A stretch of 64,000 nt of DNA from the NCBI GenBank assembly GCA_947493695.1, contig CANLSF010000001.1, positions 1,054,001-1,118,000 of the forward strand, in the 5' to 3' direction. The notes beneath the pieces are model-generated. The model saw only the letters and a list, made by a program, of their open reading frames with translations. It was not told where the DNA came from and made no database searches. Origin of the DNA: an uncultured Kiloniellaceae bacterium (lineage in GTDB: Bacteria; Pseudomonadota; Alphaproteobacteria; Kiloniellales; Kiloniellaceae). This document shows positions 1-64,000 of this stretch, one piece after another (positions within the stretch are counted from its first letter, which is position 1; every line of letters starts with the position of its first letter). A program made the translations under genes and the position numbers.

Positions 1-264
1 AATGCTGACCCAGATCGTGATCATGATCACCAGGACAGAGATCGCATTCATCGGAAGGCGCTTGGGTTCGCGCGATAAGACCGTGCCCACAATCGTTAAA
101 AGGGCCACTGCAAGTGCGAAGGGAAGACTATAGGCAAATCCCCAGGTCAGACGATGCGGGTTCATGTAAGAAAGCCAGCACCACATAGTGATGCCGACAT
201 AAGGCCGCATAAGGATGACCGGGAAGGTCGCCAGTATGTTGAGGGTTATGAAAAGATCCCGCAT
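1..264 (-). CDS. Partial putative O-glycosylation ligase / O-antigen polymerase-like membrane protein, exosortase A-associated (runs off left edge)
   Basis: Manual minus-strand translation MRDLFITLNILATFPVILMRPYVGITMWCWLSYMNPHRLTWGFAYSLPFALAVALLTIVGTVLSREPKRLPMNAISVLVIMITIWVSI, open to base 1; resembles the N-terminus of XrtA-associated O-ligases. Confidence 0.72.
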   Translation of the reverse strand, partial: MRDLFITLNILATFPVILMRPYVGITMWCWLSYMNPHRLTWGFAYSLPFALAVALLTIVGTVLSREPKRLPMNAISVLVIMITIWVSI

Positions 265-649
265 TGCGGCGCGAACTACCTTTTGTTCGTCAGGAGTTTA
301 GCTCAAAGACAAAATTTAATCAGGACAATAAGACACAACTGCTTGACGGACCATAAATATCGCTCTTGTTATTCTGGAGCAACGAAAGCCTACATACGAT
401 ATGCTGTTTCTATCCTACAAACGCGCTGATATGGAAGCGCGAAAGGCTGAATCAATTTAATTGTTTGTGGGCTGTTCCGATGTGTTAAACAGATTTGTAA
501 TTGCATCAATGCTAATTAGGGCTGAAGCGGTCGTATGCCGTCGCTGACGGAATACTGTGCGCAGACCGGTAATCATCGCGGGTGTTTTTTGATTAACCCG
601 CCGATCTGTCGTTTGACCAACCCAGAATAGAAGCCGAGGAAAAGAGAAA

Positions 650-880
650 GTGGCTTTTTTACAGAGCTTGATGAACGCAGGATTACTTCTCTCGGCGATA
701 GGCCTTGTTGGGGTGCTCATTCACTGGACGATCAAAAACGATGGCAGCAAGTCGATCAAAGATCAGACAGGTCTCTTTAAGATGAGGGATTATGAAGCCG
801 AGCAGCAGCAGGCTACCGAACAGAAGCTTCGGACCGTTGAGAACAGGATGCGGGATCAGGAATTCCGCAGCCGGCAGTAA
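650..880 (+). CDS. Small hypothetical membrane protein (one predicted TM helix)
   Basis: 76-aa ORF with hydrophobic N-terminus and charged C-terminus; no recognised family. Confidence 0.4.
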   Translation: MAFLQSLMNAGLLLSAIGLVGVLIHWTIKNDGSKSIKDQTGLFKMRDYEAEQQQATEQKLRTVENRMRDQEFRSRQ

Positions 881-1021
881 CCTGAACACGCTCTGCATCA
901 TTTGAACGGTCGCTCTGATCATGAAATTTCTCATGCATACGAACCCGGGCTTCGCCGGCGCTGACCTGCGATGCAGGCAGACGGCAAAAAAAGTAAGCGG
1001 GCTTAAGAAAAGTATCTGGCG

Positions 1022-2029
1022 ATGCGCGTAGCAGCAGTAATTCCGTGTTTTAAGGTCAAGAACTTCGTCCTGGATGTGCTGGCAGCCATCGGAGATGAGG
1101 TCGATGCAATTTACGCGATTGACGACTGCTGTCCGGAAGGATCGGGTGCGTTTATCGAGGAAAACTGCTCTGATCCGCGCCTTAAAGTGCACCGGCACGA
1201 GAAGAACAAGGGCGTCGGCGGTGCAATTATGACCGGATACGGCCTTGCGCTGGCTGATGGTATGGACATCATCGTCAAGATCGATGGCGATGGGCAGATG
1301 GACCCGACTCTGGTCCCTGAATTGATTCGCCCGATTGTCAATCTCGAGGCGGACTACGTTAAGGGAAACCGGTTTTTCTCGCTCTATGACGTTCAATCCA
1401 TGCCGTCGGTACGCCTCTTCGGGAATGCCGTTTTAAGCTTCATGACAAAGTTTTCGAGTGGTTACTGGCGTATTTTCGATCCGACAAACGGCTTTACCGC
1501 GATTAGCGCGATCTCGGCCAAGCGCTTGAATTTCGATAATATTTCCGAGCGCTATTTTTTCGAGACCGACATGCTGATCAATCTTGGCGGTATCCGCGCC
1601 GTTGTTCAGGATTTTCCTATGCAGGCGGTTTACGCTGACGAGGAAAGCAATCTCAAGATCAGCGATATCGCGTTCAGTTTTTTGATCAAGCATATCAAGG
1701 CTTCAATCCGCAGGATCTTCTACACCTATTTCCTGCGGGATTTCTCAGTTGCTTCCGTGAATCTCTTTTTCAGTATTCTGTTCGGCCTTTTCGGCTCGAT
1801 TTTCGGTGGTCTCGAATGGTCTCACTCCATTGAAACGGGCATTCCGGCCTCCACCGGTACGGTGATGATTGCGGTTCTGCCGATTATTCTCAGCGTACAA
1901 TTCTTCATCGCGTTTCTGTCCCATGACATCGGGAACGAGCCGAGAATCCCGCTTATCAAAACAAAGTTTGATCAGCGAAGGGTTGTGAAGGCATTGGAGC
2001 GCTCCAGCATATCCGAGCGGGCCGGCTAA
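1022..2029 (+). CDS. Glycosyltransferase family 2 (dolichol-phosphate mannosyltransferase-like)
   Basis: MRVAAVIPCFKVKNFVLDVLAAIGDEVDAIYAIDDCCPEGSG...VKIDGDGQMDP plus C-terminal TM segments. Confidence 0.88.
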   Translation: MRVAAVIPCFKVKNFVLDVLAAIGDEVDAIYAIDDCCPEGSGAFIEENCSDPRLKVHRHEKNKGVGGAIMTGYGLALADGMDIIVKIDGDGQMDPTLVPELIRPIVNLEADYVKGNRFFSLYDVQSMPSVRLFGNAVLSFMTKFSSGYWRIFDPTNGFTAISAISAKRLNFDNISERYFFETDMLINLGGIRAVVQDFPMQAVYADEESNLKISDIAFSFLIKHIKASIRRIFYTYFLRDFSVASVNLFFSILFGLFGSIFGGLEWSHSIETGIPASTGTVMIAVLPIILSVQFFIAFLSHDIGNEPRIPLIKTKFDQRRVVKALERSSISERAG

Positions 2030-2030
2030 G

Positions 2031-2459
2031 ATGCCAGATGCTGCTTTTATCAAACAGACGGTACTCTATGTCGCTGTCGGCGGATTTGTGTATCTGGTCG
2101 ACCTAGGGAGTTTCGGCGCTGTTATTTGGGTATGGCCAGACCAGCATCTTGCAGGCAACACCCTGGCAAAGATCGCCGGCGCCGCAACAGGGTTTGTCCT
2201 GCATAAGTATTTGACCTTCGCGGGGGATCAGAGCGACCCGGTTCGCAAGCAGGCGGTTCGCTATGTCGCTCTGCTGACCGCGAACATCATCGGGGCAAAC
2301 CTTGTCCTCTATATTTTTATCGATCTTCTGGTGCTTCCAACCTTTCCGGCGAAGATCGCTGTCGATGCGCTCGTTATCGTGTCCAGCTTTTTCATCAGCC
2401 GTCACCTCGTCTTCAGAAAAACCAAGAAGCAACCAGGGTCCGAAGAGGTCATGGAATGA
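2031..2459 (+). CDS. GtrA family membrane protein
   Basis: Small four-TM protein directly after the GT2; GtrA-like pattern (VGGFVYLVDLG...LHKYLTF...RHLVFR). Confidence 0.8.
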   Translation: MPDAAFIKQTVLYVAVGGFVYLVDLGSFGAVIWVWPDQHLAGNTLAKIAGAATGFVLHKYLTFAGDQSDPVRKQAVRYVALLTANIIGANLVLYIFIDLLVLPTFPAKIAVDALVIVSSFFISRHLVFRKTKKQPGSEEVME

Positions 2460-3970
2460 ACGTCTCAGCTCTTGCCGTGTCAGCCCGAACACTCGTCGGG
2501 TTGTCTCTGGTCGTCTTTATAGCGCTCGTGACCTATGCCTGGGTCGGATATCTGGGGTCGGACGACGTAACCTATGCCGATGGGGCTTACGGCTGGCTGG
2601 AGTCGTTTCCTTATGTCGGCGGGCACGGCACGGTCCGTTATACCATTACCGTACCGATGGCATTGTCATTCCTCGCTTTGGGTGAAAGCGAGTTTGCCAT
2701 GGCCTTACCCACCCTTCTCTATGGGTTAGGTCTTATCGCGATACTTGTTCTGATGCTCCATCGCGTGCTGGGCACTGCACCGGCTGCCTTTGCAGCCCTT
2801 GTTTTGATCACAAGTCCGGTGCTCGTCACCTGGGTCAGCATTGCGTCAGTCGATATCATCGAGGCCTTCTTTATCTTTGCGTCCCTGTTTTTTTTCTGGT
2901 CTGCGGGCAAGCAAAGCGGCCAATGGCGGTATCTTTTTGCGGCAGGTCTTCTCGCGGGGCTCGGATTTCTGACCCGGGAGACCAGCGTCTTCCTGCTGGC
3001 CTTCTACGGGATCGCATTTCTCACGGGTTATGGCATTCATCGGCTTGGTCACTTTGTCATGGCGGCGGGCTTCTTCACGGTTTGGCTGGCCGAGGTCGCC
3101 TATTTCTTTGTTATGACCGGCGATCCCCTCTACCGGATCAATATCTCGCTCAACCACGACAGCACTATTGACCGCTCGATCGATGTTGCGGGCAATGTCA
3201 TTGCCCATCCACTGATCGACCCCTTGCTGGTGATGCTTGCAAACCAGGAGTTTGCGGTGCTTTTCTGGGTCGTCGTCCCCGCCAGTCTCTGGTTGCTGCT
3301 CAGCAAAAACGTTTCGCCGGAGATTCGACGTATCACACTGCTTTTTGGTGGTGTGGGCCTGGTCTGGATGCTGTGCGTCGGGGCTGTACAGAGTCTGTTG
3401 CCGCTGAATCCCCGATACTTCTTGATCTCTGCAATCTGCGCCAGCGTGATTGTCGGACTGGCGGTTTCGGAGTCGATCCGCCTGCGGCGAGTTAAGCTCG
3501 CGATGATGCTCCTGCTTCTGGTCGTGTCCGGTAATCTCGCCGGGATCTACGTCGAAAACCGGAACCATATGTTTGGTGAGCGCATATTGACGGCTGCGAT
3601 TGATCGCTATCCGGGCGACATTTATACCGACCCGCTTACCCATCGCCGCGCCGAGCTTTTGCTCAAATGGAGCGGCGAAGCCGAACGTATTAAGACGGAG
3701 GCGCCACCTCCCGGAAGCCTCTACGTCTATAACAGTCTGCGTACAGAGTCCCTGGGCGGCTGGGTTCCTCCTGATGCGGTAAAAGACTACGAACCGCAGA
3801 ATTCCTGGGAACTGCTTGAGACCGTAACCCCTGAGTCGAAACTGGCGGGAACGATTATCAGAGCGATCGGCCTGGAGCACTTTCTGCCCGGGAAACTGAA
3901 AAATGCACTCTTCGAAGGTCATCCTGGCGTTAAGCTTTACCGGCTGCCTCCTCAAGCTGAGGCTAGCTGA
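2456..3970 (+). CDS. Polytopic glycosyltransferase (family 39 / ArnT-like)
   Basis: Multi-TM protein, early DD motif (GSDDVTYADGAYGW), 4-bp ATGA overlap with GtrA. Confidence 0.75.
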   Translation: MNVSALAVSARTLVGLSLVVFIALVTYAWVGYLGSDDVTYADGAYGWLESFPYVGGHGTVRYTITVPMALSFLALGESEFAMALPTLLYGLGLIAILVLMLHRVLGTAPAAFAALVLITSPVLVTWVSIASVDIIEAFFIFASLFFFWSAGKQSGQWRYLFAAGLLAGLGFLTRETSVFLLAFYGIAFLTGYGIHRLGHFVMAAGFFTVWLAEVAYFFVMTGDPLYRINISLNHDSTIDRSIDVAGNVIAHPLIDPLLVMLANQEFAVLFWVVVPASLWLLLSKNVSPEIRRITLLFGGVGLVWMLCVGAVQSLLPLNPRYFLISAICASVIVGLAVSESIRLRRVKLAMMLLLLVVSGNLAGIYVENRNHMFGERILTAAIDRYPGDIYTDPLTHRRAELLLKWSGEAERIKTEAPPPGSLYVYNSLRTESLGGWVPPDAVKDYEPQNSWELLETVTPESKLAGTIIRAIGLEHFLPGKLKNALFEGHPGVKLYRLPPQAEAS

Positions 3971-4184
3971 TGTTGCTTTATCTCTTACGGCGCGAGACAG
4001 AGCGCCGGGGCCGCGAAGTTGGTGGATTTATGAGGAAAGCATGGTTAAATCTTAACAGATTTGACCGTATAAGCAGGCTCGGCGTGCTGAACGATCCTAT
4101 TTTTCAAGGACTTTCAGCGCACTACGTCTTTACCAGCGAAGAGGTTGGGTGTAAAACCCACTGTAGAAACTTGAGGGGGTCCAG

Positions 4185-4820
4185 ATGCTTCTTAATCCGT
4201 TGGGTGTGAAAAAGGCTTTTACTGCCTTAATGGTGGGAGCCGGGATGCTCCTTGTCGGCTGTTCCAGTGACAAGGCGGATTTGCCGGCTGCAAAGTTAGG
4301 TGCTGATTCCGTGGCACCGATGTACCAGATTGGTGCGGGCGACAACTTGAACATTTTTGTCTGGCGTAATGCAGAGCTGACGATCTCAGTTCCCGTGCGC
4401 CCGGACGGTCGTATTTCGGTGCCTCTGATGGAGGACCTGGATGCTGCCAACAAAACGCCAAGTGAACTGGCGCGTGAGATCGAGGAAAAGCTCGCGGTCT
4501 TCGTACAGGATCCGATCGTCACCATTATCGTGACGGGATTTGTCGGTCCCTTCACGCAGCAGGTGCGCGTTCTTGGCGAAGCGGCTCAACCGCAGGCCAT
4601 TCCTTTCCGCGCCAACATGACGGCTCTTGATGTGATGATCTCGGTGGGCGGACTGACACAGTTTGCCGACGGGAACGACGCAACGATCGTGCGGTTGGTT
4701 GACGATGAGCAGAAGGAATTCCGGGTTCGCCTGGATGACCTGATCAAAGACGGTGATATCACGGCCAATGTCGCGATTCTGCCGGGTGATGTGCTGATCG
4801 TGCCGGAAAGCGTATTCTAG
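4185..4820 (+). CDS. Polysaccharide export lipoprotein (Wza/OPX type, XrtA-associated)
   Basis: Lipobox LVGC; YQIGAGDNLNIFVWRNAELTISVPVRPDGRISVPLMEDL poly_export signature. Confidence 0.9.
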   Translation: MLLNPLGVKKAFTALMVGAGMLLVGCSSDKADLPAAKLGADSVAPMYQIGAGDNLNIFVWRNAELTISVPVRPDGRISVPLMEDLDAANKTPSELAREIEEKLAVFVQDPIVTIIVTGFVGPFTQQVRVLGEAAQPQAIPFRANMTALDVMISVGGLTQFADGNDATIVRLVDDEQKEFRVRLDDLIKDGDITANVAILPGDVLIVPESVF

Positions 4821-4844
4821 GTTAAGTACGCGTTTTACATGTTT

Positions 4845-4872
4845 ATGAGGGGTGCCCAGCGGTGCCCCTCAT
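4845..4872 (+). terminator. Stem-loop downstream of polysaccharide export gene
   Basis: ATGAGGGG-(12 nt)-CCCCTCAT inverted repeat shortly after stop; only a weak T-run. Confidence 0.4.
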
Positions 4873-5401
4873 GTGTTTTGAGGGCACCCTGATGGGATAA
4901 ATGAGGTCTCTTGAAGGTCTCGAATCTGCAGGTTAGCCTTGGTTTTTTACGATGGTTTTCATGATTCTGAGTTAAGCTGATCGAAAAAACACTCGATTTT
5001 CTATACACCAAAGAGCTAAAACACGTATACGAACGTTATGATTGGTGCAGGTAGAATTAAGCAGGCAGCTGCCCCTGGTATAAAGAAGCCCAGTGTGCAG
5101 GCCGTTCGCGGCAATTTATTGCGTCTGTAAACGGAGTTTTGTCATCGTTGTGCCACAATTGGGACGTAACTGACCTGGAAAGCAGGAAGGCTATGATGTT
5201 GGTTTGTTGCCTCAGCGGCGCTTGACTCTCAGGTCGTCGAAGGTAAGAAGCTGACAAAAATCATCTTCTTGTCAGGAATTGTTAATATTAAATCTTTAAA
5301 CAAATCGGATCGAAAATGCGTCTATTGCTAAGCTCCAGATTGCAGATTGATGCCGTGTTGTACGAGATTAAGACGGACTTGAAGGGCGGTCGAACGTCGA
5401 G

Positions 5402-7054
5402 ATGAACGACATCTACGCACAGTTTATATTCTATTGTAACGCGGTATGGCAGCGTCGCTGGTATGCGATGATCACCGCGTGGATGGTTTGTATCGGCGGT
5501 TGGTTCTATGTCGCCACAATCCCCGACGTTTATGTTTCTTCCGGCAGATTGTATGTCGATACGGCGAGTATGTTGCGGCCACTGCTGCAAGGTCTGGCGG
5601 TTGACACCAACATCCGATCCGAAATCCAGATCATGCAGCAGACGCTGCTGAGTAGGCCGAATCTGCAGAAGGTCGCGCGGATGACCGACCTGGATATCAC
5701 GGCAACGACGCCTGATCAGATGGAACGCCTGCTCACGCGCCTGGACGACAAGACTACGGTCTCGGCGAATGGTGGAAATCTCTTCAAAGTCAGCTTTGAA
5801 GATGGGGATCCTGTTCGTGCCCGAGATGTTGTTGACGCACTGCTGACGATCTTCGTCGAAGGCAATCTTGGCCAGAGCAGGAACGACATGGATGAGGCCC
5901 AGCGCTTCATCACAAAGCAGATCAAGGATTACGAGCGCCAACTCGAGCAGGCTGAGCAGCGGCTCGCCAATTTCAGACAGCAGAACTTTGACGTTTTGCC
6001 CGGTGCCGCCGGTTACCACGGTCGTGTCGAGCGCGCCGAAAGCGCATTGGTCGCGGCCGAGAACGCCCTGAACAGTGCGGTGACCCAGGAAGCCGGTTTG
6101 AAGAGAGAACTGGCGTCGGTGCCTGAACTGATCGGCGGAGTTTCGAATATAGGTGTCGGGTCAGGACCTCCTTCAGACACCACGCTCCGTATTATCGAAA
6201 TCGAGGCGCAGGTGGCGGAGCTTTTGACCCGCTTTACCGAAAAGCATCCTGACGTCGTTATCGCACAGCGCCGACTCAAGGCTCTGGAAGCAAAGAACGA
6301 GCGCGAGCTGGAAGCAGCGTTGCAGAATGAATTGACTCTCGGAGAGGAAGAGGTCAGCGAAAGTGGCGTTCCGAACCCGCTGCACACGCAATTGCAACTT
6401 CGTCTCATCGAGCAGCAGTCGATTATCCAGATCAATCAGCGTCGTGTCGATCAGATCAAAGGTCAGATCGATGAACTGGAGAGACTGCGTTCCAACGTTC
6501 CCGCAGTTGAAGCTGAACTCAAGAAGTTGAACCGTGATTACGGGATCATCAAAACGAACTATGACGAGCTGCTGAAGCGCCGCGAGTCAGCCCGGATTTC
6601 GCAAGATCGTGAAGTGAGCGCAGAACCGGTTCAGTTCCGTGTTGTCGATCCGCCGGAAATCCCGGCCCTGCCCGATGGGCCCAATCGGGGGTTGTTTCTG
6701 ACGGTGGTGCTTATTGCCGGTCTTGGTGCCGGAGTCGGTCTCTCCTGGGTCATGATCTTCATCCAGGATACCTTCCATGACGCTTCGAACCTTGGCGCTG
6801 CCTTTGCCATACCCGTTTTGGGCACGGTAACGGCGGTCCAGGATCTGACAAAGAGAGGTTGGGGACTCTCGAAATTGGCGGGAACGGCGGTCGTGTTGGT
6901 TGCCATGTTCGGGGCGTACGGATCTTTGATGCGTATCGAGCAACAGGTCGGATTGAGTAATCTGGACATTGTGCAACAGGGGGCAGGTATTCCTGCGGCA
7001 GTCAGCGAGACGATTTCCACCAAGATTGTTCCGTTAATTTTCGGCGGCAGTTGA
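5402..7054 (+). CDS. XrtA-associated chain length determinant protein (Wzz/GumC-like)
   Basis: Two terminal TM segments, coiled-coil centre, Wzz-like N-terminus (YATIPDVYVSSGRLYVDTASMLRPLLQGLAV). Confidence 0.88.
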   Translation: MNDIYAQFIFYCNAVWQRRWYAMITAWMVCIGGWFYVATIPDVYVSSGRLYVDTASMLRPLLQGLAVDTNIRSEIQIMQQTLLSRPNLQKVARMTDLDITATTPDQMERLLTRLDDKTTVSANGGNLFKVSFEDGDPVRARDVVDALLTIFVEGNLGQSRNDMDEAQRFITKQIKDYERQLEQAEQRLANFRQQNFDVLPGAAGYHGRVERAESALVAAENALNSAVTQEAGLKRELASVPELIGGVSNIGVGSGPPSDTTLRIIEIEAQVAELLTRFTEKHPDVVIAQRRLKALEAKNERELEAALQNELTLGEEEVSESGVPNPLHTQLQLRLIEQQSIIQINQRRVDQIKGQIDELERLRSNVPAVEAELKKLNRDYGIIKTNYDELLKRRESARISQDREVSAEPVQFRVVDPPEIPALPDGPNRGLFLTVVLIAGLGAGVGLSWVMIFIQDTFHDASNLGAAFAIPVLGTVTAVQDLTKRGWGLSKLAGTAVVLVAMFGAYGSLMRIEQQVGLSNLDIVQQGAGIPAAVSETISTKIVPLIFGGS

Positions 7055-7081
7055 GGTTTTGAGATGAAGGGTTACTGAGTT

Positions 7082-8176
7082 ATGGATCGTCCAGATGGCG
7101 GCACGTCTAAAGCCAAGGCGCGTGGAGGCTCTTCGCTGGTCGAAAAGGCTGCTGCGAAGCTAGGTTCTTCCTCTCTGCATCAGAATTTTCCACCTGTTGA
7201 AACTGTGCTTTCGTCGGTTGAGGCTGCACAACCAACAACGGCGCCGCAAGCTGTACCCGCACCGCAACCTGCGCCGGCTGCGCCTGTCCAGACTGCACCT
7301 GCTCAGGCCGCGCCGGTACAGACAGCGCCTATCCAGCCCCCGCATGCCCAGCCCGCGCCGGTTCAACCTGCGCCCGCGCCAGCAGCGGCGGCGGGTGTGC
7401 CGCAACAAACCTCGCCGGGGCGCGGTCGACCTGACGTCATGATTGACTTCGACCGCTTGCGGCACGAAGGAATTCTGACCCCAGATCGCGGGCGCTCTCT
7501 GACCACCGAAGAATTTCGAATTGTCAAAAACTCGGTGTTGCGTAACCGCTGGCAGGAAAACAGCAACCTGCACAATCTGATCATGGTCACTTCCGCCGTG
7601 CCCGGCGAAGGCAAGACTTTCACCGCAATCAATCTTGCGATGAGTATCTCGACCGAAAAAGATCTGACGGTTCTGTTGATTGATGGCGATCTCTCCCGCC
7701 CCAGCATCGTGAAGCGCCTGGGTATTACGGCTCAAAAAGGCCTATTGGATCTGCTTGAAGACCCATCGCTCGATGTGGGCGATGTCATTCTGCGGACCAA
7801 TGTGGAATCACTCTCGATCATTCCGGCGGGAAAACCGAACCACATGTCGACAGAGCTTCTTGCCAGTACGCGCATGAAGCGCCTTGTCGAGGAAATCTCC
7901 AAGCGTTATCCGGACCGGATCATCGTGTTTGATGCCCCGCCGGTGTTGGCGACAACCGAGTCTTCGATCCTGGCGCGCCATGCCGATCAGATCGTTTTCG
8001 TGGTTGAAGCGGAAGGCACCCGCAGGTCTGCCGTGAAATCGGCTCTGGATCTTATTAGCAGCTGTCCCAATATAGGATTGATCCTGAACAAGGCGCGTCC
8101 GCAGTTCGGCGCGACCCAGTTCGGTTCATACTACGGCGGATACTATGGTTATGGCGATACGACCGATAACGTATAA
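7082..8176 (+). CDS. XrtA-associated bacterial tyrosine autokinase (CpsD/CapB-like)
   Basis: Walker A SAVPGEGKTFTAINLA, Walker A' VLLIDGDLSRPS, C-terminal tyrosine cluster GSYYGGYYGYG; P/A/Q-rich linker. Confidence 0.9.
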   Translation: MDRPDGGTSKAKARGGSSLVEKAAAKLGSSSLHQNFPPVETVLSSVEAAQPTTAPQAVPAPQPAPAAPVQTAPAQAAPVQTAPIQPPHAQPAPVQPAPAPAAAAGVPQQTSPGRGRPDVMIDFDRLRHEGILTPDRGRSLTTEEFRIVKNSVLRNRWQENSNLHNLIMVTSAVPGEGKTFTAINLAMSISTEKDLTVLLIDGDLSRPSIVKRLGITAQKGLLDLLEDPSLDVGDVILRTNVESLSIIPAGKPNHMSTELLASTRMKRLVEEISKRYPDRIIVFDAPPVLATTESSILARHADQIVFVVEAEGTRRSAVKSALDLISSCPNIGLILNKARPQFGATQFGSYYGGYYGYGDTTDNV

Positions 8177-8250
8177 GCTTCACACACAAGCTGTTGCGTT
8201 AGTGGTTAAGTTTTGGACCGCTGCGCCACAAGAGGGTCCGACCTAAGGTT

Positions 8251-9234
8251 ATGTACACAGATTTCTACAATCTGACAGGGCTTCCGTTCCAGCTCACCCC
8301 GGACCACCGGTTCTTCTACACGAGTCAGCCTCACAAAAAGGCTGTCGCCTACGTCACTTACGGTCTGAGTAAGGGCGAAGGCTTTATCGTTATAACCGGT
8401 GAAGTGGGGGCAGGTAAAACCACCCTGATGGACTATTTCCTTTCATCGTTGGAAGGGCAGCGCCTGATCACGGCGCGGGTGGTAACAACTCAGATTGAGG
8501 CGGACAGCCTGTTGCGTCTGGTGGCCGCCTCTTTCGGTCTGTCCCAGGAAGGTGCGGACAAAGCAACGATCCTGAACAGGATCGAGGCTTTTCTGCTCGA
8601 ATGCCATCGCGACGGCAGTCGGCCACTCCTGATCATCGACGAAGTCCAGAGTCTCAAGCATTCCTCGCTCGAGGAACTCCGGATGCTCTCGAACTTTCAG
8701 AGCGAGCATAGGTCGCTGTTGCAAATCTATCTGGTCGGGCAGCCGGAGTTCCGTCGGACGCTGGCCAGCGCCAGTCTGGAGCAGCTTCGTCAGCGCGTGA
8801 TTGCGACCTACCATCTGCAGCCCCTGGACGTGGACGAAGTTCGATCCTATATCGAGCACCGCCTTATTCAGGTCGGCTGGCAGAACGATCCCAGGATCGA
8901 TGAGGCGGCCTATCCGATCATATATTCAGAAACAGCCGGGGTGCCGCGTCGGATTAATCTCCTGTGCGATCGCCTGCTACTGGCCAGCTATCTTGAAGAC
9001 CGGCATGAGATCTCGGCGACTGATGTCGAGGATGTGGTTCTTGATATGCGCAAGGAAGGCGCGGCCTTGCCTCCCATGACAATCGCCCGTGATGATCTCG
9101 GCGTTGTGCAGGCGCCTGAGGAAGCAACGATTGGGTCGAGCGGGATGGCCGGAGGCGTGCGGAGCGCGAATTCGGACCTTGACCAGCTTTTTCAACGTGT
9201 CTCGGCGCTGGAAAGCAGCCGCGGGAAGAATTAA
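8251..9234 (+). CDS. XrtA-associated ATPase (ExeA/GspA-like AAA)
   Basis: MYTDFYNLTGLPFQLTPDHRFFYTSQPHKKA...ITGEVGAGKTTLMDYFL...PLLIIDEVQ. Confidence 0.92.
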   Translation: MYTDFYNLTGLPFQLTPDHRFFYTSQPHKKAVAYVTYGLSKGEGFIVITGEVGAGKTTLMDYFLSSLEGQRLITARVVTTQIEADSLLRLVAASFGLSQEGADKATILNRIEAFLLECHRDGSRPLLIIDEVQSLKHSSLEELRMLSNFQSEHRSLLQIYLVGQPEFRRTLASASLEQLRQRVIATYHLQPLDVDEVRSYIEHRLIQVGWQNDPRIDEAAYPIIYSETAGVPRRINLLCDRLLLASYLEDRHEISATDVEDVVLDMRKEGAALPPMTIARDDLGVVQAPEEATIGSSGMAGGVRSANSDLDQLFQRVSALESSRGKN

Positions 9235-9458
9235 TCCAGACAGTTGGCGTCGGCGCCATGTGTCGATTTTTGGAACCGGCAGGTGTAATCGGTTGCGTAC
9301 TAGGGTGCGGACAGAGCCTGTCATGGAAATGGCTCGTACTTGAGCGGTAGGAAGAGACTGAGGCGCAGATTTACCGGGTTGGTAAAAGCCGATCAGTCTT
9401 GAGAGAGTTGAACTGGCCAGGCTCGCCATGGAGGCGGTTAATGCAGCAGTACAGGAAT

Positions 9459-10379
9459 ATGTCCGATACGCCGACAGATGGCGGCGTTGCGTCTGGCGCC
9501 CAGGCCGATAACGCTGTGGCGCCCGAACATCGCATAGTCAACGCCATGTCGGTTGATGTCGAAGACTACTTTCAGGTTTCCGCTTTTGCGGACCAGATCA
9601 CTCGTGCGGACTGGGATGATCACAGCTGCCGGGTTGAACGCAACAGCGACGCTATCTTGCAGATGTTTGCGGATCACAATGTAAAGGCGACCTTCTTCAC
9701 GCTTGGCTGGGTGGCGGAACGCTATCCGCAGCTGATCCGTCGCATGGTCGACGCGGGGCATGAGCTGGCCAGCCATGGCTACGAACACACCCGCGTACAT
9801 CATCAGACCGAAGACGAATTCCAGGCTGACGTTCATCGAACCAAGGCAATTCTTGAGGATGTGGGCGGTTGCGCCGTTACGGGTTATCGCGCCGCCAGCT
9901 TCTCGATCGACGAGCGGACACCTTGGGCTTTTGACGTGCTGCAACGCGAAGGGCACAGCTACAGCTCAAGTGTCTATCCGATCAACCACGATCTCTATGG
10001 TATGCCTTCAGCGCCTCGTTTCGCCTTCACGCCGTCAAAAAATCACGATCTCCTGGAAATCCCCGTGACGACCTGGACCATGGGCGGCAAAAAGTTTCCC
10101 TGTGGTGGTGGTGGGTACTTCCGTCTCCTGCCCTATTTTTACTCGCGCTGGGCCATGCGGCGGGTGAACCGGCAGGATGGCGAACCCTGTATGTTTTACT
10201 TCCACCCCTGGGAGATAGATCCCACGCAGCCAAGGGTTCCGGGGGCTTCGGCCAAGTCGAATTTCCGCCACTATACGAACCTGGGACGTATGGAGGCGCG
10301 TTTGCGCGTTGTCCTGAAGGACTTCTCGTGGGACCGCGTTGACCGGGTTTTCCTCGACCGACATCGACTGAGTGCGTGA
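9459..10379 (+). CDS. XrtA system polysaccharide deacetylase (NodB domain + DUF3473-like)
   Basis: NAMSVDVEDYFQVSAF, KATFFTLGWVAERYP, GHELASHGYEHTRV, FYFHPWEIDP; start chosen at MSDTPTDGG. Confidence 0.92.
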   Translation: MSDTPTDGGVASGAQADNAVAPEHRIVNAMSVDVEDYFQVSAFADQITRADWDDHSCRVERNSDAILQMFADHNVKATFFTLGWVAERYPQLIRRMVDAGHELASHGYEHTRVHHQTEDEFQADVHRTKAILEDVGGCAVTGYRAASFSIDERTPWAFDVLQREGHSYSSSVYPINHDLYGMPSAPRFAFTPSKNHDLLEIPVTTWTMGGKKFPCGGGGYFRLLPYFYSRWAMRRVNRQDGEPCMFYFHPWEIDPTQPRVPGASAKSNFRHYTNLGRMEARLRVVLKDFSWDRVDRVFLDRHRLSA

Positions 10380-11424
10380 GGCGTTTGTGGTAGGGGGGAT
10401 CGTAATCAAGCGGCTCGACGATGCCGCGTTCGGCAAGTGGGATGCTTTTGCCGGGGCGTGCGAATCAGCAAGCTTCTTCCACCGGGCCGGCTGGAAGAAG
10501 GTGATCGAAGAAAGTTTCGGTCATGATTGCTATTTCTTGTATGCAGAACGTGACGGTGAAGTCTGCGGTGTTTTGCCACTGGTACACCTGCACAGCCGTT
10601 TGTTTGGCAACGCGCTGATTTCAAATGCTTTCTGCGTATATGGCGGCGCAGCGACCTCTGATGTCGAAGCGCAGACTGCGCTCTATGCTGAAGCCGAGAC
10701 GCTTGCTGACTCACTTCGGGTCGACTACCTCGAACTGAGGTTGAGATCAGGGGTTCATGCGGATTGGGCGTGCAAAGACGACCTCTACGTGACCTTTCGC
10801 AAGACGATGGACCCGGACCCTGATAAGAACCTGGCCGCCATACCCCGAAAACAGCGGGCAATGGTGCGCAAAGGCCTCAAGTCGGGCCTGGTGGGCGAGC
10901 TTGATGAGGACACGACGCGCCTGCACAGCGTCTATGCGGAAAGCGTGCGGAACCTGGGCACGCCGGTGTTCTCACGTAAATACTTCAAGACCCTCAAGGA
11001 TGTGTTCGGTGACGATTGCGAGATCCTGACCGTCACGCATGAAGGGCGTCCCGTTGCCGGTGTGATGAGCTTTTATTTCCGTGATGAAGTGGTGCCTTAC
11101 TACGGCGGTGGCACCTCCAGTGACCGCAAACTTGCGATCAATGACTTCATGTACTGGGACCTGATGCGCCGGTCCTGTGAGGCCGGTTACCGGGTGTTCG
11201 ATTTTGGCCGCAGTAAGCGTGGTACAGGTGCCTTCGACTTCAAGAAACACTGGGGGTTCGAGCCCGAGCCGCTGGTCCACGAATACAAGTTGCTCGGCGC
11301 GGACGCGATGCCCGAGATCAATCCAAACAATCCGAAATACAGCCTCTTCATCTCGGCCTGGCGCAAGCTGCCGCTACCGGTGGCCAATCTGGTCGGACCC
11401 TTTATTTCGAGAAGCCTCGGATGA
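10372..11424 (+). CDS. FemAB family XrtA/PEP-CTERM system-associated protein (GNAT-like)
   Basis: FFHRAGWKKVIEESFGHDCYFLYAERDGEVCGVLPLVH...GAFDFKKHWGFEP. Confidence 0.9.
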   Translation: MREAFVVGGIVIKRLDDAAFGKWDAFAGACESASFFHRAGWKKVIEESFGHDCYFLYAERDGEVCGVLPLVHLHSRLFGNALISNAFCVYGGAATSDVEAQTALYAEAETLADSLRVDYLELRLRSGVHADWACKDDLYVTFRKTMDPDPDKNLAAIPRKQRAMVRKGLKSGLVGELDEDTTRLHSVYAESVRNLGTPVFSRKYFKTLKDVFGDDCEILTVTHEGRPVAGVMSFYFRDEVVPYYGGGTSSDRKLAINDFMYWDLMRRSCEAGYRVFDFGRSKRGTGAFDFKKHWGFEPEPLVHEYKLLGADAMPEINPNNPKYSLFISAWRKLPLPVANLVGPFISRSLG

Positions 11425-12650
11425 GCGATCAACCGGAACTTCTCTTTCTGTCCCACAGGATTCCCTATCCGCCTGATAAAGGCGACAAGATCCGGTCCTG
11501 GAACATTCTCAAGGGGCTTGCGGAGCATTACCGGGTACATCTGGGCTGTTTTATCGATGATGAGGCGGACCTGAAGTATGTCGATCATCTTAAGGGGGTC
11601 TGTGACAGCTGTTACTTTGCCAGACTGAATCCCTTGACCGCGAGGCTTCGCTCCACAACGGCTCTGCTGACCGGCGACCCGCTCTCTTTGAGCTATTACA
11701 GAAATGCGGGCCTGCAGGCTTGGGTCGATGACCTGATCAAACAGCGTACACTTGAGTCGGTGTTCGTTTTTTCCGGGGCCGTTGCCCAGTTTGTACCAGC
11801 TTCACTGAGTGAAAAAGTCCGCCGCATAGTGGACTTTGTCGATGTTGATTCTGATAAGTGGCGGCAATACGCGGAAAACAAGTCCTGGCCGGCGAGCTGG
11901 ATTTATGGCCGCGAAGGTCGGAAACTCCTGGAATTCGAGCGGAAGATTTCAGCGCAAAGCGACGCCGGTCTTTTCGTATCTCCAGCGGAGGCCGCGTTTT
12001 TTCGATCGCTAGCGCCCGAGAGCAGGGACAAGATTTCCCATATCAACAACGGCGTCGATTTTGAGTTTTTCGACCCTGAGCTGGCGTTTGAAAACCCCTT
12101 TACTGCGGCGGAATGTCCTCTGGTCTTCACTGGCGCAATGGATTATTGGCCAAATGCGGATGCAGTGATCTGGTTTACGGAAGAGGTTTTGCCGCGCCTT
12201 CGCGAGAAACGTAACGACGTTCATTTCTACATTGTCGGCTCTAAGCCGGGGACGGAAGTCAAGGCGCTGGCGCGTCATGACGGAGTCACCGTCACGGGCC
12301 GAGTTGAGGATGTCCGGCCGTATCTCGCGTATGGTAGCGCTGTGGTTGCGCCGCTGCGGATCAGCCGAGGCGTTCAGAACAAGGTTCTTGAGGGTATGGC
12401 GATGGCCAAGCCCGTTGTCGCCACGACCCAGGCCCTTGAGGGGATCGATGCGATTGCTGGCGAGGAGGTCCTGAAAGCGGACGATCCCGATGAATTTATT
12501 GGAAAAATTCTCACCCTTTTAGACTCGGACAAGGATTCGCTGTTAGGAAAGAGGGCGCGTAGTCGCGTAATGCGCGATTATGCCTGGAGTGCGAACATCG
12601 ATCGTTTAACCGCAATGCTGAGCGGAACTGCGCCAGGCATGGGGGTTTAA
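11421..12650 (+). CDS. XrtA/PEP-CTERM system glycosyltransferase (TIGR03087-like, GT4)
   Basis: [46 protein letters not shown] overlap with FemAB gene. Confidence 0.9.
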
Positions 12651-12663
12651 CGAAGACAGGATC

Positions 12664-14340
12664 ATGTTGGAAAGCAAACTCGATATAGGGCCAGATCAAG
12701 CCATCGGACCGGACCCTGAGGCTGAGTCCGCCCTGCGCAGGCAGTGGCAGTGGAGCCTCGGTGCGATCTGCGTCGTATGGGCTGGCCTGATCCTGTTGTT
12801 TCTGGAAACCGGGCAATCCATGGTGGATACCTGGTTGTCCTCGACCCTGTTCGGACACTGCTTTCTGATCCCGCCGGTGTCGGCCTATCTGATATGGATC
12901 CGGCGTAAACGCCTTTCGGGTCTGGCGCCCAGAGTTGCAAAGCTTGGCTTTCCGATGCTGGTGGTTCTTGCCTTCGGCGGGCTGGTTGGCGCCGTATCCG
13001 GCACACAGGCGGTGCAGCAGCTCGCTTTCGTGAGCATGCTGGTTGTCTCGGTCATTACCATCCTGGGCTGGCGGATCGCCTGGCGGATAGCTTTTCCCCT
13101 CTTCTTTCTGTTTTTCACGATCCCCTTCGGCGAATTTGCGATTGCGCCACTGCAGGACGTGACCGCGGTTTTTGTCGTCTACATGCTTCAGCTGGTCGGG
13201 ATTCCGGTCTATCTGGACGGCCTCTTCATCCATATTCCATCTGGCAGCTTCGAAGTTGCGGAAGCCTGCGCCGGTGTTCGTTTTCTGATCAGCACGATTG
13301 CGCTTGGCTTCATCGGTGCGAACCAGATGTATCAGAGCACAAAGCGCCGTCTGGCCTTCATCGCCTTGTCCTTCATCATTCCGATCATTGCCAATGGATT
13401 TCGCGCCTTCGGCATCGTGATGCTTGCGCATTTGAGCGATTTCACGATAGCGGTTGGCGCCGATCACCTGACCTACGGCTTTATCTTCCTCAGCTTTGTG
13501 ACGATTCTTTTGCTCGCAATCGGTTTTTCTTTCCGCGAAGCAATGCCTTCCGAACGGCGCCGGGCCGGTGCTGAGAGAATGATTGAGCTGACCAACGGCC
13601 GGGTCATCCTGCCGGTTCTCGCCTCGGTCGTAATCCTGGCGATAGCCGCCAGCGCCGATGCCGGACGCCGTCTGACCGAATATCAGGTCGCGGAAGATAC
13701 CACGATCCCACTGAGGTCCATTGCGGTCTCCGCCCCCTGGGAAGAGGTCAATGTTGCCACGCCAAATTGGAACCCCAGCTTTGTCGGCGCCGATTCAGAG
13801 CTCTACAGCAGCTATCGACGCGACGACCAGCAGGTCGATGTATACCTGGCCTTCTACGCTTCCCAGCGACAGGACGCCGAAGTGGTCAACTCGAGCAACC
13901 GCTTCGAAGATGGTGTTTTCTGGGACCGGGCCGGCGGTGGAACCTATCAGGCGACAATCGACGGTGAAGCGCGAAAGGTGAATTACGTGCGTATGCTCGC
14001 CCATCGCAGAGGGCGTGTCGTATGGTATTGGTACTGGGTCGACGGTCGTTTCACAGCGAACCCCTATATTGCCAAGCTGTGGCAGGTTAAGGCGCGTTTG
14101 TTCGGGGGCGTGCGCTCCGCGGCTGCAATCGCGGTTGCGACGGATTACACTGATGCGCCTGTAGATGCGCACGACCTCTTGCGCGATTTCACCACGCAGA
14201 TGGAATCGGTCAGCGCCATGCTGCAGCAGGCCGAAGAGGAACTGCTGCAGGAAGAGCAGGCCATCAGCGAGAAGACTTCGGCTGGCCAACAGACTGCGGA
14301 TAGTCGCGCAGAAGAGCTTAATCGGGATGGAGATCAATAA
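12664..14340 (+). CDS. xrtA: Exosortase A with C-terminal EpsI domain
   Basis: Eight-TM exosortase core with [16 protein letters not shown] (Cys), [16 protein letters not shown] (Arg) and GADHLTYG (His) motifs; C-terminal EpsI-like soluble part. Confidence 0.93.
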
Positions 14341-16287
14341 GTGTGTGGGATCGTCGGACTCTTTGAAACACGGGGTCAAAACACCATAGATCGCGATCTG
14401 CTCGCCCGGATGAATGATTCGATCATTCATCGTGGCCCGGATGAGGACGGTCTCTATACAGCACCGGGTATCGGCTTCGGACATCGTCGTCTGGCCATCA
14501 TCGATTTGGCCGAGGGGCAGCAACCCCTGTTCAATGAGGACCGTTCCGTGGTCGTCATCTACAACGGCGAAATCTATAATTTCAAAGAGCTGACCGAAGA
14601 ACTGAAAGCCGCCGGCTACCATTTCAAAACCCACTCCGATACCGAAGTTATCGTCCATGCCTGGGCCGAGTGGGGCGAATCCTGTGTCGAACGGTTTCGG
14701 GGCATGTTCGTGTTCGCGCTCTGGGACAGCAACAAGGAGACTCTGTTCCTTGCGCGCGACCGGATCGGTATCAAGCCGCTCTACTACTCGCTGCTGCCGA
14801 GCGGAACGCTGGTGTTCGGTTCTGAACTGAAATCTCTTCTGCTGCATCCGGAGTTGAGCCGTGAACTGGATCCTCTGGCTGTGGAAGAGTACTTCGGCTA
14901 TGGCTACGTGCCCGATCCCAAAACCATCTACAAGAATATTTACAAGCTGGCGCCCGGACATGTTCTCATTCAGCGCCGCGACGATCTGCCGGCCAGTCCA
15001 CGACAGTACTGGGACGTGCGCTTCGACGATGTTGAGAACCTCAGCGAAGACGACATCTGCGAGTCTCTGATCGAAGAGCTGCGTGAAGCGGTTAAGATCA
15101 GAATGATTGCGGAGGTACCTTTGGGGGCTTTCCTCTCCGGCGGGGTCGATTCCAGCGCGGTTGTCGCCCTTATGGCCGGTGTGTCCGATAAGCCGGTGGA
15201 CACCTGTTCAATCGGCTTCGGACAGCCCGACTACGACGAGTCCAAGTATGCCGGGCAGGTCTCCAAGCAGTTCGGGACCCGTCACCATGTGCGTCAGGTC
15301 GATCCGGATTCATTCGATCTCGTTGATGATCTGATCGGCTTCTATGACGAGCCCTTCGCTGATAGCTCCGCAATGCCAACCTACCAGGTCTGTAAGCTGG
15401 CGCGCGAAAAGGTGACGGTGGCGCTGTCAGGTGACGGTGGCGACGAGCTTTTCGCCGGATACCGGCGCTACCGCTGGCATCACTACGAGGAACAGGTGCG
15501 GAGCCGGGTTCCGGCCGGATTGCGGGGGCCGCTTTTCTCCACCTTGGGCCGCTTTTATCCCAAGCTTGACTGGGCACCAAAGCCTTTGCGCGCCAAGACC
15601 ACGTTCCAGGCGCTTGCGCGCGGAACGGTCGGCGGATACTTCGATTCGGTTTCGATCCTGAACGATGATCTGCGTCATGGCTTGTACTCCGACAGCATGC
15701 GTCGGGAACTGCAGGGCTATCATGCCTCTGAAGTCGTGGGTCGCTTTATGCGCGAAGCGCCGACGGATCATTATCTGAGCCGTGTTCAGTATGCGGATAT
15801 GAAAACCTATCTTCCCGGCGACATCCTGACCAAGGTTGACCGGGCGAGCATGGCGAATTCGCTTGAGGTGCGTGTTCCGATCCTCGACCACAAGTTCATC
15901 GAATGGTCGGCCCGGATCGCGCCGCAACACAAACTCAAGGGACGAGAAGGTAAGCATATCTTCAAGAAGGCCCTGGAACCGCATCTTTCAAACGACATCC
16001 TCTATCGCGACAAGATGGGGTTTGCAGTGCCCATGGCGCAGTGGTTCCGGGGGCCTCTGCGCGAGCGGGTGCGCGAATCACTATCCAGTGAAACGCTGGG
16101 CGATACGGGTCTGTTCGATATGAATTTCGTCGAAACTCTGGTAAACCAGCACCAATCCGGGGCGCGTGAGCACAGTGCCGCAATCTGGTCGCTTGTGATG
16201 TTTGAGTCTTTCCTGCGGAAAGTACACGGCAGCGGACATGCGCCGGCGTCGAAACCGCAATCCGAACAGGCCCGTATCCGGGCCTGA
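14341..16287 (+). CDS. XrtA/PEP-CTERM system amidotransferase (asparagine synthase-like)
   Basis: GTG start; MCGIVGLFE Cys2 nucleophile; RGPDEDGLY; FLSGGVDSSAVVALM. Confidence 0.93.
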   Translation: MCGIVGLFETRGQNTIDRDLLARMNDSIIHRGPDEDGLYTAPGIGFGHRRLAIIDLAEGQQPLFNEDRSVVVIYNGEIYNFKELTEELKAAGYHFKTHSDTEVIVHAWAEWGESCVERFRGMFVFALWDSNKETLFLARDRIGIKPLYYSLLPSGTLVFGSELKSLLLHPELSRELDPLAVEEYFGYGYVPDPKTIYKNIYKLAPGHVLIQRRDDLPASPRQYWDVRFDDVENLSEDDICESLIEELREAVKIRMIAEVPLGAFLSGGVDSSAVVALMAGVSDKPVDTCSIGFGQPDYDESKYAGQVSKQFGTRHHVRQVDPDSFDLVDDLIGFYDEPFADSSAMPTYQVCKLAREKVTVALSGDGGDELFAGYRRYRWHHYEEQVRSRVPAGLRGPLFSTLGRFYPKLDWAPKPLRAKTTFQALARGTVGGYFDSVSILNDDLRHGLYSDSMRRELQGYHASEVVGRFMREAPTDHYLSRVQYADMKTYLPGDILTKVDRASMANSLEVRVPILDHKFIEWSARIAPQHKLKGREGKHIFKKALEPHLSNDILYRDKMGFAVPMAQWFRGPLRERVRESLSSETLGDTGLFDMNFVETLVNQHQSGAREHSAAIWSLVMFESFLRKVHGSGHAPASKPQSEQARIRA

Positions 16288-16573
16288 TGTTTAGACGCCA
16301 GAGTAAAATTCTGCTCTGGGGGGAATGAACGTTATTGAGTAAGCCGTGGAAGGTCATTTCTTGACACTGGTCGCGGGCCTACGAAGCTTGTTATGTAGTT
16401 AATCCGTTAAGTAGTTTGTGTAATAATTTTTGCGAATTACTCACTTGCACGCGTTAAACTGCGGGTAGTGAGACGCAAGGTCTTGGAACGAAGAAAAGCC
16501 GGCCTGCAAGCAATGCATCTCGTGTCGAAGGTGCAGTGTGGCCGCCCAGGGAACGTAAGTATAAGTCTGCCTC

Positions 16574-17947
16574 ATGCATTTTTCTCGCCCTCTTGTCATT
16601 CTTGCTGCATTGGAATGCTCTACACTCGCCTCATCGGTTGGTCTGGGTATCTACCTGCGTGTGTCTGCGGAAGCCAGAATCGAGTCTTTTGACAGTCTCG
16701 CGATTTTCATTCCGGAAATGCTTCTTTTTACGGCAGTTGTCATGGCCGCGATGTTCTCGCTGGGGCTCTATAACTGGCAGTTTTCCTCGAAATTCTCTGA
16801 TATCTTTACCCGATTGTTCGTTAGCTTTCTGATCAGTACCTTCGCGCTATCCGTTATCTTCTACACCCTTCCTGATCTGACGATTTGGCGTTCGGCGCTG
16901 GCAATCGCGATGCTAGCCGCCTTTCCGGCTCTTATTATCCTCAGACTCGTGTTTCTGCAGATCGTCGATATCAGTCAGCTCAAGCACAAGATCGTCATCA
17001 TCGGTGTCGGTGAGCGCGCGGCGCAGCTGGAGGAACGTGAGCACGATGGACGCTCCTGCCGCTTCATCTGTGGAGGCTTTGTGCAGATCCCTGGCGAGCA
17101 GGTCAAGGTGACGCCGGAACGGATCCTGCCCGACGGCACGGAACTGGCGGAGTTTGTGGAAGAAAACGACATCGACGAGATTGTCGTTGCCGTGCAGGAC
17201 CGCCGCGGTCATCTGCCTTTGCCGTCTCTGGTCAACTGCCGTCTCAATGGCACGGCAATTACCGACTACATGAATTTTCGCGAGCGTGAGAGCCTCTGTA
17301 TTGATCTCAAGGCGCTGAACCCCAGTTGGTTCCTCTTCTCCGAGGGTTTCCCCGGCGGACGGCTGCAGCAGACCTTGAAGCGGGGACTGGATATTGCTGT
17401 CAGTCTGGCGCTGTTGATCTTCCTGCTGCCGATTATCATTGCGACCGCCATTGCTGTACGCCTCGAAAGTCCCGGCCCTATCTTCTATCGGCAGGAGCGC
17501 ATGGGCTTCAGGGGTAAACCCTTTGTTCTGACCAAATTCCGCAGCATGCGGGTGGATGCCGAGCGGGATGGCCCCCAGTGGGCAGCCGCGAACGATACCA
17601 GGGTCACCGCAGTGGGCGCCTTTGTCCGTAAAACGCGGATCGACGAGATCCCCCAGATTATCAATGTCCTGAAGGGGGATATGAGCTTTGTTGGACCGCG
17701 TCCGGAGCGCCCCTTCTTCGTCGACCAGCTGGCCGAGGTCATTCCCTACTATGCCGAGCGGCACCGCGTAAAACCCGGCGTTACCGGTTGGGCCCAGTTG
17801 AACTATCCTTACGGCGCATCTATAGACGACGCGCGGCAGAAGCTTCAGTACGACCTTTATTACATTAAGTATTATAGCCTTTTGCTCGATCTGAGCATTA
17901 TCGCGCAGACAGTGAGAGTTGTTCTTTGGCCGCAGGGCGTTCGTTGA
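16574..17947 (+). CDS. XrtA system sugar transferase (TIGR03013-like, polyprenyl glycosylphosphotransferase)
   Basis: Four N-terminal TMs; KRGLDIAVSLALLIFLLP...SPGPIFYRQERMGFRGKPFVLTKFRSMR...GDMSFVGPRPERPFFV. Confidence 0.92.
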   Translation: MHFSRPLVILAALECSTLASSVGLGIYLRVSAEARIESFDSLAIFIPEMLLFTAVVMAAMFSLGLYNWQFSSKFSDIFTRLFVSFLISTFALSVIFYTLPDLTIWRSALAIAMLAAFPALIILRLVFLQIVDISQLKHKIVIIGVGERAAQLEEREHDGRSCRFICGGFVQIPGEQVKVTPERILPDGTELAEFVEENDIDEIVVAVQDRRGHLPLPSLVNCRLNGTAITDYMNFRERESLCIDLKALNPSWFLFSEGFPGGRLQQTLKRGLDIAVSLALLIFLLPIIIATAIAVRLESPGPIFYRQERMGFRGKPFVLTKFRSMRVDAERDGPQWAAANDTRVTAVGAFVRKTRIDEIPQIINVLKGDMSFVGPRPERPFFVDQLAEVIPYYAERHRVKPGVTGWAQLNYPYGASIDDARQKLQYDLYYIKYYSLLLDLSIIAQTVRVVLWPQGVR

Positions 17948-18047
17948 GGTTTTCTGCCGATACGGCATGTCAAAAAAATCGCAGCCTAATCCATACGAAG
18001 TATGATTTCCGCCACACGCGGTCATGAGAGACGGTGAGTTAAGCACT

Positions 18048-19220
18048 ATGGCAGATATCGAGCGCAATCGACCGATGATCGTCATGGGGACGAACCGTTG
18101 GGGCGATGACTGGCAGACACGCCAACAGCTCTCGTCCAGGCTCGGCGAGCGGGGCTGGCAAGTAGCCTATGCAACGGGGCCGCTCTACGCCTGGGATCGT
18201 TTTAGTGATGAGTGGCGTGAGTCCGGCTGGCTCGAGTCTTTTAAACGTCTTTACAACGTCGATGTGCACATGCCGGGCCGTTGGCAGCTCCGCTGGCCGA
18301 AGGTCGCGGCCTGGGACAGCTTTGTCATGCGAAGCTATCTCCAGGGTTTGAAAAAGCGGGTTGGCTGGTCAGGTTCCCGGCGACCGCTGGTCTATGTTTT
18401 CCATCCGATTTTCTGGCCATACGTAGAGGCGCTCGGCGACTGCTCGGTCGTCTATCACGCGGACGATACCTTCTCTTCCATGCCCGGCTGGACCGATGAG
18501 CAGGCGCGGATGCAGGAAAAGTTGGTCGCCCGCGCGGATCTTATCATTGCGAGCTCACCCGGTATGGCCGAGGCCTTGCCGAATGACGGTGCCGCGCGCG
18601 CGAAGCAGTTGCCCAATGGGGCCGACACTCAGGCCTTTATCGACGCGAATGGCTGCGAATGCCCGGAAGATCTGGCTGCGGTGCCGCATCCACGCATCGG
18701 CTATGTCGGCAAGATCAATGAGAAGGTCAACATGGCTCTGGTGTTGTCCATTGCGCGGCAACGGCCGGACTGGCAATGGGTCTTCATCGGTCTGGTGGAC
18801 GAAGAACATCTGACCCCGGAAACGGCGGCGGTCTATCAGGCCTGTAAAGCGCTCTCGAATGTGCACTTCTTAGGCTTCAAGCCATACCACGGTTTGCCAG
18901 CCTACAATACGCACATGGACGTTAATGTGATGTGCTACCGCTCTGAAAAAGGCGGTTGGTGGACTGATCTTTATCCCCTGAAGCTGCATGAGTATCTCGC
19001 GACCGGACAGCCGGTCGTGGGCGCCGATATCCGGGTCATCAAGCTTTTCAGCGAAGTGGTTGCTGTTGCCGCGAATGAGGCTGAATGGCTGTCGTCGTTG
19101 GAAGATGCCATTGATAACGGTGGTGTCAGCACACCTGCTGAGCGTCAGCGGGTGGCATCGGAGAATTCCTGGGATGGGCGGGTCGACCAACTTGAGGGTT
19201 GGCTCAATGAGCTCGGCTAG
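18048..19220 (+). CDS. Glycosyltransferase, GT4/GT1 fold
   Basis: PMIVMGTNRWGDDWQTRQQLSSRLGERGWQVAYATG...HPRIGYVGKINEKVN...HEYLATGQPVVG. Confidence 0.75.
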   Translation: MADIERNRPMIVMGTNRWGDDWQTRQQLSSRLGERGWQVAYATGPLYAWDRFSDEWRESGWLESFKRLYNVDVHMPGRWQLRWPKVAAWDSFVMRSYLQGLKKRVGWSGSRRPLVYVFHPIFWPYVEALGDCSVVYHADDTFSSMPGWTDEQARMQEKLVARADLIIASSPGMAEALPNDGAARAKQLPNGADTQAFIDANGCECPEDLAAVPHPRIGYVGKINEKVNMALVLSIARQRPDWQWVFIGLVDEEHLTPETAAVYQACKALSNVHFLGFKPYHGLPAYNTHMDVNVMCYRSEKGGWWTDLYPLKLHEYLATGQPVVGADIRVIKLFSEVVAVAANEAEWLSSLEDAIDNGGVSTPAERQRVASENSWDGRVDQLEGWLNELG

Positions 19221-19271
19221 AACCTCCGGCGACTGGACGCTGGTATCCATGCGCAGAGACAGCAGGGGAGA

Positions 19272-20387
19272 ATGGTGCATATGACTGCACAGCCCCACAT
19301 CCTGCACGTCTTTCCGACCTTCGCGCACGGCGGCGTTCCAATTCGGATCAGCAGCATCATTAATCATTTCGGGCTGCGTTATCGTCACACGGTGTTGTCC
19401 CTGGATGGACCGACCGACTGCCGTTCGCGCCTGGACCCGGGCCTGTCCGCAACTGTGGAAGCTTTCGATAAGTCGGCCAAAGGCTTGCCGGGACGTTTGC
19501 GTGATATCCGGCGATACATCAAATCCCAGGCCCCCGATCTTATGCTGACCTTCAACTGGGGAGCGACCGAGTGGGCCCTGGCCAATACTCTCTCTCCCTT
19601 GTGCCGGCATGTGCATCTCGAGAGTGGCTTCGGCGTGGAAGAAGCGGACCGCCAGATCCCGCGACGCGTTTTCTTTCGCCGCCTGGCTCTGGCGCGGGCA
19701 TCGCAGGTCGTCGTGCCCTCCTTCACGCTGGTTCAGATCGCGACCCAAATCTGGAAGCTACCCACAAGAAAAGTCACCCACATTCCCAATGGTGTCGATT
19801 GCGTGGCGTTTGCGAAGGCACCGCTTGACGGATTTCCTCCCGGGTTCGAGAAACGCCCCGGTGAGCTCATTGTCGGAACGGTCGCTCCTTTGCGGGCGGA
19901 GAAGAATATTGCGCGACTCCTCAAGGTCTTTGCCGCCCTTGAGACTCCTCAGGCCACGCGTCTGCTTCTGGTCGGCGATGGCGATCAGAGAGCCAGCCTC
20001 GAGGCCCTGGCTCATCAGCTGGGGGTCTCGGATCGCGTCGTGTTCGCGGGGCACTGCGAGGCGGTTGACAAGTTGCTGGGTTGGATCGACATCTTTGTCA
20101 TGACGTCGGATACGGAGCAGATGCCGAATTCCATTCTTCAGGCAATGGCCTCCGGCCGCGCCATCGCTTCCTTCGATGTGGGCGACGTAAAGGCCATGCT
20201 GCCGGAAGAAAGCAAAGCCTTTGTTACGCCGCGAGAGAGCGACGACGCTCTTCGCGCTTCACTCGAGACTCTGTTAATTAACGCGGGTTTACGTGAGGAC
20301 AGCGGCGCCCGGAATCGCGCTCAGGCTGAGGATGCCTACGCGGCGGAGCGGATGTTTACCGCTTATAAGAAGGTGTTCGACGCATGA
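19272..20387 (+). CDS. Glycosyltransferase family 4
   Basis: ILHVFPTFAHGGVPIRI...IPNGVDCVAFA...MPNSILQAMASGRAI. Confidence 0.85.
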   Translation: MVHMTAQPHILHVFPTFAHGGVPIRISSIINHFGLRYRHTVLSLDGPTDCRSRLDPGLSATVEAFDKSAKGLPGRLRDIRRYIKSQAPDLMLTFNWGATEWALANTLSPLCRHVHLESGFGVEEADRQIPRRVFFRRLALARASQVVVPSFTLVQIATQIWKLPTRKVTHIPNGVDCVAFAKAPLDGFPPGFEKRPGELIVGTVAPLRAEKNIARLLKVFAALETPQATRLLLVGDGDQRASLEALAHQLGVSDRVVFAGHCEAVDKLLGWIDIFVMTSDTEQMPNSILQAMASGRAIASFDVGDVKAMLPEESKAFVTPRESDDALRASLETLLINAGLREDSGARNRAQAEDAYAAERMFTAYKKVFDA

Positions 20388-20427
20388 TGCGCGTTATGGA
20401 TTTTTTGAAAAATTTGGGGACGGCGAA

Positions 20428-21600
20428 ATGAAGATCCTGACCTTCTCGACACTCTTTCCCAATAAGGCGCAACCTCACCACGGTGTGTTTGTGGAGAACC
20501 GCCTGAGACACCTGATGGAGAACAATGACGTCTCGGCGCGTGTCGTGGCGCCTGTGCCCTGGTTTCCCTCAACTTCATCCGTTTTCGGTGATTACGCGAC
20601 CTTTGCGAAAGTTCCCAAGAACGATACCCGTGACGGGCTCGATGTTACCTACCCGCGGTATCCACTGATCCCCAAGATCGGTATGAATCTGACGCCATCG
20701 CTGATGTACCGTGCGGTCAAACCACTTGTGACGCGTATGCTGCGTGAGGGTTTCGATTTCGATCTGATTGATGCTCATTACTTTTATCCTGACGGTGTGG
20801 CTGCGGCCTATCTGGCGCGTGCGCTCAAGAAACCGCTGACCATTACAGCGCGTGGCACCGATCTGAACCTGATTCCAAACTATCCGACCCCACGCCGTTT
20901 GATCATCGAAGCCGCGGAGCACGCCGATGGCCTGATTACCGTTTGTCAGGCCTTGAAGGATGAGCTGGTAAAGATGGGGATTGCAGATCAGCGGATCGAG
21001 GTGTTGCGCAACGGCGTCGATCTCGAGCTGTTTCAGCCAAAAGACCGGGACGCGGCAAAAGAGAAGTTCGGCGTCACCGGCAAGGTCCTGTTATCCGTTG
21101 GCCATCTGATCGAGCGCAAAGGGCACAATCTGATCATCGAAGCTCTGCCTGATATACCCGACACGACCTTGTTGATTGCAGGGACGGGCCCGGACAATGC
21201 GGAGCTGCGCTCGCTCGCGGCGTCACTCGGCTTAGACGAGCGTGTGCGCTTCCTGGGGGCTATTCCTCATCAGGAAATGTCGGAGCTGTACAGCGCCGCG
21301 GATGTTCTGGTTCTGGCGTCGAGCCGTGAAGGCTGGGCCAACGTTCTTCTGGAGACCATGGCCAGCGGGACGCCAGCGGCGGCGACAAATGTGTGGGGTG
21401 CACCGGAAGTCATCACCGACCCTGCTGCCGGAGCTCTGATTCCGGAGCGGACTCCTCATGCCATCGCACAGACAGTCCTGGGTGTCCTGAATGATTCGCC
21501 TGCGCGGGAGGCGACACGCGCCCATGCGGAACTCTTCAGCTGGCAGGCAACTTCGCAGGGCCAGTATGATTTATTCCAGTCCATTCTCGAACGGCGCTGA
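20428..21600 (+). CDS. Glycosyltransferase family 4
   Basis: MKILTFSTLFPNKAQPHHGVFVENRLRHL...LRNGVDLELF...SREGWANVLLETMASGTP. Confidence 0.88.
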   Translation: MKILTFSTLFPNKAQPHHGVFVENRLRHLMENNDVSARVVAPVPWFPSTSSVFGDYATFAKVPKNDTRDGLDVTYPRYPLIPKIGMNLTPSLMYRAVKPLVTRMLREGFDFDLIDAHYFYPDGVAAAYLARALKKPLTITARGTDLNLIPNYPTPRRLIIEAAEHADGLITVCQALKDELVKMGIADQRIEVLRNGVDLELFQPKDRDAAKEKFGVTGKVLLSVGHLIERKGHNLIIEALPDIPDTTLLIAGTGPDNAELRSLAASLGLDERVRFLGAIPHQEMSELYSAADVLVLASSREGWANVLLETMASGTPAAATNVWGAPEVITDPAAGALIPERTPHAIAQTVLGVLNDSPAREATRAHAELFSWQATSQGQYDLFQSILERR

Positions 21601-21602
21601 AG

Positions 21603-22760
21603 ATGAAGATACTTTACCATCATAGAACCGGTTCGACCGATGGCCAGGCGGTTCACATCGAAGAGCTGATGACTGCGCTCAAGGCCCTGGGACACGAGAT
21701 CATTAAAGTGGCACCGGGCGGCAGCGAACAACAGGATTTCGGCGAGGAAAACGCGCTGATCGCTGCGCTGAAGCGGCACTTGCCGCAGGCGGTTTATGAG
21801 CTGATGGAGTTTTCCTACTCCCTGGTGGCCTATCGCCGTCTTAAGAAGGCTTACCTTGAGCACCGCCCGGATGTTCTTTACGAGCGCAGCAACCTCTTCC
21901 TGCTTTCCGGCGTCTGGCTTAAGCGCCGCTTCAAGCTGCCCATGCTGCTTGAAGTGAATGCACCACTTTTTGAAGAACGCAGCAAGTTCGGGCAGGTGGC
22001 TTTGAAACGGCTTGCTCGCTGGACGGAAGAGACCGCCTGGCGGGAAGCCGACTTCGCTCTGCCGGTCACCGATGTGCTGGCGGATCATCTGCGCCGAGCC
22101 GGTGTGCCGGAAGAACGTATCAGGATCATACCAAACGGGATCAACCAGGACCGTTTTCTCAAGGATATCGATACAAAGGCGGTTCGGGAACGCCTCAACC
22201 TGAATGAACGACTGGTCCTCGGTTTCACCGGTTTTGTGCGCGAATGGCACGGCCTGAACCACGTTGTCGACCTCCTGGCGGAAAACCGTGAAGGCACCCG
22301 GCTTCATCTCCTGGTCGTCGGCGATGGTCCCGCCAGGGAAAGCCTGGAAGCGCAAGCCCGGTCGTTAGGGGTGTCCGACAGGGTGACCTTTACCGGCGTG
22401 ATCGGTCGGGATGAGGTTGCCGACTACATTGCAGCATTCGACGTGGCGCTTCAGCCGGCGGTCACCAGCTATGCCTCGCCCTTGAAGCTCTTTGAGTACA
22501 TGGCGCTTGGTCGGGCGATTGTTGCGCCCGATATGCGAAACATCAAAGAAATCCTCTCAGATGAAGTTGATTCTCTGCTCTTCGATCCAGACCGCGAGAC
22601 CGGTTTCAGAGAAGCTATCGAGCGCGTGTGCAACGACCACGAATTGCGTGATCGCATCGGCAAGGCTGCCCGAGCCGCTATCACCGACAAGGCGCTGACC
22701 TGGGAGAATAATGCCCGGAGAATCGAAGCTTTGGTGAATACACCGCACTCTAAAAAGTAA
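21603..22760 (+). CDS. Glycosyltransferase family 4
   Basis: MKILYHHRTGSTDGQAVHIEELM...IIPNGINQDRF...SPLKLFEYMALGRAIVAP. Confidence 0.88.
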   Translation: MKILYHHRTGSTDGQAVHIEELMTALKALGHEIIKVAPGGSEQQDFGEENALIAALKRHLPQAVYELMEFSYSLVAYRRLKKAYLEHRPDVLYERSNLFLLSGVWLKRRFKLPMLLEVNAPLFEERSKFGQVALKRLARWTEETAWREADFALPVTDVLADHLRRAGVPEERIRIIPNGINQDRFLKDIDTKAVRERLNLNERLVLGFTGFVREWHGLNHVVDLLAENREGTRLHLLVVGDGPARESLEAQARSLGVSDRVTFTGVIGRDEVADYIAAFDVALQPAVTSYASPLKLFEYMALGRAIVAPDMRNIKEILSDEVDSLLFDPDRETGFREAIERVCNDHELRDRIGKAARAAITDKALTWENNARRIEALVNTPHSKK

Positions 22761-22988
22761 TCAATTCGGTATAGCGCGTGTACAACTTCTAATTATCATG
22801 TTTGACCATGTTTTAATTCGGATAGAAATACTAAATCAAAATAACACTAGAAACAGAATTTTGTTATTTCTATAAAATTGCAACTAAAATATTCAAATAC
22901 AAGAAGAAGCAATTCTATCATTTACGATAATTTAAGAGGTAAAGCCTAGGGTCCTTCATTGTATTCAGGTTCCGCTAAGGAGTTCCCA

Positions 22989-23807
22989 ATGGCCGTTGTT
23001 CAATCGCAGACTATCGGGGCACAGAACCAGATGTCTGTGTCCGGTCTGCCTGCGGCGCCTACCGAAAATGCCCGTCTTGCGGAGCTATTTAAACACTGGT
23101 TCGAGACGAAACCTGCGCTGAGCGCAGAAGAGATCGAACAGGCGCATCGTTTGCGGTACCAGGTCTATTGCCTTGAGAACCCCTTTGAGGATGCTCAAAG
23201 CAATCCTGATGGTTTGGAGATGGACGAGTACGACCCGCATTCGGTCCACAGCCTGCTCATTCATCGTCCTACCAACACGACGATGGGGGCTGTCCGTTTG
23301 ATCCTGCCGTCCCCCAATGCGGCTTATCACCTGCCGATCCAGGATGTATGGGAAACCGATCATATTCCCTATCCTGAGGCTACCACGGCGGAAATTTCCC
23401 GTTACGCTATTTCCCGTGAATTCCGGCGCCGTGCGGGTGAAGAGCGCTATGCTGACGTCAGCTGGGCGAACAACCAGGGCGACGAAGCCGCGCAGCGGAA
23501 GCTTGAACGCCGCGTTCTGCCGCATATCACGCTGGGTCTTATGAAAAGCGTCTTGCGTATGTGCATTGAGCACGAGATCTCGCATGTCTGCGCAGTGATG
23601 GAGCCTGCACTCATCCGCCTGCTCAGTCGCTTCGGCCTTCATTTCGAGCCGATCGGTCCCGTCGTGGATTATCACGGCCGGCGGCAGCCTTGCTACGCGT
23701 CGCTGGAAACACTGCTGAGGACCTCGCGTGAAGCCAGTCGTGAGTTCTGGGAAGTCGGGACCGATGATGGTCAGCTTTTGCCGAGTTCCGCAGCAGGCGA
23801 GCACTAA
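22989..23807 (+). CDS. PEP-CTERM/exosortase system-associated acyltransferase (LuxI/GNAT-like), copy 1
   Basis: AHRLRYQVYCLENPFEDAQ...ATTAEISRYAISREFRRR...HITLGLMKSVLRMCIEHEISHVCAVMEPALIRLLSRFG. Confidence 0.88.
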   Translation: MAVVQSQTIGAQNQMSVSGLPAAPTENARLAELFKHWFETKPALSAEEIEQAHRLRYQVYCLENPFEDAQSNPDGLEMDEYDPHSVHSLLIHRPTNTTMGAVRLILPSPNAAYHLPIQDVWETDHIPYPEATTAEISRYAISREFRRRAGEERYADVSWANNQGDEAAQRKLERRVLPHITLGLMKSVLRMCIEHEISHVCAVMEPALIRLLSRFGLHFEPIGPVVDYHGRRQPCYASLETLLRTSREASREFWEVGTDDGQLLPSSAAGEH

Positions 23808-23816
23808 GGTCGATCA

Positions 23817-23839
23817 AAAGGCCTTTCTCCAGGGCCTTT
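23817..23839 (+). terminator. Probable terminator stem-loop after acyltransferase copy 1
   Basis: AAAGGCC-TTTCTCCAG-GGCCTTT immediately after stop. Confidence 0.5.
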
Positions 23840-24110
23840 CGGTTCCTCAGGGCGATCAATAACCTGAAATTAATTCTCGACGGTGGGCTTATGCCCGGAT
23901 GGCAAGTTGGGCATCACGGGGCAGGCAATAAGCCTGCTCCATTTGGGCACCGTCGCGCTGAAAATCCCCCCAATTTACAGATGGACGACACTCCGGCTTC
24001 GCGCCAGACCAGCGGCCTAAGTCTTGGTCGGGATGCTCACGCTCTACGAGTCCGGGCGCAAATCCAACTCATTTCAATCACGCAACGTTAACATGTCGAT
24101 AGAGTGTCAG

Positions 24111-24130
24111 CGGTGCATTTGATTGCACCG
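24111..24130 (-). terminator. Stem-loop just after the stop of the OM barrel gene
   Basis: CGGTGCA-TTTGAT-TGCACCG inverted repeat; no strong T tract. Confidence 0.3.
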
Positions 24131-24138
24131 GATTCTCG

Positions 24139-25557
24139 TTAGAAACTGAACTGAACGCCGAACAGTATCCGATCATTGTCGTCGAACTGGCCGAACACGC
24201 CATCGGATGTACCGAAGAAGATATCCGCGCCGGCCCAGACTTTGATGTTGTCGTCGACATGATAGGTGACCTTGGGGCGAACCAGGCCGTCGCCGCTGTT
24301 GATCGACTGCAGCCAAATCACCTCGGCGACCAGGTCTTCGTCCAGGAAGCTCCGGCGGACCAGCAGACTGGTGGTCGCTTCAAACTGATCCCGGACCAGA
24401 CCATTGATGTCATTGGTCAGATAATCGCCGAAAACCTGAGCGCTGATGAGCGTGTCATCAAGCCCGCTCCAATCAAGTCCGATTACTGTGGAGAGATTGT
24501 CGCTTTCGTCGACGCCATCATCGTCTGCAAGATCATCGGTCAGGAAGTAGCGATCGAAGGAATAGCCGACTTCGCCGCGTACGACGAAATCGCCAAATGA
24601 GTTACTGAAGGTGCCGCCCAGCAAGTGCGTACGTTCATATTCCGGTGTAATGGTTACGACCGAGCCGTTTACCTGTCGACGGAGCACCGGATTGTCGTCG
24701 TAGTGATAGAGGTAGTTCAGGCTGACGTCCCAGCTATCGACCATACCGAGCACGCGGAGACCGGCATCGGAGTCTGCGAGAACACTGTCAGGGCGATCCG
24801 GCTCCTGCTGCACGACCGTAAAGCCGGGGATGGCCTCCGGCACGAACCTTGGTGCCGTCAGCGCGTAGAGGGCGTCGGCTTCCGGCAGGTCGTTGTAGGT
24901 CTGGTCCGGAATCCAGAGGAACTCGGCCATAAAGTCGTCAACCGGAACCTCTGCGGCAAAGGTCCAGAGAGGAATGCGTGAATCCTCAAAGTCGTCGAGA
25001 ATGAATTCCCTGAAATCCTGAGGATTAACAACGTCGAGAACCTTCAGGCCGTCAGACTGTCCCCAGACGATCTGCTGTTTCCCAATCCGAAAGTGCGCAA
25101 AATCCGTGGGCGCATCCACATAAAACTCGCGCAGCTCGAAATCAACGTCGTCGTTCAACAGCCAGCGCCGCGAGATGGTGGCGGTGCTGTCCTGGCTCGG
25201 ACTGCCTGGCTCCAGGCGGTCTCGGGTGTCCCAGCGGGCCCGTCCGATAGCTGTCAGGCTGAAGCCATCTGGAAGTTCGATCTCCAGCTCCGGCTGAATG
25301 GTCGTTTCGATCTTCTGACCGTTGCCGTCATTTAGATCAAGTGCGGACTCGTGGCGCAGGGTTGCCGTGAACAACACGGCCTCGTCGAGTGTATCGGCGA
25401 TGTAACCGCCCAGGCCGTCATCCTCCGCAAGTACAGGGGTCGTGGCCGAGGCAAGCGCGAGAAAGGCGGCCGTGCCCCAGCTCGCTGAGCTCAGCAGAGC
25501 GGTTCGGAAAAATTCCGCAGACCGCTGTGACGTCAGGTGGCGACGAGGCGTGATCAT
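24139..25557 (-). CDS. Outer-membrane beta-barrel protein, DUF1302-like
   Basis: Signal peptide (ALASATTPVLAED), alternating beta pattern, C-terminal aromatic RILFGVQFSF. Confidence 0.6.
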   Translation of the reverse strand: MITPRRHLTSQRSAEFFRTALLSSASWGTAAFLALASATTPVLAEDDGLGGYIADTLDEAVLFTATLRHESALDLNDGNGQKIETTIQPELEIELPDGFSLTAIGRARWDTRDRLEPGSPSQDSTATISRRWLLNDDVDFELREFYVDAPTDFAHFRIGKQQIVWGQSDGLKVLDVVNPQDFREFILDDFEDSRIPLWTFAAEVPVDDFMAEFLWIPDQTYNDLPEADALYALTAPRFVPEAIPGFTVVQQEPDRPDSVLADSDAGLRVLGMVDSWDVSLNYLYHYDDNPVLRRQVNGSVVTITPEYERTHLLGGTFSNSFGDFVVRGEVGYSFDRYFLTDDLADDDGVDESDNLSTVIGLDWSGLDDTLISAQVFGDYLTNDINGLVRDQFEATTSLLVRRSFLDEDLVAEVIWLQSINSGDGLVRPKVTYHVDDNIKVWAGADIFFGTSDGVFGQFDDNDRILFGVQFSF

Positions 25558-25570
25558 CGTTTCAAGCCCC

Positions 25571-26479
25571 TCATAATCCGCGCTTGAGTGCACTGCGGGT
25601 GAAGAGGTCGTCGCTCAGTTCGGCAAGGTAATCGACGTCACTCATGATGAAGGTCGTTTTATGGCCGGTCTTGTGGTTTTCGGCCTCCAGAAGATGAGAG
25701 GTCCAGATGCCCTGCACCTGACGGATGTCCCGGGTGTAAATGGTCTTGAGTTTCTTGCCCTGGAGATCCCAGATTTCGGATTTCAGCACCATCCAGATCT
25801 CGGCATCCACGCAGCTCAGCGTGCGGCTGTATCCCAACTGTTCAGCGATTTCTTCGTTGGCCGGAATACCTTCCATGATGTAGCAGGCCCGACCGTCCAC
25901 CTCACCCATACCCAGGGTCGTGCGGTTATAGTCGCTGCGCGATACTTTGGTGTCCTGGCGGATATCGTCGTAGGTGAAGTCGGTGCCCATGAAGTAGTCG
26001 CCACGGTCCGAACCGGAAATGCGGCGCACGCGGCGCAGTGCGGGAAGATACAGCCACTGGGCGTCTTCCTCGGCGTCTTCCAGGTAGTCGAAGGTCAGGA
26101 ACGCCGTATCCCTCACGTTCCTTGGCTTCTCGAAGAAGATTGCGATGCGTTTCTCGGTCTCGAAATACTTGCGGAACGACCGGGTTTTGCGGGTTCGCTT
26201 TTTACCGCGCTTGTCGAGAAGTTCCATGATCATGCTGCGGGCAACGGAATCACCGTCGTTGCGCGCGTTGATCCGCGCTGCGATTTCGTCTCCGCTCGGC
26301 AGCACCTGGTCACTTGCCGCAGTGGTACCGGACGCTGAGGGCTGCTGCGCAACAGGGGCCTGCAGGCGGGCGTTGTTCGGCTCAGCCGGTGTTGTGGCCC
26401 AGGCCGGTATCACAAGGCCGCCGGTCAGGAGCGCAGTGGCGAGAAATCCGGTGATCGGGCGGCGGGTGAGCGTTTTCAT
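25571..26479 (-). CDS. Outer membrane lipoprotein-sorting (LolA-like) protein
   Basis: RSMIMELLDKRGKKRTRKTRSFRKYFETEKRIAIFFEKPRNVRDTAFLTFDY...DAQWLYLPALRRVRRISGSDRGDYFMGTDFTYDD. Confidence 0.82.
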   Translation of the reverse strand: MKTLTRRPITGFLATALLTGGLVIPAWATTPAEPNNARLQAPVAQQPSASGTTAASDQVLPSGDEIAARINARNDGDSVARSMIMELLDKRGKKRTRKTRSFRKYFETEKRIAIFFEKPRNVRDTAFLTFDYLEDAEEDAQWLYLPALRRVRRISGSDRGDYFMGTDFTYDDIRQDTKVSRSDYNRTTLGMGEVDGRACYIMEGIPANEEIAEQLGYSRTLSCVDAEIWMVLKSEIWDLQGKKLKTIYTRDIRQVQGIWTSHLLEAENHKTGHKTTFIMSDVDYLAELSDDLFTRSALKRGL

Positions 26480-26497
26480 CTTAAAGCGTTCCTTTTC

Positions 26498-28948
26498 TCA
26501 AGCTCGATCCGGCACGTCGCTGATACCCAACCGTTCCCAGCGAACGGAGATGTCGCGTGATGCCTGAGCAATCCGGAATTGTTCAGTTAGAAAGCTTGGG
26601 GGCAGCAGCTTCACCAGCGCAGGCAGGACGGTCATGCTGGCGATGAAGCTGGCCGACACGGCCACGGCTACCAGGCTGCCGAAACGGATCAGACCGGGAA
26701 CCTGGCTCGAGATCAGCACCCCGAAGCCGAAAAACACGGTCAGAAAATTGAACAGCAGGGCGCGGCCTGTGGTTGGAAACAGGTCCTCAATGGCTTCGTC
26801 CAGACTCTTCGCTCGATCGCCGGCAAGCAGGATCAGGCGATCAAGGGCGTGCACCGCGAAATCGACGCCGATGCCGATCGCGATGGCTGCCGACATGGAG
26901 GTTCCGATGGCAAGCCGGATGCCGACCGCACCCATCAGCGCGTAGACGAGGAAAACTGAAATCGCGACCGGCAGAAGGGTCAGTGTGCCGGCAATGGTCG
27001 AACGGAATGTCAGGGACGACATGACCCAAACGGCGATCAATGAAATCAGGACGCTGACCAGATGTCCGCTCAGCAGCTGGTTCATCCAGTTGTAGTGAAC
27101 CGTGACATGCCCGGAGAGGCTCGCCGTCATGTCGGCGCTGTTGAAGTTGGTGTCTATGTAGTCTTCCAGGGCCGCAATGACCTTGGCTTCGTTACTGTAG
27201 CGCCCGTTATTCATGGTGACGCGCAGATTGGCCAGACGGTAGTCATAGTCGACTTCTTCCTGGAAGTCGGTGGGGTCACCGCTCATGGAATAGAGCAGGA
27301 AGTACTGGGCGACCTGGTCGGCGGTCTCGGGCAGTACGTAGGCGTCGGCTTCATTGTCGAAGAGGGCCTGATTCATCTGCTTGAGATAGTCGACGATCGA
27401 GACGGTCGAGCGGACCGAGGGCAGAGTCTCGATGTAACGCTGCAGGGCTTCGATACGGCGCAGGCGCTCCGGCTCGAAGAGGGCTTCCGCTTCCTGGGTT
27501 TCGATCACGACGTCCAGGGTCGTGGTACCGTTCATCAGATCATTGATGACCCGGTCGGCAACGGCAATGGGTTCGTCAATCTGGAAGTTGTCGATCGGCG
27601 CTTCGTCGGCCCGCAACTGGGACAATCCGATCAGACCAGCTGCGATCACGAGGCCGCCGAGGGTCAATACAGCCTTCGGGTTTTCTGCGACACTGCGTCC
27701 TATGCGCCGACCGAAGAGCGCGCCCCGGCTCTCAGCTGTTTCTTGTACATCGCCCTGCACCTTTCCTGCGCGCCGAATAGCACGAAGCGCGGGCGACATG
27801 CGGGGCTTCAGGAGGGTCAGGCCCGCGGGAACGGCCACCAGAGAGAGGATCATTGCTGTTGCAATGCCCAGGGTGGCAAAGAGACCGAAGTCCTTCATCG
27901 GCGGCATCGAAGAAGACAGATAGATTCCGGTGAAACCCGCAATGGTCGTCAGCGACGTGATGGTGACCGGGCGCCACATGGCCATCATGGTGCGGATGGC
28001 AAGTTCCCGCGCCGGTGCTTTTGGCCGTGCACTCAACTCGTCGTAATACTGGCCGAGAATATGGATTGAATCGGCGACGGCGATCCCGATCAGGACCACC
28101 GGCAGGGCATTTGTGATCGTATAGATCGGTTTTCCCGCCGCGGCCATGGCCCCCATGGCAACGCCCAGCGTTCCGCCTACGACCAGCAGCGGCAAAATCA
28201 CGCCGCGTGGGTTCCGGTAGCAGAGAAAGAGAATGAAAACGATGATGACTGCCGCCAGGGGGGTGAGGCGTTGGGCATCGGTATCGACATACTTGCCGAG
28301 GTATCCCATGACACCGCCCTGGCCGGCCACATGAATTTCCTCGCCGGCCTGCCGTGGCGCCGCATCCACCAGTTCACGCAGCAGGCGGTAAGCTTCCTGC
28401 GATTGCTCTTCGTCCAGCAACTCCGCTGCGATCAGTGTCGCTTTGCCGTTCTCGCCGATGAGATTGCCGTTGTAGAGCGGGAAGCCGGCGACGGCATCGC
28501 GGATGGCGTCGGCCTCTTCCTGCGTCTCGGGTGGGTCGATGAAAAAGGGTTCAACCTGAAGGCCTTCGGGGACGCCGATGATGTTCTTTTCGCTGGCCAG
28601 GCTGGTGATCCGGTCCGCGTCAATGCCCGGCAGTTCGGCAATTTGGTCCGACAACCATTTGATAAGTTGAAGACTCTCAGGGTTGAAAACGCCGTGAGGT
28701 CCATTGTTGACCACTGCGACCACCAGAGGGTCTTTCAGGCCAAAGGTCTCCTTGACCTTATCCCGATAAACAACAGCCGGATGTTCGGCCGGCATGAAGG
28801 CATCCGCGCTGGTGTCTTTGGTCAGGCGCGGCAAAAAGCTTGCCGTGGCGATCGTTATGATGGCCACGATCACAAGAACGGTTTTTGGAAAGGCCGTGAC
28901 GGCTTCGAAGAACCGCCAGGTCCGTGATTTCCCCATCTCGATGATCAT
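26498..28948 (-). CDS. RND/MMPL family transporter
   Basis: About 12 TMs, two SSD-like repeats (GIAVADSIHILGQYYDE; GIGVDFAVHALDRL), two periplasmic loops. Confidence 0.88.
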   Translation of the reverse strand: MIIEMGKSRTWRFFEAVTAFPKTVLVIVAIITIATASFLPRLTKDTSADAFMPAEHPAVVYRDKVKETFGLKDPLVVAVVNNGPHGVFNPESLQLIKWLSDQIAELPGIDADRITSLASEKNIIGVPEGLQVEPFFIDPPETQEEADAIRDAVAGFPLYNGNLIGENGKATLIAAELLDEEQSQEAYRLLRELVDAAPRQAGEEIHVAGQGGVMGYLGKYVDTDAQRLTPLAAVIIVFILFLCYRNPRGVILPLLVVGGTLGVAMGAMAAAGKPIYTITNALPVVLIGIAVADSIHILGQYYDELSARPKAPARELAIRTMMAMWRPVTITSLTTIAGFTGIYLSSSMPPMKDFGLFATLGIATAMILSLVAVPAGLTLLKPRMSPALRAIRRAGKVQGDVQETAESRGALFGRRIGRSVAENPKAVLTLGGLVIAAGLIGLSQLRADEAPIDNFQIDEPIAVADRVINDLMNGTTTLDVVIETQEAEALFEPERLRRIEALQRYIETLPSVRSTVSIVDYLKQMNQALFDNEADAYVLPETADQVAQYFLLYSMSGDPTDFQEEVDYDYRLANLRVTMNNGRYSNEAKVIAALEDYIDTNFNSADMTASLSGHVTVHYNWMNQLLSGHLVSVLISLIAVWVMSSLTFRSTIAGTLTLLPVAISVFLVYALMGAVGIRLAIGTSMSAAIAIGIGVDFAVHALDRLILLAGDRAKSLDEAIEDLFPTTGRALLFNFLTVFFGFGVLISSQVPGLIRFGSLVAVAVSASFIASMTVLPALVKLLPPSFLTEQFRIAQASRDISVRWERLGISDVPDRA

Positions 28949-29099
28949 TTCGTCCGCGTAAAAGAGACGGAAATATCACCACAAAGAGGTTAGGAAAGCG
29001 TTGAAATCACGGGAATCTGTTACGCTACCATGGGTTCGGCATTTTGATCCTGGTGCCAACATCTGCGTGTAAGGCAGATGCCGTGAACCACCCTGTTTG

Positions 29100-30455
<1,356 letters not shown>

Positions 30456-30519
30456 AAAAAAGATCTCTACAGAACTGTTGCAACAGGGTCGTTTTTATTG
30501 GTGGCACTGGATCGTCGTA

Positions 30520-32634
30520 TCAGTTGGAAACTGGTACTGTAGGTTCGACCAAGAGTGAAGTGTCAAACTCTGCTTCTTTCGGACCGGTTCCCTCCACAAT
30601 GGGAAGGAGGATACGCATTGTTGTTCCTGCCCCCGGGTTACTGATCACTTCAAGGTCTCCTCCAAGCTCCCTCGCATATTCACGGCACTGATACGCGCCA
30701 ATGCCCATGCCGCGGGATTTCGTCGAGCGGAACGGCGTAAAGAGTTCGTTCATGACAAAACTCGTATCCATCCCCGTGCCGTTGTCTGCAACCTCGATCA
30801 GGGCTGTTTCGCCCTTTCGGTTCAGGCTGATCTTGACCCAGCCGTCGGAATCAACTGCATCGATCGCATTCTGCAAAAGATGATTGATAATTGCGCTCAA
30901 ACGTTCCTGGTCGGCGGCGACGGTCACATCGATACCGCTCCAATCTATCGATAAATCTATGGAATCGCTTTGTTTAATTCGCGTTAATTTCGCCAATAAA
31001 GGCCCAATTTGGACAATGTTGCTGGCATTGGCCGTGGGTTGATCATTGCCAAGGCGGTCCATCAGTCGCCGCATTTTCGAAACAGCGTCATTGAGTGTGT
31101 CTGTCATGTCCTCACGAAACTGCTCGTTGTGACCGTGCCGTTCCATGTTCTTGGACAATAACTCCAATTGGCTTACCAGGTTCTTGATGTCGTGTATGAC
31201 GAAGGCGAAGCGCCGATTGAATTTGGCGAATTCCCGCGATTCAGCCAGTGCGACTGCGTTCTTCTGCTCCGCCAGATAGCTGGCGGCCTGTCGCCCGGTT
31301 GTTTTGAGCAGATCGTAGTCTTCCCAGCCCAGCGGCCGGACTGCGCGGGGCCGCGCGAGCAACAGGAAACCGATGAAGGCGGCATGATGGGTCAGAGGAA
31401 CGATAATCCAGGCGTTCTTAAGCTGGCTGATTGAATCGGGTAGGGTTAGATTTCCGTATTTTGACGGATTCTCCTGTACCTCCACGACATCGATCAACCA
31501 CTGGCGCTCTTCCAGAAACCGGGCCATCGACGTTGCTTCATCGGTGCGCAAGCTTGAAACAGCCATGTTCCAGGCTGCATAAACGACGTAGCGGTCATCC
31601 TGGCGCAGCCACAAGGCGCCGCCGGGACTTTCAACGATATCGGCGATGGCCTGGATGACACGTACGCCCAGTTCCTCGGTTTCCTGGGATTCGGACACTG
31701 TACGTGTGAAGCGCAGCCATTCTTCACGGTAGTCATAGCGGTAAGCGTAAAAGTGCTTACCAATCAGAACCTTGATGTGAGCCCTGACGGTTCCGGAGAT
31801 CAGCAGTACGGCCAGAACGATAATCGCGCCGAAGAAGAAGGTGGCCTGAATCACTGTCCCCCAGGCACCGTCGAACTGCTGAAGGAAGAAGCCGACACCG
31901 GCCATGCCGATGATGTAGACGCCGCTTGTGGTCAGCGTAGTGGAGTAAAAGGCGATTTTGCGGGAAACCGTGATATTGGTCCGCCACATTTCGTTGCGGC
32001 GCGAGGAGATTGCGAGCAGTGGAACGACCATCGCCTGCACGCCACCGCGGGCCTCCTGGAATCCTGAGTTAACCTCACCGAACAAAAGGGCGTCCGCATA
32101 GAAAAACAGATCATAGGCAAAGAGTCCGCCTATGCCGATGCAGAGAAACTTTATCTTCCAGCGTTCATCCTCGCTGGTGTTGCGAAACAGGGTTTCGATC
32201 AGCATCAGGCCGGCAATTACCAGCATAAGCCGCAGAAGGCAGCGAACGGTAAAGCCCGCTTCCCACGTCAGTGGCTGATAGAGTTCGTAACCGAGCAGCA
32301 GGATTGAGAAGGCAATGAAGATGAATACGATATAGCGGCCAAGGCCCTGATTCGTATCAGATGACCCGCCTTGCAGCACGCTCCATAGAAACGCCAGCCA
32401 GCATACAGAACGAAGGTTCTCCATGGCTTCTATCAGCGAGGCCAGGTGAACGCCGCTCCAGTTCTGATAGGCGGCAAGCGACAGCCAGAAGAAGGTTACG
32501 AAACAGGCCAGGAACAATAGACTGCCCTGCAGTCGTCGTTCGAAGTTGATGGCCAGCAGCAGTGTAAGGAGGAGGAAGGCGCCAGCGCCGACCGAGTAGC
32601 TGATGGTCCCAATAAGAGCAGTCTCTACGATCAT
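30520..32634 (-). CDS. prsK: XrtA/PEP-CTERM system histidine kinase PrsK
   Basis: N-terminal multi-TM region, GAF-like domain, FAFVIHDIKNLVSQLELLSKN H-box, ATPase GMGIGAYQCREYARELGGDLEVIS. Confidence 0.92.
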   Translation of the reverse strand: MIVETALIGTISYSVGAGAFLLLTLLLAINFERRLQGSLLFLACFVTFFWLSLAAYQNWSGVHLASLIEAMENLRSVCWLAFLWSVLQGGSSDTNQGLGRYIVFIFIAFSILLLGYELYQPLTWEAGFTVRCLLRLMLVIAGLMLIETLFRNTSEDERWKIKFLCIGIGGLFAYDLFFYADALLFGEVNSGFQEARGGVQAMVVPLLAISSRRNEMWRTNITVSRKIAFYSTTLTTSGVYIIGMAGVGFFLQQFDGAWGTVIQATFFFGAIIVLAVLLISGTVRAHIKVLIGKHFYAYRYDYREEWLRFTRTVSESQETEELGVRVIQAIADIVESPGGALWLRQDDRYVVYAAWNMAVSSLRTDEATSMARFLEERQWLIDVVEVQENPSKYGNLTLPDSISQLKNAWIIVPLTHHAAFIGFLLLARPRAVRPLGWEDYDLLKTTGRQAASYLAEQKNAVALAESREFAKFNRRFAFVIHDIKNLVSQLELLSKNMERHGHNEQFREDMTDTLNDAVSKMRRLMDRLGNDQPTANASNIVQIGPLLAKLTRIKQSDSIDLSIDWSGIDVTVAADQERLSAIINHLLQNAIDAVDSDGWVKISLNRKGETALIEVADNGTGMDTSFVMNELFTPFRSTKSRGMGIGAYQCREYARELGGDLEVISNPGAGTTMRILLPIVEGTGPKEAEFDTSLLVEPTVPVSN

Positions 32635-32646
32635 TCCCCCTTATAT

Positions 32647-32662
32647 CACGCAGTTCTGCGTG
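32647..32662 (-). promoter_or_regulatory. Perfect inverted repeat immediately upstream of prsK start
   Basis: CACGCAG-TT-CTGCGTG, ending 13 bp from the ATG and adjacent to the AGGGGGA ribosome-binding sequence. Confidence 0.4.
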
Positions 32663-32930
32663 TGGCACTGGCAGTGAAGACATTGGTTGCTGCAAAACTG
32701 CCGAAACCTCAAAGTGAGTCCGATCAGACAAAAACCGGCCCCCGGACAGAGGTGGTGTTTTTTTTAGATGTGCAGGTGAGTCAAAGAAATATCAACACAT
32801 TCAGTTTATTACGCTTAAACTCTGTTCGTATTAAGGCCACTGTGTTCGAGCAATGTTCTAGTGATCTGCCGTTGATTTTCTTTCGCGCTACCCTGGCTTT
32901 CTTGTTTTTTCCACGCAGTAAGTTTCCACG

Positions 32931-34577
32931 ATGACTGAATCCGACTCTTCTTCGCTCGATCTTGCCATTGCTTCCTGGCGTCAGGATCTTGGTGCGGATT
33001 CGGTACTGACGGGTGCAGACAGTGATGCTTACGGGCGGAATTGTATCGGCGTTTCACGGGATATTTCTGCTGTGGTTCGGCCGCGGAACGAGGCAGAGGT
33101 GGTCGCTGTTGTTAAAGCCTCGCGAGACAATAAGGTCCCGCTTTATCCTATAAGTACCGGGAATAACTGGGGTTACGGCAGCGCTGCGCCTGCCGCAAAT
33201 GGCAGTGCGATTGTTGATTTAAGCGGCATGAGTCGAATTCTAGATGTGGATCCGTTACTGGGTGTGGTCACCCTGGAGCCGGGCGTGACGCAGCAGCAAC
33301 TCCGCGACTATCTTGATGAGAAGGATCTGCCATTCCTCGTGCCTGTCACCGGAGCCGGCCCAACCTGCAGCCTTCTGGGCAACGCCCTGGAGCGCGGTTA
33401 CGGCATAACGCCGCACAGCGACCATTTTGCGGCTGTTATGTCGCTTAGGGCGGTTTTGCCAAGCGGTGAAATCTATCAATCGGCCATCGCGGAGGCGGGC
33501 GGTAAGGACGTCGATCATGCCTATAAATGGGGGGTCGGTCCTTATCTCGACGGGATTTTTACGCAATCCAGTCTCGGTATCGTGACTCAGATGACGATCG
33601 CGCTGGCCAGGGTTCCCGAGCGGGTCGAGCTCTTCATTTTCGGTTTGCAGAGCGAAGATGACCTGGAGGCCGGTGTGGATGCGGTGCGTGCGTTGCGCCA
33701 GAGCCTGGGGGATGGCCTGGGCGCCATCAACATTCTTAACCGGCAACGTGTGCTTTCGATGATCGAGCCCTATCCCGCGGCGGATGTGGAGAAAGGTGAA
33801 GTCATTCCGGACAGCGTGGTCGAGGAAATGGCCAAACGCCGCCGGCTGCCCCACTGGTTCGGGGTGGGCGCTCTCTACGGAACCAAGGAGACCGTTCCCG
33901 CCATGCGGCGCCGGGTAAAGCGGGTTCTGGGGCCCCGCAGCAAAGGATTGCTGTTTTTCTCCAAGTCGAGGCTCGGCCTGATTCAGGCACTGATGTCGTT
34001 CGTTCCCGGCACTCTGGGCAAGGTGATGCAGGAACGGCTGGGAACTCTGGACGAGACCCTCGATATTTTATTGGGACGGCCTCGTGAAACCGCATTGAAG
34101 CTTGCATACTGGAAATCCGGCGGCGTACCTGAATCCCTGAAGGCTGACGATCTGCTCAATCCGGCACGGGATGGTTGTGGTATTATGTGGTATGCGCCCT
34201 TGGTGCCGATGACGGCTCAATCGGTGCGCAGCTATGTCGATATGATCAAAGAAATTTGCCCGAAATACGGCATTAACCCGTTGATTACTTTAACAACAAT
34301 ATCTGAACGCTGTTTCGACAGCACAATACCGATACTCTTCGACCTGCCCAGTGAAACAGAGCGGGCACAAGCCTGTTACCGAGCCCTGTTCGAGGAGGGG
34401 CAACGGCGCGGATTTCTGCCCTATCGGATGAACCTGAACTCGATGGGACTTTACGTTGACCGGGAGGACTCGGTTTACTGGCAGACCGTGGAGAAGGTTA
34501 AACATGCACTCGACCCCGGCCAGCTGATTTCACCAGGGCGATATCATCGCAGGTCTCCGGCAGAAGATAACAAATAG
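32931..34577 (+). CDS. FAD-binding oxidoreductase, VAO/PCMH type (4-cresol dehydrogenase-like)
   Basis: PRNEAEVVAVVKASRDNKVPLYPISTGNNWGYGSAAPAANGSAIVDLSGM...GVVTLEPGVTQQQL. Confidence 0.85.
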   Translation: MTESDSSSLDLAIASWRQDLGADSVLTGADSDAYGRNCIGVSRDISAVVRPRNEAEVVAVVKASRDNKVPLYPISTGNNWGYGSAAPAANGSAIVDLSGMSRILDVDPLLGVVTLEPGVTQQQLRDYLDEKDLPFLVPVTGAGPTCSLLGNALERGYGITPHSDHFAAVMSLRAVLPSGEIYQSAIAEAGGKDVDHAYKWGVGPYLDGIFTQSSLGIVTQMTIALARVPERVELFIFGLQSEDDLEAGVDAVRALRQSLGDGLGAINILNRQRVLSMIEPYPAADVEKGEVIPDSVVEEMAKRRRLPHWFGVGALYGTKETVPAMRRRVKRVLGPRSKGLLFFSKSRLGLIQALMSFVPGTLGKVMQERLGTLDETLDILLGRPRETALKLAYWKSGGVPESLKADDLLNPARDGCGIMWYAPLVPMTAQSVRSYVDMIKEICPKYGINPLITLTTISERCFDSTIPILFDLPSETERAQACYRALFEEGQRRGFLPYRMNLNSMGLYVDREDSVYWQTVEKVKHALDPGQLISPGRYHRRSPAEDNK

Positions 34578-34681
34578 AGTTAACGCGTCTGCCTGAAAGC
34601 AATGGATCACAGGATCGGGAATTTACAGAGAGGCAGAATGCGCTAAAGTCTGTTAAGATATTAGGATATTGTATTGTTTTC

Positions 34682-34699
34682 GTAAGCACCGGTGCTTAC
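34682..34699. promoter_or_regulatory. 18-bp perfect palindrome, candidate operator upstream of prsT
   Basis: GTAAGCACCGGTGCTTAC, no loop and no T-run, intergenic. Confidence 0.4.
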
Positions 34700-34883
34700 A
34701 TCTCATTTGGCGTAACATGTGGCTCGCGTTCTTTTGTTCCCCGAATTCGGTGTTGTTAACTTCGGGCAAAGGACTGCAGAGCATCTAATGATGTATCATC
34801 GGATAAGCTGAACGCCGAGAAGGCGCCGTAACCAACTTCAGGTTGCACAACGACCCGGATAGCGAATGAGCAGGGAAAAGACT

Positions 34884-37694
34884 ATGTCAAACCGATCTGA
34901 ATCCAAAAGAAAACGGACCCGTCTCCTGGCGACTGCCGCCGTAACGCTGGCATTGCTTGCACCACTTTCCGCACAGGGTGCGACCGACAACAGCAAATCC
35001 GTCGCTTATTACGAGGAGGCGCTGGTTTACTTCCAGCAGGGTCAGCTGAACCCGGCCATTATTCAGTTGAAGAACGCCCTGCAACAGGATCGCGACAACG
35101 TCGAGGCGCGTATGCTGCTGGGCAGGATATACGTGCAGATCGGTGATGGCGCCTCAGCTGAGAAAGAATTGAGAGCGGCTGAAAACCGTGGCGTTTCGAG
35201 AGATACCGTTCTCGTTCCCCTCGGTCAGGCTTACCTGCTGCAGCGTAAGTTTACTGAAGCTTTGCGTGAGGTGGAATCGGGAAACCGTGACAACGCCTTT
35301 GAAACCGATGTGTTTTTGATCCGGGGTCGTGGTCACCTTGGTCTCTCGCAGTTTGAAGAGGCGCTGAAAGAAGCGGATGCCGCGGCTGAGTTGAGTCCGA
35401 CGGACGCACGCGCAAAGATTCTTCAGGGCCGGATTTATGGCGCTCAGCAAAGTTATCCGGAAGCTGAAGCAAAGATCGATGCAGCCCTGGCCTTGGTGCC
35501 GGACTCCATTGATGCTCTGTTGGTCAAAGCCGAGTTGCGTCGTTTTGCCAGCGATTTCGACGGTGCAATTGCGAATTTCGATCGGGTTCTTCAGATCAGC
35601 GCCAGTAACATCCCTGCGTTGCTCGGGCGTGCGACGTCCCTGATTGCGCAAAATAAGGACACAGAGGCACAAGCCGATTTGGAGGCCGTGAAGCAGTTCG
35701 CACCCCGGCATCCCACTGCGCATTACTTAAGCGCGTTGGTATTGACCAAGTCGCGGGATTTCCCTGGCGCGCGTGACGCCATTCAAGAGATCGGTCCCTA
35801 TCTCGATAACTTCCCGCCGGCGCTTTATCTGGCCGGTGCGATCAGCTACGCGACGAATGAACTGGAGCGGGCTCAGAGCTATCTGACGGGCTATCTCGCG
35901 CGCTTCCCCGATTATGTTCCTGCGCAGAAGATCCTCTCCGCAACCTATTTGCGAAAGGGCGAATTGGATCGGGCGCTCGGCATTCTTGAGCCGCTTGTGG
36001 AATCCAGTCCGGAGGACGCACAGGCGGTCGCCATGCTGGGTGAGGCGTACTTGCGGGCTGAACGCTACACGGAAGCCACAACGTACCTCGACCGCGCGAC
36101 GGAACTGGCGCCGGAAGATGTCAAAATCGCCCGTGGTCTCGCGGTCAGTCATCTGCGGTCGGGTCAAACCGAAGAAGCGATTAACGTCCTCGAAGCCTCG
36201 CCGGACGTTGGCGGGCCTGATGCATCCGCTTCTAAGATCATTCTCGCGCAGATGCAGATTCGGACCGGCCGGTACGATGAGGCGCTGGAAATCGCCAACA
36301 AGCTTCGTCAGGATCTGCCGGACAGCCCGATCCCCTATAACCTTCTTGGCAGCGCGCTGAGTGTGAAGGGCCAAACAGATGAGGCGCGAAAGGTCTTTGA
36401 AGAGGCGATCACGGCCCACAACACCTACATGCCAGCACGCATGAACGTTGCCCGCCTGGATATGGTGGAAAACAAGCCGGACGATGCGCGAAAACGCTAT
36501 CTAGAGGTTCTCGAGCTTGAGCCGGGTTATCTCAACGCTATGATTGCGTTGTCCGAGCTTGAGGCAGGAGCAGGCAATGATGACGGTGCCGTTGATTGGC
36601 TTCAAAAGGCTATCGACAGTGACCCCGATGCCGTTGCGCCGCGTGTGCGCCTTGCCACATTCCATGCAACGCAAGAGCAATTCGATCTGGCGATTCCTGT
36701 GTTGGACGAGTTGGAGAGACGCCACGGCGACAATCCCCGGGTTCTGCAGGCCGTCGGTCAGCTTTATGTTGGGCATCGGGACTTCAAGGTTGCGAGCGAG
36801 AAATTCGGGCAGCTTGTTGAGAAGGTCCCCAGCTATGTGAACGGGTATCTGCTGCTGGCGCGCTCGCAGGCTTCAACCGGTGATGTTGACACCGCTCGTC
36901 AGACCTATGAAAAGCTGCTCCGTGTTGCGCCGGAGAACGGCGATGCACACCGGGCAATCGTAGAGATCGACATCGGTAAGGGCGATCTGGATGCGGCCAT
37001 GAAAACGGCGACGTCGCTTCGCGACAAGTTGCCGGATATTGCGGATGGCCATCAGCTGATGGCGGATGTTTTCATGCAAAGCAGAAAATTTCCTGAGGCC
37101 GTAAAGTCTTACGAGGCGGCTTGGGAGAAACAGCCCAGCGGTCCGCTTTCAATCGCTCTGTTCCGGGCGCGCTCGCAAATAATGGAGAAAGCAGAGGCTG
37201 TACCGCCACTGAAGGATTGGGTTGATGCCAATGCCAACGACGATGCGGCGCGTCTTGTGCTGGCAGGGGTTCAATTGGAAACGGATGCTCATGACCAGGC
37301 CCTCGAAAACTATGAGGTCCTGAACGAGAAACGCCCCGGAAACCCAATCATCCTGAACAATCTCGCGTGGCTTTATCAGGAGCGCAATGATCCGAAAGGC
37401 CTGGAATACGGCGAGGAAGCATTGAAGGTTGCTCCAGGTCAGCCGGCGATTATGGATACGGTGGGCTGGATTCTCGTGCAGCGCGGCGAGGCCTCTCGAG
37501 GCGTTGAAATGTTGGCAGATGCCAGTGCGAAACTGCCACAGGATCCCGAGGTTCAGTTCCATTATGCCTTCGCCCTGAAAGAAACCGGTAAGACCGAAGA
37601 AGCCAAAACCCTGGTCGGCGCCTTGCTTGACGCGCATAGCGGCTTCTCCTCGGAAGCTGAAGCACGGCGACTCCTAGATGAGCTAGGCGGTTAG
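34884..37694 (+). CDS. prsT: XrtA/PEP-CTERM system TPR-repeat protein PrsT
   Basis: Signal peptide followed by continuous TPR repeats (YYEEALVYFQQGQLNPAIIQLKNALQQDRDNVEARMLLGRIYV...). Confidence 0.9.
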   Translation: MSNRSESKRKRTRLLATAAVTLALLAPLSAQGATDNSKSVAYYEEALVYFQQGQLNPAIIQLKNALQQDRDNVEARMLLGRIYVQIGDGASAEKELRAAENRGVSRDTVLVPLGQAYLLQRKFTEALREVESGNRDNAFETDVFLIRGRGHLGLSQFEEALKEADAAAELSPTDARAKILQGRIYGAQQSYPEAEAKIDAALALVPDSIDALLVKAELRRFASDFDGAIANFDRVLQISASNIPALLGRATSLIAQNKDTEAQADLEAVKQFAPRHPTAHYLSALVLTKSRDFPGARDAIQEIGPYLDNFPPALYLAGAISYATNELERAQSYLTGYLARFPDYVPAQKILSATYLRKGELDRALGILEPLVESSPEDAQAVAMLGEAYLRAERYTEATTYLDRATELAPEDVKIARGLAVSHLRSGQTEEAINVLEASPDVGGPDASASKIILAQMQIRTGRYDEALEIANKLRQDLPDSPIPYNLLGSALSVKGQTDEARKVFEEAITAHNTYMPARMNVARLDMVENKPDDARKRYLEVLELEPGYLNAMIALSELEAGAGNDDGAVDWLQKAIDSDPDAVAPRVRLATFHATQEQFDLAIPVLDELERRHGDNPRVLQAVGQLYVGHRDFKVASEKFGQLVEKVPSYVNGYLLLARSQASTGDVDTARQTYEKLLRVAPENGDAHRAIVEIDIGKGDLDAAMKTATSLRDKLPDIADGHQLMADVFMQSRKFPEAVKSYEAAWEKQPSGPLSIALFRARSQIMEKAEAVPPLKDWVDANANDDAARLVLAGVQLETDAHDQALENYEVLNEKRPGNPIILNNLAWLYQERNDPKGLEYGEEALKVAPGQPAIMDTVGWILVQRGEASRGVEMLADASAKLPQDPEVQFHYAFALKETGKTEEAKTLVGALLDAHSGFSSEAEARRLLDELGG

Positions 37695-37859
37695 AACAGG
37701 CGTTGCTTGATGGGACCGCCGGTGACCTGTGACAGAGGTAACCCGGCTTTCCATCGGGAGGAATGTTCGGATAAGAGTGTTTCGTCGGGATTGTCAGGCT
37801 GTTCCAACGAAACATGATCCGAAAAATACGCAAATGGGGTCTGCCCGGGGCTTTTATAG

Positions 37860-38414
37860 ATGTCGGAGAGCAGGACCAGATCGCGAAAAAAGCAGAAGCA
37901 TGATGTGATTGTGGTCCTGGGGGCTGCGGTCTGGTCGCGCGGTCGCCCGAGTCCAACCCTGGACAGGCGTGTGCGGCGTGGCCTTGAGCTTTTCAAACAG
38001 GGCGAAGCGGACCGCCTTCTCTTTACAGGTGGCCTTGGGCGTCATCCTCCCGCAGAAGCCGAGGTGATGCGCCGTATCGCGTTGGATGCCGGGATAGATG
38101 TTGCGCAGATCGAGATCGAGACGGCGTCCCGGAATACAATGGAAAACGCGGTGAACTCGGTCAAAATCATGTCCGACAAGGGATGGCATAGCGCCATATT
38201 GGTGTCGGATCGTATTCACCTGCCACGTGCGGTGCTCGCTTTTCGTGCTCTCGGTATCACGGTCCAGGCGCGCGGTGTTTCAGGCGCCTGGAGTCAGGGG
38301 CCTTTTCGGCGGTGGTGGCAATACCCCCTCTACGAGGTAACGGCGTTCTTATGGTATCTTGGTCTCATTCTGTCCGGTCGCCATCGGCCAGAACGTGGAA
38401 GTGACAGCGGCTAG
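37860..38414 (+). CDS. YdcF family protein (DUF218)
   Basis: VIVVLGAAVWSRGRPSPTLDRRVRRGLELF...LLFTGG...ASRNTMENAVNS. Confidence 0.88.
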   Translation: MSESRTRSRKKQKHDVIVVLGAAVWSRGRPSPTLDRRVRRGLELFKQGEADRLLFTGGLGRHPPAEAEVMRRIALDAGIDVAQIEIETASRNTMENAVNSVKIMSDKGWHSAILVSDRIHLPRAVLAFRALGITVQARGVSGAWSQGPFRRWWQYPLYEVTAFLWYLGLILSGRHRPERGSDSG

Positions 38415-38476
38415 AAGCAGGGTTTGACTTATATTGTCCTGTCTGACAGGCGATTAGAGCAGGGACCACGCGTTGC

Positions 38477-39943
38477 TTAAAAATTCTCGTCCCACACGAA
38501 GCCTTTACCGGGTTTGAAAGTCATTGCCGTAAAGGACTGGTCGACGTTGCGGAACTTCCTGCGCAGGGTCTTGATCGTATTCAGCACGACCATTTGGCGG
38601 CCTTTGGCAGACGATTCCTGTTTTTCCTGATGCGGTTCGATGAGCTGGTAAAGTTCATTGAAGGACGCTGTCTCGCCGGGTTGAGAGGATAACAACTCAA
38701 CGATCGATGTTTCCGGCAGGGTTAGAGCCACAGGCTGTCCCTGCCAATTGACAACGCCATCGACGCTTGTCAGATCTGTGCGGTCGGGAACAGGTGCTTC
38801 ATCCGGGCGCGGAGTGCGGATATCTCGTTGTGATTGTTCATCTTGGCCTGCAACCACCATTTGCAGTGCCGGTGCCGGAGGTAGTCCGGCTGCAACACGG
38901 TCCGGGTACCACTTATTCCCGGTCTGAGGCGAACCGGCAACGATGACATTGCCGACCATCTCGATGGGAATCAGTGAGTGTAAAACACGGCCTGGCCGGT
39001 CCATGATCAGTGTGTTTCCGGTAATAACGATATTGCCGACAGGGTGTTGTTGCAGGTCTTTTTCCAGGGCGATGCCGATGAGGTCCGGGTTTGCGCTGTG
39101 TGGGCCCTTTTGGATGACGTTGTTTACGATTCTGATCTCACCGCCGTTGGGCAGATCGATCGTTCTGCTGTCTCTGCCGAGTTCCGAGCCGATTACACTG
39201 TCTTCGATTGTGGTTTTACGTGCGCGGCTTTTGATTTCATGGCCTTCGTCCTGAGAGGACAAAAGGCGGCTTCGCCTGACGATCAGATGATCGCCACCGC
39301 TCATGTAGATCGCATGCGCCCGTCCAATTGCGCCGAGCCGCTCAAACCTGCTGTCTTCAACGATCACTTCTCCGACTTCGCCGCCGGACAGAAGGCCCTG
39401 CTGAGAATCGTGAAAATAGACGTTACGGAGGATCAGATTCCGGCCGCGCAAGCGGATGCAGGCGCCGTTATAGGCGGGAACACTGATGCCGGAGCATTCA
39501 AGCCCTTCAATGACCGTATCGTTGCCCAGTATGACCAGTGCCGCCTTGCCATCCACGGCAGTATCGCGGAGCGCCGCGCCTTCTGCTGCGGTGATGGTGA
39601 CGCTATTGGCGGTAAGGATCGCGCCTTCTCTATATTCACCAGCCTCGATGTGCAGCCGATCACCGTCGCTGAGCGATGTGATTGCTTCGTTGAAGGAATG
39701 AAACTGGCAGTTTTCATGACCGCTTTCCGCGGGACAGAGCGTCAAGCTATTGGATGCGGCCGCAGGCGAAGAGAGACCAAGGAGGGCGAGGAGGCCAAAG
39801 ACGAGAGGGCTGCCACACTTCAAGGCCTTGCCGCCTGCTGAGAGTATGGACAGCTTATGTCCTTCCGGGCGCTGCAAGATTCTTGAAGCTGTAGATGTCT
39901 GATCCATCGATTCTACTGTGTGTTGCCGCACTGCTCTCGACAT
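38477..39943 (-). CDS. Right-handed parallel beta-helix protein with C-terminal OmpR/PhoB-like winged-helix module
   Basis: Hydrophobic N-terminus (LVFGLLALLGLSSPAAAS), beta-helix repeats (VIEGLECSGISV...NLILRNVYFHDSQQGLL...VIVEDSRFERLG), C-term VALTLPETSIVELLSSQPGETASFNELYQLI...VVLNTIKTLRRKFRNVDQSFTAMTFKPGKGFVW. Confidence 0.75.
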   Translation of the reverse strand: MSRAVRQHTVESMDQTSTASRILQRPEGHKLSILSAGGKALKCGSPLVFGLLALLGLSSPAAASNSLTLCPAESGHENCQFHSFNEAITSLSDGDRLHIEAGEYREGAILTANSVTITAAEGAALRDTAVDGKAALVILGNDTVIEGLECSGISVPAYNGACIRLRGRNLILRNVYFHDSQQGLLSGGEVGEVIVEDSRFERLGAIGRAHAIYMSGGDHLIVRRSRLLSSQDEGHEIKSRARKTTIEDSVIGSELGRDSRTIDLPNGGEIRIVNNVIQKGPHSANPDLIGIALEKDLQQHPVGNIVITGNTLIMDRPGRVLHSLIPIEMVGNVIVAGSPQTGNKWYPDRVAAGLPPAPALQMVVAGQDEQSQRDIRTPRPDEAPVPDRTDLTSVDGVVNWQGQPVALTLPETSIVELLSSQPGETASFNELYQLIEPHQEKQESSAKGRQMVVLNTIKTLRRKFRNVDQSFTAMTFKPGKGFVWDENF

Positions 39944-40190
39944 GGGAGGGCTTTCCTCCGAAAGCTATGACAGATCTATGTTAAAGGGAATCTCTCGGGA
40001 TGCCCTGTGGTTCTGGTGAAACCATTATGAAGTGGTTCGCTGCTGCATCGTCACTTTGCGCTATGGCAAAGTGAATTCAATCAATTCAGGCTGTTAACGC
40101 ATGACGATGATCATACGTCAAGGTTCCTTGCCTTGGGCGGGCGGATCCGACACAGACTTGTCTTCCATAAAGCCATAGGGATCGCATAGA

Positions 40191-40227
40191 AAAAGCCCCT
40201 CCTGCGACTTGGCAGAGAGGGGCTTTT
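40191..40227 (-). terminator. Terminator of PEP-CTERM gene 1
   Basis: AAAAGCCCCTC...GAGGGGCTTTT inverted repeat downstream of the minus-strand gene; A-rich on + strand (T-run in RNA). Confidence 0.75.
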
Positions 40228-40311
40228 CGATTTTTTCGCCAACTAAGGCTTGATACAGACCGATGCAGCGAAACAGCGAGTGCGGCGCCCAGAGGTCAGA
40301 CCAAAATCGCC

Positions 40312-41154
40312 TTAGGCAGCCTTGCGGCGGCGTGCGATGCCGAGGCCGACGAGACCCAGGCCCAGCAGGGCAAGTGTGCCTGGCTCAGCGACCGGGCGCG
40401 CCGTAATCGTGAAGGAGGTCTGCAGCTCGTTGTCCAGGCCTTCTTCCGTGATGAAGCCAATGCAACCGGCTGCTTCGCCAGCAGCGGCACAGGCTTCGTC
40501 AGACAGTGGGCCGAGGCCAGCAGCGGTCAGAGCGACGACGTATTCGAAACCGTCGAGGATGAAGTCGAAGGAGAGTACGCCCGGATCCTGAAGAACGAAG
40601 ATATCGGCGCAAGGCGTTCCGCCCGTGCCAGGTGTGCACTGTCCGCCACCGATACCGCCGTTGAGAGTCTCACTGAACACAATATTGAAGATCGTTGGTA
40701 CAGGACCAATTGCAGGGCCTATCGGATTAATCGGTGTCAGAAGCAGTGTCGTGCTCAAGGTCGCATTCTGCAGTGTCGCGCTCTGGCTGGAGACAGCATT
40801 GTTTGCGTGTGTCAGCATCGCCCCGGCAACACCTGCGCCATTTGTGAAGAGGCTCGGGCCGGGCACGACGGTCGGCGTCACGAATAACTGGCTTGGACCA
40901 TTGCTTCCCTCACCCCAGGAAAGAACTGTCGGCAGATTGCCGAAGCTCGCATTGGGGCTGGAACCGACGACGCCGTTGTTGGTGGCGATGTTGGGAGCTG
41001 CGTTCTGGTCAGGTGCCGCAGGGGCAAATGCCGAGAAGCCTGCTTGAACTTCATAACCCCATTCGGTGATGAGCGCGGCGGATGCCTGCGTGGCACCGGC
41101 CATGAGTGTCAGGGCTACAGCCGTGCCGCTCAGAATTCTCGAAAACTTTGACAT
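40312..41154 (-). CDS. THxN-type PEP-CTERM protein 1
   Basis: Signal peptide MSKFSRILSGTAVALTLMAGATQASA; LTHANN (THxN); C-term VAEPGTLALLGLGLVGLGIARRRKAA. Confidence 0.93.
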   Translation of the reverse strand: MSKFSRILSGTAVALTLMAGATQASAALITEWGYEVQAGFSAFAPAAPDQNAAPNIATNNGVVGSSPNASFGNLPTVLSWGEGSNGPSQLFVTPTVVPGPSLFTNGAGVAGAMLTHANNAVSSQSATLQNATLSTTLLLTPINPIGPAIGPVPTIFNIVFSETLNGGIGGGQCTPGTGGTPCADIFVLQDPGVLSFDFILDGFEYVVALTAAGLGPLSDEACAAAGEAAGCIGFITEEGLDNELQTSFTITARPVAEPGTLALLGLGLVGLGIARRRKAA

Positions 41155-41197
41155 AATAGCAACTAATCCTCGCCGAGTTATGTTTCGGCCTCAAATA

Positions 41198-41214
41198 AGC
41201 AATTTGTGTGCCAA
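41198..41214 (-). promoter_or_regulatory. Sigma-54 -24/-12 promoter of PEP-CTERM gene 1
   Basis: Minus strand TTGGCACACAAATTGCT; GG and GC separated by exactly 10 nt. Confidence 0.85.
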
Positions 41215-41275
41215 TAAAAAAAATTATTATACATCAAATGGTTATGCTTGGAGTAACGGTGCGGACTCAAAAATC

Positions 41276-41292
41276 TGTAAAGTAGATCGACA
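41276..41292 (-). promoter_or_regulatory. Candidate PrsR upstream activating site of PEP-CTERM gene 1
   Basis: + strand TGTAAAGTAGATCGACA, starting 63 bp beyond the -24 element; shared with genes 2 and 3. Confidence 0.65.
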
Positions 41293-41487
41293 GGAATAGA
41301 TACTTAAGAGAGTGATATTGCTGCATGCACAACCGCGCCAATAAGATGGGATAGCAAGAAGGTGATATAAATCAGACCGTTAAAATTTTTCCGGTTCCCT
41401 GTAAACTCCTCCGACAGATATTCAATAGGTAGGTGAAGGAAGGGCGGCGTTCCCGTACAGATTGATTCTGGTTTCGATGCTGTATTA

Positions 41488-41643
41488 AGGCATAAAAAAA
41501 CCTCCCGCCGGAATGGCGGGAGGTCTTCTTTAGGTAACTCTAAGTCGGGGTGGACTTAGGCAGCTGCCTTACGGCGGCGTGCGATACCGAGGCCAAGCAG
41601 GCCGAGGCCGAGAAGAGCCAGCGTACCGGGCTCAGCGACCGGA
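41488..41643. repeat. Duplicated terminator + 3' coding end, copy A
   Basis: Near-identical to 42750-42905 (offset 1262). Confidence 0.85.
41493..41530 (-). terminator. Terminator of PEP-CTERM gene 2
   Basis: CCTCCCGCC-GGAAT-GGCGGGAGG with A7 on + strand (T-run in minus transcript). Confidence 0.88.
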
Positions 41644-42404
41644 CGTGCCGAGATACGGAATGCCGTATCGAGCGTGCTGGTCTGGTTCTCCGGAGTGATG
41701 AAACCTACGCAACCGGCGACTTCGTCGGCAGCTGCACAAGCTTCGTCGGACAGCACGCCGAGGCCATCAACAAGCAGCTCAACCGTGTAAATGAACTCGT
41801 CGATCAGCAGGTCGAAGGACAGTGCGCCTGGGTTATCAAGCACGAAGATGTCAGCGCAAGGTGTTCCACCTGTACCAGGTGTACATACGCCATCAACACC
41901 GCCATTAGGGGTCTCTTGAAACAGGATGGAGAAGATAATCGGAATTGGGCCGATTGTTGAGCCTGCAGGATTGACCGGGGTCAGCGACAGGGTCGTTGCG
42001 AGTGTCGCGGACTCAAGCGAAAGACTTCCGCCGGTGATCACGTTGTTGGCATGAGTGATCGAAGCACCAGCCACAGGACCTGCGTTGGTGAAGAGGTTCG
42101 GCGGAGGAGTAACACTCGGAGTGACCGACAAGCTGCTGGACGGGCCGCCGTTTGCGCCAAGACCCCAGGAAATTGTGGTCGGGAGACCGCCGATTCCTGC
42201 ATTAGGGTTGGAACCGACGACGCCGTTGTTGTCGCTGTCGTTGGGAGCTGCGTTCTGATCGGGCGCAACTGGGCCAAATGCCGAGAAGCCTGCCTGTACT
42301 TCGTAGCCCCATTGGGTGATGAGTGCGGCAGAGGCCTGCGTGGCGCCTGCCATGAGCGTCAGCGCAACTGCTGTACCGCCCAGAAACTTTGTAAACTTAG
42401 ACAT
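41556..42404 (-). CDS. THxN-type PEP-CTERM protein 2
   Basis: Start at MSKFTKFLGGTAVALTLMAGATQASAALITQWGYEV; ITHANN; VAEPGTLALLGLGLLGLGIARRRKAAA. Confidence 0.93.
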   Translation of the reverse strand: MSKFTKFLGGTAVALTLMAGATQASAALITQWGYEVQAGFSAFGPVAPDQNAAPNDSDNNGVVGSNPNAGIGGLPTTISWGLGANGGPSSSLSVTPSVTPPPNLFTNAGPVAGASITHANNVITGGSLSLESATLATTLSLTPVNPAGSTIGPIPIIFSILFQETPNGGVDGVCTPGTGGTPCADIFVLDNPGALSFDLLIDEFIYTVELLVDGLGVLSDEACAAADEVAGCVGFITPENQTSTLDTAFRISARPVAEPGTLALLGLGLLGLGIARRRKAAA

Positions 42405-42450
42405 ATTGTTAATCTGTCCTAAAATCATGTGTGGATACCTGGCCCATCGT

Positions 42451-42467
42451 AGCAATCCGCGTGCCAA
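42451..42467 (-). promoter_or_regulatory. Sigma-54 -24/-12 promoter of PEP-CTERM gene 2
   Basis: Minus strand TTGGCACGCGGATTGCT. Confidence 0.87.
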
Positions 42468-42528
42468 TATAAAAAAATGTTTGTTTTCAGTATCTTATAT
42501 GCGATTTTGGAAAGTAAGGCGCTTTTGT

Positions 42529-42545
42529 TGTAAAGCGCATCGACA
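42529..42545 (-). promoter_or_regulatory. Candidate PrsR upstream activating site of PEP-CTERM gene 2
   Basis: + strand TGTAAAGCGCATCGACA, 63 bp beyond the -24 element. Confidence 0.65.
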
Positions 42546-42749
42546 AATCCTCGCCTTAATAAAGTCACAACTTGGATGGATTTGTTCAGGAGTGATGACG
42601 TTTTTTACAAAAAAAACATATAAAACAACAGCATAGCCAGTTGAATGCAGTTGTAAAATTTATCAACAATCAAGTTGGTTAACTTTTTCGGTTAAGAGAG
42701 ACGCGCCCGTTCAACACCGCTTTTTTTCAATGGTTTCATCCTAATCTTC

Positions 42750-42905
42750 AGGCATAAAAAAACCTCCCGCCGGAACGACGGGAGGTCTTCTTTGGGTAAC
42801 TCTAAGTCGGGTTAGACTTAGGCAGCTGCCTTACGGCGGCGTGCGATACCGAGGCCAAGCAGGCCGAGGCCGAGAAGGGCCAAGGTGCCAGGCTCAGCGA
42901 CCGGC
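42750..42905. repeat. Duplicated terminator + 3' coding end, copy B
   Basis: AGGCATAAAAAAACCTCCCGCCGGAA...GGGAGGTCTTCTTT.GGTAACTCTAAGTCGGG...CTTAGGCAGCTGCCTTACGGCGGCGTGCGATACCGAGGCCAAGCAGGCCGAGGCCGAGAAG shared with copy A. Confidence 0.85.
42756..42792 (-). terminator. Terminator of PEP-CTERM gene 3
   Basis: CCTCCCG...CGGGAGG with A-run on + strand. Confidence 0.85.
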
Positions 42906-43657
42906 GTAGCGGTAATCTGGAAGGTCGTCTGTACGCTGTTTGACAGATTTTCCTGTGTGAGGAAGCCCTCACAACCACTGTCAACACCTGCTGCTGCACA
43001 GGCGTCGTCGCCCAGAGTGGCCAGACCTTCTACGAAAAGCGAAATGGTGTAGATGAAGTCCTCGATCACCAGATCGAAAGAGAGGTCTTCCGGGTTGGTC
43101 AGGACAAAGACGTCATCGCAAACTGACGTCGAGCCTCCGACGCAGGTTCCGCCGTTGTTAGGGCTTTCAAAAAAGTTGACACCAAACATCAGCGGGATCG
43201 GACCGACAACAGGAACGCCGCCTGGGAGTGCCGTCAGAGTCAACGAGGTCTGCAGCGTGGCACTGGAAAGATCATTGCTCGTACCAGTGATGACATTGTT
43301 GTTATGGGTCAAAATAGCACCGTTAACCGGACCACCATTCGTCACCAAAGTAGGATTAGGTGGAGAGGTGACGAGGCCTTCGACGACAAGACTGCTGGAC
43401 GGTCCCCCGTTTACACCCTGTCCCCACGACAAGACCGTTGGCCCTGATCCGAAGTCAGCGCCGCTTGCGACAACACCGTTGTTGGTAGAGTCATTAGGGG
43501 CTGCGCCCTGATTGGGTGCAGCTGGCGCGAATGCACCCCAACCAGCCGTGACGACATAATCCCACTGCTGAATGAGCGCTGCAGACGCTTGACCTGCGCT
43601 TGCAATGAGCGTCAGCGCAACCGCGGTGCCGCCCAAAAGTTTTCTAAAATTTGACAT
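42818..43657 (-). CDS. THxN-type PEP-CTERM protein 3
   Basis: Start at MSNFRKLLGGTAVALTLIASAGQASAALIQQWDYVV; LTHNNN; VAEPGTLALLGLGLLGLGIARRRKAAA. Confidence 0.93.
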   Translation of the reverse strand: MSNFRKLLGGTAVALTLIASAGQASAALIQQWDYVVTAGWGAFAPAAPNQGAAPNDSTNNGVVASGADFGSGPTVLSWGQGVNGGPSSSLVVEGLVTSPPNPTLVTNGGPVNGAILTHNNNVITGTSNDLSSATLQTSLTLTALPGGVPVVGPIPLMFGVNFFESPNNGGTCVGGSTSVCDDVFVLTNPEDLSFDLVIEDFIYTISLFVEGLATLGDDACAAAGVDSGCEGFLTQENLSNSVQTTFQITATPVAEPGTLALLGLGLLGLGIARRRKAAA

Positions 43658-43727
43658 TGCTTTTATTACCCTCGCTAAAAATCTATCGATGACGTAACAA
43701 GTGCTAATAGGTTGTCGTTGGTATACA

Positions 43728-43744
43728 AGCAAATTGCGTGCCAA
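43728..43744 (-). promoter_or_regulatory. Sigma-54 -24/-12 promoter of PEP-CTERM gene 3
   Basis: Minus strand TTGGCACGCAATTTGCT. Confidence 0.87.
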
Positions 43745-43804
43745 AGTATTTTTTATATATTTTACAATGTTTTAGGATCAAAATAATTGCCGTCAAACAC
43801 TGTT

Positions 43805-43821
43805 TGTAAGGAATGCCGACA
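43805..43821 (-). promoter_or_regulatory. Candidate PrsR upstream activating site of PEP-CTERM gene 3
   Basis: + strand TGTAAGGAATGCCGACA, 62 bp beyond the -24 element. Confidence 0.55.
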
Positions 43822-44476
43822 TATACTTGACGTCCTAAAATCGCAGATTCAGCCGAATTTTTTGACCTCTCAATGGCGAAACTAAAATAAGGTTAATATT
43901 AACAATGTTTTAACAATTACATTGCTGGTGTAAAGATTCTCAACACTTCTTTGCCACAGCTTGTTGATGGAGAGGCAGCTATCCATGGAATCTTTACTTC
44001 AAACGATTTTAAAAAAAACCGTATGCATATGAGTTTTATGCTAAAAGTCAGTGGGGGCCAGTATGGTTAAATTTGTAAACTTTCCCGACTCACGGGCATC
44101 TGTCGGCTGGAAGCCATAGGTTTTGAGCCATTCCTTCTAAATCGGGTGCCTTCACCCGGTCGTTCTTTACTGGCTGTGGCGAATCGTCGACACTTCAAAG
44201 CATGATTTTAAAGCGTAAGACATCATTCACTGGTGCGCGATAATTCGGTAAGGATTTAAAAGTTTCATCCGGGTAGTGTCGTGCACGCACGACCGAAGTC
44301 TCGGTACATATCCCTTCTGCTGCGTTTTCGCTCCGGCCATTTGTCTGTCAGGCGCTATGCGATTGCCGTGTCGGGTTCCGCGCCGGGAGCAATCAGGAGC
44401 GTCGCAGTTTGCGGTTCCATGGCCTAATGTCGTGGCGGAAGCAGGAAGATTGAAGCAATTAAGGAAGATGCGCTGA

Positions 44477-45910
44477 ATGCCAAACGATTCGAAACTTTAT
44501 CCGGTGATCCTTTCCGGCGGATCCGGTTCGAGGCTATGGCCGCTGTCCCGGGCGCATTATCCCAAGCAACTCCTGCCGCTCTCCGGCGACAATACGATGT
44601 TGCAGGATACGGCGCTGCGCGTGTCGGACGCCACGCGCTATCACGCGCCTCTGATCATTGCCAATAACGAGCATCGTTTCATCGTTGCCGAACAGCTGCA
44701 GCAGGCAGGCCTATCACCCAGATCGATCGTTCTGGAGCCGCTCGGACGCAACACGGCGCCTGCAGTCACCGTTGCGGCCCTGATGCTTCAGCGCGAGGAT
44801 CCCGAAGCGATCATGGTGTTGCTGCCGTCCGATCACGTGGTCGGCGATCTGGAAGCCTTCGCTTCGGCTGTCGATAGCGCCGCCGATGCCGCAAAGGGCG
44901 GGAAGCTGGTCACCTTCGGGATTACCCCGCGTCATCCCGAAACGGGCTATGGCTATATCAGGCAAGGTGAGGCGCTTGCGGCGCATGACGGCACGTTTTC
45001 AGTGGCCGGTTTCGTTGAGAAGCCGGACCTTCCGACGGCCGAGAGCTATCTTGCCGCCGGAAATTATCTCTGGAACAGCGGAATGTTCGTTTTGCCTGCC
45101 CGGGTTTATCTTGAGGAAATCGCACGTTTGGCACCTGAAATTCTCAAGCAATCCAGTCTGGCACTGGAAAAGAGCTTTCGGGATCTCGACTTTGTGCGCC
45201 TCGACGAACACGCCTTCGCAGCCTGTCCGAGCGATTCAATCGACTATGCAGTGATGGAGCACACGGAGAATGCCGCTGTGATACCGGCGGACATCGGTTG
45301 GAATGATGTCGGGGCATGGCCCGCGCTCTGGGACATTGCGGAGAAGGACACGGACGGAAATGTGTCCACGGGTGACAATCTGCTGCGTGACGTCGCCAAC
45401 TCCTACATTCGCGGCGAAGATGACCGTCTGATCGCTGCAGTTGGGCTTGAAGACATGATTGTGGTTTCAACCGACGACGCCCTGATGATCGCGCCTAAAA
45501 ACCGCGCAGGTGAGGTCAAGGATCTGGTGGAAAGCCTGAAATCTGCGGAGAGAAGCGAAGCCATTCATCACCGGCGGGTGTATCGCCCCTGGGGCAACTA
45601 CAAGGACATCGACGAGGAGGAGCGCTTCAGGGTAAAGCGGATTATCGTGAAGCCGGGTGGCATCCTCTCTTTGCAAAAGCACAAGCACCGTTCCGAGCAT
45701 TGGGTGGTCGTCAAAGGCACGGCGACAGTTACCTGCGGGGAAGAGGAAACCAGCCTGCGGGAGAATCAATCTGTCTATATTCCCAAGGGCGTCGTGCACC
45801 GCCTCGCCAACAGAGAGGCTGAGCCGCTTCATCTGATTGAGGTACAGGTCGGCGACTATGTCGGCGAAGATGACATCATCCGAATTGAAGACACATACGG
45901 TCGGGATTAG
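44477..45910 (+). CDS. Mannose-1-phosphate guanylyltransferase / mannose-6-phosphate isomerase
   Basis: YPVILSGGSGSRLWPLSRAHYPKQLLPL; C-terminal cupin RPWGNYKDIDEEERFRVKRIIVKPGGILSLQKHKHRSEHWVVV. Confidence 0.95.
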   Translation: MPNDSKLYPVILSGGSGSRLWPLSRAHYPKQLLPLSGDNTMLQDTALRVSDATRYHAPLIIANNEHRFIVAEQLQQAGLSPRSIVLEPLGRNTAPAVTVAALMLQREDPEAIMVLLPSDHVVGDLEAFASAVDSAADAAKGGKLVTFGITPRHPETGYGYIRQGEALAAHDGTFSVAGFVEKPDLPTAESYLAAGNYLWNSGMFVLPARVYLEEIARLAPEILKQSSLALEKSFRDLDFVRLDEHAFAACPSDSIDYAVMEHTENAAVIPADIGWNDVGAWPALWDIAEKDTDGNVSTGDNLLRDVANSYIRGEDDRLIAAVGLEDMIVVSTDDALMIAPKNRAGEVKDLVESLKSAERSEAIHHRRVYRPWGNYKDIDEEERFRVKRIIVKPGGILSLQKHKHRSEHWVVVKGTATVTCGEEETSLRENQSVYIPKGVVHRLANREAEPLHLIEVQVGDYVGEDDIIRIEDTYGRD

Positions 45911-46014
45911 CGGGTGCCGCGCAGCGCCGTGCGCAGGGAATCGGTGCTATGCTATTGACTTTCTACGCTTCATTTGGTTAACAAGGCGCCTTCAACACAT
46001 TTGAGGACGATGAG

Positions 46015-46209
46015 ATGGCGCATGCAGAGAGGCTCTCCTTGCCGCTGGAGATTTCTGGGCCGAAGGTTTTTGAGCAGGACGGAGCGATACCAGTAGAGGA
46101 TCGTAAACCGGCAAGCCTGCGCGGTCGTTGCGCGCTGCTGTTGTTGCTTGCTCTTTCCGTTTCGGGCTACGGCGCCATGTTCTATTTCGGGCAGGCCTTC
46201 GTTAGGTGA
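46015..46209 (+). CDS. Small hypothetical protein, single C-terminal TM
   Basis: 64-aa ORF with hydrophobic C-terminal segment; no homology recognised. Confidence 0.3.
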   Translation: MAHAERLSLPLEISGPKVFEQDGAIPVEDRKPASLRGRCALLLLLALSVSGYGAMFYFGQAFVR

Positions 46210-46337
46210 CATCGCTGAATGTTTTAAAAAAGGCCTTGAGGCTGCAGTAACAGAATTTTCCTTGCCGTTTAAGATTAGATTCGTTTTTTTATCCTAACTT
46301 CTGAATTTCCGGGTGTGACCTGATCGCATCCATCGAT

Positions 46338-46413
46338 AGGCGGGTAGCTCAGTGGCAGAGCGCTCTTGCAACACGAGAGAAGTCGAAGGTTCGATTCCTA
46401 TCCCCGCCTACCA
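46338..46413 (+). tRNA. tRNA-like gene, identity undetermined (standard register gives anticodon-position triplet AAC)
   Basis: Perfect 7-bp acceptor AGGCGGG/CCCGCCT, encoded CCA, canonical D-arm GCTC/GAGC, 5-bp anticodon stem CTCTT/GAGAG with loop GCAACAC, TTCGA T-loop; T-arm and loop atypical. Confidence 0.6.
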
Positions 46414-46492
46414 AGCCTCCAGCCCTGTTCCCGTTTGAGTTCTCGGCCCAGGCCCTTGCCTGTGGTGAAAATCAGAGGAAGATCACAGAAAT

Positions 46493-47497
46493 ATGCGTGT
46501 TTTGGTGACAGGAGGTGCGGGCTACATCGGCAGTCACGTCGTTTTGCAGCTCGATGAGGCAGGCCATGAAATTGTCATTTACGATAATCTCTCCACCGGG
46601 AGCCGGGATGCGGTGCTTGCCGGAACGCTGGTAGAAGGGGAGCTTTCCGACCTGGAGCGGTTGAACAGCGTCTTCGAGGCTCACAGCTTCGATGCAGTCA
46701 TGCATTTTGCGGCAAACATCGTCGTTCCCGAATCGGTATCCGACCCGCTCAAGTACTATGGCAACAACACCCGTAACACTCTTGGGCTGCTCGAGACCTG
46801 TGCTGCAAACAAGGTCGAGAAGATGGTCTTTTCTTCGACCGCGGCGGTTTACGGTATACCAGAGCAGAGCGCAGTTGCTGAATCAGCATCGTTGTTACCG
46901 ATCAATCCCTACGGCGCGTCGAAACTGATGAGCGAGCGTATGATCGGCGACCTGGCGGCAGCCTCGGCTTTGCGCTTCGTGATCTTGCGTTACTTCAATG
47001 TCGCCGGGGCGGACCCTCAAGGCCGCATCGGTCAATCCACACCGGACGCCACGCATCTTATTAAAGTTGCTTCCGAAGCTGCGGTTGGCCTTCGGTCGGG
47101 CTTGACGGTTTTTGGCACGGACTATCCGACCGAAGACGGAACCTGTGTGCGCGACTATATCCATGTGGAAGACCTGGCGCGCGCGCATGTGGACGCCCTC
47201 GACTATTTGAACAAGGGCGGCGCGGCGCGCATCATGAACTGCGGTTATGGTCATGGCAGTTCCGTCCTCGAAGTGATCGATGCGGTGAAGCGTGTCTCCG
47301 GCGTCGACTTTCCAGTCACGCTTGACGCGCGCCGTCCGGGTGACCCGCCGGCCCTCACTGCGGAAAGCGGCCTGATTCGAGAGGTTCTCGGTTGGACGCC
47401 GCGCCACGATGATTTGGACTTTATCGTTCGCACCGCATTGGAGTGGGAGCGTAAGCGCCAGCTCGTTAAACACAACTCATCCCGGTTCGAGTCCTAG
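46493..47497 (+). CDS. galE: UDP-glucose 4-epimerase
   Basis: MRVLVTGGAGYIGSHVVLQL...STAAVYG...PINPYGASKLMSE...YFNVAGADPQGRIGQ. Confidence 0.95.
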   Translation: MRVLVTGGAGYIGSHVVLQLDEAGHEIVIYDNLSTGSRDAVLAGTLVEGELSDLERLNSVFEAHSFDAVMHFAANIVVPESVSDPLKYYGNNTRNTLGLLETCAANKVEKMVFSSTAAVYGIPEQSAVAESASLLPINPYGASKLMSERMIGDLAAASALRFVILRYFNVAGADPQGRIGQSTPDATHLIKVASEAAVGLRSGLTVFGTDYPTEDGTCVRDYIHVEDLARAHVDALDYLNKGGAARIMNCGYGHGSSVLEVIDAVKRVSGVDFPVTLDARRPGDPPALTAESGLIREVLGWTPRHDDLDFIVRTALEWERKRQLVKHNSSRFES

Positions 47498-48428
47498 TTT
47501 GAGGCCTCGACCCGGTGTGATGGAACCGCAATTCGTATCAGTTCCAACGCACTAGCCCTGCCTGAAAAACTAAGATCTGGCGTGCACATCCTCGACGACC
47601 TGTTCCAGGGCAGTTTCTGCAGGGCTCAGCGGGGGCAGGTCGCACGAATCGCATCACCCTTCTTCTTTTTTTGAACCTGTAGACGGCCGCACGCGACTTA
47701 GTCAGATGACCAGGCGATACCTGCTCATCCTAGTAAAGCGCCGTCTAAAGGCGATGTAGAGTTGTCATTTTAGGGAAAAAGAATGCTAAGTAGCCTGCTT
47801 ATTAATTGCGAAAGCGAACCTGTTAACAAGTATATTTCCGTCGGGAATTAAGTCTTAGAGAAATTTTCCGAGCGCATTCCCGACCTTGTAGCGATCAGGT
47901 ATGACTGTTCACTTAGAACTCACGGTGGGCAGCTGTAATACTCGCTTTGATTCTGCACAATAAATTTGGTTAACATCATGTACTTTCAGGGTTTGAAAAG
48001 ATAGTCGACCAGAGTCCAATAATTCCGAGTACTGTATGTTTTCTGCGTTTAAGCGAGAAAAAACAAAATCAATTCAAAGTAAAAAACTCTTCACAATTGT
48101 AAAGTAAGCTCAGTACCACAAAAATAACACATCATGATATTTCATTCGTCTGTTAGTTTCATGGAGAAGAAAAGAATAATAAAGTATTAACTACCATGAA
48201 GTGCAAAGGCCTTGATCGGGAATCGTTTCCTGATTCAGGGTGGGGTTCGCAACACGGTCATCTTATGCCGTCGTTCGTATTGTTTGATAGCTGAAGGTCG
48301 TGTGTTTCCTGGCGCTACCATCTTTTCATTCCCGATTATCGTCGCCGATAGCGGTGCGTTGTTCGGCAAAGCGGTGCAGACCAGACCGGGACTGATGTTC
48401 CGGTTGTCTTAGGGGGTTCTCTTTATTT

Positions 48429-49148
48429 ATGTCCGACACAAGACTCGTCGACTTGTTTGATCACCACTTCGAGGTTGCGGAGGCGACAACCGACGAACTG
48501 AAGCTGAAGGCGTTCCGTTTGCGCTATCAGGTCTATTGTGTTGAGAACAATTACGAACCTAAGAATCTCGAGGGTCTCGAGCGCGATATCTATGATGGAC
48601 ATTCGCTGCACGGCCTTTTGATACATCGTGCAAGCGGCAATGTGGCCGGGGGTGTGCGGTTGGTCAGGCACCGGCCTAATGATCCTTCTAAAAGCTTCCC
48701 GGTTCAGGAATTCAGTGACGATCCCGCACTTTCCGACCGGCGGCGTTTTCCCTTGGCGCACACGGCCGAGGTTTCCCGTTTTGCGATTTCACGTGATTTC
48801 CGGCGGCGATTTACCGATACGGCCTATGGGGACAACTCGTCAGGTCGACCTCTGGTGATGCAACACATCACACTTGGGCTGATGCGCGCCATCATGGAAA
48901 TCAGCCGATCGCACGATATTACCGACTGGCTGGCTGTCATGGAGCCGGCCCTGCTCCGCCTGCTGCAACGAGTTGGTATTTTCTATGCGCCGATCGGTGG
49001 TCTTGTAGATCATCACGGTCTGCGTCAGCCCTGCGCCGCGAATATCGAAGAGATGGTTGCGACCTCACGCGAGCATAATTTCGATTGCTACGAGGTAATG
49101 ACCGATAGCGGACGTTTGGCGGAGCGGCGCGTTCTGGTGGCCGCATAG
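48429..49148 (+). CDS. PEP-CTERM/exosortase system-associated acyltransferase (LuxI/GNAT-like), copy 2
   Basis: FRLRYQVYCVENNYEPKNLEG...HTAEVSRFAISRDFRRRF...HITLGLMRAIMEISRSHDITDWLAVMEPALLRLLQRVG. Confidence 0.87.
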   Translation: MSDTRLVDLFDHHFEVAEATTDELKLKAFRLRYQVYCVENNYEPKNLEGLERDIYDGHSLHGLLIHRASGNVAGGVRLVRHRPNDPSKSFPVQEFSDDPALSDRRRFPLAHTAEVSRFAISRDFRRRFTDTAYGDNSSGRPLVMQHITLGLMRAIMEISRSHDITDWLAVMEPALLRLLQRVGIFYAPIGGLVDHHGLRQPCAANIEEMVATSREHNFDCYEVMTDSGRLAERRVLVAA

Positions 49149-49267
49149 GCGGGTTCCAGCGCTGTTCGGAAAAAACACCTTAATCTTTTACGGCGATCGT
49201 TGATCTGTAACCTGATCCTGTAGGATGCTTGCCTGGACTATATTTTTCCACGCGAGAGACCTGATCC

Positions 49268-49945
49268 ATGACGTTACAGACCGACGGACTTGAGCCGAAC
49301 ACCCCCACGTACATTTTTGAGGCCTCGGAGAAACCTTCGCTGCCGACGCTTGCCGTGCCCTTGCTTGAGGCCAGTGACGAGGCTCTGAAGGGTTACGGAT
49401 ATCTGGTCGATAAGCCCGAGGACTGCCGTGTCGAAATCACTCGCTGGCCGGCGCAGGGCTGGCGTCCGGTCGATGAGGGGACGGGTGACGAAGCTGGAAC
49501 GACCGAAGGCATCTTCGAGGGGCAGTGGAAGGGCGATGTTCTTACCGGCCGGAACGCGGCGGTGGGGGGCGACTATATCCTCGGTTGGAGTTGCGATCCG
49601 CAGAAGGCTTCAATGGAGGCGGCGACGGTGGAGCGCAGAGAAGTTCTACTCTGGCACTTGAACTACCACCCCGACGGCGGACAGCTCTTTTTTCCTCTCG
49701 AACCCAAGCCCTTCGTGGTGCCGCTTGCGTTGCCCGGTGACGATCTCAAGCCGGAGGACGTGGTCGCCTTCTGGTGCGATGGCACAAAGGGCCTCTACAT
49801 TCATCCCAGTATCTGGCACGAGGGTATCTTTCCCGTTCACGATCATCAGCGATTCTTCGATCGGCAGGGCAAGGTCCACGCCCGGGTCAGCGCGGACCTT
49901 GGTGCCGAGTTCGGCTGTTACCTTGCCGTTCCTCTTCAAAGATAA
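49268..49945 (+). CDS. Ureidoglycolate lyase-family (AllA-like cupin) protein
   Basis: HPDGGQLFFPLEPKPFVVPLALPGDDLKPEDVVAFWCDGTKGLYIHPSIWHEGIFPV. Confidence 0.65.
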   Translation: MTLQTDGLEPNTPTYIFEASEKPSLPTLAVPLLEASDEALKGYGYLVDKPEDCRVEITRWPAQGWRPVDEGTGDEAGTTEGIFEGQWKGDVLTGRNAAVGGDYILGWSCDPQKASMEAATVERREVLLWHLNYHPDGGQLFFPLEPKPFVVPLALPGDDLKPEDVVAFWCDGTKGLYIHPSIWHEGIFPVHDHQRFFDRQGKVHARVSADLGAEFGCYLAVPLQR

Positions 49946-49966
49946 CACTCTTGCGATACATCGGGA

Positions 49967-52954
49967 TTATTGCGGGTCTTTTGGTACGCTTTCGGCCTGT
50001 GTATCGCTGCCCAGATGTTCCTTTCCGCCAAAGACGAAGCGGGTGTAGACGTAACTGAGGCCGAGCAGCGAAAAGCCGAGACCGAAGAACGAGAAAACAC
50101 GATAGAGGCCCTCCAGTTCCGCCGTGTCGTAGAGGAACACCTTGCCCACTGCCAAGAGCGTTACGCCAAGCGAGGCGTAGCGCAGCGACTGATCCCGGGT
50201 CACGATCCCCGCGGCGAGAAGTCCGATGCCAAAGAGAAGCCAGGCCACCGAGTAGCTGTAAACCTCCGCATTTCCTGCGACGAAGGAATCCAGGTAACTG
50301 CCCTGGAAACCCTGACGGATCATGAGGGTGATCCAGACGAAGCTGAGGAGCAGGGCGACGGGCTTCAGGAATCGCGTCCAATATTCCGCCGTTTCGTTCT
50401 TGCTCAGGAAAGCCATTTCCCGCGCTGACAGCAGGCACCAGAGGATCGGCAGGCCAAAAGGCAAGACCAGCGCATTAAGTACAGGCCAACCGACGATTTC
50501 CTGGTGCGACCAGATGGGGTTGTAGAGGAAAAGATCGAAATAACCGATACGAAAGAGAGCGACAGCGCAAAGCACCGCTCCGCTCCATGAAACCGCAATA
50601 CGCAGGAAGCGCCGCCCGACCCAGAAGCAGAAGAGGCCATAGAGGAATAGGACATTGGTGATGATGCCCCGCTCCAGGAACCCTGCCTTCACGTACAGAA
50701 CGTTCTCGTCCACATTCATCAGCTGGCGTGTGAGGTAATAGCCCATCACGGCGCCAAGTGCGATTGCTGCCAGTTCAAGTCCACGCACCAGCCAATCGTC
50801 GGCTTTGCCGCGCAGGAATATGGCTGCGCCGATGAAGAAGAGTGCCGGGAGGCCGAGTCTGAGCAAGGGTTCCTCGACCAGTGGGACGCTGGCCTGCAGA
50901 GGAAGTTTCAATTCAACCAGACTGAAGGCCGTGAGCTGAATCAGGAGCAGAATTTGAGGAACCAGAAGGCCTGCGAAGATCAGGGCAAGAATGCCAGTGA
51001 CGGGCCGCAGGACCGCAATATCCGCACGACGGCTGATCCAGGCCACAGCCAGGACTTCGGCGGCAAACGCCAGCGGAAGGTTCTTTTCGTCCAAAAGGAT
51101 CGTCATCGCGATTGAAACAAATGCCGTTGCCGTAACCGCAAAGATTGCCAGCAGATGTTCTTTTTGGGCCTCCGCACGGAAATGTTCCTGAACCCGTCTG
51201 ACCGAGTAGATGGAGATGGCAGCGAACGCGAGGGCAAGACCACCCCAGAACAGGGGGCTATCCACTGCGAGTTCGGGCGATGCTGGAAAACGCTTCAATT
51301 TGATATAGCTCAGCAGATAAAATCCCAACACAGATGCGGCGGTGAGACCGGCCCAGGTGACCGCTTTGTCTGCTTTCCAGAGCAGTGTGTATCCGCTGAC
51401 AGCGTATAGAGCAGCAAAAAGAACCACTATTGCGCTGAAGGTGGTGAGATCGCTCTGGGGCCATGCCTGTATTAGAAACAGGCTGGTTGTCAGGGAAATC
51501 CAGGGAAGGAAGCGATACTTCTTATCATCGATGTAGGCGAGGTAGATGCCGCCCAAAGCAATAATCGCCGACAGGCCCCATTCAAGGGAACGGAACTCGG
51601 AAACGGCGACCGTCAACGCGATCAGGAAGGTCGCACCCGCCAGGCCAAGATATCCGAAGGCTATGCGTACATTCAGTCCCTCGAAAACCTTGGACATGAC
51701 GCTTTCGTCGCCGCCCTGGTTGAAGAAGGCGGTCAAGGCGGCGATGGCGAGCAGATAAACCCCAACGATGATCAGATCCGTGCTGGCTGGTTGCGCCGTC
51801 ACGATCAGGAGCACCGCCCACCCGAGGCTGGCGCCCAGAGTGGGCAGAGCAAGATCCCACCAGCCCTGATGGCGTATCAGAAGCATTGCGCCGGCGGAGA
51901 GGACAAAGAGATACGCGAAGAGGATTGCTGCGGATGGGTCGCTGGATTGAACCAGTGCCGGTGTGATGAAGCCGAAGATCAATCCAAGCAGTGCAATTGG
52001 TTTGCCGTAGCGCAATGACAGGACGATTCCTGTCGCCGTGACTGCGGCCATTCCGACAAAGCCGACCGTCGGCGAAAGCAGTTCATAGAGGCTTGTGGCG
52101 GCATAGACCGCCAGGTAGAGCACGGCGATACCGGCACCGGAGAGTGACTGCGCGATGCGCCGGCCATTGGCGAAGTTCGGTCGCTGGCGCACGACGTCGC
52201 CTGCTGCCAGCAGGCCGAGGCCCAGAAGACTGCCGAGCAGCACCCGCACAAAGGGGCCCAGCAGGTCATTTTCAATGGAGTACTTAACGAGAAACATGCC
52301 TCCAAATGCGAACGCGATGCCACCGATCCATACCGGCAGGCGGGCACCGAAGCTGTGCTCGAGTGACTGTTTCTCGGGTTCGAAGTCAACGCCCATCTGC
52401 CGCGCGGCAATGCGTTCTTCCTCGGCACTCTCTGGCGTATCCATGGGTGTTTCATCTGCGGGGGCGCTTGACGCGGGCTGGTTGGACCAGACGTTGTCTG
52501 TTTTTCGCGGTGCGTCTATCGGCGCCTCCTCTGATGCCGATGTTTCCGCAGGTGTGTTCGGGGTAGGCTCTGAAGGCTGGTTGGTCCAAACCGATGACGG
52601 CGTCTCGACAGTCGCGGACTTCGCCTCGTCAGGGCCGGCTTGCCCCTTCTTGGAGAGTTCCTGTTTTAGGACGCCGATTTGATTCCTGAGTGGGGAAATC
52701 TCGTAGTCTGCCGGATTTGGGGGGGCTGCCGCTTCTGGCGGCGCGTCTGCCTCAGAGGTCTGAGAAGGATCCGTTTCCAATGGACCTCTCGCCGCGATCG
52801 ATAGCTCCTGCGATAAGATATCGATCCGTTTTTTGAGCGACTGAATCTGTGCGTCCAGGCGCCCGGCTCTACTGAGGGCCACCCAGGAGGCGATGCTGGA
52901 CGCAACTAGGAACAGGAGGGCCAGAATGACAACGACTTCGACAGAATCGAGCAC
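49967..52954 (-). CDS. DUF2339 family polytopic membrane protein
   Basis: 995-aa, many TMs, N-terminal coiled coil and P/A/E-rich linker, LPVWIGGIAFAFGGMFLVKYSIENDLLGPFVR. Confidence 0.85.
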   Translation of the reverse strand: MLDSVEVVVILALLFLVASSIASWVALSRAGRLDAQIQSLKKRIDILSQELSIAARGPLETDPSQTSEADAPPEAAAPPNPADYEISPLRNQIGVLKQELSKKGQAGPDEAKSATVETPSSVWTNQPSEPTPNTPAETSASEEAPIDAPRKTDNVWSNQPASSAPADETPMDTPESAEEERIAARQMGVDFEPEKQSLEHSFGARLPVWIGGIAFAFGGMFLVKYSIENDLLGPFVRVLLGSLLGLGLLAAGDVVRQRPNFANGRRIAQSLSGAGIAVLYLAVYAATSLYELLSPTVGFVGMAAVTATGIVLSLRYGKPIALLGLIFGFITPALVQSSDPSAAILFAYLFVLSAGAMLLIRHQGWWDLALPTLGASLGWAVLLIVTAQPASTDLIIVGVYLLAIAALTAFFNQGGDESVMSKVFEGLNVRIAFGYLGLAGATFLIALTVAVSEFRSLEWGLSAIIALGGIYLAYIDDKKYRFLPWISLTTSLFLIQAWPQSDLTTFSAIVVLFAALYAVSGYTLLWKADKAVTWAGLTAASVLGFYLLSYIKLKRFPASPELAVDSPLFWGGLALAFAAISIYSVRRVQEHFRAEAQKEHLLAIFAVTATAFVSIAMTILLDEKNLPLAFAAEVLAVAWISRRADIAVLRPVTGILALIFAGLLVPQILLLIQLTAFSLVELKLPLQASVPLVEEPLLRLGLPALFFIGAAIFLRGKADDWLVRGLELAAIALGAVMGYYLTRQLMNVDENVLYVKAGFLERGIITNVLFLYGLFCFWVGRRFLRIAVSWSGAVLCAVALFRIGYFDLFLYNPIWSHQEIVGWPVLNALVLPFGLPILWCLLSAREMAFLSKNETAEYWTRFLKPVALLLSFVWITLMIRQGFQGSYLDSFVAGNAEVYSYSVAWLLFGIGLLAAGIVTRDQSLRYASLGVTLLAVGKVFLYDTAELEGLYRVFSFFGLGFSLLGLSYVYTRFVFGGKEHLGSDTQAESVPKDPQ

Positions 52955-53013
52955 AGCGATATTTCCTTGGTTTCAGCAAAGCGTTTCTTGCAGAGTGCTG
53001 CAACATAAGTCAT

Positions 53014-53054
53014 AATTAAACAGCGTTCAATAAAATAATGAACAGTGTTTAATT
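53014..53054. promoter_or_regulatory. Double operator between divergent DUF2339 and TetR genes
   Basis: AATTAAACAGCGTTCA-N9-TGAACAGTGTTTAATT; two AACAGYGTT palindromes centred 22 bp apart. Confidence 0.65.
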
Positions 53055-53084
53055 AACCAATTTCGAAGCGGGGATTGATACATC

Positions 53085-53714
53085 ATGGCGCGCCGCAGCG
53101 ACCATACCCGGGTGGAAATCAAGGCCATGGCTGTCGCTGCCGGGCGGGATTTGATCCGGGACGTCGGCTATTCCGGTTTCAGTGCGCGCAAGGTCGCGAC
53201 CGCCATCGGCTATACGGTCGGCACGCTTTACAATGTTTTTGAAAACCACGACGACATCGTTCTGCATATCAATGCGGTAACCCTCGACGACCTGCTTTCT
53301 TTCATGGAAAAGCGTTTTGGCGGTTCCGGTGGCGCAGATGTGACGCAGAATGATCATCAGGCTCTGAAAGCCCTGGCCGCTTGCTACATCGACTACGCCA
53401 GAGAGAATTACAATTGCTGGAGCGCATTGTTCGAGCACAATCTGGCCCCCGATATGCCCCTGCCCGACTGGTATGGCGAGAAGATCGGGGCGCTTTTCAC
53501 GTTAATCGAGGCGCGGCTTAAACCGGTGATCGGGCCAGATGAAGCCGAACTGCGTCAGACCGCGCGGGTTCTTTGGGCCAGTATTCATGGGATCTGCGCT
53601 TTGACACTGACCAACAAGTTGACCCTGGTTGGGGTGGAGACGCCTGAGTCTTTAACCAGTTCTCTGATTGAAAACTACATCGCGGGTTTAACACGCCGTC
53701 TGCCTGACACTTAG
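53085..53714 (+). CDS. TetR/AcrR family regulator
   Basis: N-terminal HTH (AGRDLIRDVGYSGFSARKVATAIGYTVGTLYNVFENHDDIVLHI). Confidence 0.9.
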   Translation: MARRSDHTRVEIKAMAVAAGRDLIRDVGYSGFSARKVATAIGYTVGTLYNVFENHDDIVLHINAVTLDDLLSFMEKRFGGSGGADVTQNDHQALKALAACYIDYARENYNCWSALFEHNLAPDMPLPDWYGEKIGALFTLIEARLKPVIGPDEAELRQTARVLWASIHGICALTLTNKLTLVGVETPESLTSSLIENYIAGLTRRLPDT

Positions 53715-53725
53715 ATCTGGCGATC

Positions 53726-54235
53726 CTATAGCTCCAGAGTGGCAATCGCTGTGTCGAAGTGAACCTCGACCAGATTATCGCCCTCCCCGCCGCGGTCGAC
53801 GATCAGGAAATCCGACTGAACATCCAGAGCAATCAGCGGGTGATGCCAGACATTGCGGGCGTAATTCACGCCCTGTCCGGGTTGAGCCAAAAAAGCGAAC
53901 AAGTCTTCCGCAGTTATGGCCTCGCCGTCTGCAATCTCCGGCTTGGCCACGACCACCAGATAGGGCCGTGCAAACAAGGGAACAAAAGCCTGCGAGGCTA
54001 AGGGGTGACGTTCCATGATCCGGATGTCGAAGGGCATGGGGCGTGGATCTCCCCGGAAAATCGAGATGATCGGCCGGCCATCCTGCTCCGCCGTATCGAC
54101 CTGCGCCAGATCGTGAAAGCGCGTGGTCGTGCCTTCGTTGATCTGAAATTTTTTTGCGCCTTCGGTTTGTATCACATCGCCGAAAGGCGCAAAGGCTTCG
54201 CTGCTTAGGGCTTGAGGTCGAAGTCTCGGGGTCAC
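53726..54235 (-). CDS. allA: Ureidoglycolate lyase
   Basis: [43 protein letters not shown]...[18 protein letters not shown]. Confidence 0.92.
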
Positions 54236-55269
54236 TTGACCGGCTTTCCGAAAAGGCGCAGGCGGCTGATGCCGCCGTCCGGGAAAATATTGAACCGGAC
54301 ATAGTTCACTTTGCCAATATCCTTGAGGCCGTCGAAGGGGTGCTCCGCGTCGGCGCTGAGAGTTCGGCGGTCCATCAGCTCCGGCCAGAACTGTGAGGAG
54401 GCGATCAGAGCGGCCTTACTCATATCGGGTACCATCGCGGCCTGCAGCGAACAGCTTTCGGCGAAATTCCCTTTGAAGTGCGCAGTGTCCACCAGGGCGC
54501 TCTCGATGGTGCCGGGGTGTCCCAGTTCAATGATGATCCAGTCGTTGCCGGGTTCTCGGCGCCGACGGGTTTCCCAACCGTCGCCCATGTTCTCGCCACG
54601 TTCCGGCGCAAGCAGGGGATGCGGTGGACCATAGTGGCTGTCGTTCCAGGCGATGGGACGGCCACCTTGCGTGAGAGCGGCCAGGTCGGTTGTCGCATCA
54701 CCGGCGCCGGACCAGTCGTACGCTACTTCGCCGTAGACCCGTAACCGGGCAACGCCGCCGTCCGGGTAGATGGACAGGCGCAGATGAGTTACGGCGCTGT
54801 CGCCCTTCAGATCAAAGGGCGGAATCTCAAAAAGGTTATGAGAATCGCCTTTCAGCTCGACGGCCGGAAGGATTGTGACCCAATCGGCATCCTCTCCCGG
54901 GACCTCGGCATCACTGAGGCAGGCTTCGATCGAGGCCGAGGGCGGATAATTCCCGGTGAAAAAAGATGTGTCGATGTCCACACGCTGCGGCCGGCCCGGC
55001 TGACCCAGCCGGACGATGCAGTGATCGTTCCCGCCGGTACGACGGCGCCGGCTTTCCCAGCCGTCCATCCACTTGCCGTTCTCGTCGTATTTGCCCACCG
55101 CAAAGACCGGTGCAGTGAGTGACAGCATCCGATCCATCGACGCAAAGAAGTCGTCGCTGCAGGAAACCGTGCGCGCGCCCAGTCTTGTATCCAGAAGGTT
55201 GACCCGATCCCCGGCAAAGGCTTCGGCTTCAGGCGAGGGCGGGGCTGGGGTGATGGCTTCGAGCGTCAT
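54232..55269 (-). CDS. alc: Allantoicase
   Basis: Tandem allantoicase repeats ([100 protein letters not shown]). Confidence 0.95.
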
Positions 55270-55299
55270 GATTGTTCCATATCTATAAAGCGCGGGCTG

Positions 55300-55824
55300 T
55301 TACGGCAGCAGGTCCTTGAGGCGCAACAAGGCGATGCGTTCGACCTGGCTGCAGGCTGTGGCGAATTCGGTTTCGGGGTCGTTATTCACCCGGCTTTGGA
55401 AAGCCGCCAGGATTTCGTCTTTGCTTCGGCCTTTGACGGCCATGATGAAGGGAAAGCGAAACTTCGCCGTATAGCGGTTGTTGAGGTCCGTGAAGAGCTG
55501 CAGTTCACTTTCGCTCAAGCTGTCCAATCCTGCTGAAGCCTGCTCTTTCGTGGAGTCTCCGGTGAGTTCTCCGGCCAACGCCAGCCGTCCGGCGAGATCA
55601 GGGTGGGCGGTCAGGACTCCCAGTTTTTCTTCGTCGCTGGCGGCTCGGAAGACATCGCGAAGCAGGTGATGCAAACTTTCGGCAGTGTCGCCATTCTCCT
55701 GGGTGATTCGGGCGTATGCGCGCTGAGCGATCCAGGGCGAATGCTCGAAGATACCGCCAAATCTCGCAACGAAGTCATCCCGGCTCATCGCCGCAAGAGT
55801 CAGCGTTTGTGACACTTCGTTCAT
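55300..55824 (-). CDS. uraD: 2-oxo-4-hydroxy-4-carboxy-5-ureidoimidazoline (OHCU) decarboxylase, copy 1
   Basis: RFGGIFEHSPWIAQRAY...LLTAHPDLAGRLALAGELTGDSTKEQASAGLDSLSESELQLFTDLNNRYTAKFRFPFIMAVKG (numerous OHCU motifs). Confidence 0.92.
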   Translation of the reverse strand: MNEVSQTLTLAAMSRDDFVARFGGIFEHSPWIAQRAYARITQENGDTAESLHHLLRDVFRAASDEEKLGVLTAHPDLAGRLALAGELTGDSTKEQASAGLDSLSESELQLFTDLNNRYTAKFRFPFIMAVKGRSKDEILAAFQSRVNNDPETEFATACSQVERIALLRLKDLLP

Positions 55825-56759
55825 CGGAATGGGTGTTCTTCATGCCAATGACGGGCGATATCGACACGCCGGGCGGTCCAGACCCGCTCGAAGCCCTGAA
55901 TGTAATCCACAAAACGCGTCAGTGCTGCCGCTCTGCCCGGTCGTCCGACCAGACGGCAGTGCAGGCCGACGGACATCATCTTGGGGGTTCCGGCCAGACC
56001 TTCGGCGTAGAGGCAGTCAAAGGAATCCTTCAGATAGGAGAAGAACTGATCTCCTGAATTGAAGCCCTGCGGTGTCGCGAAACGCATGTCGTTGGCGTCC
56101 AGCGTATAGGGCACCATCAATTGCGGTGCTTTGGATTTGTCATCACGAGCAACCCAATAGGGCAGTTCATCTGCATAGCTGTCTGCGCCATAGAGGAAAC
56201 CGCCGTTCTCGGCGACCAGATCGTTGGTATTGATCGACGAGCGGCCCGTGTACCAGCCAAGCGGCTTCGACCCGGTTACCCTGCTATGGATCTCGATGGC
56301 CTGATCCATATGGGCGCGTTCTTCGTCCTTGGTGAAGTCTTTGTATTCGATCCATTTCAGACCGTGCGAAGCGATTTCCCAGTCAGCTTCCAGCATGGCG
56401 GCAACCTGGTCCGGTGCGCGCTCCAGTGCGGTTGCGACGCCGAACACGGTGACTGGAATTTTCCGCTCGGTGAAAAGTCGCCAAAGTCGCCAGAAGCCCG
56501 CCCGGGCACCGTACTCGTAGATCGATTCCATGTTCATGTGGCGCTGACCGGGCCACTGTGCCGCGCCGACGATTTCCGACAGGAAGGCCTCCGAGGCGGC
56601 GTCGCCGTGCAGGATGTTGTTCTCGCCGCCTTCTTCGTAGTTCACCACGAACTGTACGGCGATGGCCGCATTGTCGGGCCAGCGCGGATCTGGTGTTGAG
56701 CGGCCGTAGCCGGTCATGTCTCGCGGATAGGACGGAGTCATTGCTAATCTGGTTTCCAA
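55821..56759 (-). CDS. puuE: Allantoinase PuuE (polysaccharide deacetylase fold)
   Basis: YPRDMTGYGRSTPDPRWPDNAAIAVQFVVNYEEGGENNILHGDAASEAFLSEI. Confidence 0.93.
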   Translation of the reverse strand: METRLAMTPSYPRDMTGYGRSTPDPRWPDNAAIAVQFVVNYEEGGENNILHGDAASEAFLSEIVGAAQWPGQRHMNMESIYEYGARAGFWRLWRLFTERKIPVTVFGVATALERAPDQVAAMLEADWEIASHGLKWIEYKDFTKDEERAHMDQAIEIHSRVTGSKPLGWYTGRSSINTNDLVAENGGFLYGADSYADELPYWVARDDKSKAPQLMVPYTLDANDMRFATPQGFNSGDQFFSYLKDSFDCLYAEGLAGTPKMMSVGLHCRLVGRPGRAAALTRFVDYIQGFERVWTARRVDIARHWHEEHPFR

Positions 56760-56902
56760 GGTCTTGGCAAAATATGAAGTTCGAACCCCGGCAGATTAGA
56801 TCCTGCGGCTTGATTAGGCTCCTACAAAATTTTTGAAAGTCTTTTCGGGCCTTGCACCCCTGGATCCACAGCGGCGGCAATCACCTGAGCGATTTCCCTC
56901 CT

Positions 56903-57472
56903 TCAACCTTCTTTGAAAAGATCCTGAAGCCGCAGCAGGATAATACGTTCTACCCAATGGCTGGCGACTTCAATTTCGCGCTCCAGGCTGTTGTTGACCC
57001 GGATCTCGAAGGCAGTGAGGATTTCGGTCTTGTCCCGGTCCTTGACCGCCATGATGAAAGGGAAGCCGAAGCGGGCACGATAGCGCTGGTTCAGTTCCAT
57101 GAAGCGGTCGAATTCCCTTTCGCTCAAGCTCGTTAAACCGGCCGAGTTCTGCTCCTTCATCGAGTCCGCGCTGAGCTGACTGGCGCGGAGGAGTTTTCCG
57201 GCGAGATCAGGGGGCTCATTCAGTATCTGCAGCCGCTTTTCCGTGCTGGCATTTCGGAGGACCTGACAGAAGCCTTCGTGAAGACCTTCGGCGCTATCGT
57301 GGCATTCCGTCAAACCCTGGTCGTAAAAAATCTTCGCGAGATCGGGGGCGTGCTCGAATGCACCGCCGAAGCGTTGCCAAAAAACATCCCAGGTCATTGC
57401 GCTCGGCTGACATCTTTTAGAAGAGTCGGAGAAACTCTCGCGGGTATCTAAGACGGATGCTTTTATATTCAC
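56903..57472 (-). CDS. OHCU decarboxylase, copy 2
   Basis: RFGGAFEHAPDLAKIFYDQG...PPDLAGKLLRASQLSADSMKEQNSAGLTSLSEREFDRFMELNQRYRARFGFPFIMAVKDRDK. Confidence 0.88.
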   Translation of the reverse strand: MNIKASVLDTRESFSDSSKRCQPSAMTWDVFWQRFGGAFEHAPDLAKIFYDQGLTECHDSAEGLHEGFCQVLRNASTEKRLQILNEPPDLAGKLLRASQLSADSMKEQNSAGLTSLSEREFDRFMELNQRYRARFGFPFIMAVKDRDKTEILTAFEIRVNNSLEREIEVASHWVERIILLRLQDLFKEG

Positions 57473-57579
57473 GGTTATATACCTCCCTAAGGCCGCTATC
57501 GTGGAAAACGAAACGCTACCATAGATTGGAATTTACTGGTATTATTCCCGTGATAAAATTCCCTCTAAAAGTGTTTTTT

Positions 57580-58527
57580 TTAATTTACCTCGATGTCATG
57601 AAGATTTGCCAGAGACAGGCCATCGAGCATGGCGCTCAGATCCTGCAGACAGCGCTCATGCATAAAGTCTGCAAAAACCTTGATTTTTGGCGCCAGCAGA
57701 CGCCGGTGCGGATAGAGAATGGCCAGGGACACGGGTTCAGGCGGTGTTTCCGTAAGGACCGGTAGCAGAGCGCCGGAGCGCAGATGCTCGGCAACTTCGA
57801 ACAGCGGTTTCATGACGATACCCTGTCCGGCCAGCGCCCAGTCGGTAAGGATGTCGCCATCGTCGGATTCAAAAGGTCCGCTGATCGAGCGCTTTATCGG
57901 ACCGCCTTCTGTCTGCAGTGGCCAGCGGAACTGGGTCGAGCCGGGATAGCGCAGCAGCAGACAGCGATGCTTCGACAGATCGTCTGGCGTTTCAGGTTTG
58001 CCCTTTTCTTCCAGATATCCTGGAGACGCGCAGAGCACGCGCTCGCAATCGCAGATTTTGCGCATGGTCAGGCTGGAATCGCCCAGAACAGCGAGCCGGA
58101 TGGCGACTTCAACACCTTCGCGCGCCAAATCGATCATGTAGTCGGAGAGGCGAAGGCGCACCTCAATCTCCGGATAGTCTTGGCAGAAATCCGGAATGGC
58201 CGGGCCAATCACCCGGCGCCCGAGACCAAGCGGAACCGTCACGCGGATCGCGCCCCTTGGCCGTCCGCCAACGGCGGCGACGGTCGCTTCGGCCTGTTCC
58301 AGCGCATGCAGGACTTCCAGGCAGCCTTCATAAAAAAGCCGGCCATGCTCGGTTGGCGAAAGCTGTCGCGTGGTCCGGTTGAAAAGCCGAACGCCGACAT
58401 GTTTCTCAAGTTCCTTCATCCGGTGGCTGGCGACCGCCGGCGAAACGCGCATATGCCGGCCTGCCGCCGACAGTGAGCCCAATTCGACAACACGGACGAA
58501 AACCCGAATATTTTCCAGTAGTGACAT
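57580..58527 (-). CDS. LysR family transcriptional regulator
   Basis: MSLLENIRVFVRVVELGSLSAAGRHMRVSPAVASHRMKELEKHVGVRLFNRTTRQLSPTEHG. Confidence 0.92.
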   Translation of the reverse strand: MSLLENIRVFVRVVELGSLSAAGRHMRVSPAVASHRMKELEKHVGVRLFNRTTRQLSPTEHGRLFYEGCLEVLHALEQAEATVAAVGGRPRGAIRVTVPLGLGRRVIGPAIPDFCQDYPEIEVRLRLSDYMIDLAREGVEVAIRLAVLGDSSLTMRKICDCERVLCASPGYLEEKGKPETPDDLSKHRCLLLRYPGSTQFRWPLQTEGGPIKRSISGPFESDDGDILTDWALAGQGIVMKPLFEVAEHLRSGALLPVLTETPPEPVSLAILYPHRRLLAPKIKVFADFMHERCLQDLSAMLDGLSLANLHDIEVN

Positions 58528-58731
58528 CTTTTCGTTCTCCCGAAGATAGGCTATCGGCTTTCGGGTTTTTTTGAAAGTAATCCCAACTCTGGCGGTCTTC
58601 TTAAAGGGAGGGTCTGGGGCTATGCTGCCGTCTCGCTTGATCGGACACTTGGCACGGCTCGGGATTCCGCTATAGGAAGATGCTGGCCCGTGTAGTCTGC
58701 ATGGCCAGGAAAAGAGCGCTTTGGGAGTATT

Positions 58732-59955
58732 TTGATGGATCCGCTGGTTTGGGAATGGCTGAGCTTTGCTGTCCGCTGGCTGCATGTGATAACGGCGATT
58801 GCCTGGATCGGGTCGTCCTTCTACTTCATTGCGCTTGATCTGGGGCTGCGCAAACGGCAGGGCCTGCCTGAGGGTGTGACTGGCGAGGAATGGCAGGTCC
58901 ACGGCGGTGGATTCTACTACATTCAAAAATACATGGTCGCGCCCGAGGCCATGCCCGAACACCTGATCTGGTTCAAATGGGAATCCTACAGCACCTGGCT
59001 AACCGGCTTCTTCATGCTGGTTGTGGTCTATTACGCTGGTGCGGAACTCTATCTTATCGACCGGACGGTTCTCGACGTGCCGGCCTGGGGGGCGATTTTA
59101 ATCAGCCTGGCCGGCTTGGCACTCGGATGGATCATCTACGATCTGCTGTGCCGTTCGCCGCTTGGAAAGAATGACTGGCTGCTCTACGCCGCGCTCTTCG
59201 GTTTCGTCGTTCTGCTGTCTTGGGGCTTCACACAGGTCTTCAGCGGGCGAGCAGCCTTTCTGCATACCGGCGCGGTGATCGCCACCATCATGTCAGCCAA
59301 CGTCTTCATGATCATTATTCCCAATCAGAAGAAGGTCGTTGCGACACTTCGAGCTGGTGGCACGCCCGAAGCGCGTCTGGGGCTGCAGGCCAAACAGCGT
59401 TCCACCCACAATAACTATCTGACCCTACCGGTCATCTTCCTGATGCTGTCCAACCATTATCCGTTGGCCTTCGGGACCAAGTGGAATTGGGTGATTGTGT
59501 CGCTGGTGCTGGTGATGGGGGCCGTCATCCGGTACTATTTCAATTCGATGCATGCCAAGAAAGGCAAGCCCTGGTGGACCTGGGGTGTTGCGGCGCTTTG
59601 TTTCGCGGCGATTGTCTGGCTTTCCACCTTCCCTGCCGAAACACCTGAAGAATACGACATCAGCGCCTCGCAAAATCCGCTCTATGTTTCAGCCTCTTTT
59701 GAAGAGGTCCGTGAGACTGTGATCGGGCGCTGCAGTATGTGTCATGCACAGGAACCTTTCTGGGATGGTATCGGTGTCGCGCCCAAGGGCGTGGTGCTGG
59801 AAACCGATGAGCAGATCCTGCGTCATGCGCACGAGATCTATATCCAGGCCGGGCGCTCGAACGCCATGCCGCCTGGCAATGTGACTGAGATCAGCGGCGA
59901 GGAACGCCGTCTGATTGCCTCTTGGTTTGAGCAGGCTTCAACGCTTCAACGCTAA
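58732..59955 (+). CDS. puuD: Urate hydroxylase PuuD (membrane domain + C-terminal cytochrome c)
   Basis: Multi-TM region RWLHVITAIAWIGSSFYFIALDLGLRK and C-terminal CSMCH heme motif. Confidence 0.9.
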   Translation: MMDPLVWEWLSFAVRWLHVITAIAWIGSSFYFIALDLGLRKRQGLPEGVTGEEWQVHGGGFYYIQKYMVAPEAMPEHLIWFKWESYSTWLTGFFMLVVVYYAGAELYLIDRTVLDVPAWGAILISLAGLALGWIIYDLLCRSPLGKNDWLLYAALFGFVVLLSWGFTQVFSGRAAFLHTGAVIATIMSANVFMIIIPNQKKVVATLRAGGTPEARLGLQAKQRSTHNNYLTLPVIFLMLSNHYPLAFGTKWNWVIVSLVLVMGAVIRYYFNSMHAKKGKPWWTWGVAALCFAAIVWLSTFPAETPEEYDISASQNPLYVSASFEEVRETVIGRCSMCHAQEPFWDGIGVAPKGVVLETDEQILRHAHEIYIQAGRSNAMPPGNVTEISGEERRLIASWFEQASTLQR

Positions 59956-60111
59956 TCCTTCGCGACAAGCATTCGATTGTTTCAAACGAAACTATATTCG
60001 GATTCTGCCTGCGGCCTCTGCCCCGAACCTAAAGCCAGGCGCGTGACGCCTGCCCGATCTTAGCGCGCCGTCAGCAGTCGTGAGGGACTGGCGAGTTCCG
60101 AAGACCGAGGT

Positions 60112-61635
60112 TTACTCGGCGGCGGGGTCGTAGGCAGGGCCGTCAGGGCCCAGCCGTACACCTGACCGCAGGCGTTTGAAGGGGATCAGATCGAGCTGGC
60201 AGGGATTGGCGCCGGGCGACTCGGTAAAGATGACCTGCTCGGCAATCGGCTGATAATCGGCCAGGAAGTGCACGGCGCTCTTGACCGCGACAATCTTCTG
60301 TTCCGTCGGGTCGATGCCGATGTGGCGATAGATCGCCTGATCCGCATTCTGGGCGCGCTGAGATCCTACGACAACGCGGACGTCACTCTTGTCATCAAGA
60401 ATCTGAAGCACAGCCATCAGTCCCAGGTCGGCGTGCGTGCCGCCAAACATGGGGCCGGTGAAGAGAAACTTGCCGTCTGAAACCGCCTCGACCCGAACGG
60501 CCACGTCGAAGCTGCTGCAGTCGGGTTGCGGCAGGCGGTTCCCGATCGAAGCTTCGAAAGTACCGCCGACTCCGGCTTCGTGGGCTTGACGCGCAGTCGC
60601 CGGGTCCCAGAGCATACCGAGGCAGGCCTGCTTCGCACCTTCTTGAACCAGTGCTTTCAAAAGACCCGTCGTGTCACCCACCGCCCCGGCCCCCGGATTG
60701 TCCTGAGGATCTGCCAACACAATGGGTTTGTCCGCGGTTTCGGCCGCTTCCATGGCCTGCCGCACGGCTGCATTCGCGGGAATAAGCGGGTTATGAAACT
60801 CGCTTTCGCTTTTCTGCAGGGTCTCCAACAATGTATTGGCGGCCTCGTCGACGGCGCTTTGATCGCTGCCGTAGGCGACAATCGATGTCCCGCAGTGATG
60901 GATGTCGGCTGGGGGAAAGCCGAAAGCCAAATCGACCGAGGCGACGCCGGACCCTTCCAGCTCCGGAAGTGATCCGTAGATCCGCCGTCCGGGTTCGCGC
61001 ATGGTCGATTGGGCCTGCAGGGGAATAAGGTAATCGAGCTGCCGGAAGGCTTTGGCGAAAGGCCGGCCATTGGCGATAATCTGCAGCAGCAGCTTGTGGG
61101 CACGTGCCCCAGTCGCCGCCATATCCACGTGGGGATAAGTGCGGTAGATCGCCAGCACTGAGGCCAGATCGACGAACTCCTTCGTCAGGTTTCCGTGCAG
61201 ATCCAGACTGACCGCGATAGGCAGGTCCGGGCCGACAACCGCGCGCAGACGGCGTAACAGCTCGCCTTCGCCATCTTCGAAATCCTCCGTCACCATGGCT
61301 CCGTGCAGATCCAGATAGAGGCCGTCGAGATCGCCGGCCTGCTCAAGGCCGCTGGCGATCATCGCGGCAATACGATCGAAGGCATCCTGTGCAACATAGC
61401 CACCGGGTTCTGCATTGCTCCAGAGGATCGGGACAAGTTCGCAGTCGTCTTTCGCTGCATCGATAAAGCCGCCGAGCGGGATATTCAGCCCACGGAAAAC
61501 CTCAAAGAGATCTGTGCCCCTGGTCAGTGCGGGCCAGGCGCCGCTCGACTCGAAATTCTCGTATCGGGTCGGTGCCGGAGAAAACGTGTTGGTCTCGTGC
61601 TGGAATCCGGCAATCGCAATTCTGGGGCGGCGCAT
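60112..61635 (-). CDS. M81 family metallopeptidase (MlrC-like) 1
   Basis: RIAIAGFQHETNTFSPAPTRYENFE...GLYLDLHGAMVTEDFEDGEGELLRRLR...LDLHGNLT. Confidence 0.92.
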   Translation of the reverse strand: MRRPRIAIAGFQHETNTFSPAPTRYENFESSGAWPALTRGTDLFEVFRGLNIPLGGFIDAAKDDCELVPILWSNAEPGGYVAQDAFDRIAAMIASGLEQAGDLDGLYLDLHGAMVTEDFEDGEGELLRRLRAVVGPDLPIAVSLDLHGNLTKEFVDLASVLAIYRTYPHVDMAATGARAHKLLLQIIANGRPFAKAFRQLDYLIPLQAQSTMREPGRRIYGSLPELEGSGVASVDLAFGFPPADIHHCGTSIVAYGSDQSAVDEAANTLLETLQKSESEFHNPLIPANAAVRQAMEAAETADKPIVLADPQDNPGAGAVGDTTGLLKALVQEGAKQACLGMLWDPATARQAHEAGVGGTFEASIGNRLPQPDCSSFDVAVRVEAVSDGKFLFTGPMFGGTHADLGLMAVLQILDDKSDVRVVVGSQRAQNADQAIYRHIGIDPTEQKIVAVKSAVHFLADYQPIAEQVIFTESPGANPCQLDLIPFKRLRSGVRLGPDGPAYDPAAE

Positions 61636-61692
61636 GACATCTCCAAGAGTCTCTGGGAAGGGATATTGGTTCTGGCGTTGTTGGTCGTTCTG

Positions 61693-63183
61693 TTATGCCT
61701 GTTCCACGACTTCGGCGGGATCCAGAGGGTAGATTGGGCGGCGGATGTTCTCGTAGGTGAGGATCGAATTGTCTGAGGTCGTGACGCCCTGGCCATCGAG
61801 AGTGTAGGTCGCCTTTGCCAGAGGGGCGAAACCTGCACGGTAATGAATGCGCGATTTGAGCAGGATGTAGCGGCAGGCCAGCGGGTCGATCCCGTTCTCA
61901 GAGAGAATACCGCTGTCCCAGGGTTCGTGATGTACCGAGGTTACGACGATCTTCACACCGCCGGTTTCGAAGACGGCGGTCGGACCGGTGTTGACCTCGA
62001 CCCCGGTGTACATGGGGCCCCGCACGATCCAGCGGCCATCGGTGACTTTGAAGACCTTGCCGGTCAGGCGCAAAGGCTGCCCTTCCAGCTCGAGCGACGG
62101 CATCGCGATCTTGCCGCCGAGATCGATGGTGATTTCGGTACCTTCGCCTGCTGCGTGCATCTTCGCAGCTGCTTCCGGATCAAAGACGGTGGCGACCGCA
62201 ACACCCTGCAGTCCAGTGTCGATGACGGACTTGATGACGGTCATGACGTCTGAGGTTCCGCCGGAGCCCACATTGTCTGCATGATCGAGCAGCACGATGG
62301 GTGCGACGTTGCGTTCCTTTGCGTCCTTGAGTGCAGTAAGGATCGGACGATGCTCATAAACAAGGCCTTCATGCACGGACCAGATGTGATCGAGCAAACG
62401 GTCGCGACAGGCCTCGGCTGCGGCCAGGTCGCCGTCAGCGACCGTTACGACCGATGCGCCCGCATGTTCCACATCCACCATGGGGAAGCCACCAAACACG
62501 GTCGCCGCCAGGATTGGCGACTGCGCTTCTTCACTGCGGGTTGCCGCTTGGAGCGACTTCATCGGTTCGTCGTCGCTTCCCATGCATAGCGTCTGAGCAA
62601 GCACCGGTGCCGGGCCCCAGGTCATAACCGGATTGGCGCGGCCTTCGATCTTGTCCCAAAGGACCTCGGCGATCTGTTTTCCGACCTCGTACATATCGGT
62701 GTGAGGATAGGATTTGTAACCGATCATGACATCGCAATTGGCAACCATTGCCTCGGTCAGATTGGTGTGCATATCCAGCGTTACGGCAATCGGCATATCA
62801 GGTGCGATTTCCCGGATGCGTTGCAGCAGATGACCTTCGCCATCGGGCAGGTGCTCGGCGGTCATTGCACCGTGCAGATCCAGAAAGACGGCATCGATAT
62901 CGCCGGCTTCAATCGGTGCCAGAATCCATCCCACGAGGGTCTCGTAAGCTTCGCGTTCGACCAGTCCGCTGGGCATGGCCTCCGCCGCAACCGGAGTCAC
63001 CAATTCGGCGCCGTGCTGCTCGGCAAGCTCGATGTAGGCGGCTATTGGCATGTTGGTGCCTCGATAAGCATCAAGAACTGCTTCATTTCGATGCAATCCC
63101 CAGGCTTCGAAGCGCGCGAGATTCGTTTTAACCGGAGAGAAGGAATTTGTTTCGTGCTTCATCATGGCGGTCAGGATTCGCAT
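61693..63183 (-). CDS. M81 family metallopeptidase (MlrC-like) 2
   Basis: MRILTAMMKHETNSFSPVKTNLARFEAWG...AVFLDLHGAMTAEHLPDGEGHLLQRIR...LDMHTNLT. Confidence 0.92.
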   Translation of the reverse strand: MRILTAMMKHETNSFSPVKTNLARFEAWGLHRNEAVLDAYRGTNMPIAAYIELAEQHGAELVTPVAAEAMPSGLVEREAYETLVGWILAPIEAGDIDAVFLDLHGAMTAEHLPDGEGHLLQRIREIAPDMPIAVTLDMHTNLTEAMVANCDVMIGYKSYPHTDMYEVGKQIAEVLWDKIEGRANPVMTWGPAPVLAQTLCMGSDDEPMKSLQAATRSEEAQSPILAATVFGGFPMVDVEHAGASVVTVADGDLAAAEACRDRLLDHIWSVHEGLVYEHRPILTALKDAKERNVAPIVLLDHADNVGSGGTSDVMTVIKSVIDTGLQGVAVATVFDPEAAAKMHAAGEGTEITIDLGGKIAMPSLELEGQPLRLTGKVFKVTDGRWIVRGPMYTGVEVNTGPTAVFETGGVKIVVTSVHHEPWDSGILSENGIDPLACRYILLKSRIHYRAGFAPLAKATYTLDGQGVTTSDNSILTYENIRRPIYPLDPAEVVEQA

Positions 63184-63384
63184 TAACGCCCTCGTTTTCG
63201 GTGGTTTTCTCTGGCTGAAATTAGGGTGTTGGCGAAGAGACTTTCGGTCAAGCGCAAAAAACGGCATTGACTCTGCATTAGCTTAGCTCCGTACAATTGG
63301 GGCAATCACGATGTCTTTTTCTGAAATTAAAAAATCAAAATAGCTGGGCAATTTTGAACCCGGCTGAAACAGGAGACCAGGAAG

Positions 63385-64000
63385 ATGTTACGTTGGACAA
63401 AACGACAATTCTTAACGGCTGCCGCCCTTGTGCTGCCCCTCTCGATGGGCGCTGCACAGGCTGTGACTCCGGCTGCGGCTGAGACGGTTTTGCGTGTAAT
63501 TCCGCATGCAGACCTCAAAAACTTGGACCCCATCTGGACCACGGCCTACATCTCGCGCAACCATGGCTATCTTATCTACGATACGCTGTTCGCGATGGAC
63601 GAATCTTTCACGCCGCAGCCACAGATGGTCGACACCTGGAATGTGTCAGATGACAAGCTGACCTGGACCTTCAAGCTGCGCGACGGTTTGAAGTGGCATG
63701 ATGGGGCAGACGTCACCGCTACCGATGTTGTTGCTTCTCTGGATCGCTGGGGCAAACGGGACGGCATGGGCCAGCAGCTTTTTGAGGCAATGGAGAGTCT
63801 GACCGCTTCAGATGCCAAGACCTTCGTCATGAAGTTCAACGAGCCCTATGGCCTTGTGCTCGAATCCATCGGCAAGATTTCGTCGAACGTTCCTTTCATG
63901 ATGCCTGAGCGGATCGCGAAGACGGATCCCTTCAAGCAGATTGAAGAATACATCGGCTCCGGCCCCTTCATGTTCAAAAAGGACGAGTGGGTTCCGGGCT
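63385..64000 (+). CDS. ABC transporter substrate-binding protein (peptide/family 5), partial at right edge
   Basis: Signal peptide MLRWTKRQFLTAAALVLPLSMGAAQA; LRVIPHADLKNLDPIWTTAYISRNHGYLIYDTLFAMDE...LKWHDGADVTATDV. Confidence 0.9.
   Translation, partial: MLRWTKRQFLTAAALVLPLSMGAAQAVTPAAAETVLRVIPHADLKNLDPIWTTAYISRNHGYLIYDTLFAMDESFTPQPQMVDTWNVSDDKLTWTFKLRDGLKWHDGADVTATDVVASLDRWGKRDGMGQQLFEAMESLTASDAKTFVMKFNEPYGLVLESIGKISSNVPFMMPERIAKTDPFKQIEEYIGSGPFMFKKDEWVPG

What the first reader, a model, noticed from the sequence alone, without database searches (positions are those of the whole stretch)
38477..39943. Secreted-looking beta-helix protein with an OmpR/PhoB-like winged-helix C-terminus
One uninterrupted ORF carries a hydrophobic export-like N-terminus (LVFGLLALLGLSSPAAAS), a parallel beta-helix core and a proline-rich linker. 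It ends in VALTLPETSIVELLSSQPGETASFNELYQLI...VVLNTIKTLRRKFRNVDQSFTAMTFKPGKGFVW, which matches the pattern of response-regulator DNA-binding domains (LTxxE..LLxxL..xPG..xs...L; xxxLRRKF; GxGFxW). A DNA-binding fold on an exported carbohydrate-type beta-helix is topologically paradoxical. It could be a membrane-tethered regulator, a cytoplasmic beta-helix sensor, or a winged helix reused outside the cell, in an XrtA/EPS locus.
Basis: partly seen in the sequence, partly recalled or inferred. Interest (0 to 1): 0.75.

Follow-up and report, generated by a model that had tools for sequence, protein, structure and literature searches.

The report
Exported beta-helix protein with winged-helix tail
Four related marine bacteria carry, in their slime-making gene cluster, an exported sugar-polymer-type enzyme with a domain on its end that descends from a gene-regulating DNA-binding domain; that domain has lost the residues its relatives use to read DNA and has probably been put to a new use outside the cytoplasm.

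Summary
Observation confirmed. ORF 38477-39943 (-), 488 aa, has a signal peptide (invariant A61-x-A63), a right-handed beta-helix (64-362), a variable linker and a C-terminal OmpR/PhoB-type winged helix (393-488; AF2 pLDDT 84; Foldseek to BaeR, ToxR, CadC). The tail aligns without gaps over about 99 aa to DNA-binding domains of 20 relatives (28-32% identity where measured). The same fusion, in the same XrtA/exopolysaccharide position, occurs in all four held genomes of the genus (Denitrobaculum/Pelagibius), with both domains under purifying selection; it was not found elsewhere in the order or in class and phylum samples. Beta-helix relatives end where the linker begins. Residues invariant in the relatives at three base-reading positions are lost (N452V/I, R454L, R459T) and net charge falls from about +4 to +1. 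There is no receiver domain, second membrane segment or conserved internal start. Best reading: an exported, RbmB/PL6-like polysaccharide-modifying beta-helix carrying a captured winged helix that now serves as an extracytoplasmic adaptor, not a transcription factor. Its ligand is unknown; nonspecific binding of extracellular DNA is not excluded. Export and activity are inferred, not shown.

The parts
38477..39943 (-). Whole ORF, 488 aa: exported beta-helix / winged-helix fusion
   Evidence: orthologues with identical architecture in three other congeneric genomes
39955..39959 (-). Shine-Dalgarno-like GGAGG, 11 nt before the ATG; GGAGG also present in orthologue L062
   Evidence: sequence; upstream alignment
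39755..39943 (-). Signal peptide, residues 1-63 (hydrophobic core LVFGLLALLGLS at 47-58, AxA at 61-63)
   Evidence: fast-evolving (pN/pS 0.57-0.86) except the invariant AxA
38858..39754 (-). Right-handed parallel beta-helix, residues 64-362, with Cys pairs C70/C79 and C150/C162 and conserved polar residues R164, H210, Y213, H235, K238, D263, N285, E294
   Evidence: PF13229; AF2; Foldseek RbmB/PL6; alignment of 31 family members
38768..38857 (-). Variable, low-confidence (probably flexible) linker, residues 363-392
   Evidence: 30-83% identity among orthologues; pLDDT below 50 at residues 338-391
38480..38767 (-). OmpR/PhoB-type winged-helix domain, residues 393-488
38543..38608 (-). Former recognition helix, residues 446-467; N452, R454 and R459 of the regulators replaced by V/I, L and T
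12664..14340 (+). XrtA exosortase (context)
   Evidence: TIGR03109, 304 bits vs cutoff 208
29100..32634 (-). PrsR (29100-30455) and PrsK (30520-32634) (context)
   Evidence: TIGR02915 and TIGR02916
34866..37694 (+). PrsT TPR protein (context; conserved neighbour of the fusion gene)
   Evidence: TIGR02917; synteny

Best explanation
The gene encodes an exported, extracytoplasmic beta-helix protein of an exopolysaccharide-associated family, probably a polysaccharide lyase, epimerase or similar enzyme of the RbmB/PL6 fold class, acting on the polymer made by the surrounding XrtA/EPS locus. In the ancestor of this genus a winged-helix domain was appended to its C-terminus through a flexible linker. 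That domain descends from the DNA-binding domain of an OmpR-family response regulator of a type found across alphaproteobacteria. It kept its fold and stays under purifying selection, but lost the residues its relatives conserve at base-reading positions and most of its net positive charge. It therefore most likely works as an exported protein- or matrix-binding adaptor that positions the enzyme, not as a transcription factor. Shown by computation: fusion, fold, homology, signal peptide features, synteny, selection, replacement of base-reading residues. Inferred: actual export and cleavage, enzymatic activity, substrate, and the adaptor's ligand.
For: Signal peptide: AxA invariant although the region is only 21-39% identical; positive N-flank; no other TM. 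Two Cys pairs conserved in the four orthologues and the relative L065. Fold. Gapless homology to 20 relatives' DNA-binding domains. The fully kept columns include the core signature W400, L407, T408, E411, G423, Y432, F464, F471, G479, G481, W484, while N452, R454 and R459 are lost in all four fusions. These map to V213, E215 and Y220 of M. tuberculosis PhoP (HMMER alignment of the closest paralogue), which contact bases in the PhoP-DNA complex (PMC4832192). Wing residues at phosphate-contact positions change too (N476F, Y482F/I). Mean net charge is +0.75 vs +4.2. Purifying selection: winged helix pN/pS 0.14 and beta-helix 0.19 in the least saturated pair L062-L063. Syntenic in four genomes inside an XrtA/EPS locus. 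Beta-helix relatives occur in XrtA loci of other lineages. R164, H210, Y213, K238 and N285 are invariant in 31 relatives and intact here.
Against: No export, cleavage or enzyme data exist. K458, R461 and K463, at or near phosphate contacts, are retained and helix 3 is still +4 to +7, so some nucleic-acid affinity is possible. Loss at DNA-contact positions is not enriched over the general turnover of regulator-conserved columns (about half of all 42 are lost). The full model rests on a shallow alignment (mean pLDDT 66) and its Foldseek matches to lyases are modest (TM about 0.3-0.4). RbmB/PL6 catalytic geometry was not verified.
Confidence: 0.6

Rival explanations
1. The exported winged helix still binds DNA without sequence specificity and anchors the beta-helix enzyme to extracellular DNA in the biofilm matrix.
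For: Helix 3 keeps +4 to +7 net charge, K458, R461 and K463 are invariant in the fusions, and the wing has K/R at 477 where relatives have Y. The gene sits in an EPS locus.
Against: Net domain charge is only about +1 versus +4 in relatives; wing positions N476 and Y482 and base-reading N452, R454 and R459 are replaced, two of the latter by hydrophobic residues.
Confidence: 0.17
2. It is a cytoplasmic or membrane-tethered transcription regulator whose beta-helix senses a sugar polymer.
For: The domain is a true OmpR-type winged helix by fold and homology and lies in an EPS locus with its own two-component regulators.
Against: Conserved signal peptide with AxA, single N-terminal hydrophobic segment with N-in charge bias, so the tail faces out even if uncleaved; conserved Cys pairs; replaced base-reading residues; no conserved internal start with a ribosome-binding site that could give a cytoplasmic isoform.
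Confidence: 0.06
3. The tail is an evolutionary leftover of a chance gene fusion, without function.
For: Restricted to one genus; beta-helix relatives do without it.
Against: Kept without stops in four species with pN/pS of 0.14-0.34, close to the beta-helix and far below the signal peptide; the fold is intact.
Confidence: 0.07
4. The tail folds back on or caps the beta-helix, or serves as an export/recognition signal, and binds no external ligand.
For: Hydrophobic residues now on the former DNA-facing side (V/I452, L454, F476) could form a packing surface.
Against: A variable 30-residue linker with low pLDDT separates the two; relatives are complete without a tail. Inter-domain error was not reported by the tool.
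Confidence: 0.1

Closest known systems
OmpR/PhoB-family DNA-binding domain (Pfam PF00486), nearest the DNA-binding domain of an alphaproteobacterial response regulator next to a histidine kinase (L045; below every NCBIfam cutoff, nearest profile TIGR03787/PdsR)
   Same: Winged-helix fold, gapless alignment over about 99 aa, core signature residues kept
   Different: No receiver domain, exported, base-reading residues replaced, near-neutral charge
RbmB of Vibrio cholerae (VPS lyase) and PL6 alginate lyases
   Same: Best Foldseek matches of the full model; right-handed beta-helix; associated with an EPS system, as RbmB is with VPS
   Different: Only 12-16% identity in the structural alignment; catalytic residues and substrate untested; no winged-helix tail in the matched structures
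Stand-alone right-handed beta-helix proteins of XrtA/PEP-CTERM loci (e.g. L075/L086, L076/L087, L008/L089)
   Same: 40-46% identity over the beta-helix, same invariant polar residues, same kind of locus
   Different: They end about where the linker begins here
ToxR/CadC membrane-bound regulators
   Same: Same winged-helix superfamily; an extracytoplasmic domain and a winged helix in one chain
   Different: There the winged helix is N-terminal, cytoplasmic and followed by a TM helix (own knowledge); here it is C-terminal to a signal peptide and beta-helix

Membership tests
OmpR/PhoB winged-helix domain (fold and descent) | Winged-helix fold of the family | tested here: met
   AF2 pLDDT 84; Foldseek to BaeR, ToxR, NsrR, AdeR, CadC
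OmpR/PhoB winged-helix domain (fold and descent) | Pfam PF00486 score over the curated cutoff | tested here: not met
   25.2 bits on the isolated tail vs 26.2, though E=1.7e-5
OmpR/PhoB winged-helix domain (fold and descent) | Alignable to genuine response-regulator DNA-binding domains | tested here: met
   Gapless over about 99 aa with 20 relatives
OmpR-family transcription regulator | Receiver domain or other cytoplasmic input domain | tested here: not met
   No REC profile; residues 64-362 are beta-helix
OmpR-family transcription regulator | Cytoplasmic location of the DNA-binding domain | tested here: not met
   Conserved signal peptide, no second TM; computational only
OmpR-family transcription regulator | Conserved base-reading residues of the recognition helix | tested here: not met
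   N452, R454, R459 -> V/I, L, T in all four, mapped through PhoP
OmpR-family transcription regulator | Sequence-specific DNA binding | not testable with these tools
   Needs EMSA or ChIP
RbmB/PL6-like polysaccharide lyase | Right-handed parallel beta-helix | tested here: met
   PF13229 over cutoff; AF2 and Foldseek
RbmB/PL6-like polysaccharide lyase | Sequence-level family membership | tested here: inconclusive
   Profile search of the PDB gave only a weak match to the PL6 lyase AlyGC (E=0.12) and none to RbmB
RbmB/PL6-like polysaccharide lyase | Catalytic Lys/Arg and metal site | tested here: inconclusive
   K238 is invariant and R260 conserved in near relatives only; correspondence to PL6 residues not established
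XrtA (PEP-CTERM) substrate | C-terminal PEP-CTERM anchor | tested here: not met
   The protein ends GFVWDENF with no C-terminal hydrophobic segment
ToxR/CadC membrane-tethered regulator | N-terminal cytoplasmic winged helix followed by TM helix | tested here: not met
   Winged helix is C-terminal; only one hydrophobic segment, N-terminal

The most novel reading that the evidence does not exclude
A response-regulator DNA-binding domain was captured by an exported exopolysaccharide-acting protein and turned into an extracytoplasmic adaptor (for protein, glycan or extracellular DNA): a winged helix working outside the cytoplasm.
Probability: 0.7. Interest if true: 0.6.

Novelty: new variant of a known kind. 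Interest (0 to 1): 0.5.

Why it matters
OmpR-type winged helices are known as cytoplasmic DNA readers. A clear descendant that is exported, fold-conserved, under selection and stripped of the residues its relatives carry at base-reading positions would be a clean natural case of a transcription-factor domain reused outside the cytoplasm. It also flags an EPS-locus beta-helix family (probable polymer-modifying enzymes of XrtA systems), found in several proteobacterial lineages, that could be tested biochemically.

Tried and rejected
A search for other exported copies of the tail found none: its own genome has 19 PF00486 matches, and the profile of the tail finds only this protein plus two ordinary-length regulators in each congener. 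In 241 class genomes the best-scoring hits that were read were response regulators, apart from one receiver-less 132-aa protein in G228. Plasmid records: the best hit (Azospirillum) is an ordinary response regulator. Phage records: no match. A sigma-54 promoter like those of the neighbouring PEP-CTERM genes was not found ahead of this gene. A cytoplasmic isoform from an internal start: no start codon with a good Shine-Dalgarno conserved in all four. Literature searches gave no described exported OmpR-type winged helix; the library is open-access only. The AlyGC paper was not held, so PL6 catalytic residues could not be checked. An enrichment of losses at DNA-contact positions versus other regulator-conserved positions is not there; the argument rests on which residues were lost, not on enrichment.

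Full report
What is there. ORF 38477-39943 on the minus strand encodes 488 aa with a GGAGG 11 nt upstream of the ATG. Residues 1-63 look like a signal peptide, 64-362 a right-handed beta-helix (PF13229 over cutoff), 363-392 a variable linker, and 393-488 a winged helix (PF00486 E=1.7e-5, one bit under its cutoff). AlphaFold2 gives the tail alone pLDDT 84 and pTM 0.77 with the secondary-structure order of the OmpR family, and Foldseek matches it to BaeR, ToxR, NsrR, AdeR and CadC DNA-binding domains. In the full model (mean pLDDT 66, five sequences) the beta-helix and tail are predicted while the linker and signal peptide are not.

More than chance. The tail aligns without a gap over about 99 columns to the DNA-binding domains of 20 proteins from the class, 19 response regulators and one receiver-less protein; measured identity for the first six is 28-32%. 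The closest relative in the host genome is a REC + winged-helix regulator next to a sensor kinase (L045); it is far below the cutoff of every NCBIfam regulator model, nearest being TIGR03787. The fusion is present, with the same domain order and 71-76% overall identity, in all three other held genomes of the genus, named by contig records as Denitrobaculum tricleocarpae, Pelagibius sp. Alg239-R121 and an uncultured Kiloniellaceae bacterium. Gene order around it is conserved: prsK, an oxidase-like ORF, prsT, a YdcF-like ORF, the fusion, PEP-CTERM genes, a mannose-1-phosphate guanylyltransferase.

Where else. With the full-length query no fusion was seen in the other 59 genomes of the order or in 397 other phylum genomes; with the tail profile, the hits read among 241 class genomes were regulators or a receiver-less regulator-type domain. 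Beta-helix relatives without the tail are common. Several lie in XrtA loci: L086 beside exosortase-A-associated hydrolase, ligase and decarboxylase genes, L087 in a locus with XrtA and its amidotransferase, L089 near PrsT. In the nearer relatives the protein ends just after an AGLPP-like motif, and the linker starts at the same place here, so the tail was appended to a complete protein. A second paralogue in each congener, kelch-like plus beta-helix, lies in the same EPS region about 46 kb away in the host.

Selection. In the least saturated pair (L062-L063) pN/pS is 0.14 for the tail, 0.19 for the beta-helix and 0.65 for the signal peptide; across all pairs the tail is 0.14-0.34. Synonymous sites are near saturation in the other pairs, so those ratios are rough.

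Where it goes. The four signal regions are only 21-39% identical, but A61 and A63 of the AxA motif are invariant, a hydrophobic core precedes it in all four, the N-flank is positive, and no other segment reaches transmembrane hydrophobicity. C70/C79 and C150/C162 are conserved also in the relative L065, which fits an oxidising compartment. With a single N-terminal segment in this orientation, the tail would be outside the cytoplasm whether or not the signal is cleaved. No internal start with a conserved ribosome-binding site would make a cytoplasmic tail. No signal-peptide predictor was available.

What happened to the DNA-binding face. Of 42 columns conserved in at least 85% of the 20 relatives, the four fusions fully keep a little under half. 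Lost ones include R450, N452, R454 and R459 in the recognition helix and N476, Y482 and R483 in the wing. The HMMER alignment of L045 to M. tuberculosis PhoP places positions 452, 454 and 459 on V213, E215 and Y220, which contact bases in the PhoP-DNA crystal structure, while 461 and 462 fall on the phosphate-contacting R222 and R223 (PMC4832192). By the shared GxG motif, 476 and 482 fall on T235 and Y241, phosphate contacts (same paper; placement by inspection). So residues at base-reading positions changed, some phosphate-contact charge stayed, and mean net charge fell from +4.2 to +0.75. The losses are not enriched at contact positions compared with other conserved columns, so this shows loss of the ancestral specificity rather than proof of no DNA binding.

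Likely function. The full model is most like RbmB, the VPS lyase of Vibrio cholerae, and PL6 alginate lyases, although by sequence the relation is weak. RbmB is an experimentally established lyase whose predicted fold was likened to PL6 by its authors (PMC11637428). Five residues are invariant in 31 beta-helix relatives (R164, H210, Y213, K238, N285) and H235, D263 and E294 nearly so; all are intact in the fusion, consistent with an active groove. The surrounding locus has XrtA, its EPS export, chain-length, kinase, ATPase, deacetylase, FemAB and glycosyltransferase genes. I therefore favour an EPS-modifying exported protein with a repurposed winged-helix adaptor. The ligand of the adaptor is unknown.

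Limits. Everything is computational. Export, cleavage, activity and substrate are inferred. The genus sample is four genomes. Searches outside the order were samples, so rare fusions elsewhere could be missed.

Noticed in passing
window 41199-41213, 42452-42466, 43729-43743 (minus strand): The only three exact TGGCAC-N5-TTGC (sigma-54 -24/-12) matches in the window lie just ahead of the three PEP-CTERM genes, suggesting PrsR/sigma-54 control and later true starts for the ORFs listed at 42467 and 43744.
   Followed up: partly
L055:6375-8855 (G000 C1 about 1046374-1048854, upstream of the window): Paralogue with a kelch-like N-terminal part fused to the same beta-helix, syntenic in all four congeners.
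   Followed up: partly
L069:5118-5516 (genome G228): Stand-alone 132-aa receiver-less winged-helix protein of the same regulator type that keeps the DNA-face residues; a useful cytoplasmic contrast.
   Followed up: partly
L086, L087, L089: Tail-less relatives of the beta-helix sit inside XrtA/exosortase loci of other lineages, so this may be a recurrent, unnamed EPS-locus protein family.
   Followed up: partly
window 24139-28948: DUF1302 protein, LolA-like protein and MMPL/RND transporter cassette next to prsR.
   Followed up: no
window 32931-34577: A large oxidase-like ORF sits between prsK and prsT in all four congeners.
   Followed up: no

Follow-up and report, generated by a model that had tools for sequence, protein, structure and literature searches.

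The window analysed here, the whole 64-kb stretch of DNA, carries three genes for THxN family PEP-CTERM proteins at the same locus as prsR, prsK and prsT, and it raises the question of how transcription of these genes is controlled. Sigma-54 requires an AAA+ activator, whose GAFTGA loop contacts sigma-54. PrsR control of exosortase cargo has been predicted since 2006 with little direct testing.

Promoter elements of the three THxN genes

Each of the three genes is preceded by a sigma-54 element and, further upstream, by a 17-bp box that reads TGTCGRNNNNYYTTACA on the gene strand (Table 1). Zero-mismatch matches to TTGGCACN5TTGCW occurred only three times in 64 kb, once per THxN gene. The box pattern TGTCGN7TTACA was matched exactly only four times, always upstream of THxN genes and within 2.6 kb, compared to a chance expectation of about 0.12 in the window by composition-free counting. 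On the gene strand, the boxes at 41276 and 42529 end in CTTTACA and that at 43805 in CCTTACA, with one mismatch to TTTACA. An earlier note on this DNA had located the sigma-54 elements and the three boxes with TGT...ACA ends correctly, and all three boxes matched the pattern exactly. It had, however, assigned six bases to the spacer of the sigma-54 element, where TTGGCAC and TTGC are separated by five; a composite pattern with TGGCN6TTGC recovered no real sites and serves as an unplanned control. The distances of 63, 63 and 62 bp given between box and sigma-54 element had been counted from end positions, and 61, 61 and 60 bases lie between them. The intervening DNA, described as not obviously conserved, contains an IHF-like element in all three promoters; this element and the second box of each gene had been overlooked.

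Motif and spacing had been put forward as the note's own reading, but the same motif, spacing, sigma-54 element and assignment to PrsR are found in Haft et al. 2006 (PMC1569441). The motif passages of that paper describe a 17-nt motif 1 that ends in TTTACA and is 'sometimes repeated', a spacer averaging 62.8 nt (SD 10.6, range 32–92) and, downstream of the spacer, a 17-nt sigma-54 motif 2 with -24 (GG) and -12 (GC) elements. Of 167 proteobacterial PEP-CTERM genes, 99 were preceded by the motifs, and PrsR was proposed as the binder of motif 1 from a phylogenetic profile. The window promoters correspond to this description in motif length and ending, in a spacer that fits the average and range, in their position upstream of single-gene PEP-CTERM operons with long intergenic regions (the next upstream gene lies approximately 400–820 bp from each THxN start codon), and in their co-occurrence with PrsK, PrsR and PrsT. 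Box and sigma-54 motif are a rediscovery of the 2006 element and not a new motif.

Table 1. Features of the window and non-PEP-CTERM promoters elsewhere in the genome
Feature	Position	Strand	Details
PrsR response regulator, GAFTGA loop, Fis-type HTH, likely box-binding activator	29100..30455	-	TIGR02915, 658 bits, cut-off 503
PrsK sensor histidine kinase	30520..32634	-	TIGR02916, 737 bits
PrsT TPR protein, XrtA/PEP-CTERM system	34866..37694	+	TIGR02917, 731 bits
THxN family PEP-CTERM protein a, 280 aa	40312..41154	-	NF038125, 243 bits
Sigma-54 -24/-12 element, gene a	41198..41214	-	TTGGCACACAAATTGCT, zero mismatches
IHF-like element, gene a	41232..41244	-	TAACCATTTGATG, 8/9, 17 bp upstream of TTGGCAC
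Proximal PrsR-type box (motif 1), gene a	41276..41292	-	TGTCGATCTACTTTACA, pattern match, gap 61
Second IHF-like element, between boxes of gene a	41370..41382	-	TAACGGTCTGATT, 9/9 to YAANNNNYTGATW
Distal box, gene a	41400..41416	-	TGTCGGAGGAGTTTACA, exact match, 124 bp upstream of proximal box
THxN family PEP-CTERM protein b, 282 aa	41556..42404	-	NF038125, 252 bits
Sigma-54 element, gene b	42451..42467	-	TTGGCACGCGGATTGCT, zero mismatches
IHF-like element, gene b	42485..42497	-	TAAGATACTGAAA
Proximal box, gene b	42529..42545	-	TGTCGATGCGCTTTACA, pattern match, gap 61
Distal box, gene b	42652..42668	-	TGTTGATAAATTTTACA, one mismatch, 123 bp upstream of proximal box
THxN family PEP-CTERM protein c, 279 aa	42818..43657	-	NF038125, 239 bits
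Sigma-54 element, gene c	43728..43744	-	TTGGCACGCAATTTGCT, zero mismatches
IHF-like element, gene c	43762..43774	-	TAAAACATTGTAA
Proximal box, gene c	43805..43821	-	TGTCGGCATTCCTTACA, pattern match, gap 60
Second IHF-like element, between boxes of gene c	43900..43912	-	TAAAACATTGTTA
Distal box, gene c	43929..43945	-	TGTTGAGAATCTTTACA, one mismatch, 124 bp upstream of proximal box
Third box, gene c	44074..44090	-	AGTCGGGAAAGTTTACA, 269 bp upstream of proximal box
Non-PEP-CTERM promoter	C3:372414		precedes 70-aa membrane protein; kept in 3/3 congeners (L344, L348, L355)
Non-PEP-CTERM promoter	C3:376327		precedes 56-aa ORF
Non-PEP-CTERM promoter	C9:177869		precedes 159-aa protein, then HPr-rel-A PqqD (TIGR04353), HprK-related kinase (TIGR04352)
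Non-PEP-CTERM promoter	C10:14883		precedes 286-aa protein, genus-conserved, C-terminal TM helix and Arg-rich tail, no PEP

Helical gap classes and the IHF-like spacer element

Scans at class, phylum and family level collected 111 composite matches, which were sorted on the box's 5' half, a part not used in the search pattern; the box was good in 77 matches (67 after dereplication) and poor in 28. The set was selected with fixed TTTACA and TTGGCAY, and these columns are uninformative on conservation. The same architecture was present in the 67 dereplicated promoters from many genomes, including those of other families of the class. Gaps between good boxes and the sigma-54 element fell at 50–52, 60–63 and 72–75 bp, with 60–63 bp in most of the 67 promoters. 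Among the gaps outside 59–64 bp, 13 of 15 were 9–12 bp away from 62 (P = 2e-5, with sites within one genome not fully independent). The gap distribution of the 28 poor-box matches was flat (Rayleigh P = 0.56). Promoters of the genus alone gave classes of 49–52, 60–62 and 71–74 bp. Box-to-promoter gaps are shifted in single helical turns.

At sigma-54 promoters such as those of nifH and Pu, IHF bending the DNA between enhancer and promoter is a standard feature. The spacer of the promoters studied here contains a 13-bp element, YAANNNNYTGAWW, which ends 16–19 bp upstream of TTGGCA. The element was first noticed in the own-genome and class sets, and the later sets served as hold-out. In these it occurred in 36 of 49 promoters with at least 8 of 9 positions and a relaxed WW ending, compared to a mean of 0.77 and a maximum of 4 in 300 shuffles. 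The reverse orientation was found at the same place in none of the 49 hold-out promoters, and in the own genome only 1 of 22 sigma-54-like sites without a box had the element. Read on the opposite strand, it corresponds to the IHF consensus of E. coli, which PMC7962754 quotes as WATCARNNNNTTR. TTGAA mostly takes the place of TTGAT, and a departure from this consensus at one position is therefore common. At the fixed place between box and -24, 41 of the 67 promoters fitted the consensus at 8/9 or better. Where the gap was 51, 72 or 73 bp, the distance between element and promoter remained constant while the box shifted in three of four readable cases (L250, L252 and L215; the exception was L286). 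Both the IHF-like element and the resolution of the gap spread into single helical turns set these promoters apart from the motif passages of Haft et al. 2006, and the helical-turn classes may account for part of the SD reported there.

Paired boxes and the predicted regulon in the genus

For the genus set, comprising the own genome and three congeners (G688–G690), exact box matches served as the starting points for collecting promoters. A second box was present upstream in all 43 promoters, usually at recurring spacings of 41–42, 99–104 and 120–124 bp, unlike the occasional repetition described in the 2006 passages on motif 1. In the wider set, 9 of 67 promoters had a second box within 300 bp, four of them belonging to the own genome (0.6 in shuffles), and no clear box excess over the control was observed in the rest of the family. 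Paired boxes are thus a genus trait and rare elsewhere. Among ortholog groups, 20 pairs coincided in spacing compared to 8.4 expected (P = 0.003, against a uniform distribution), whereas helical phasing of the box-to-box spacing was not supported (R = 0.22 at 10.5 bp, P = 0.40). Between well-separated boxes, a second IHF-like element occurred in 21 of 39 cases at 8/9 (shuffle mean 5.0, maximum 12); the evidence is weaker in this case, as each orthologue entered the count on its own. The offset of the third box of gene c recurs in two congeners (L346 and L354).

Pattern matching across the 6.46-Mb genome yielded 15 box matches compared to four for the reversed pattern. The composite of box, 61-bp gap and sigma-54 element, allowing up to three mismatches, gave nine matches and none in the control, and six of the nine were PEP-CTERM promoters. 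A lack of enrichment upstream of PEP-CTERM genes, set beforehand by the earlier note as the outcome that would speak against its reading, was therefore not observed. Of 43 PEP-CTERM genes in the genome (TIGR02595), 12 have the box and the sigma-54 element upstream, all 12 with at least two boxes; no box was found upstream of the other 31. The full architecture also precedes four non-PEP-CTERM genes, for which NCBIfam matches were limited to the HPr-rel-A genes. The predicted regulon in this genome would comprise about 12 of the 43 PEP-CTERM genes and these four. Four further box matches (C1:362246, C7:133581, C2:952445 and C1:1042989) lie within or beside coding sequence and were discarded as chance matches. 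Those at C1:362246 and C7:133581 sit in two paralogous genes.

PrsR and the proposed promoter mechanism

PrsR, PrsK and PrsT of the window all scored above the respective family cut-offs. PrsR consists of a receiver domain, a sigma-54 AAA+ domain with the GAFTGA loop that had been noted before, and a Fis HTH, and it is the sole TIGR02915 match above cut-off in the genome. The regulator encoded in the window is a bona fide PrsR.

Taken together, the window promoters are very probably PrsR-activated sigma-54 promoters of the motif 1/motif 2 type of Haft et al. 2006; a sigma-54 promoter with a PrsR activating site had also been the earlier reading and is the best supported one. The elements, their spacing, conservation and statistics are shown directly; binding by PrsR in this organism, binding by IHF, the bend and the cooperativity are inferred. 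Sigma-54 RNA polymerase would be held as a closed complex on TTGGCAC-N5-TTGC. PrsK would phosphorylate PrsR, and PrsR dimers would occupy the proximal 17-bp box and the second box 41–130 bp further upstream. PrsR would then assemble into an active AAA+ ring and touch sigma-54 via its GAFTGA loop, while a DNA bend at the IHF-like element, located in the spacer from the proximal box to -24, would let the activator reach the polymerase. The fixed place of this element and the position of the box on a constant helical face (a gap of about 61 bp plus or minus one turn) would be expected because the bend brings activator and polymerase together, and the helical steps in the gap would follow from the loop positioning PrsR. 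Two boxes per promoter in the genus should favour cooperative loading of PrsR.

Promoters of the NtrC/NifA type (glnAp2, nifH, Pu) similarly have paired 17-bp dyad-like activator sites, a bend site between enhancer and -24/-12, and an AAA+ activator with GAFTGA and a Fis HTH. Unlike these, the box here is TGTCGG-N5-TTTACA, the proximal site lies only about 61 bp from -24, and the regulator is a member of the PrsR family (TIGR02915). In Aquincola tertiaricarbonis RN12, the mapped promoter of the PEP-CTERM gene pepA is likewise of the sigma-54 type (TGGCAC/CTGCTT), RpoN-dependent and preceded by a predicted enhancer (PMC9850573). In contrast to the window promoters, the pepA promoter passages mention neither paired boxes nor an IHF-like element, and the gene is of a family other than THxN.

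The three THxN genes are paralogous, with proteins 58–71% identical and almost the same spacing of the box pair (123–124 bp), as would be expected if the shared motifs were unconstrained leftovers of a tandem duplication of one gene with its promoter. The three promoters are, however, 67–75% identical inside the elements and 34–37% outside, and mean identity across ten THxN promoters from four species is 74% in the element columns compared to 40% in all others. Elements that are so much more alike than their flanks are not simply a remnant of duplication, and unrelated genes, whether PEP-CTERM or not, have the same elements upstream, both in the own genome and across other families of the class. 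We rejected a tandem-duplication origin of the motif, which is extremely improbable given this contrast; by sequence comparison, it is selection that has kept the elements, not a recent duplication. Binding of the box by another NtrC-type activator of the same genome is very unlikely. About ten further ORFs score 257–412 bits against the PrsR model through its sigma-54 AAA+ part, and therefore another activator could bind the box; four boxed targets are non-PEP-CTERM genes, and strict composites were found in none of 15 named PrsR-bearing genomes, with a pattern that catches only 5 of about 16 composite promoters in the own genome. Within 10 kb of the PrsR relatives of the named genomes, almost no PEP-CTERM genes or composites were found, which is uninformative as to the activator. 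PrsR, on the other hand, adjoins the THxN genes and alone exceeds the family cut-off. It was also singled out among such regulators by the phylogenetic profile, as presented in the relevant passages of PMC1569441, and five PEP-CTERM genes predicted as targets of the D. vulgaris PrsR homologue DVUA0057 were enriched by this protein in vitro in DAP-chip (PMC3333781).

Two further alternatives concern parts of the architecture. The distal box might be separate, acting as a repressor or anti-activation site or serving a different promoter as its enhancer, and not be a co-operating PrsR site. The lack of helical phase in the pair spacing is consistent with this and does not call for a rigid side-by-side complex, but the distal box is identical in kind in sequence and orientation in every case, and the spacing recurs at about 42, 101 and 123 bp more often than expected; we regard a separate function as distinctly unlikely. 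Somewhat less improbable, though still unlikely, is that the spacer element is not an IHF site and instead contacts some other protein or forms part of an extended surface for recognition by sigma-54/PrsR. Its single orientation, fixed distance to -24 and preference for TTGAA over the TTGAT of E. coli would fit such a role. Against it stand the match to the published consensus on the other strand, the precedent of nifH and Pu, and the specificity of the element for boxed promoters, unlike sigma-54-like sites in general.

With PrsR, paired boxes and an IHF-type bend as the preferred reading, a broader proposal is plausible, although we hold it with less confidence. PrsR promoters across Alphaproteobacteria would form a fixed three-part nucleoprotein loop of box, IHF bend and -24/-12, in which the box moves only by whole helical turns. 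In the genus, a second box would have been gained throughout the regulon, in many cases together with another IHF-like site lying between the two boxes. Non-cargo genes such as the HPr-rel-A kinase/PqqD cluster and the conserved 70-aa membrane protein would be driven in the same way. Among open-licence PMC papers, we found no earlier report of a second box at every promoter, the IHF-like element or helical-turn gaps for PEP-CTERM genes, and the papers retrieved on PEP-CTERM together with integration host factor dealt, by title and abstract, with other subjects. The motif by itself was already known; the second box, the IHF-like site and the helical-turn detail are unreported in the papers searched. 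Two boxes, the IHF-like site and the helical steps sharpen the model of the regulon at the genome scale, and the refined architecture predicts in what way a promoter should fail on alteration of each part. It also names non-PEP-CTERM genes as candidate regulon members with a possible role in surface-protein sorting or matrix formation. At the C9:177869 locus, the ORF of the HprK-related kinase is partial and lies at the end of the locus.

Further target genes of PrsR-type promoters

The window's own genome and its three congeners each have a complete PrsR-type promoter (17-bp box, IHF-like element and sigma-54 -24/-12) ahead of the gene for a 70-aa membrane protein. In the window's own genome, the gene driven by the promoter on contig C9 is followed by the gene for an HPr-rel-A PqqD chaperone and by that for a kinase related to HprK. 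The complete promoter ahead of this cluster suggests that PrsR is connected with a peptide-modification-like system. The protein encoded by the C10 target carries a signal-like segment at its N-terminus and a TM helix plus Arg-rich tail at its C-terminus. The PEP motif was absent from this protein and its genus counterparts, and their layout resembles that of a sorting signal minus PEP.

Target genes and promoter features
Feature	Position	Loci	Description
70-aa target	C3:372414	L012; L344, L348, L355	single-pass membrane protein, MFDWILLVALVLVTAFMWWRV...; conserved
159-aa target	C9:177869	L106	complete two-box + IHF-like + sigma-54 promoter
286-312-aa (approximate) target	C10:14883	L015; L345, L352, L356	conserved in genus
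Third box, THxN gene c	44074-44090		269 bp above proximal box

Hairpins and third box at the THxN genes

The offset of the third box is exactly retained in two congeners (L346, L354). Directly 3' of THxN genes b and c, two strong, near-identical hairpins (ACCTCCCGCCGG...CGGGAGGT; 41500-41524 and about 42760-42785, respectively) were observed, with A/T runs on both sides. These are likely (bidirectional) terminators, which would keep each gene a separate one-gene operon.

Other sigma-54-like promoters

Three sigma-54-like elements occur on the same strand within less than 4 kb at C5:174593-178407 (L035, L036, L037). No good PrsR-type composite was seen at any of them, and they are possibly targets of a different activator. 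In one genome, G678, eight promoters (L251, L265, L268, L274-L277, L281) have near-identical spacers, GTTAACC..GTCATCGGCC, with 63 bp between box and TTGGCA. These spacers lack the usual IHF-like element, and the promoters look as if they were a mobile or recently amplified cassette.
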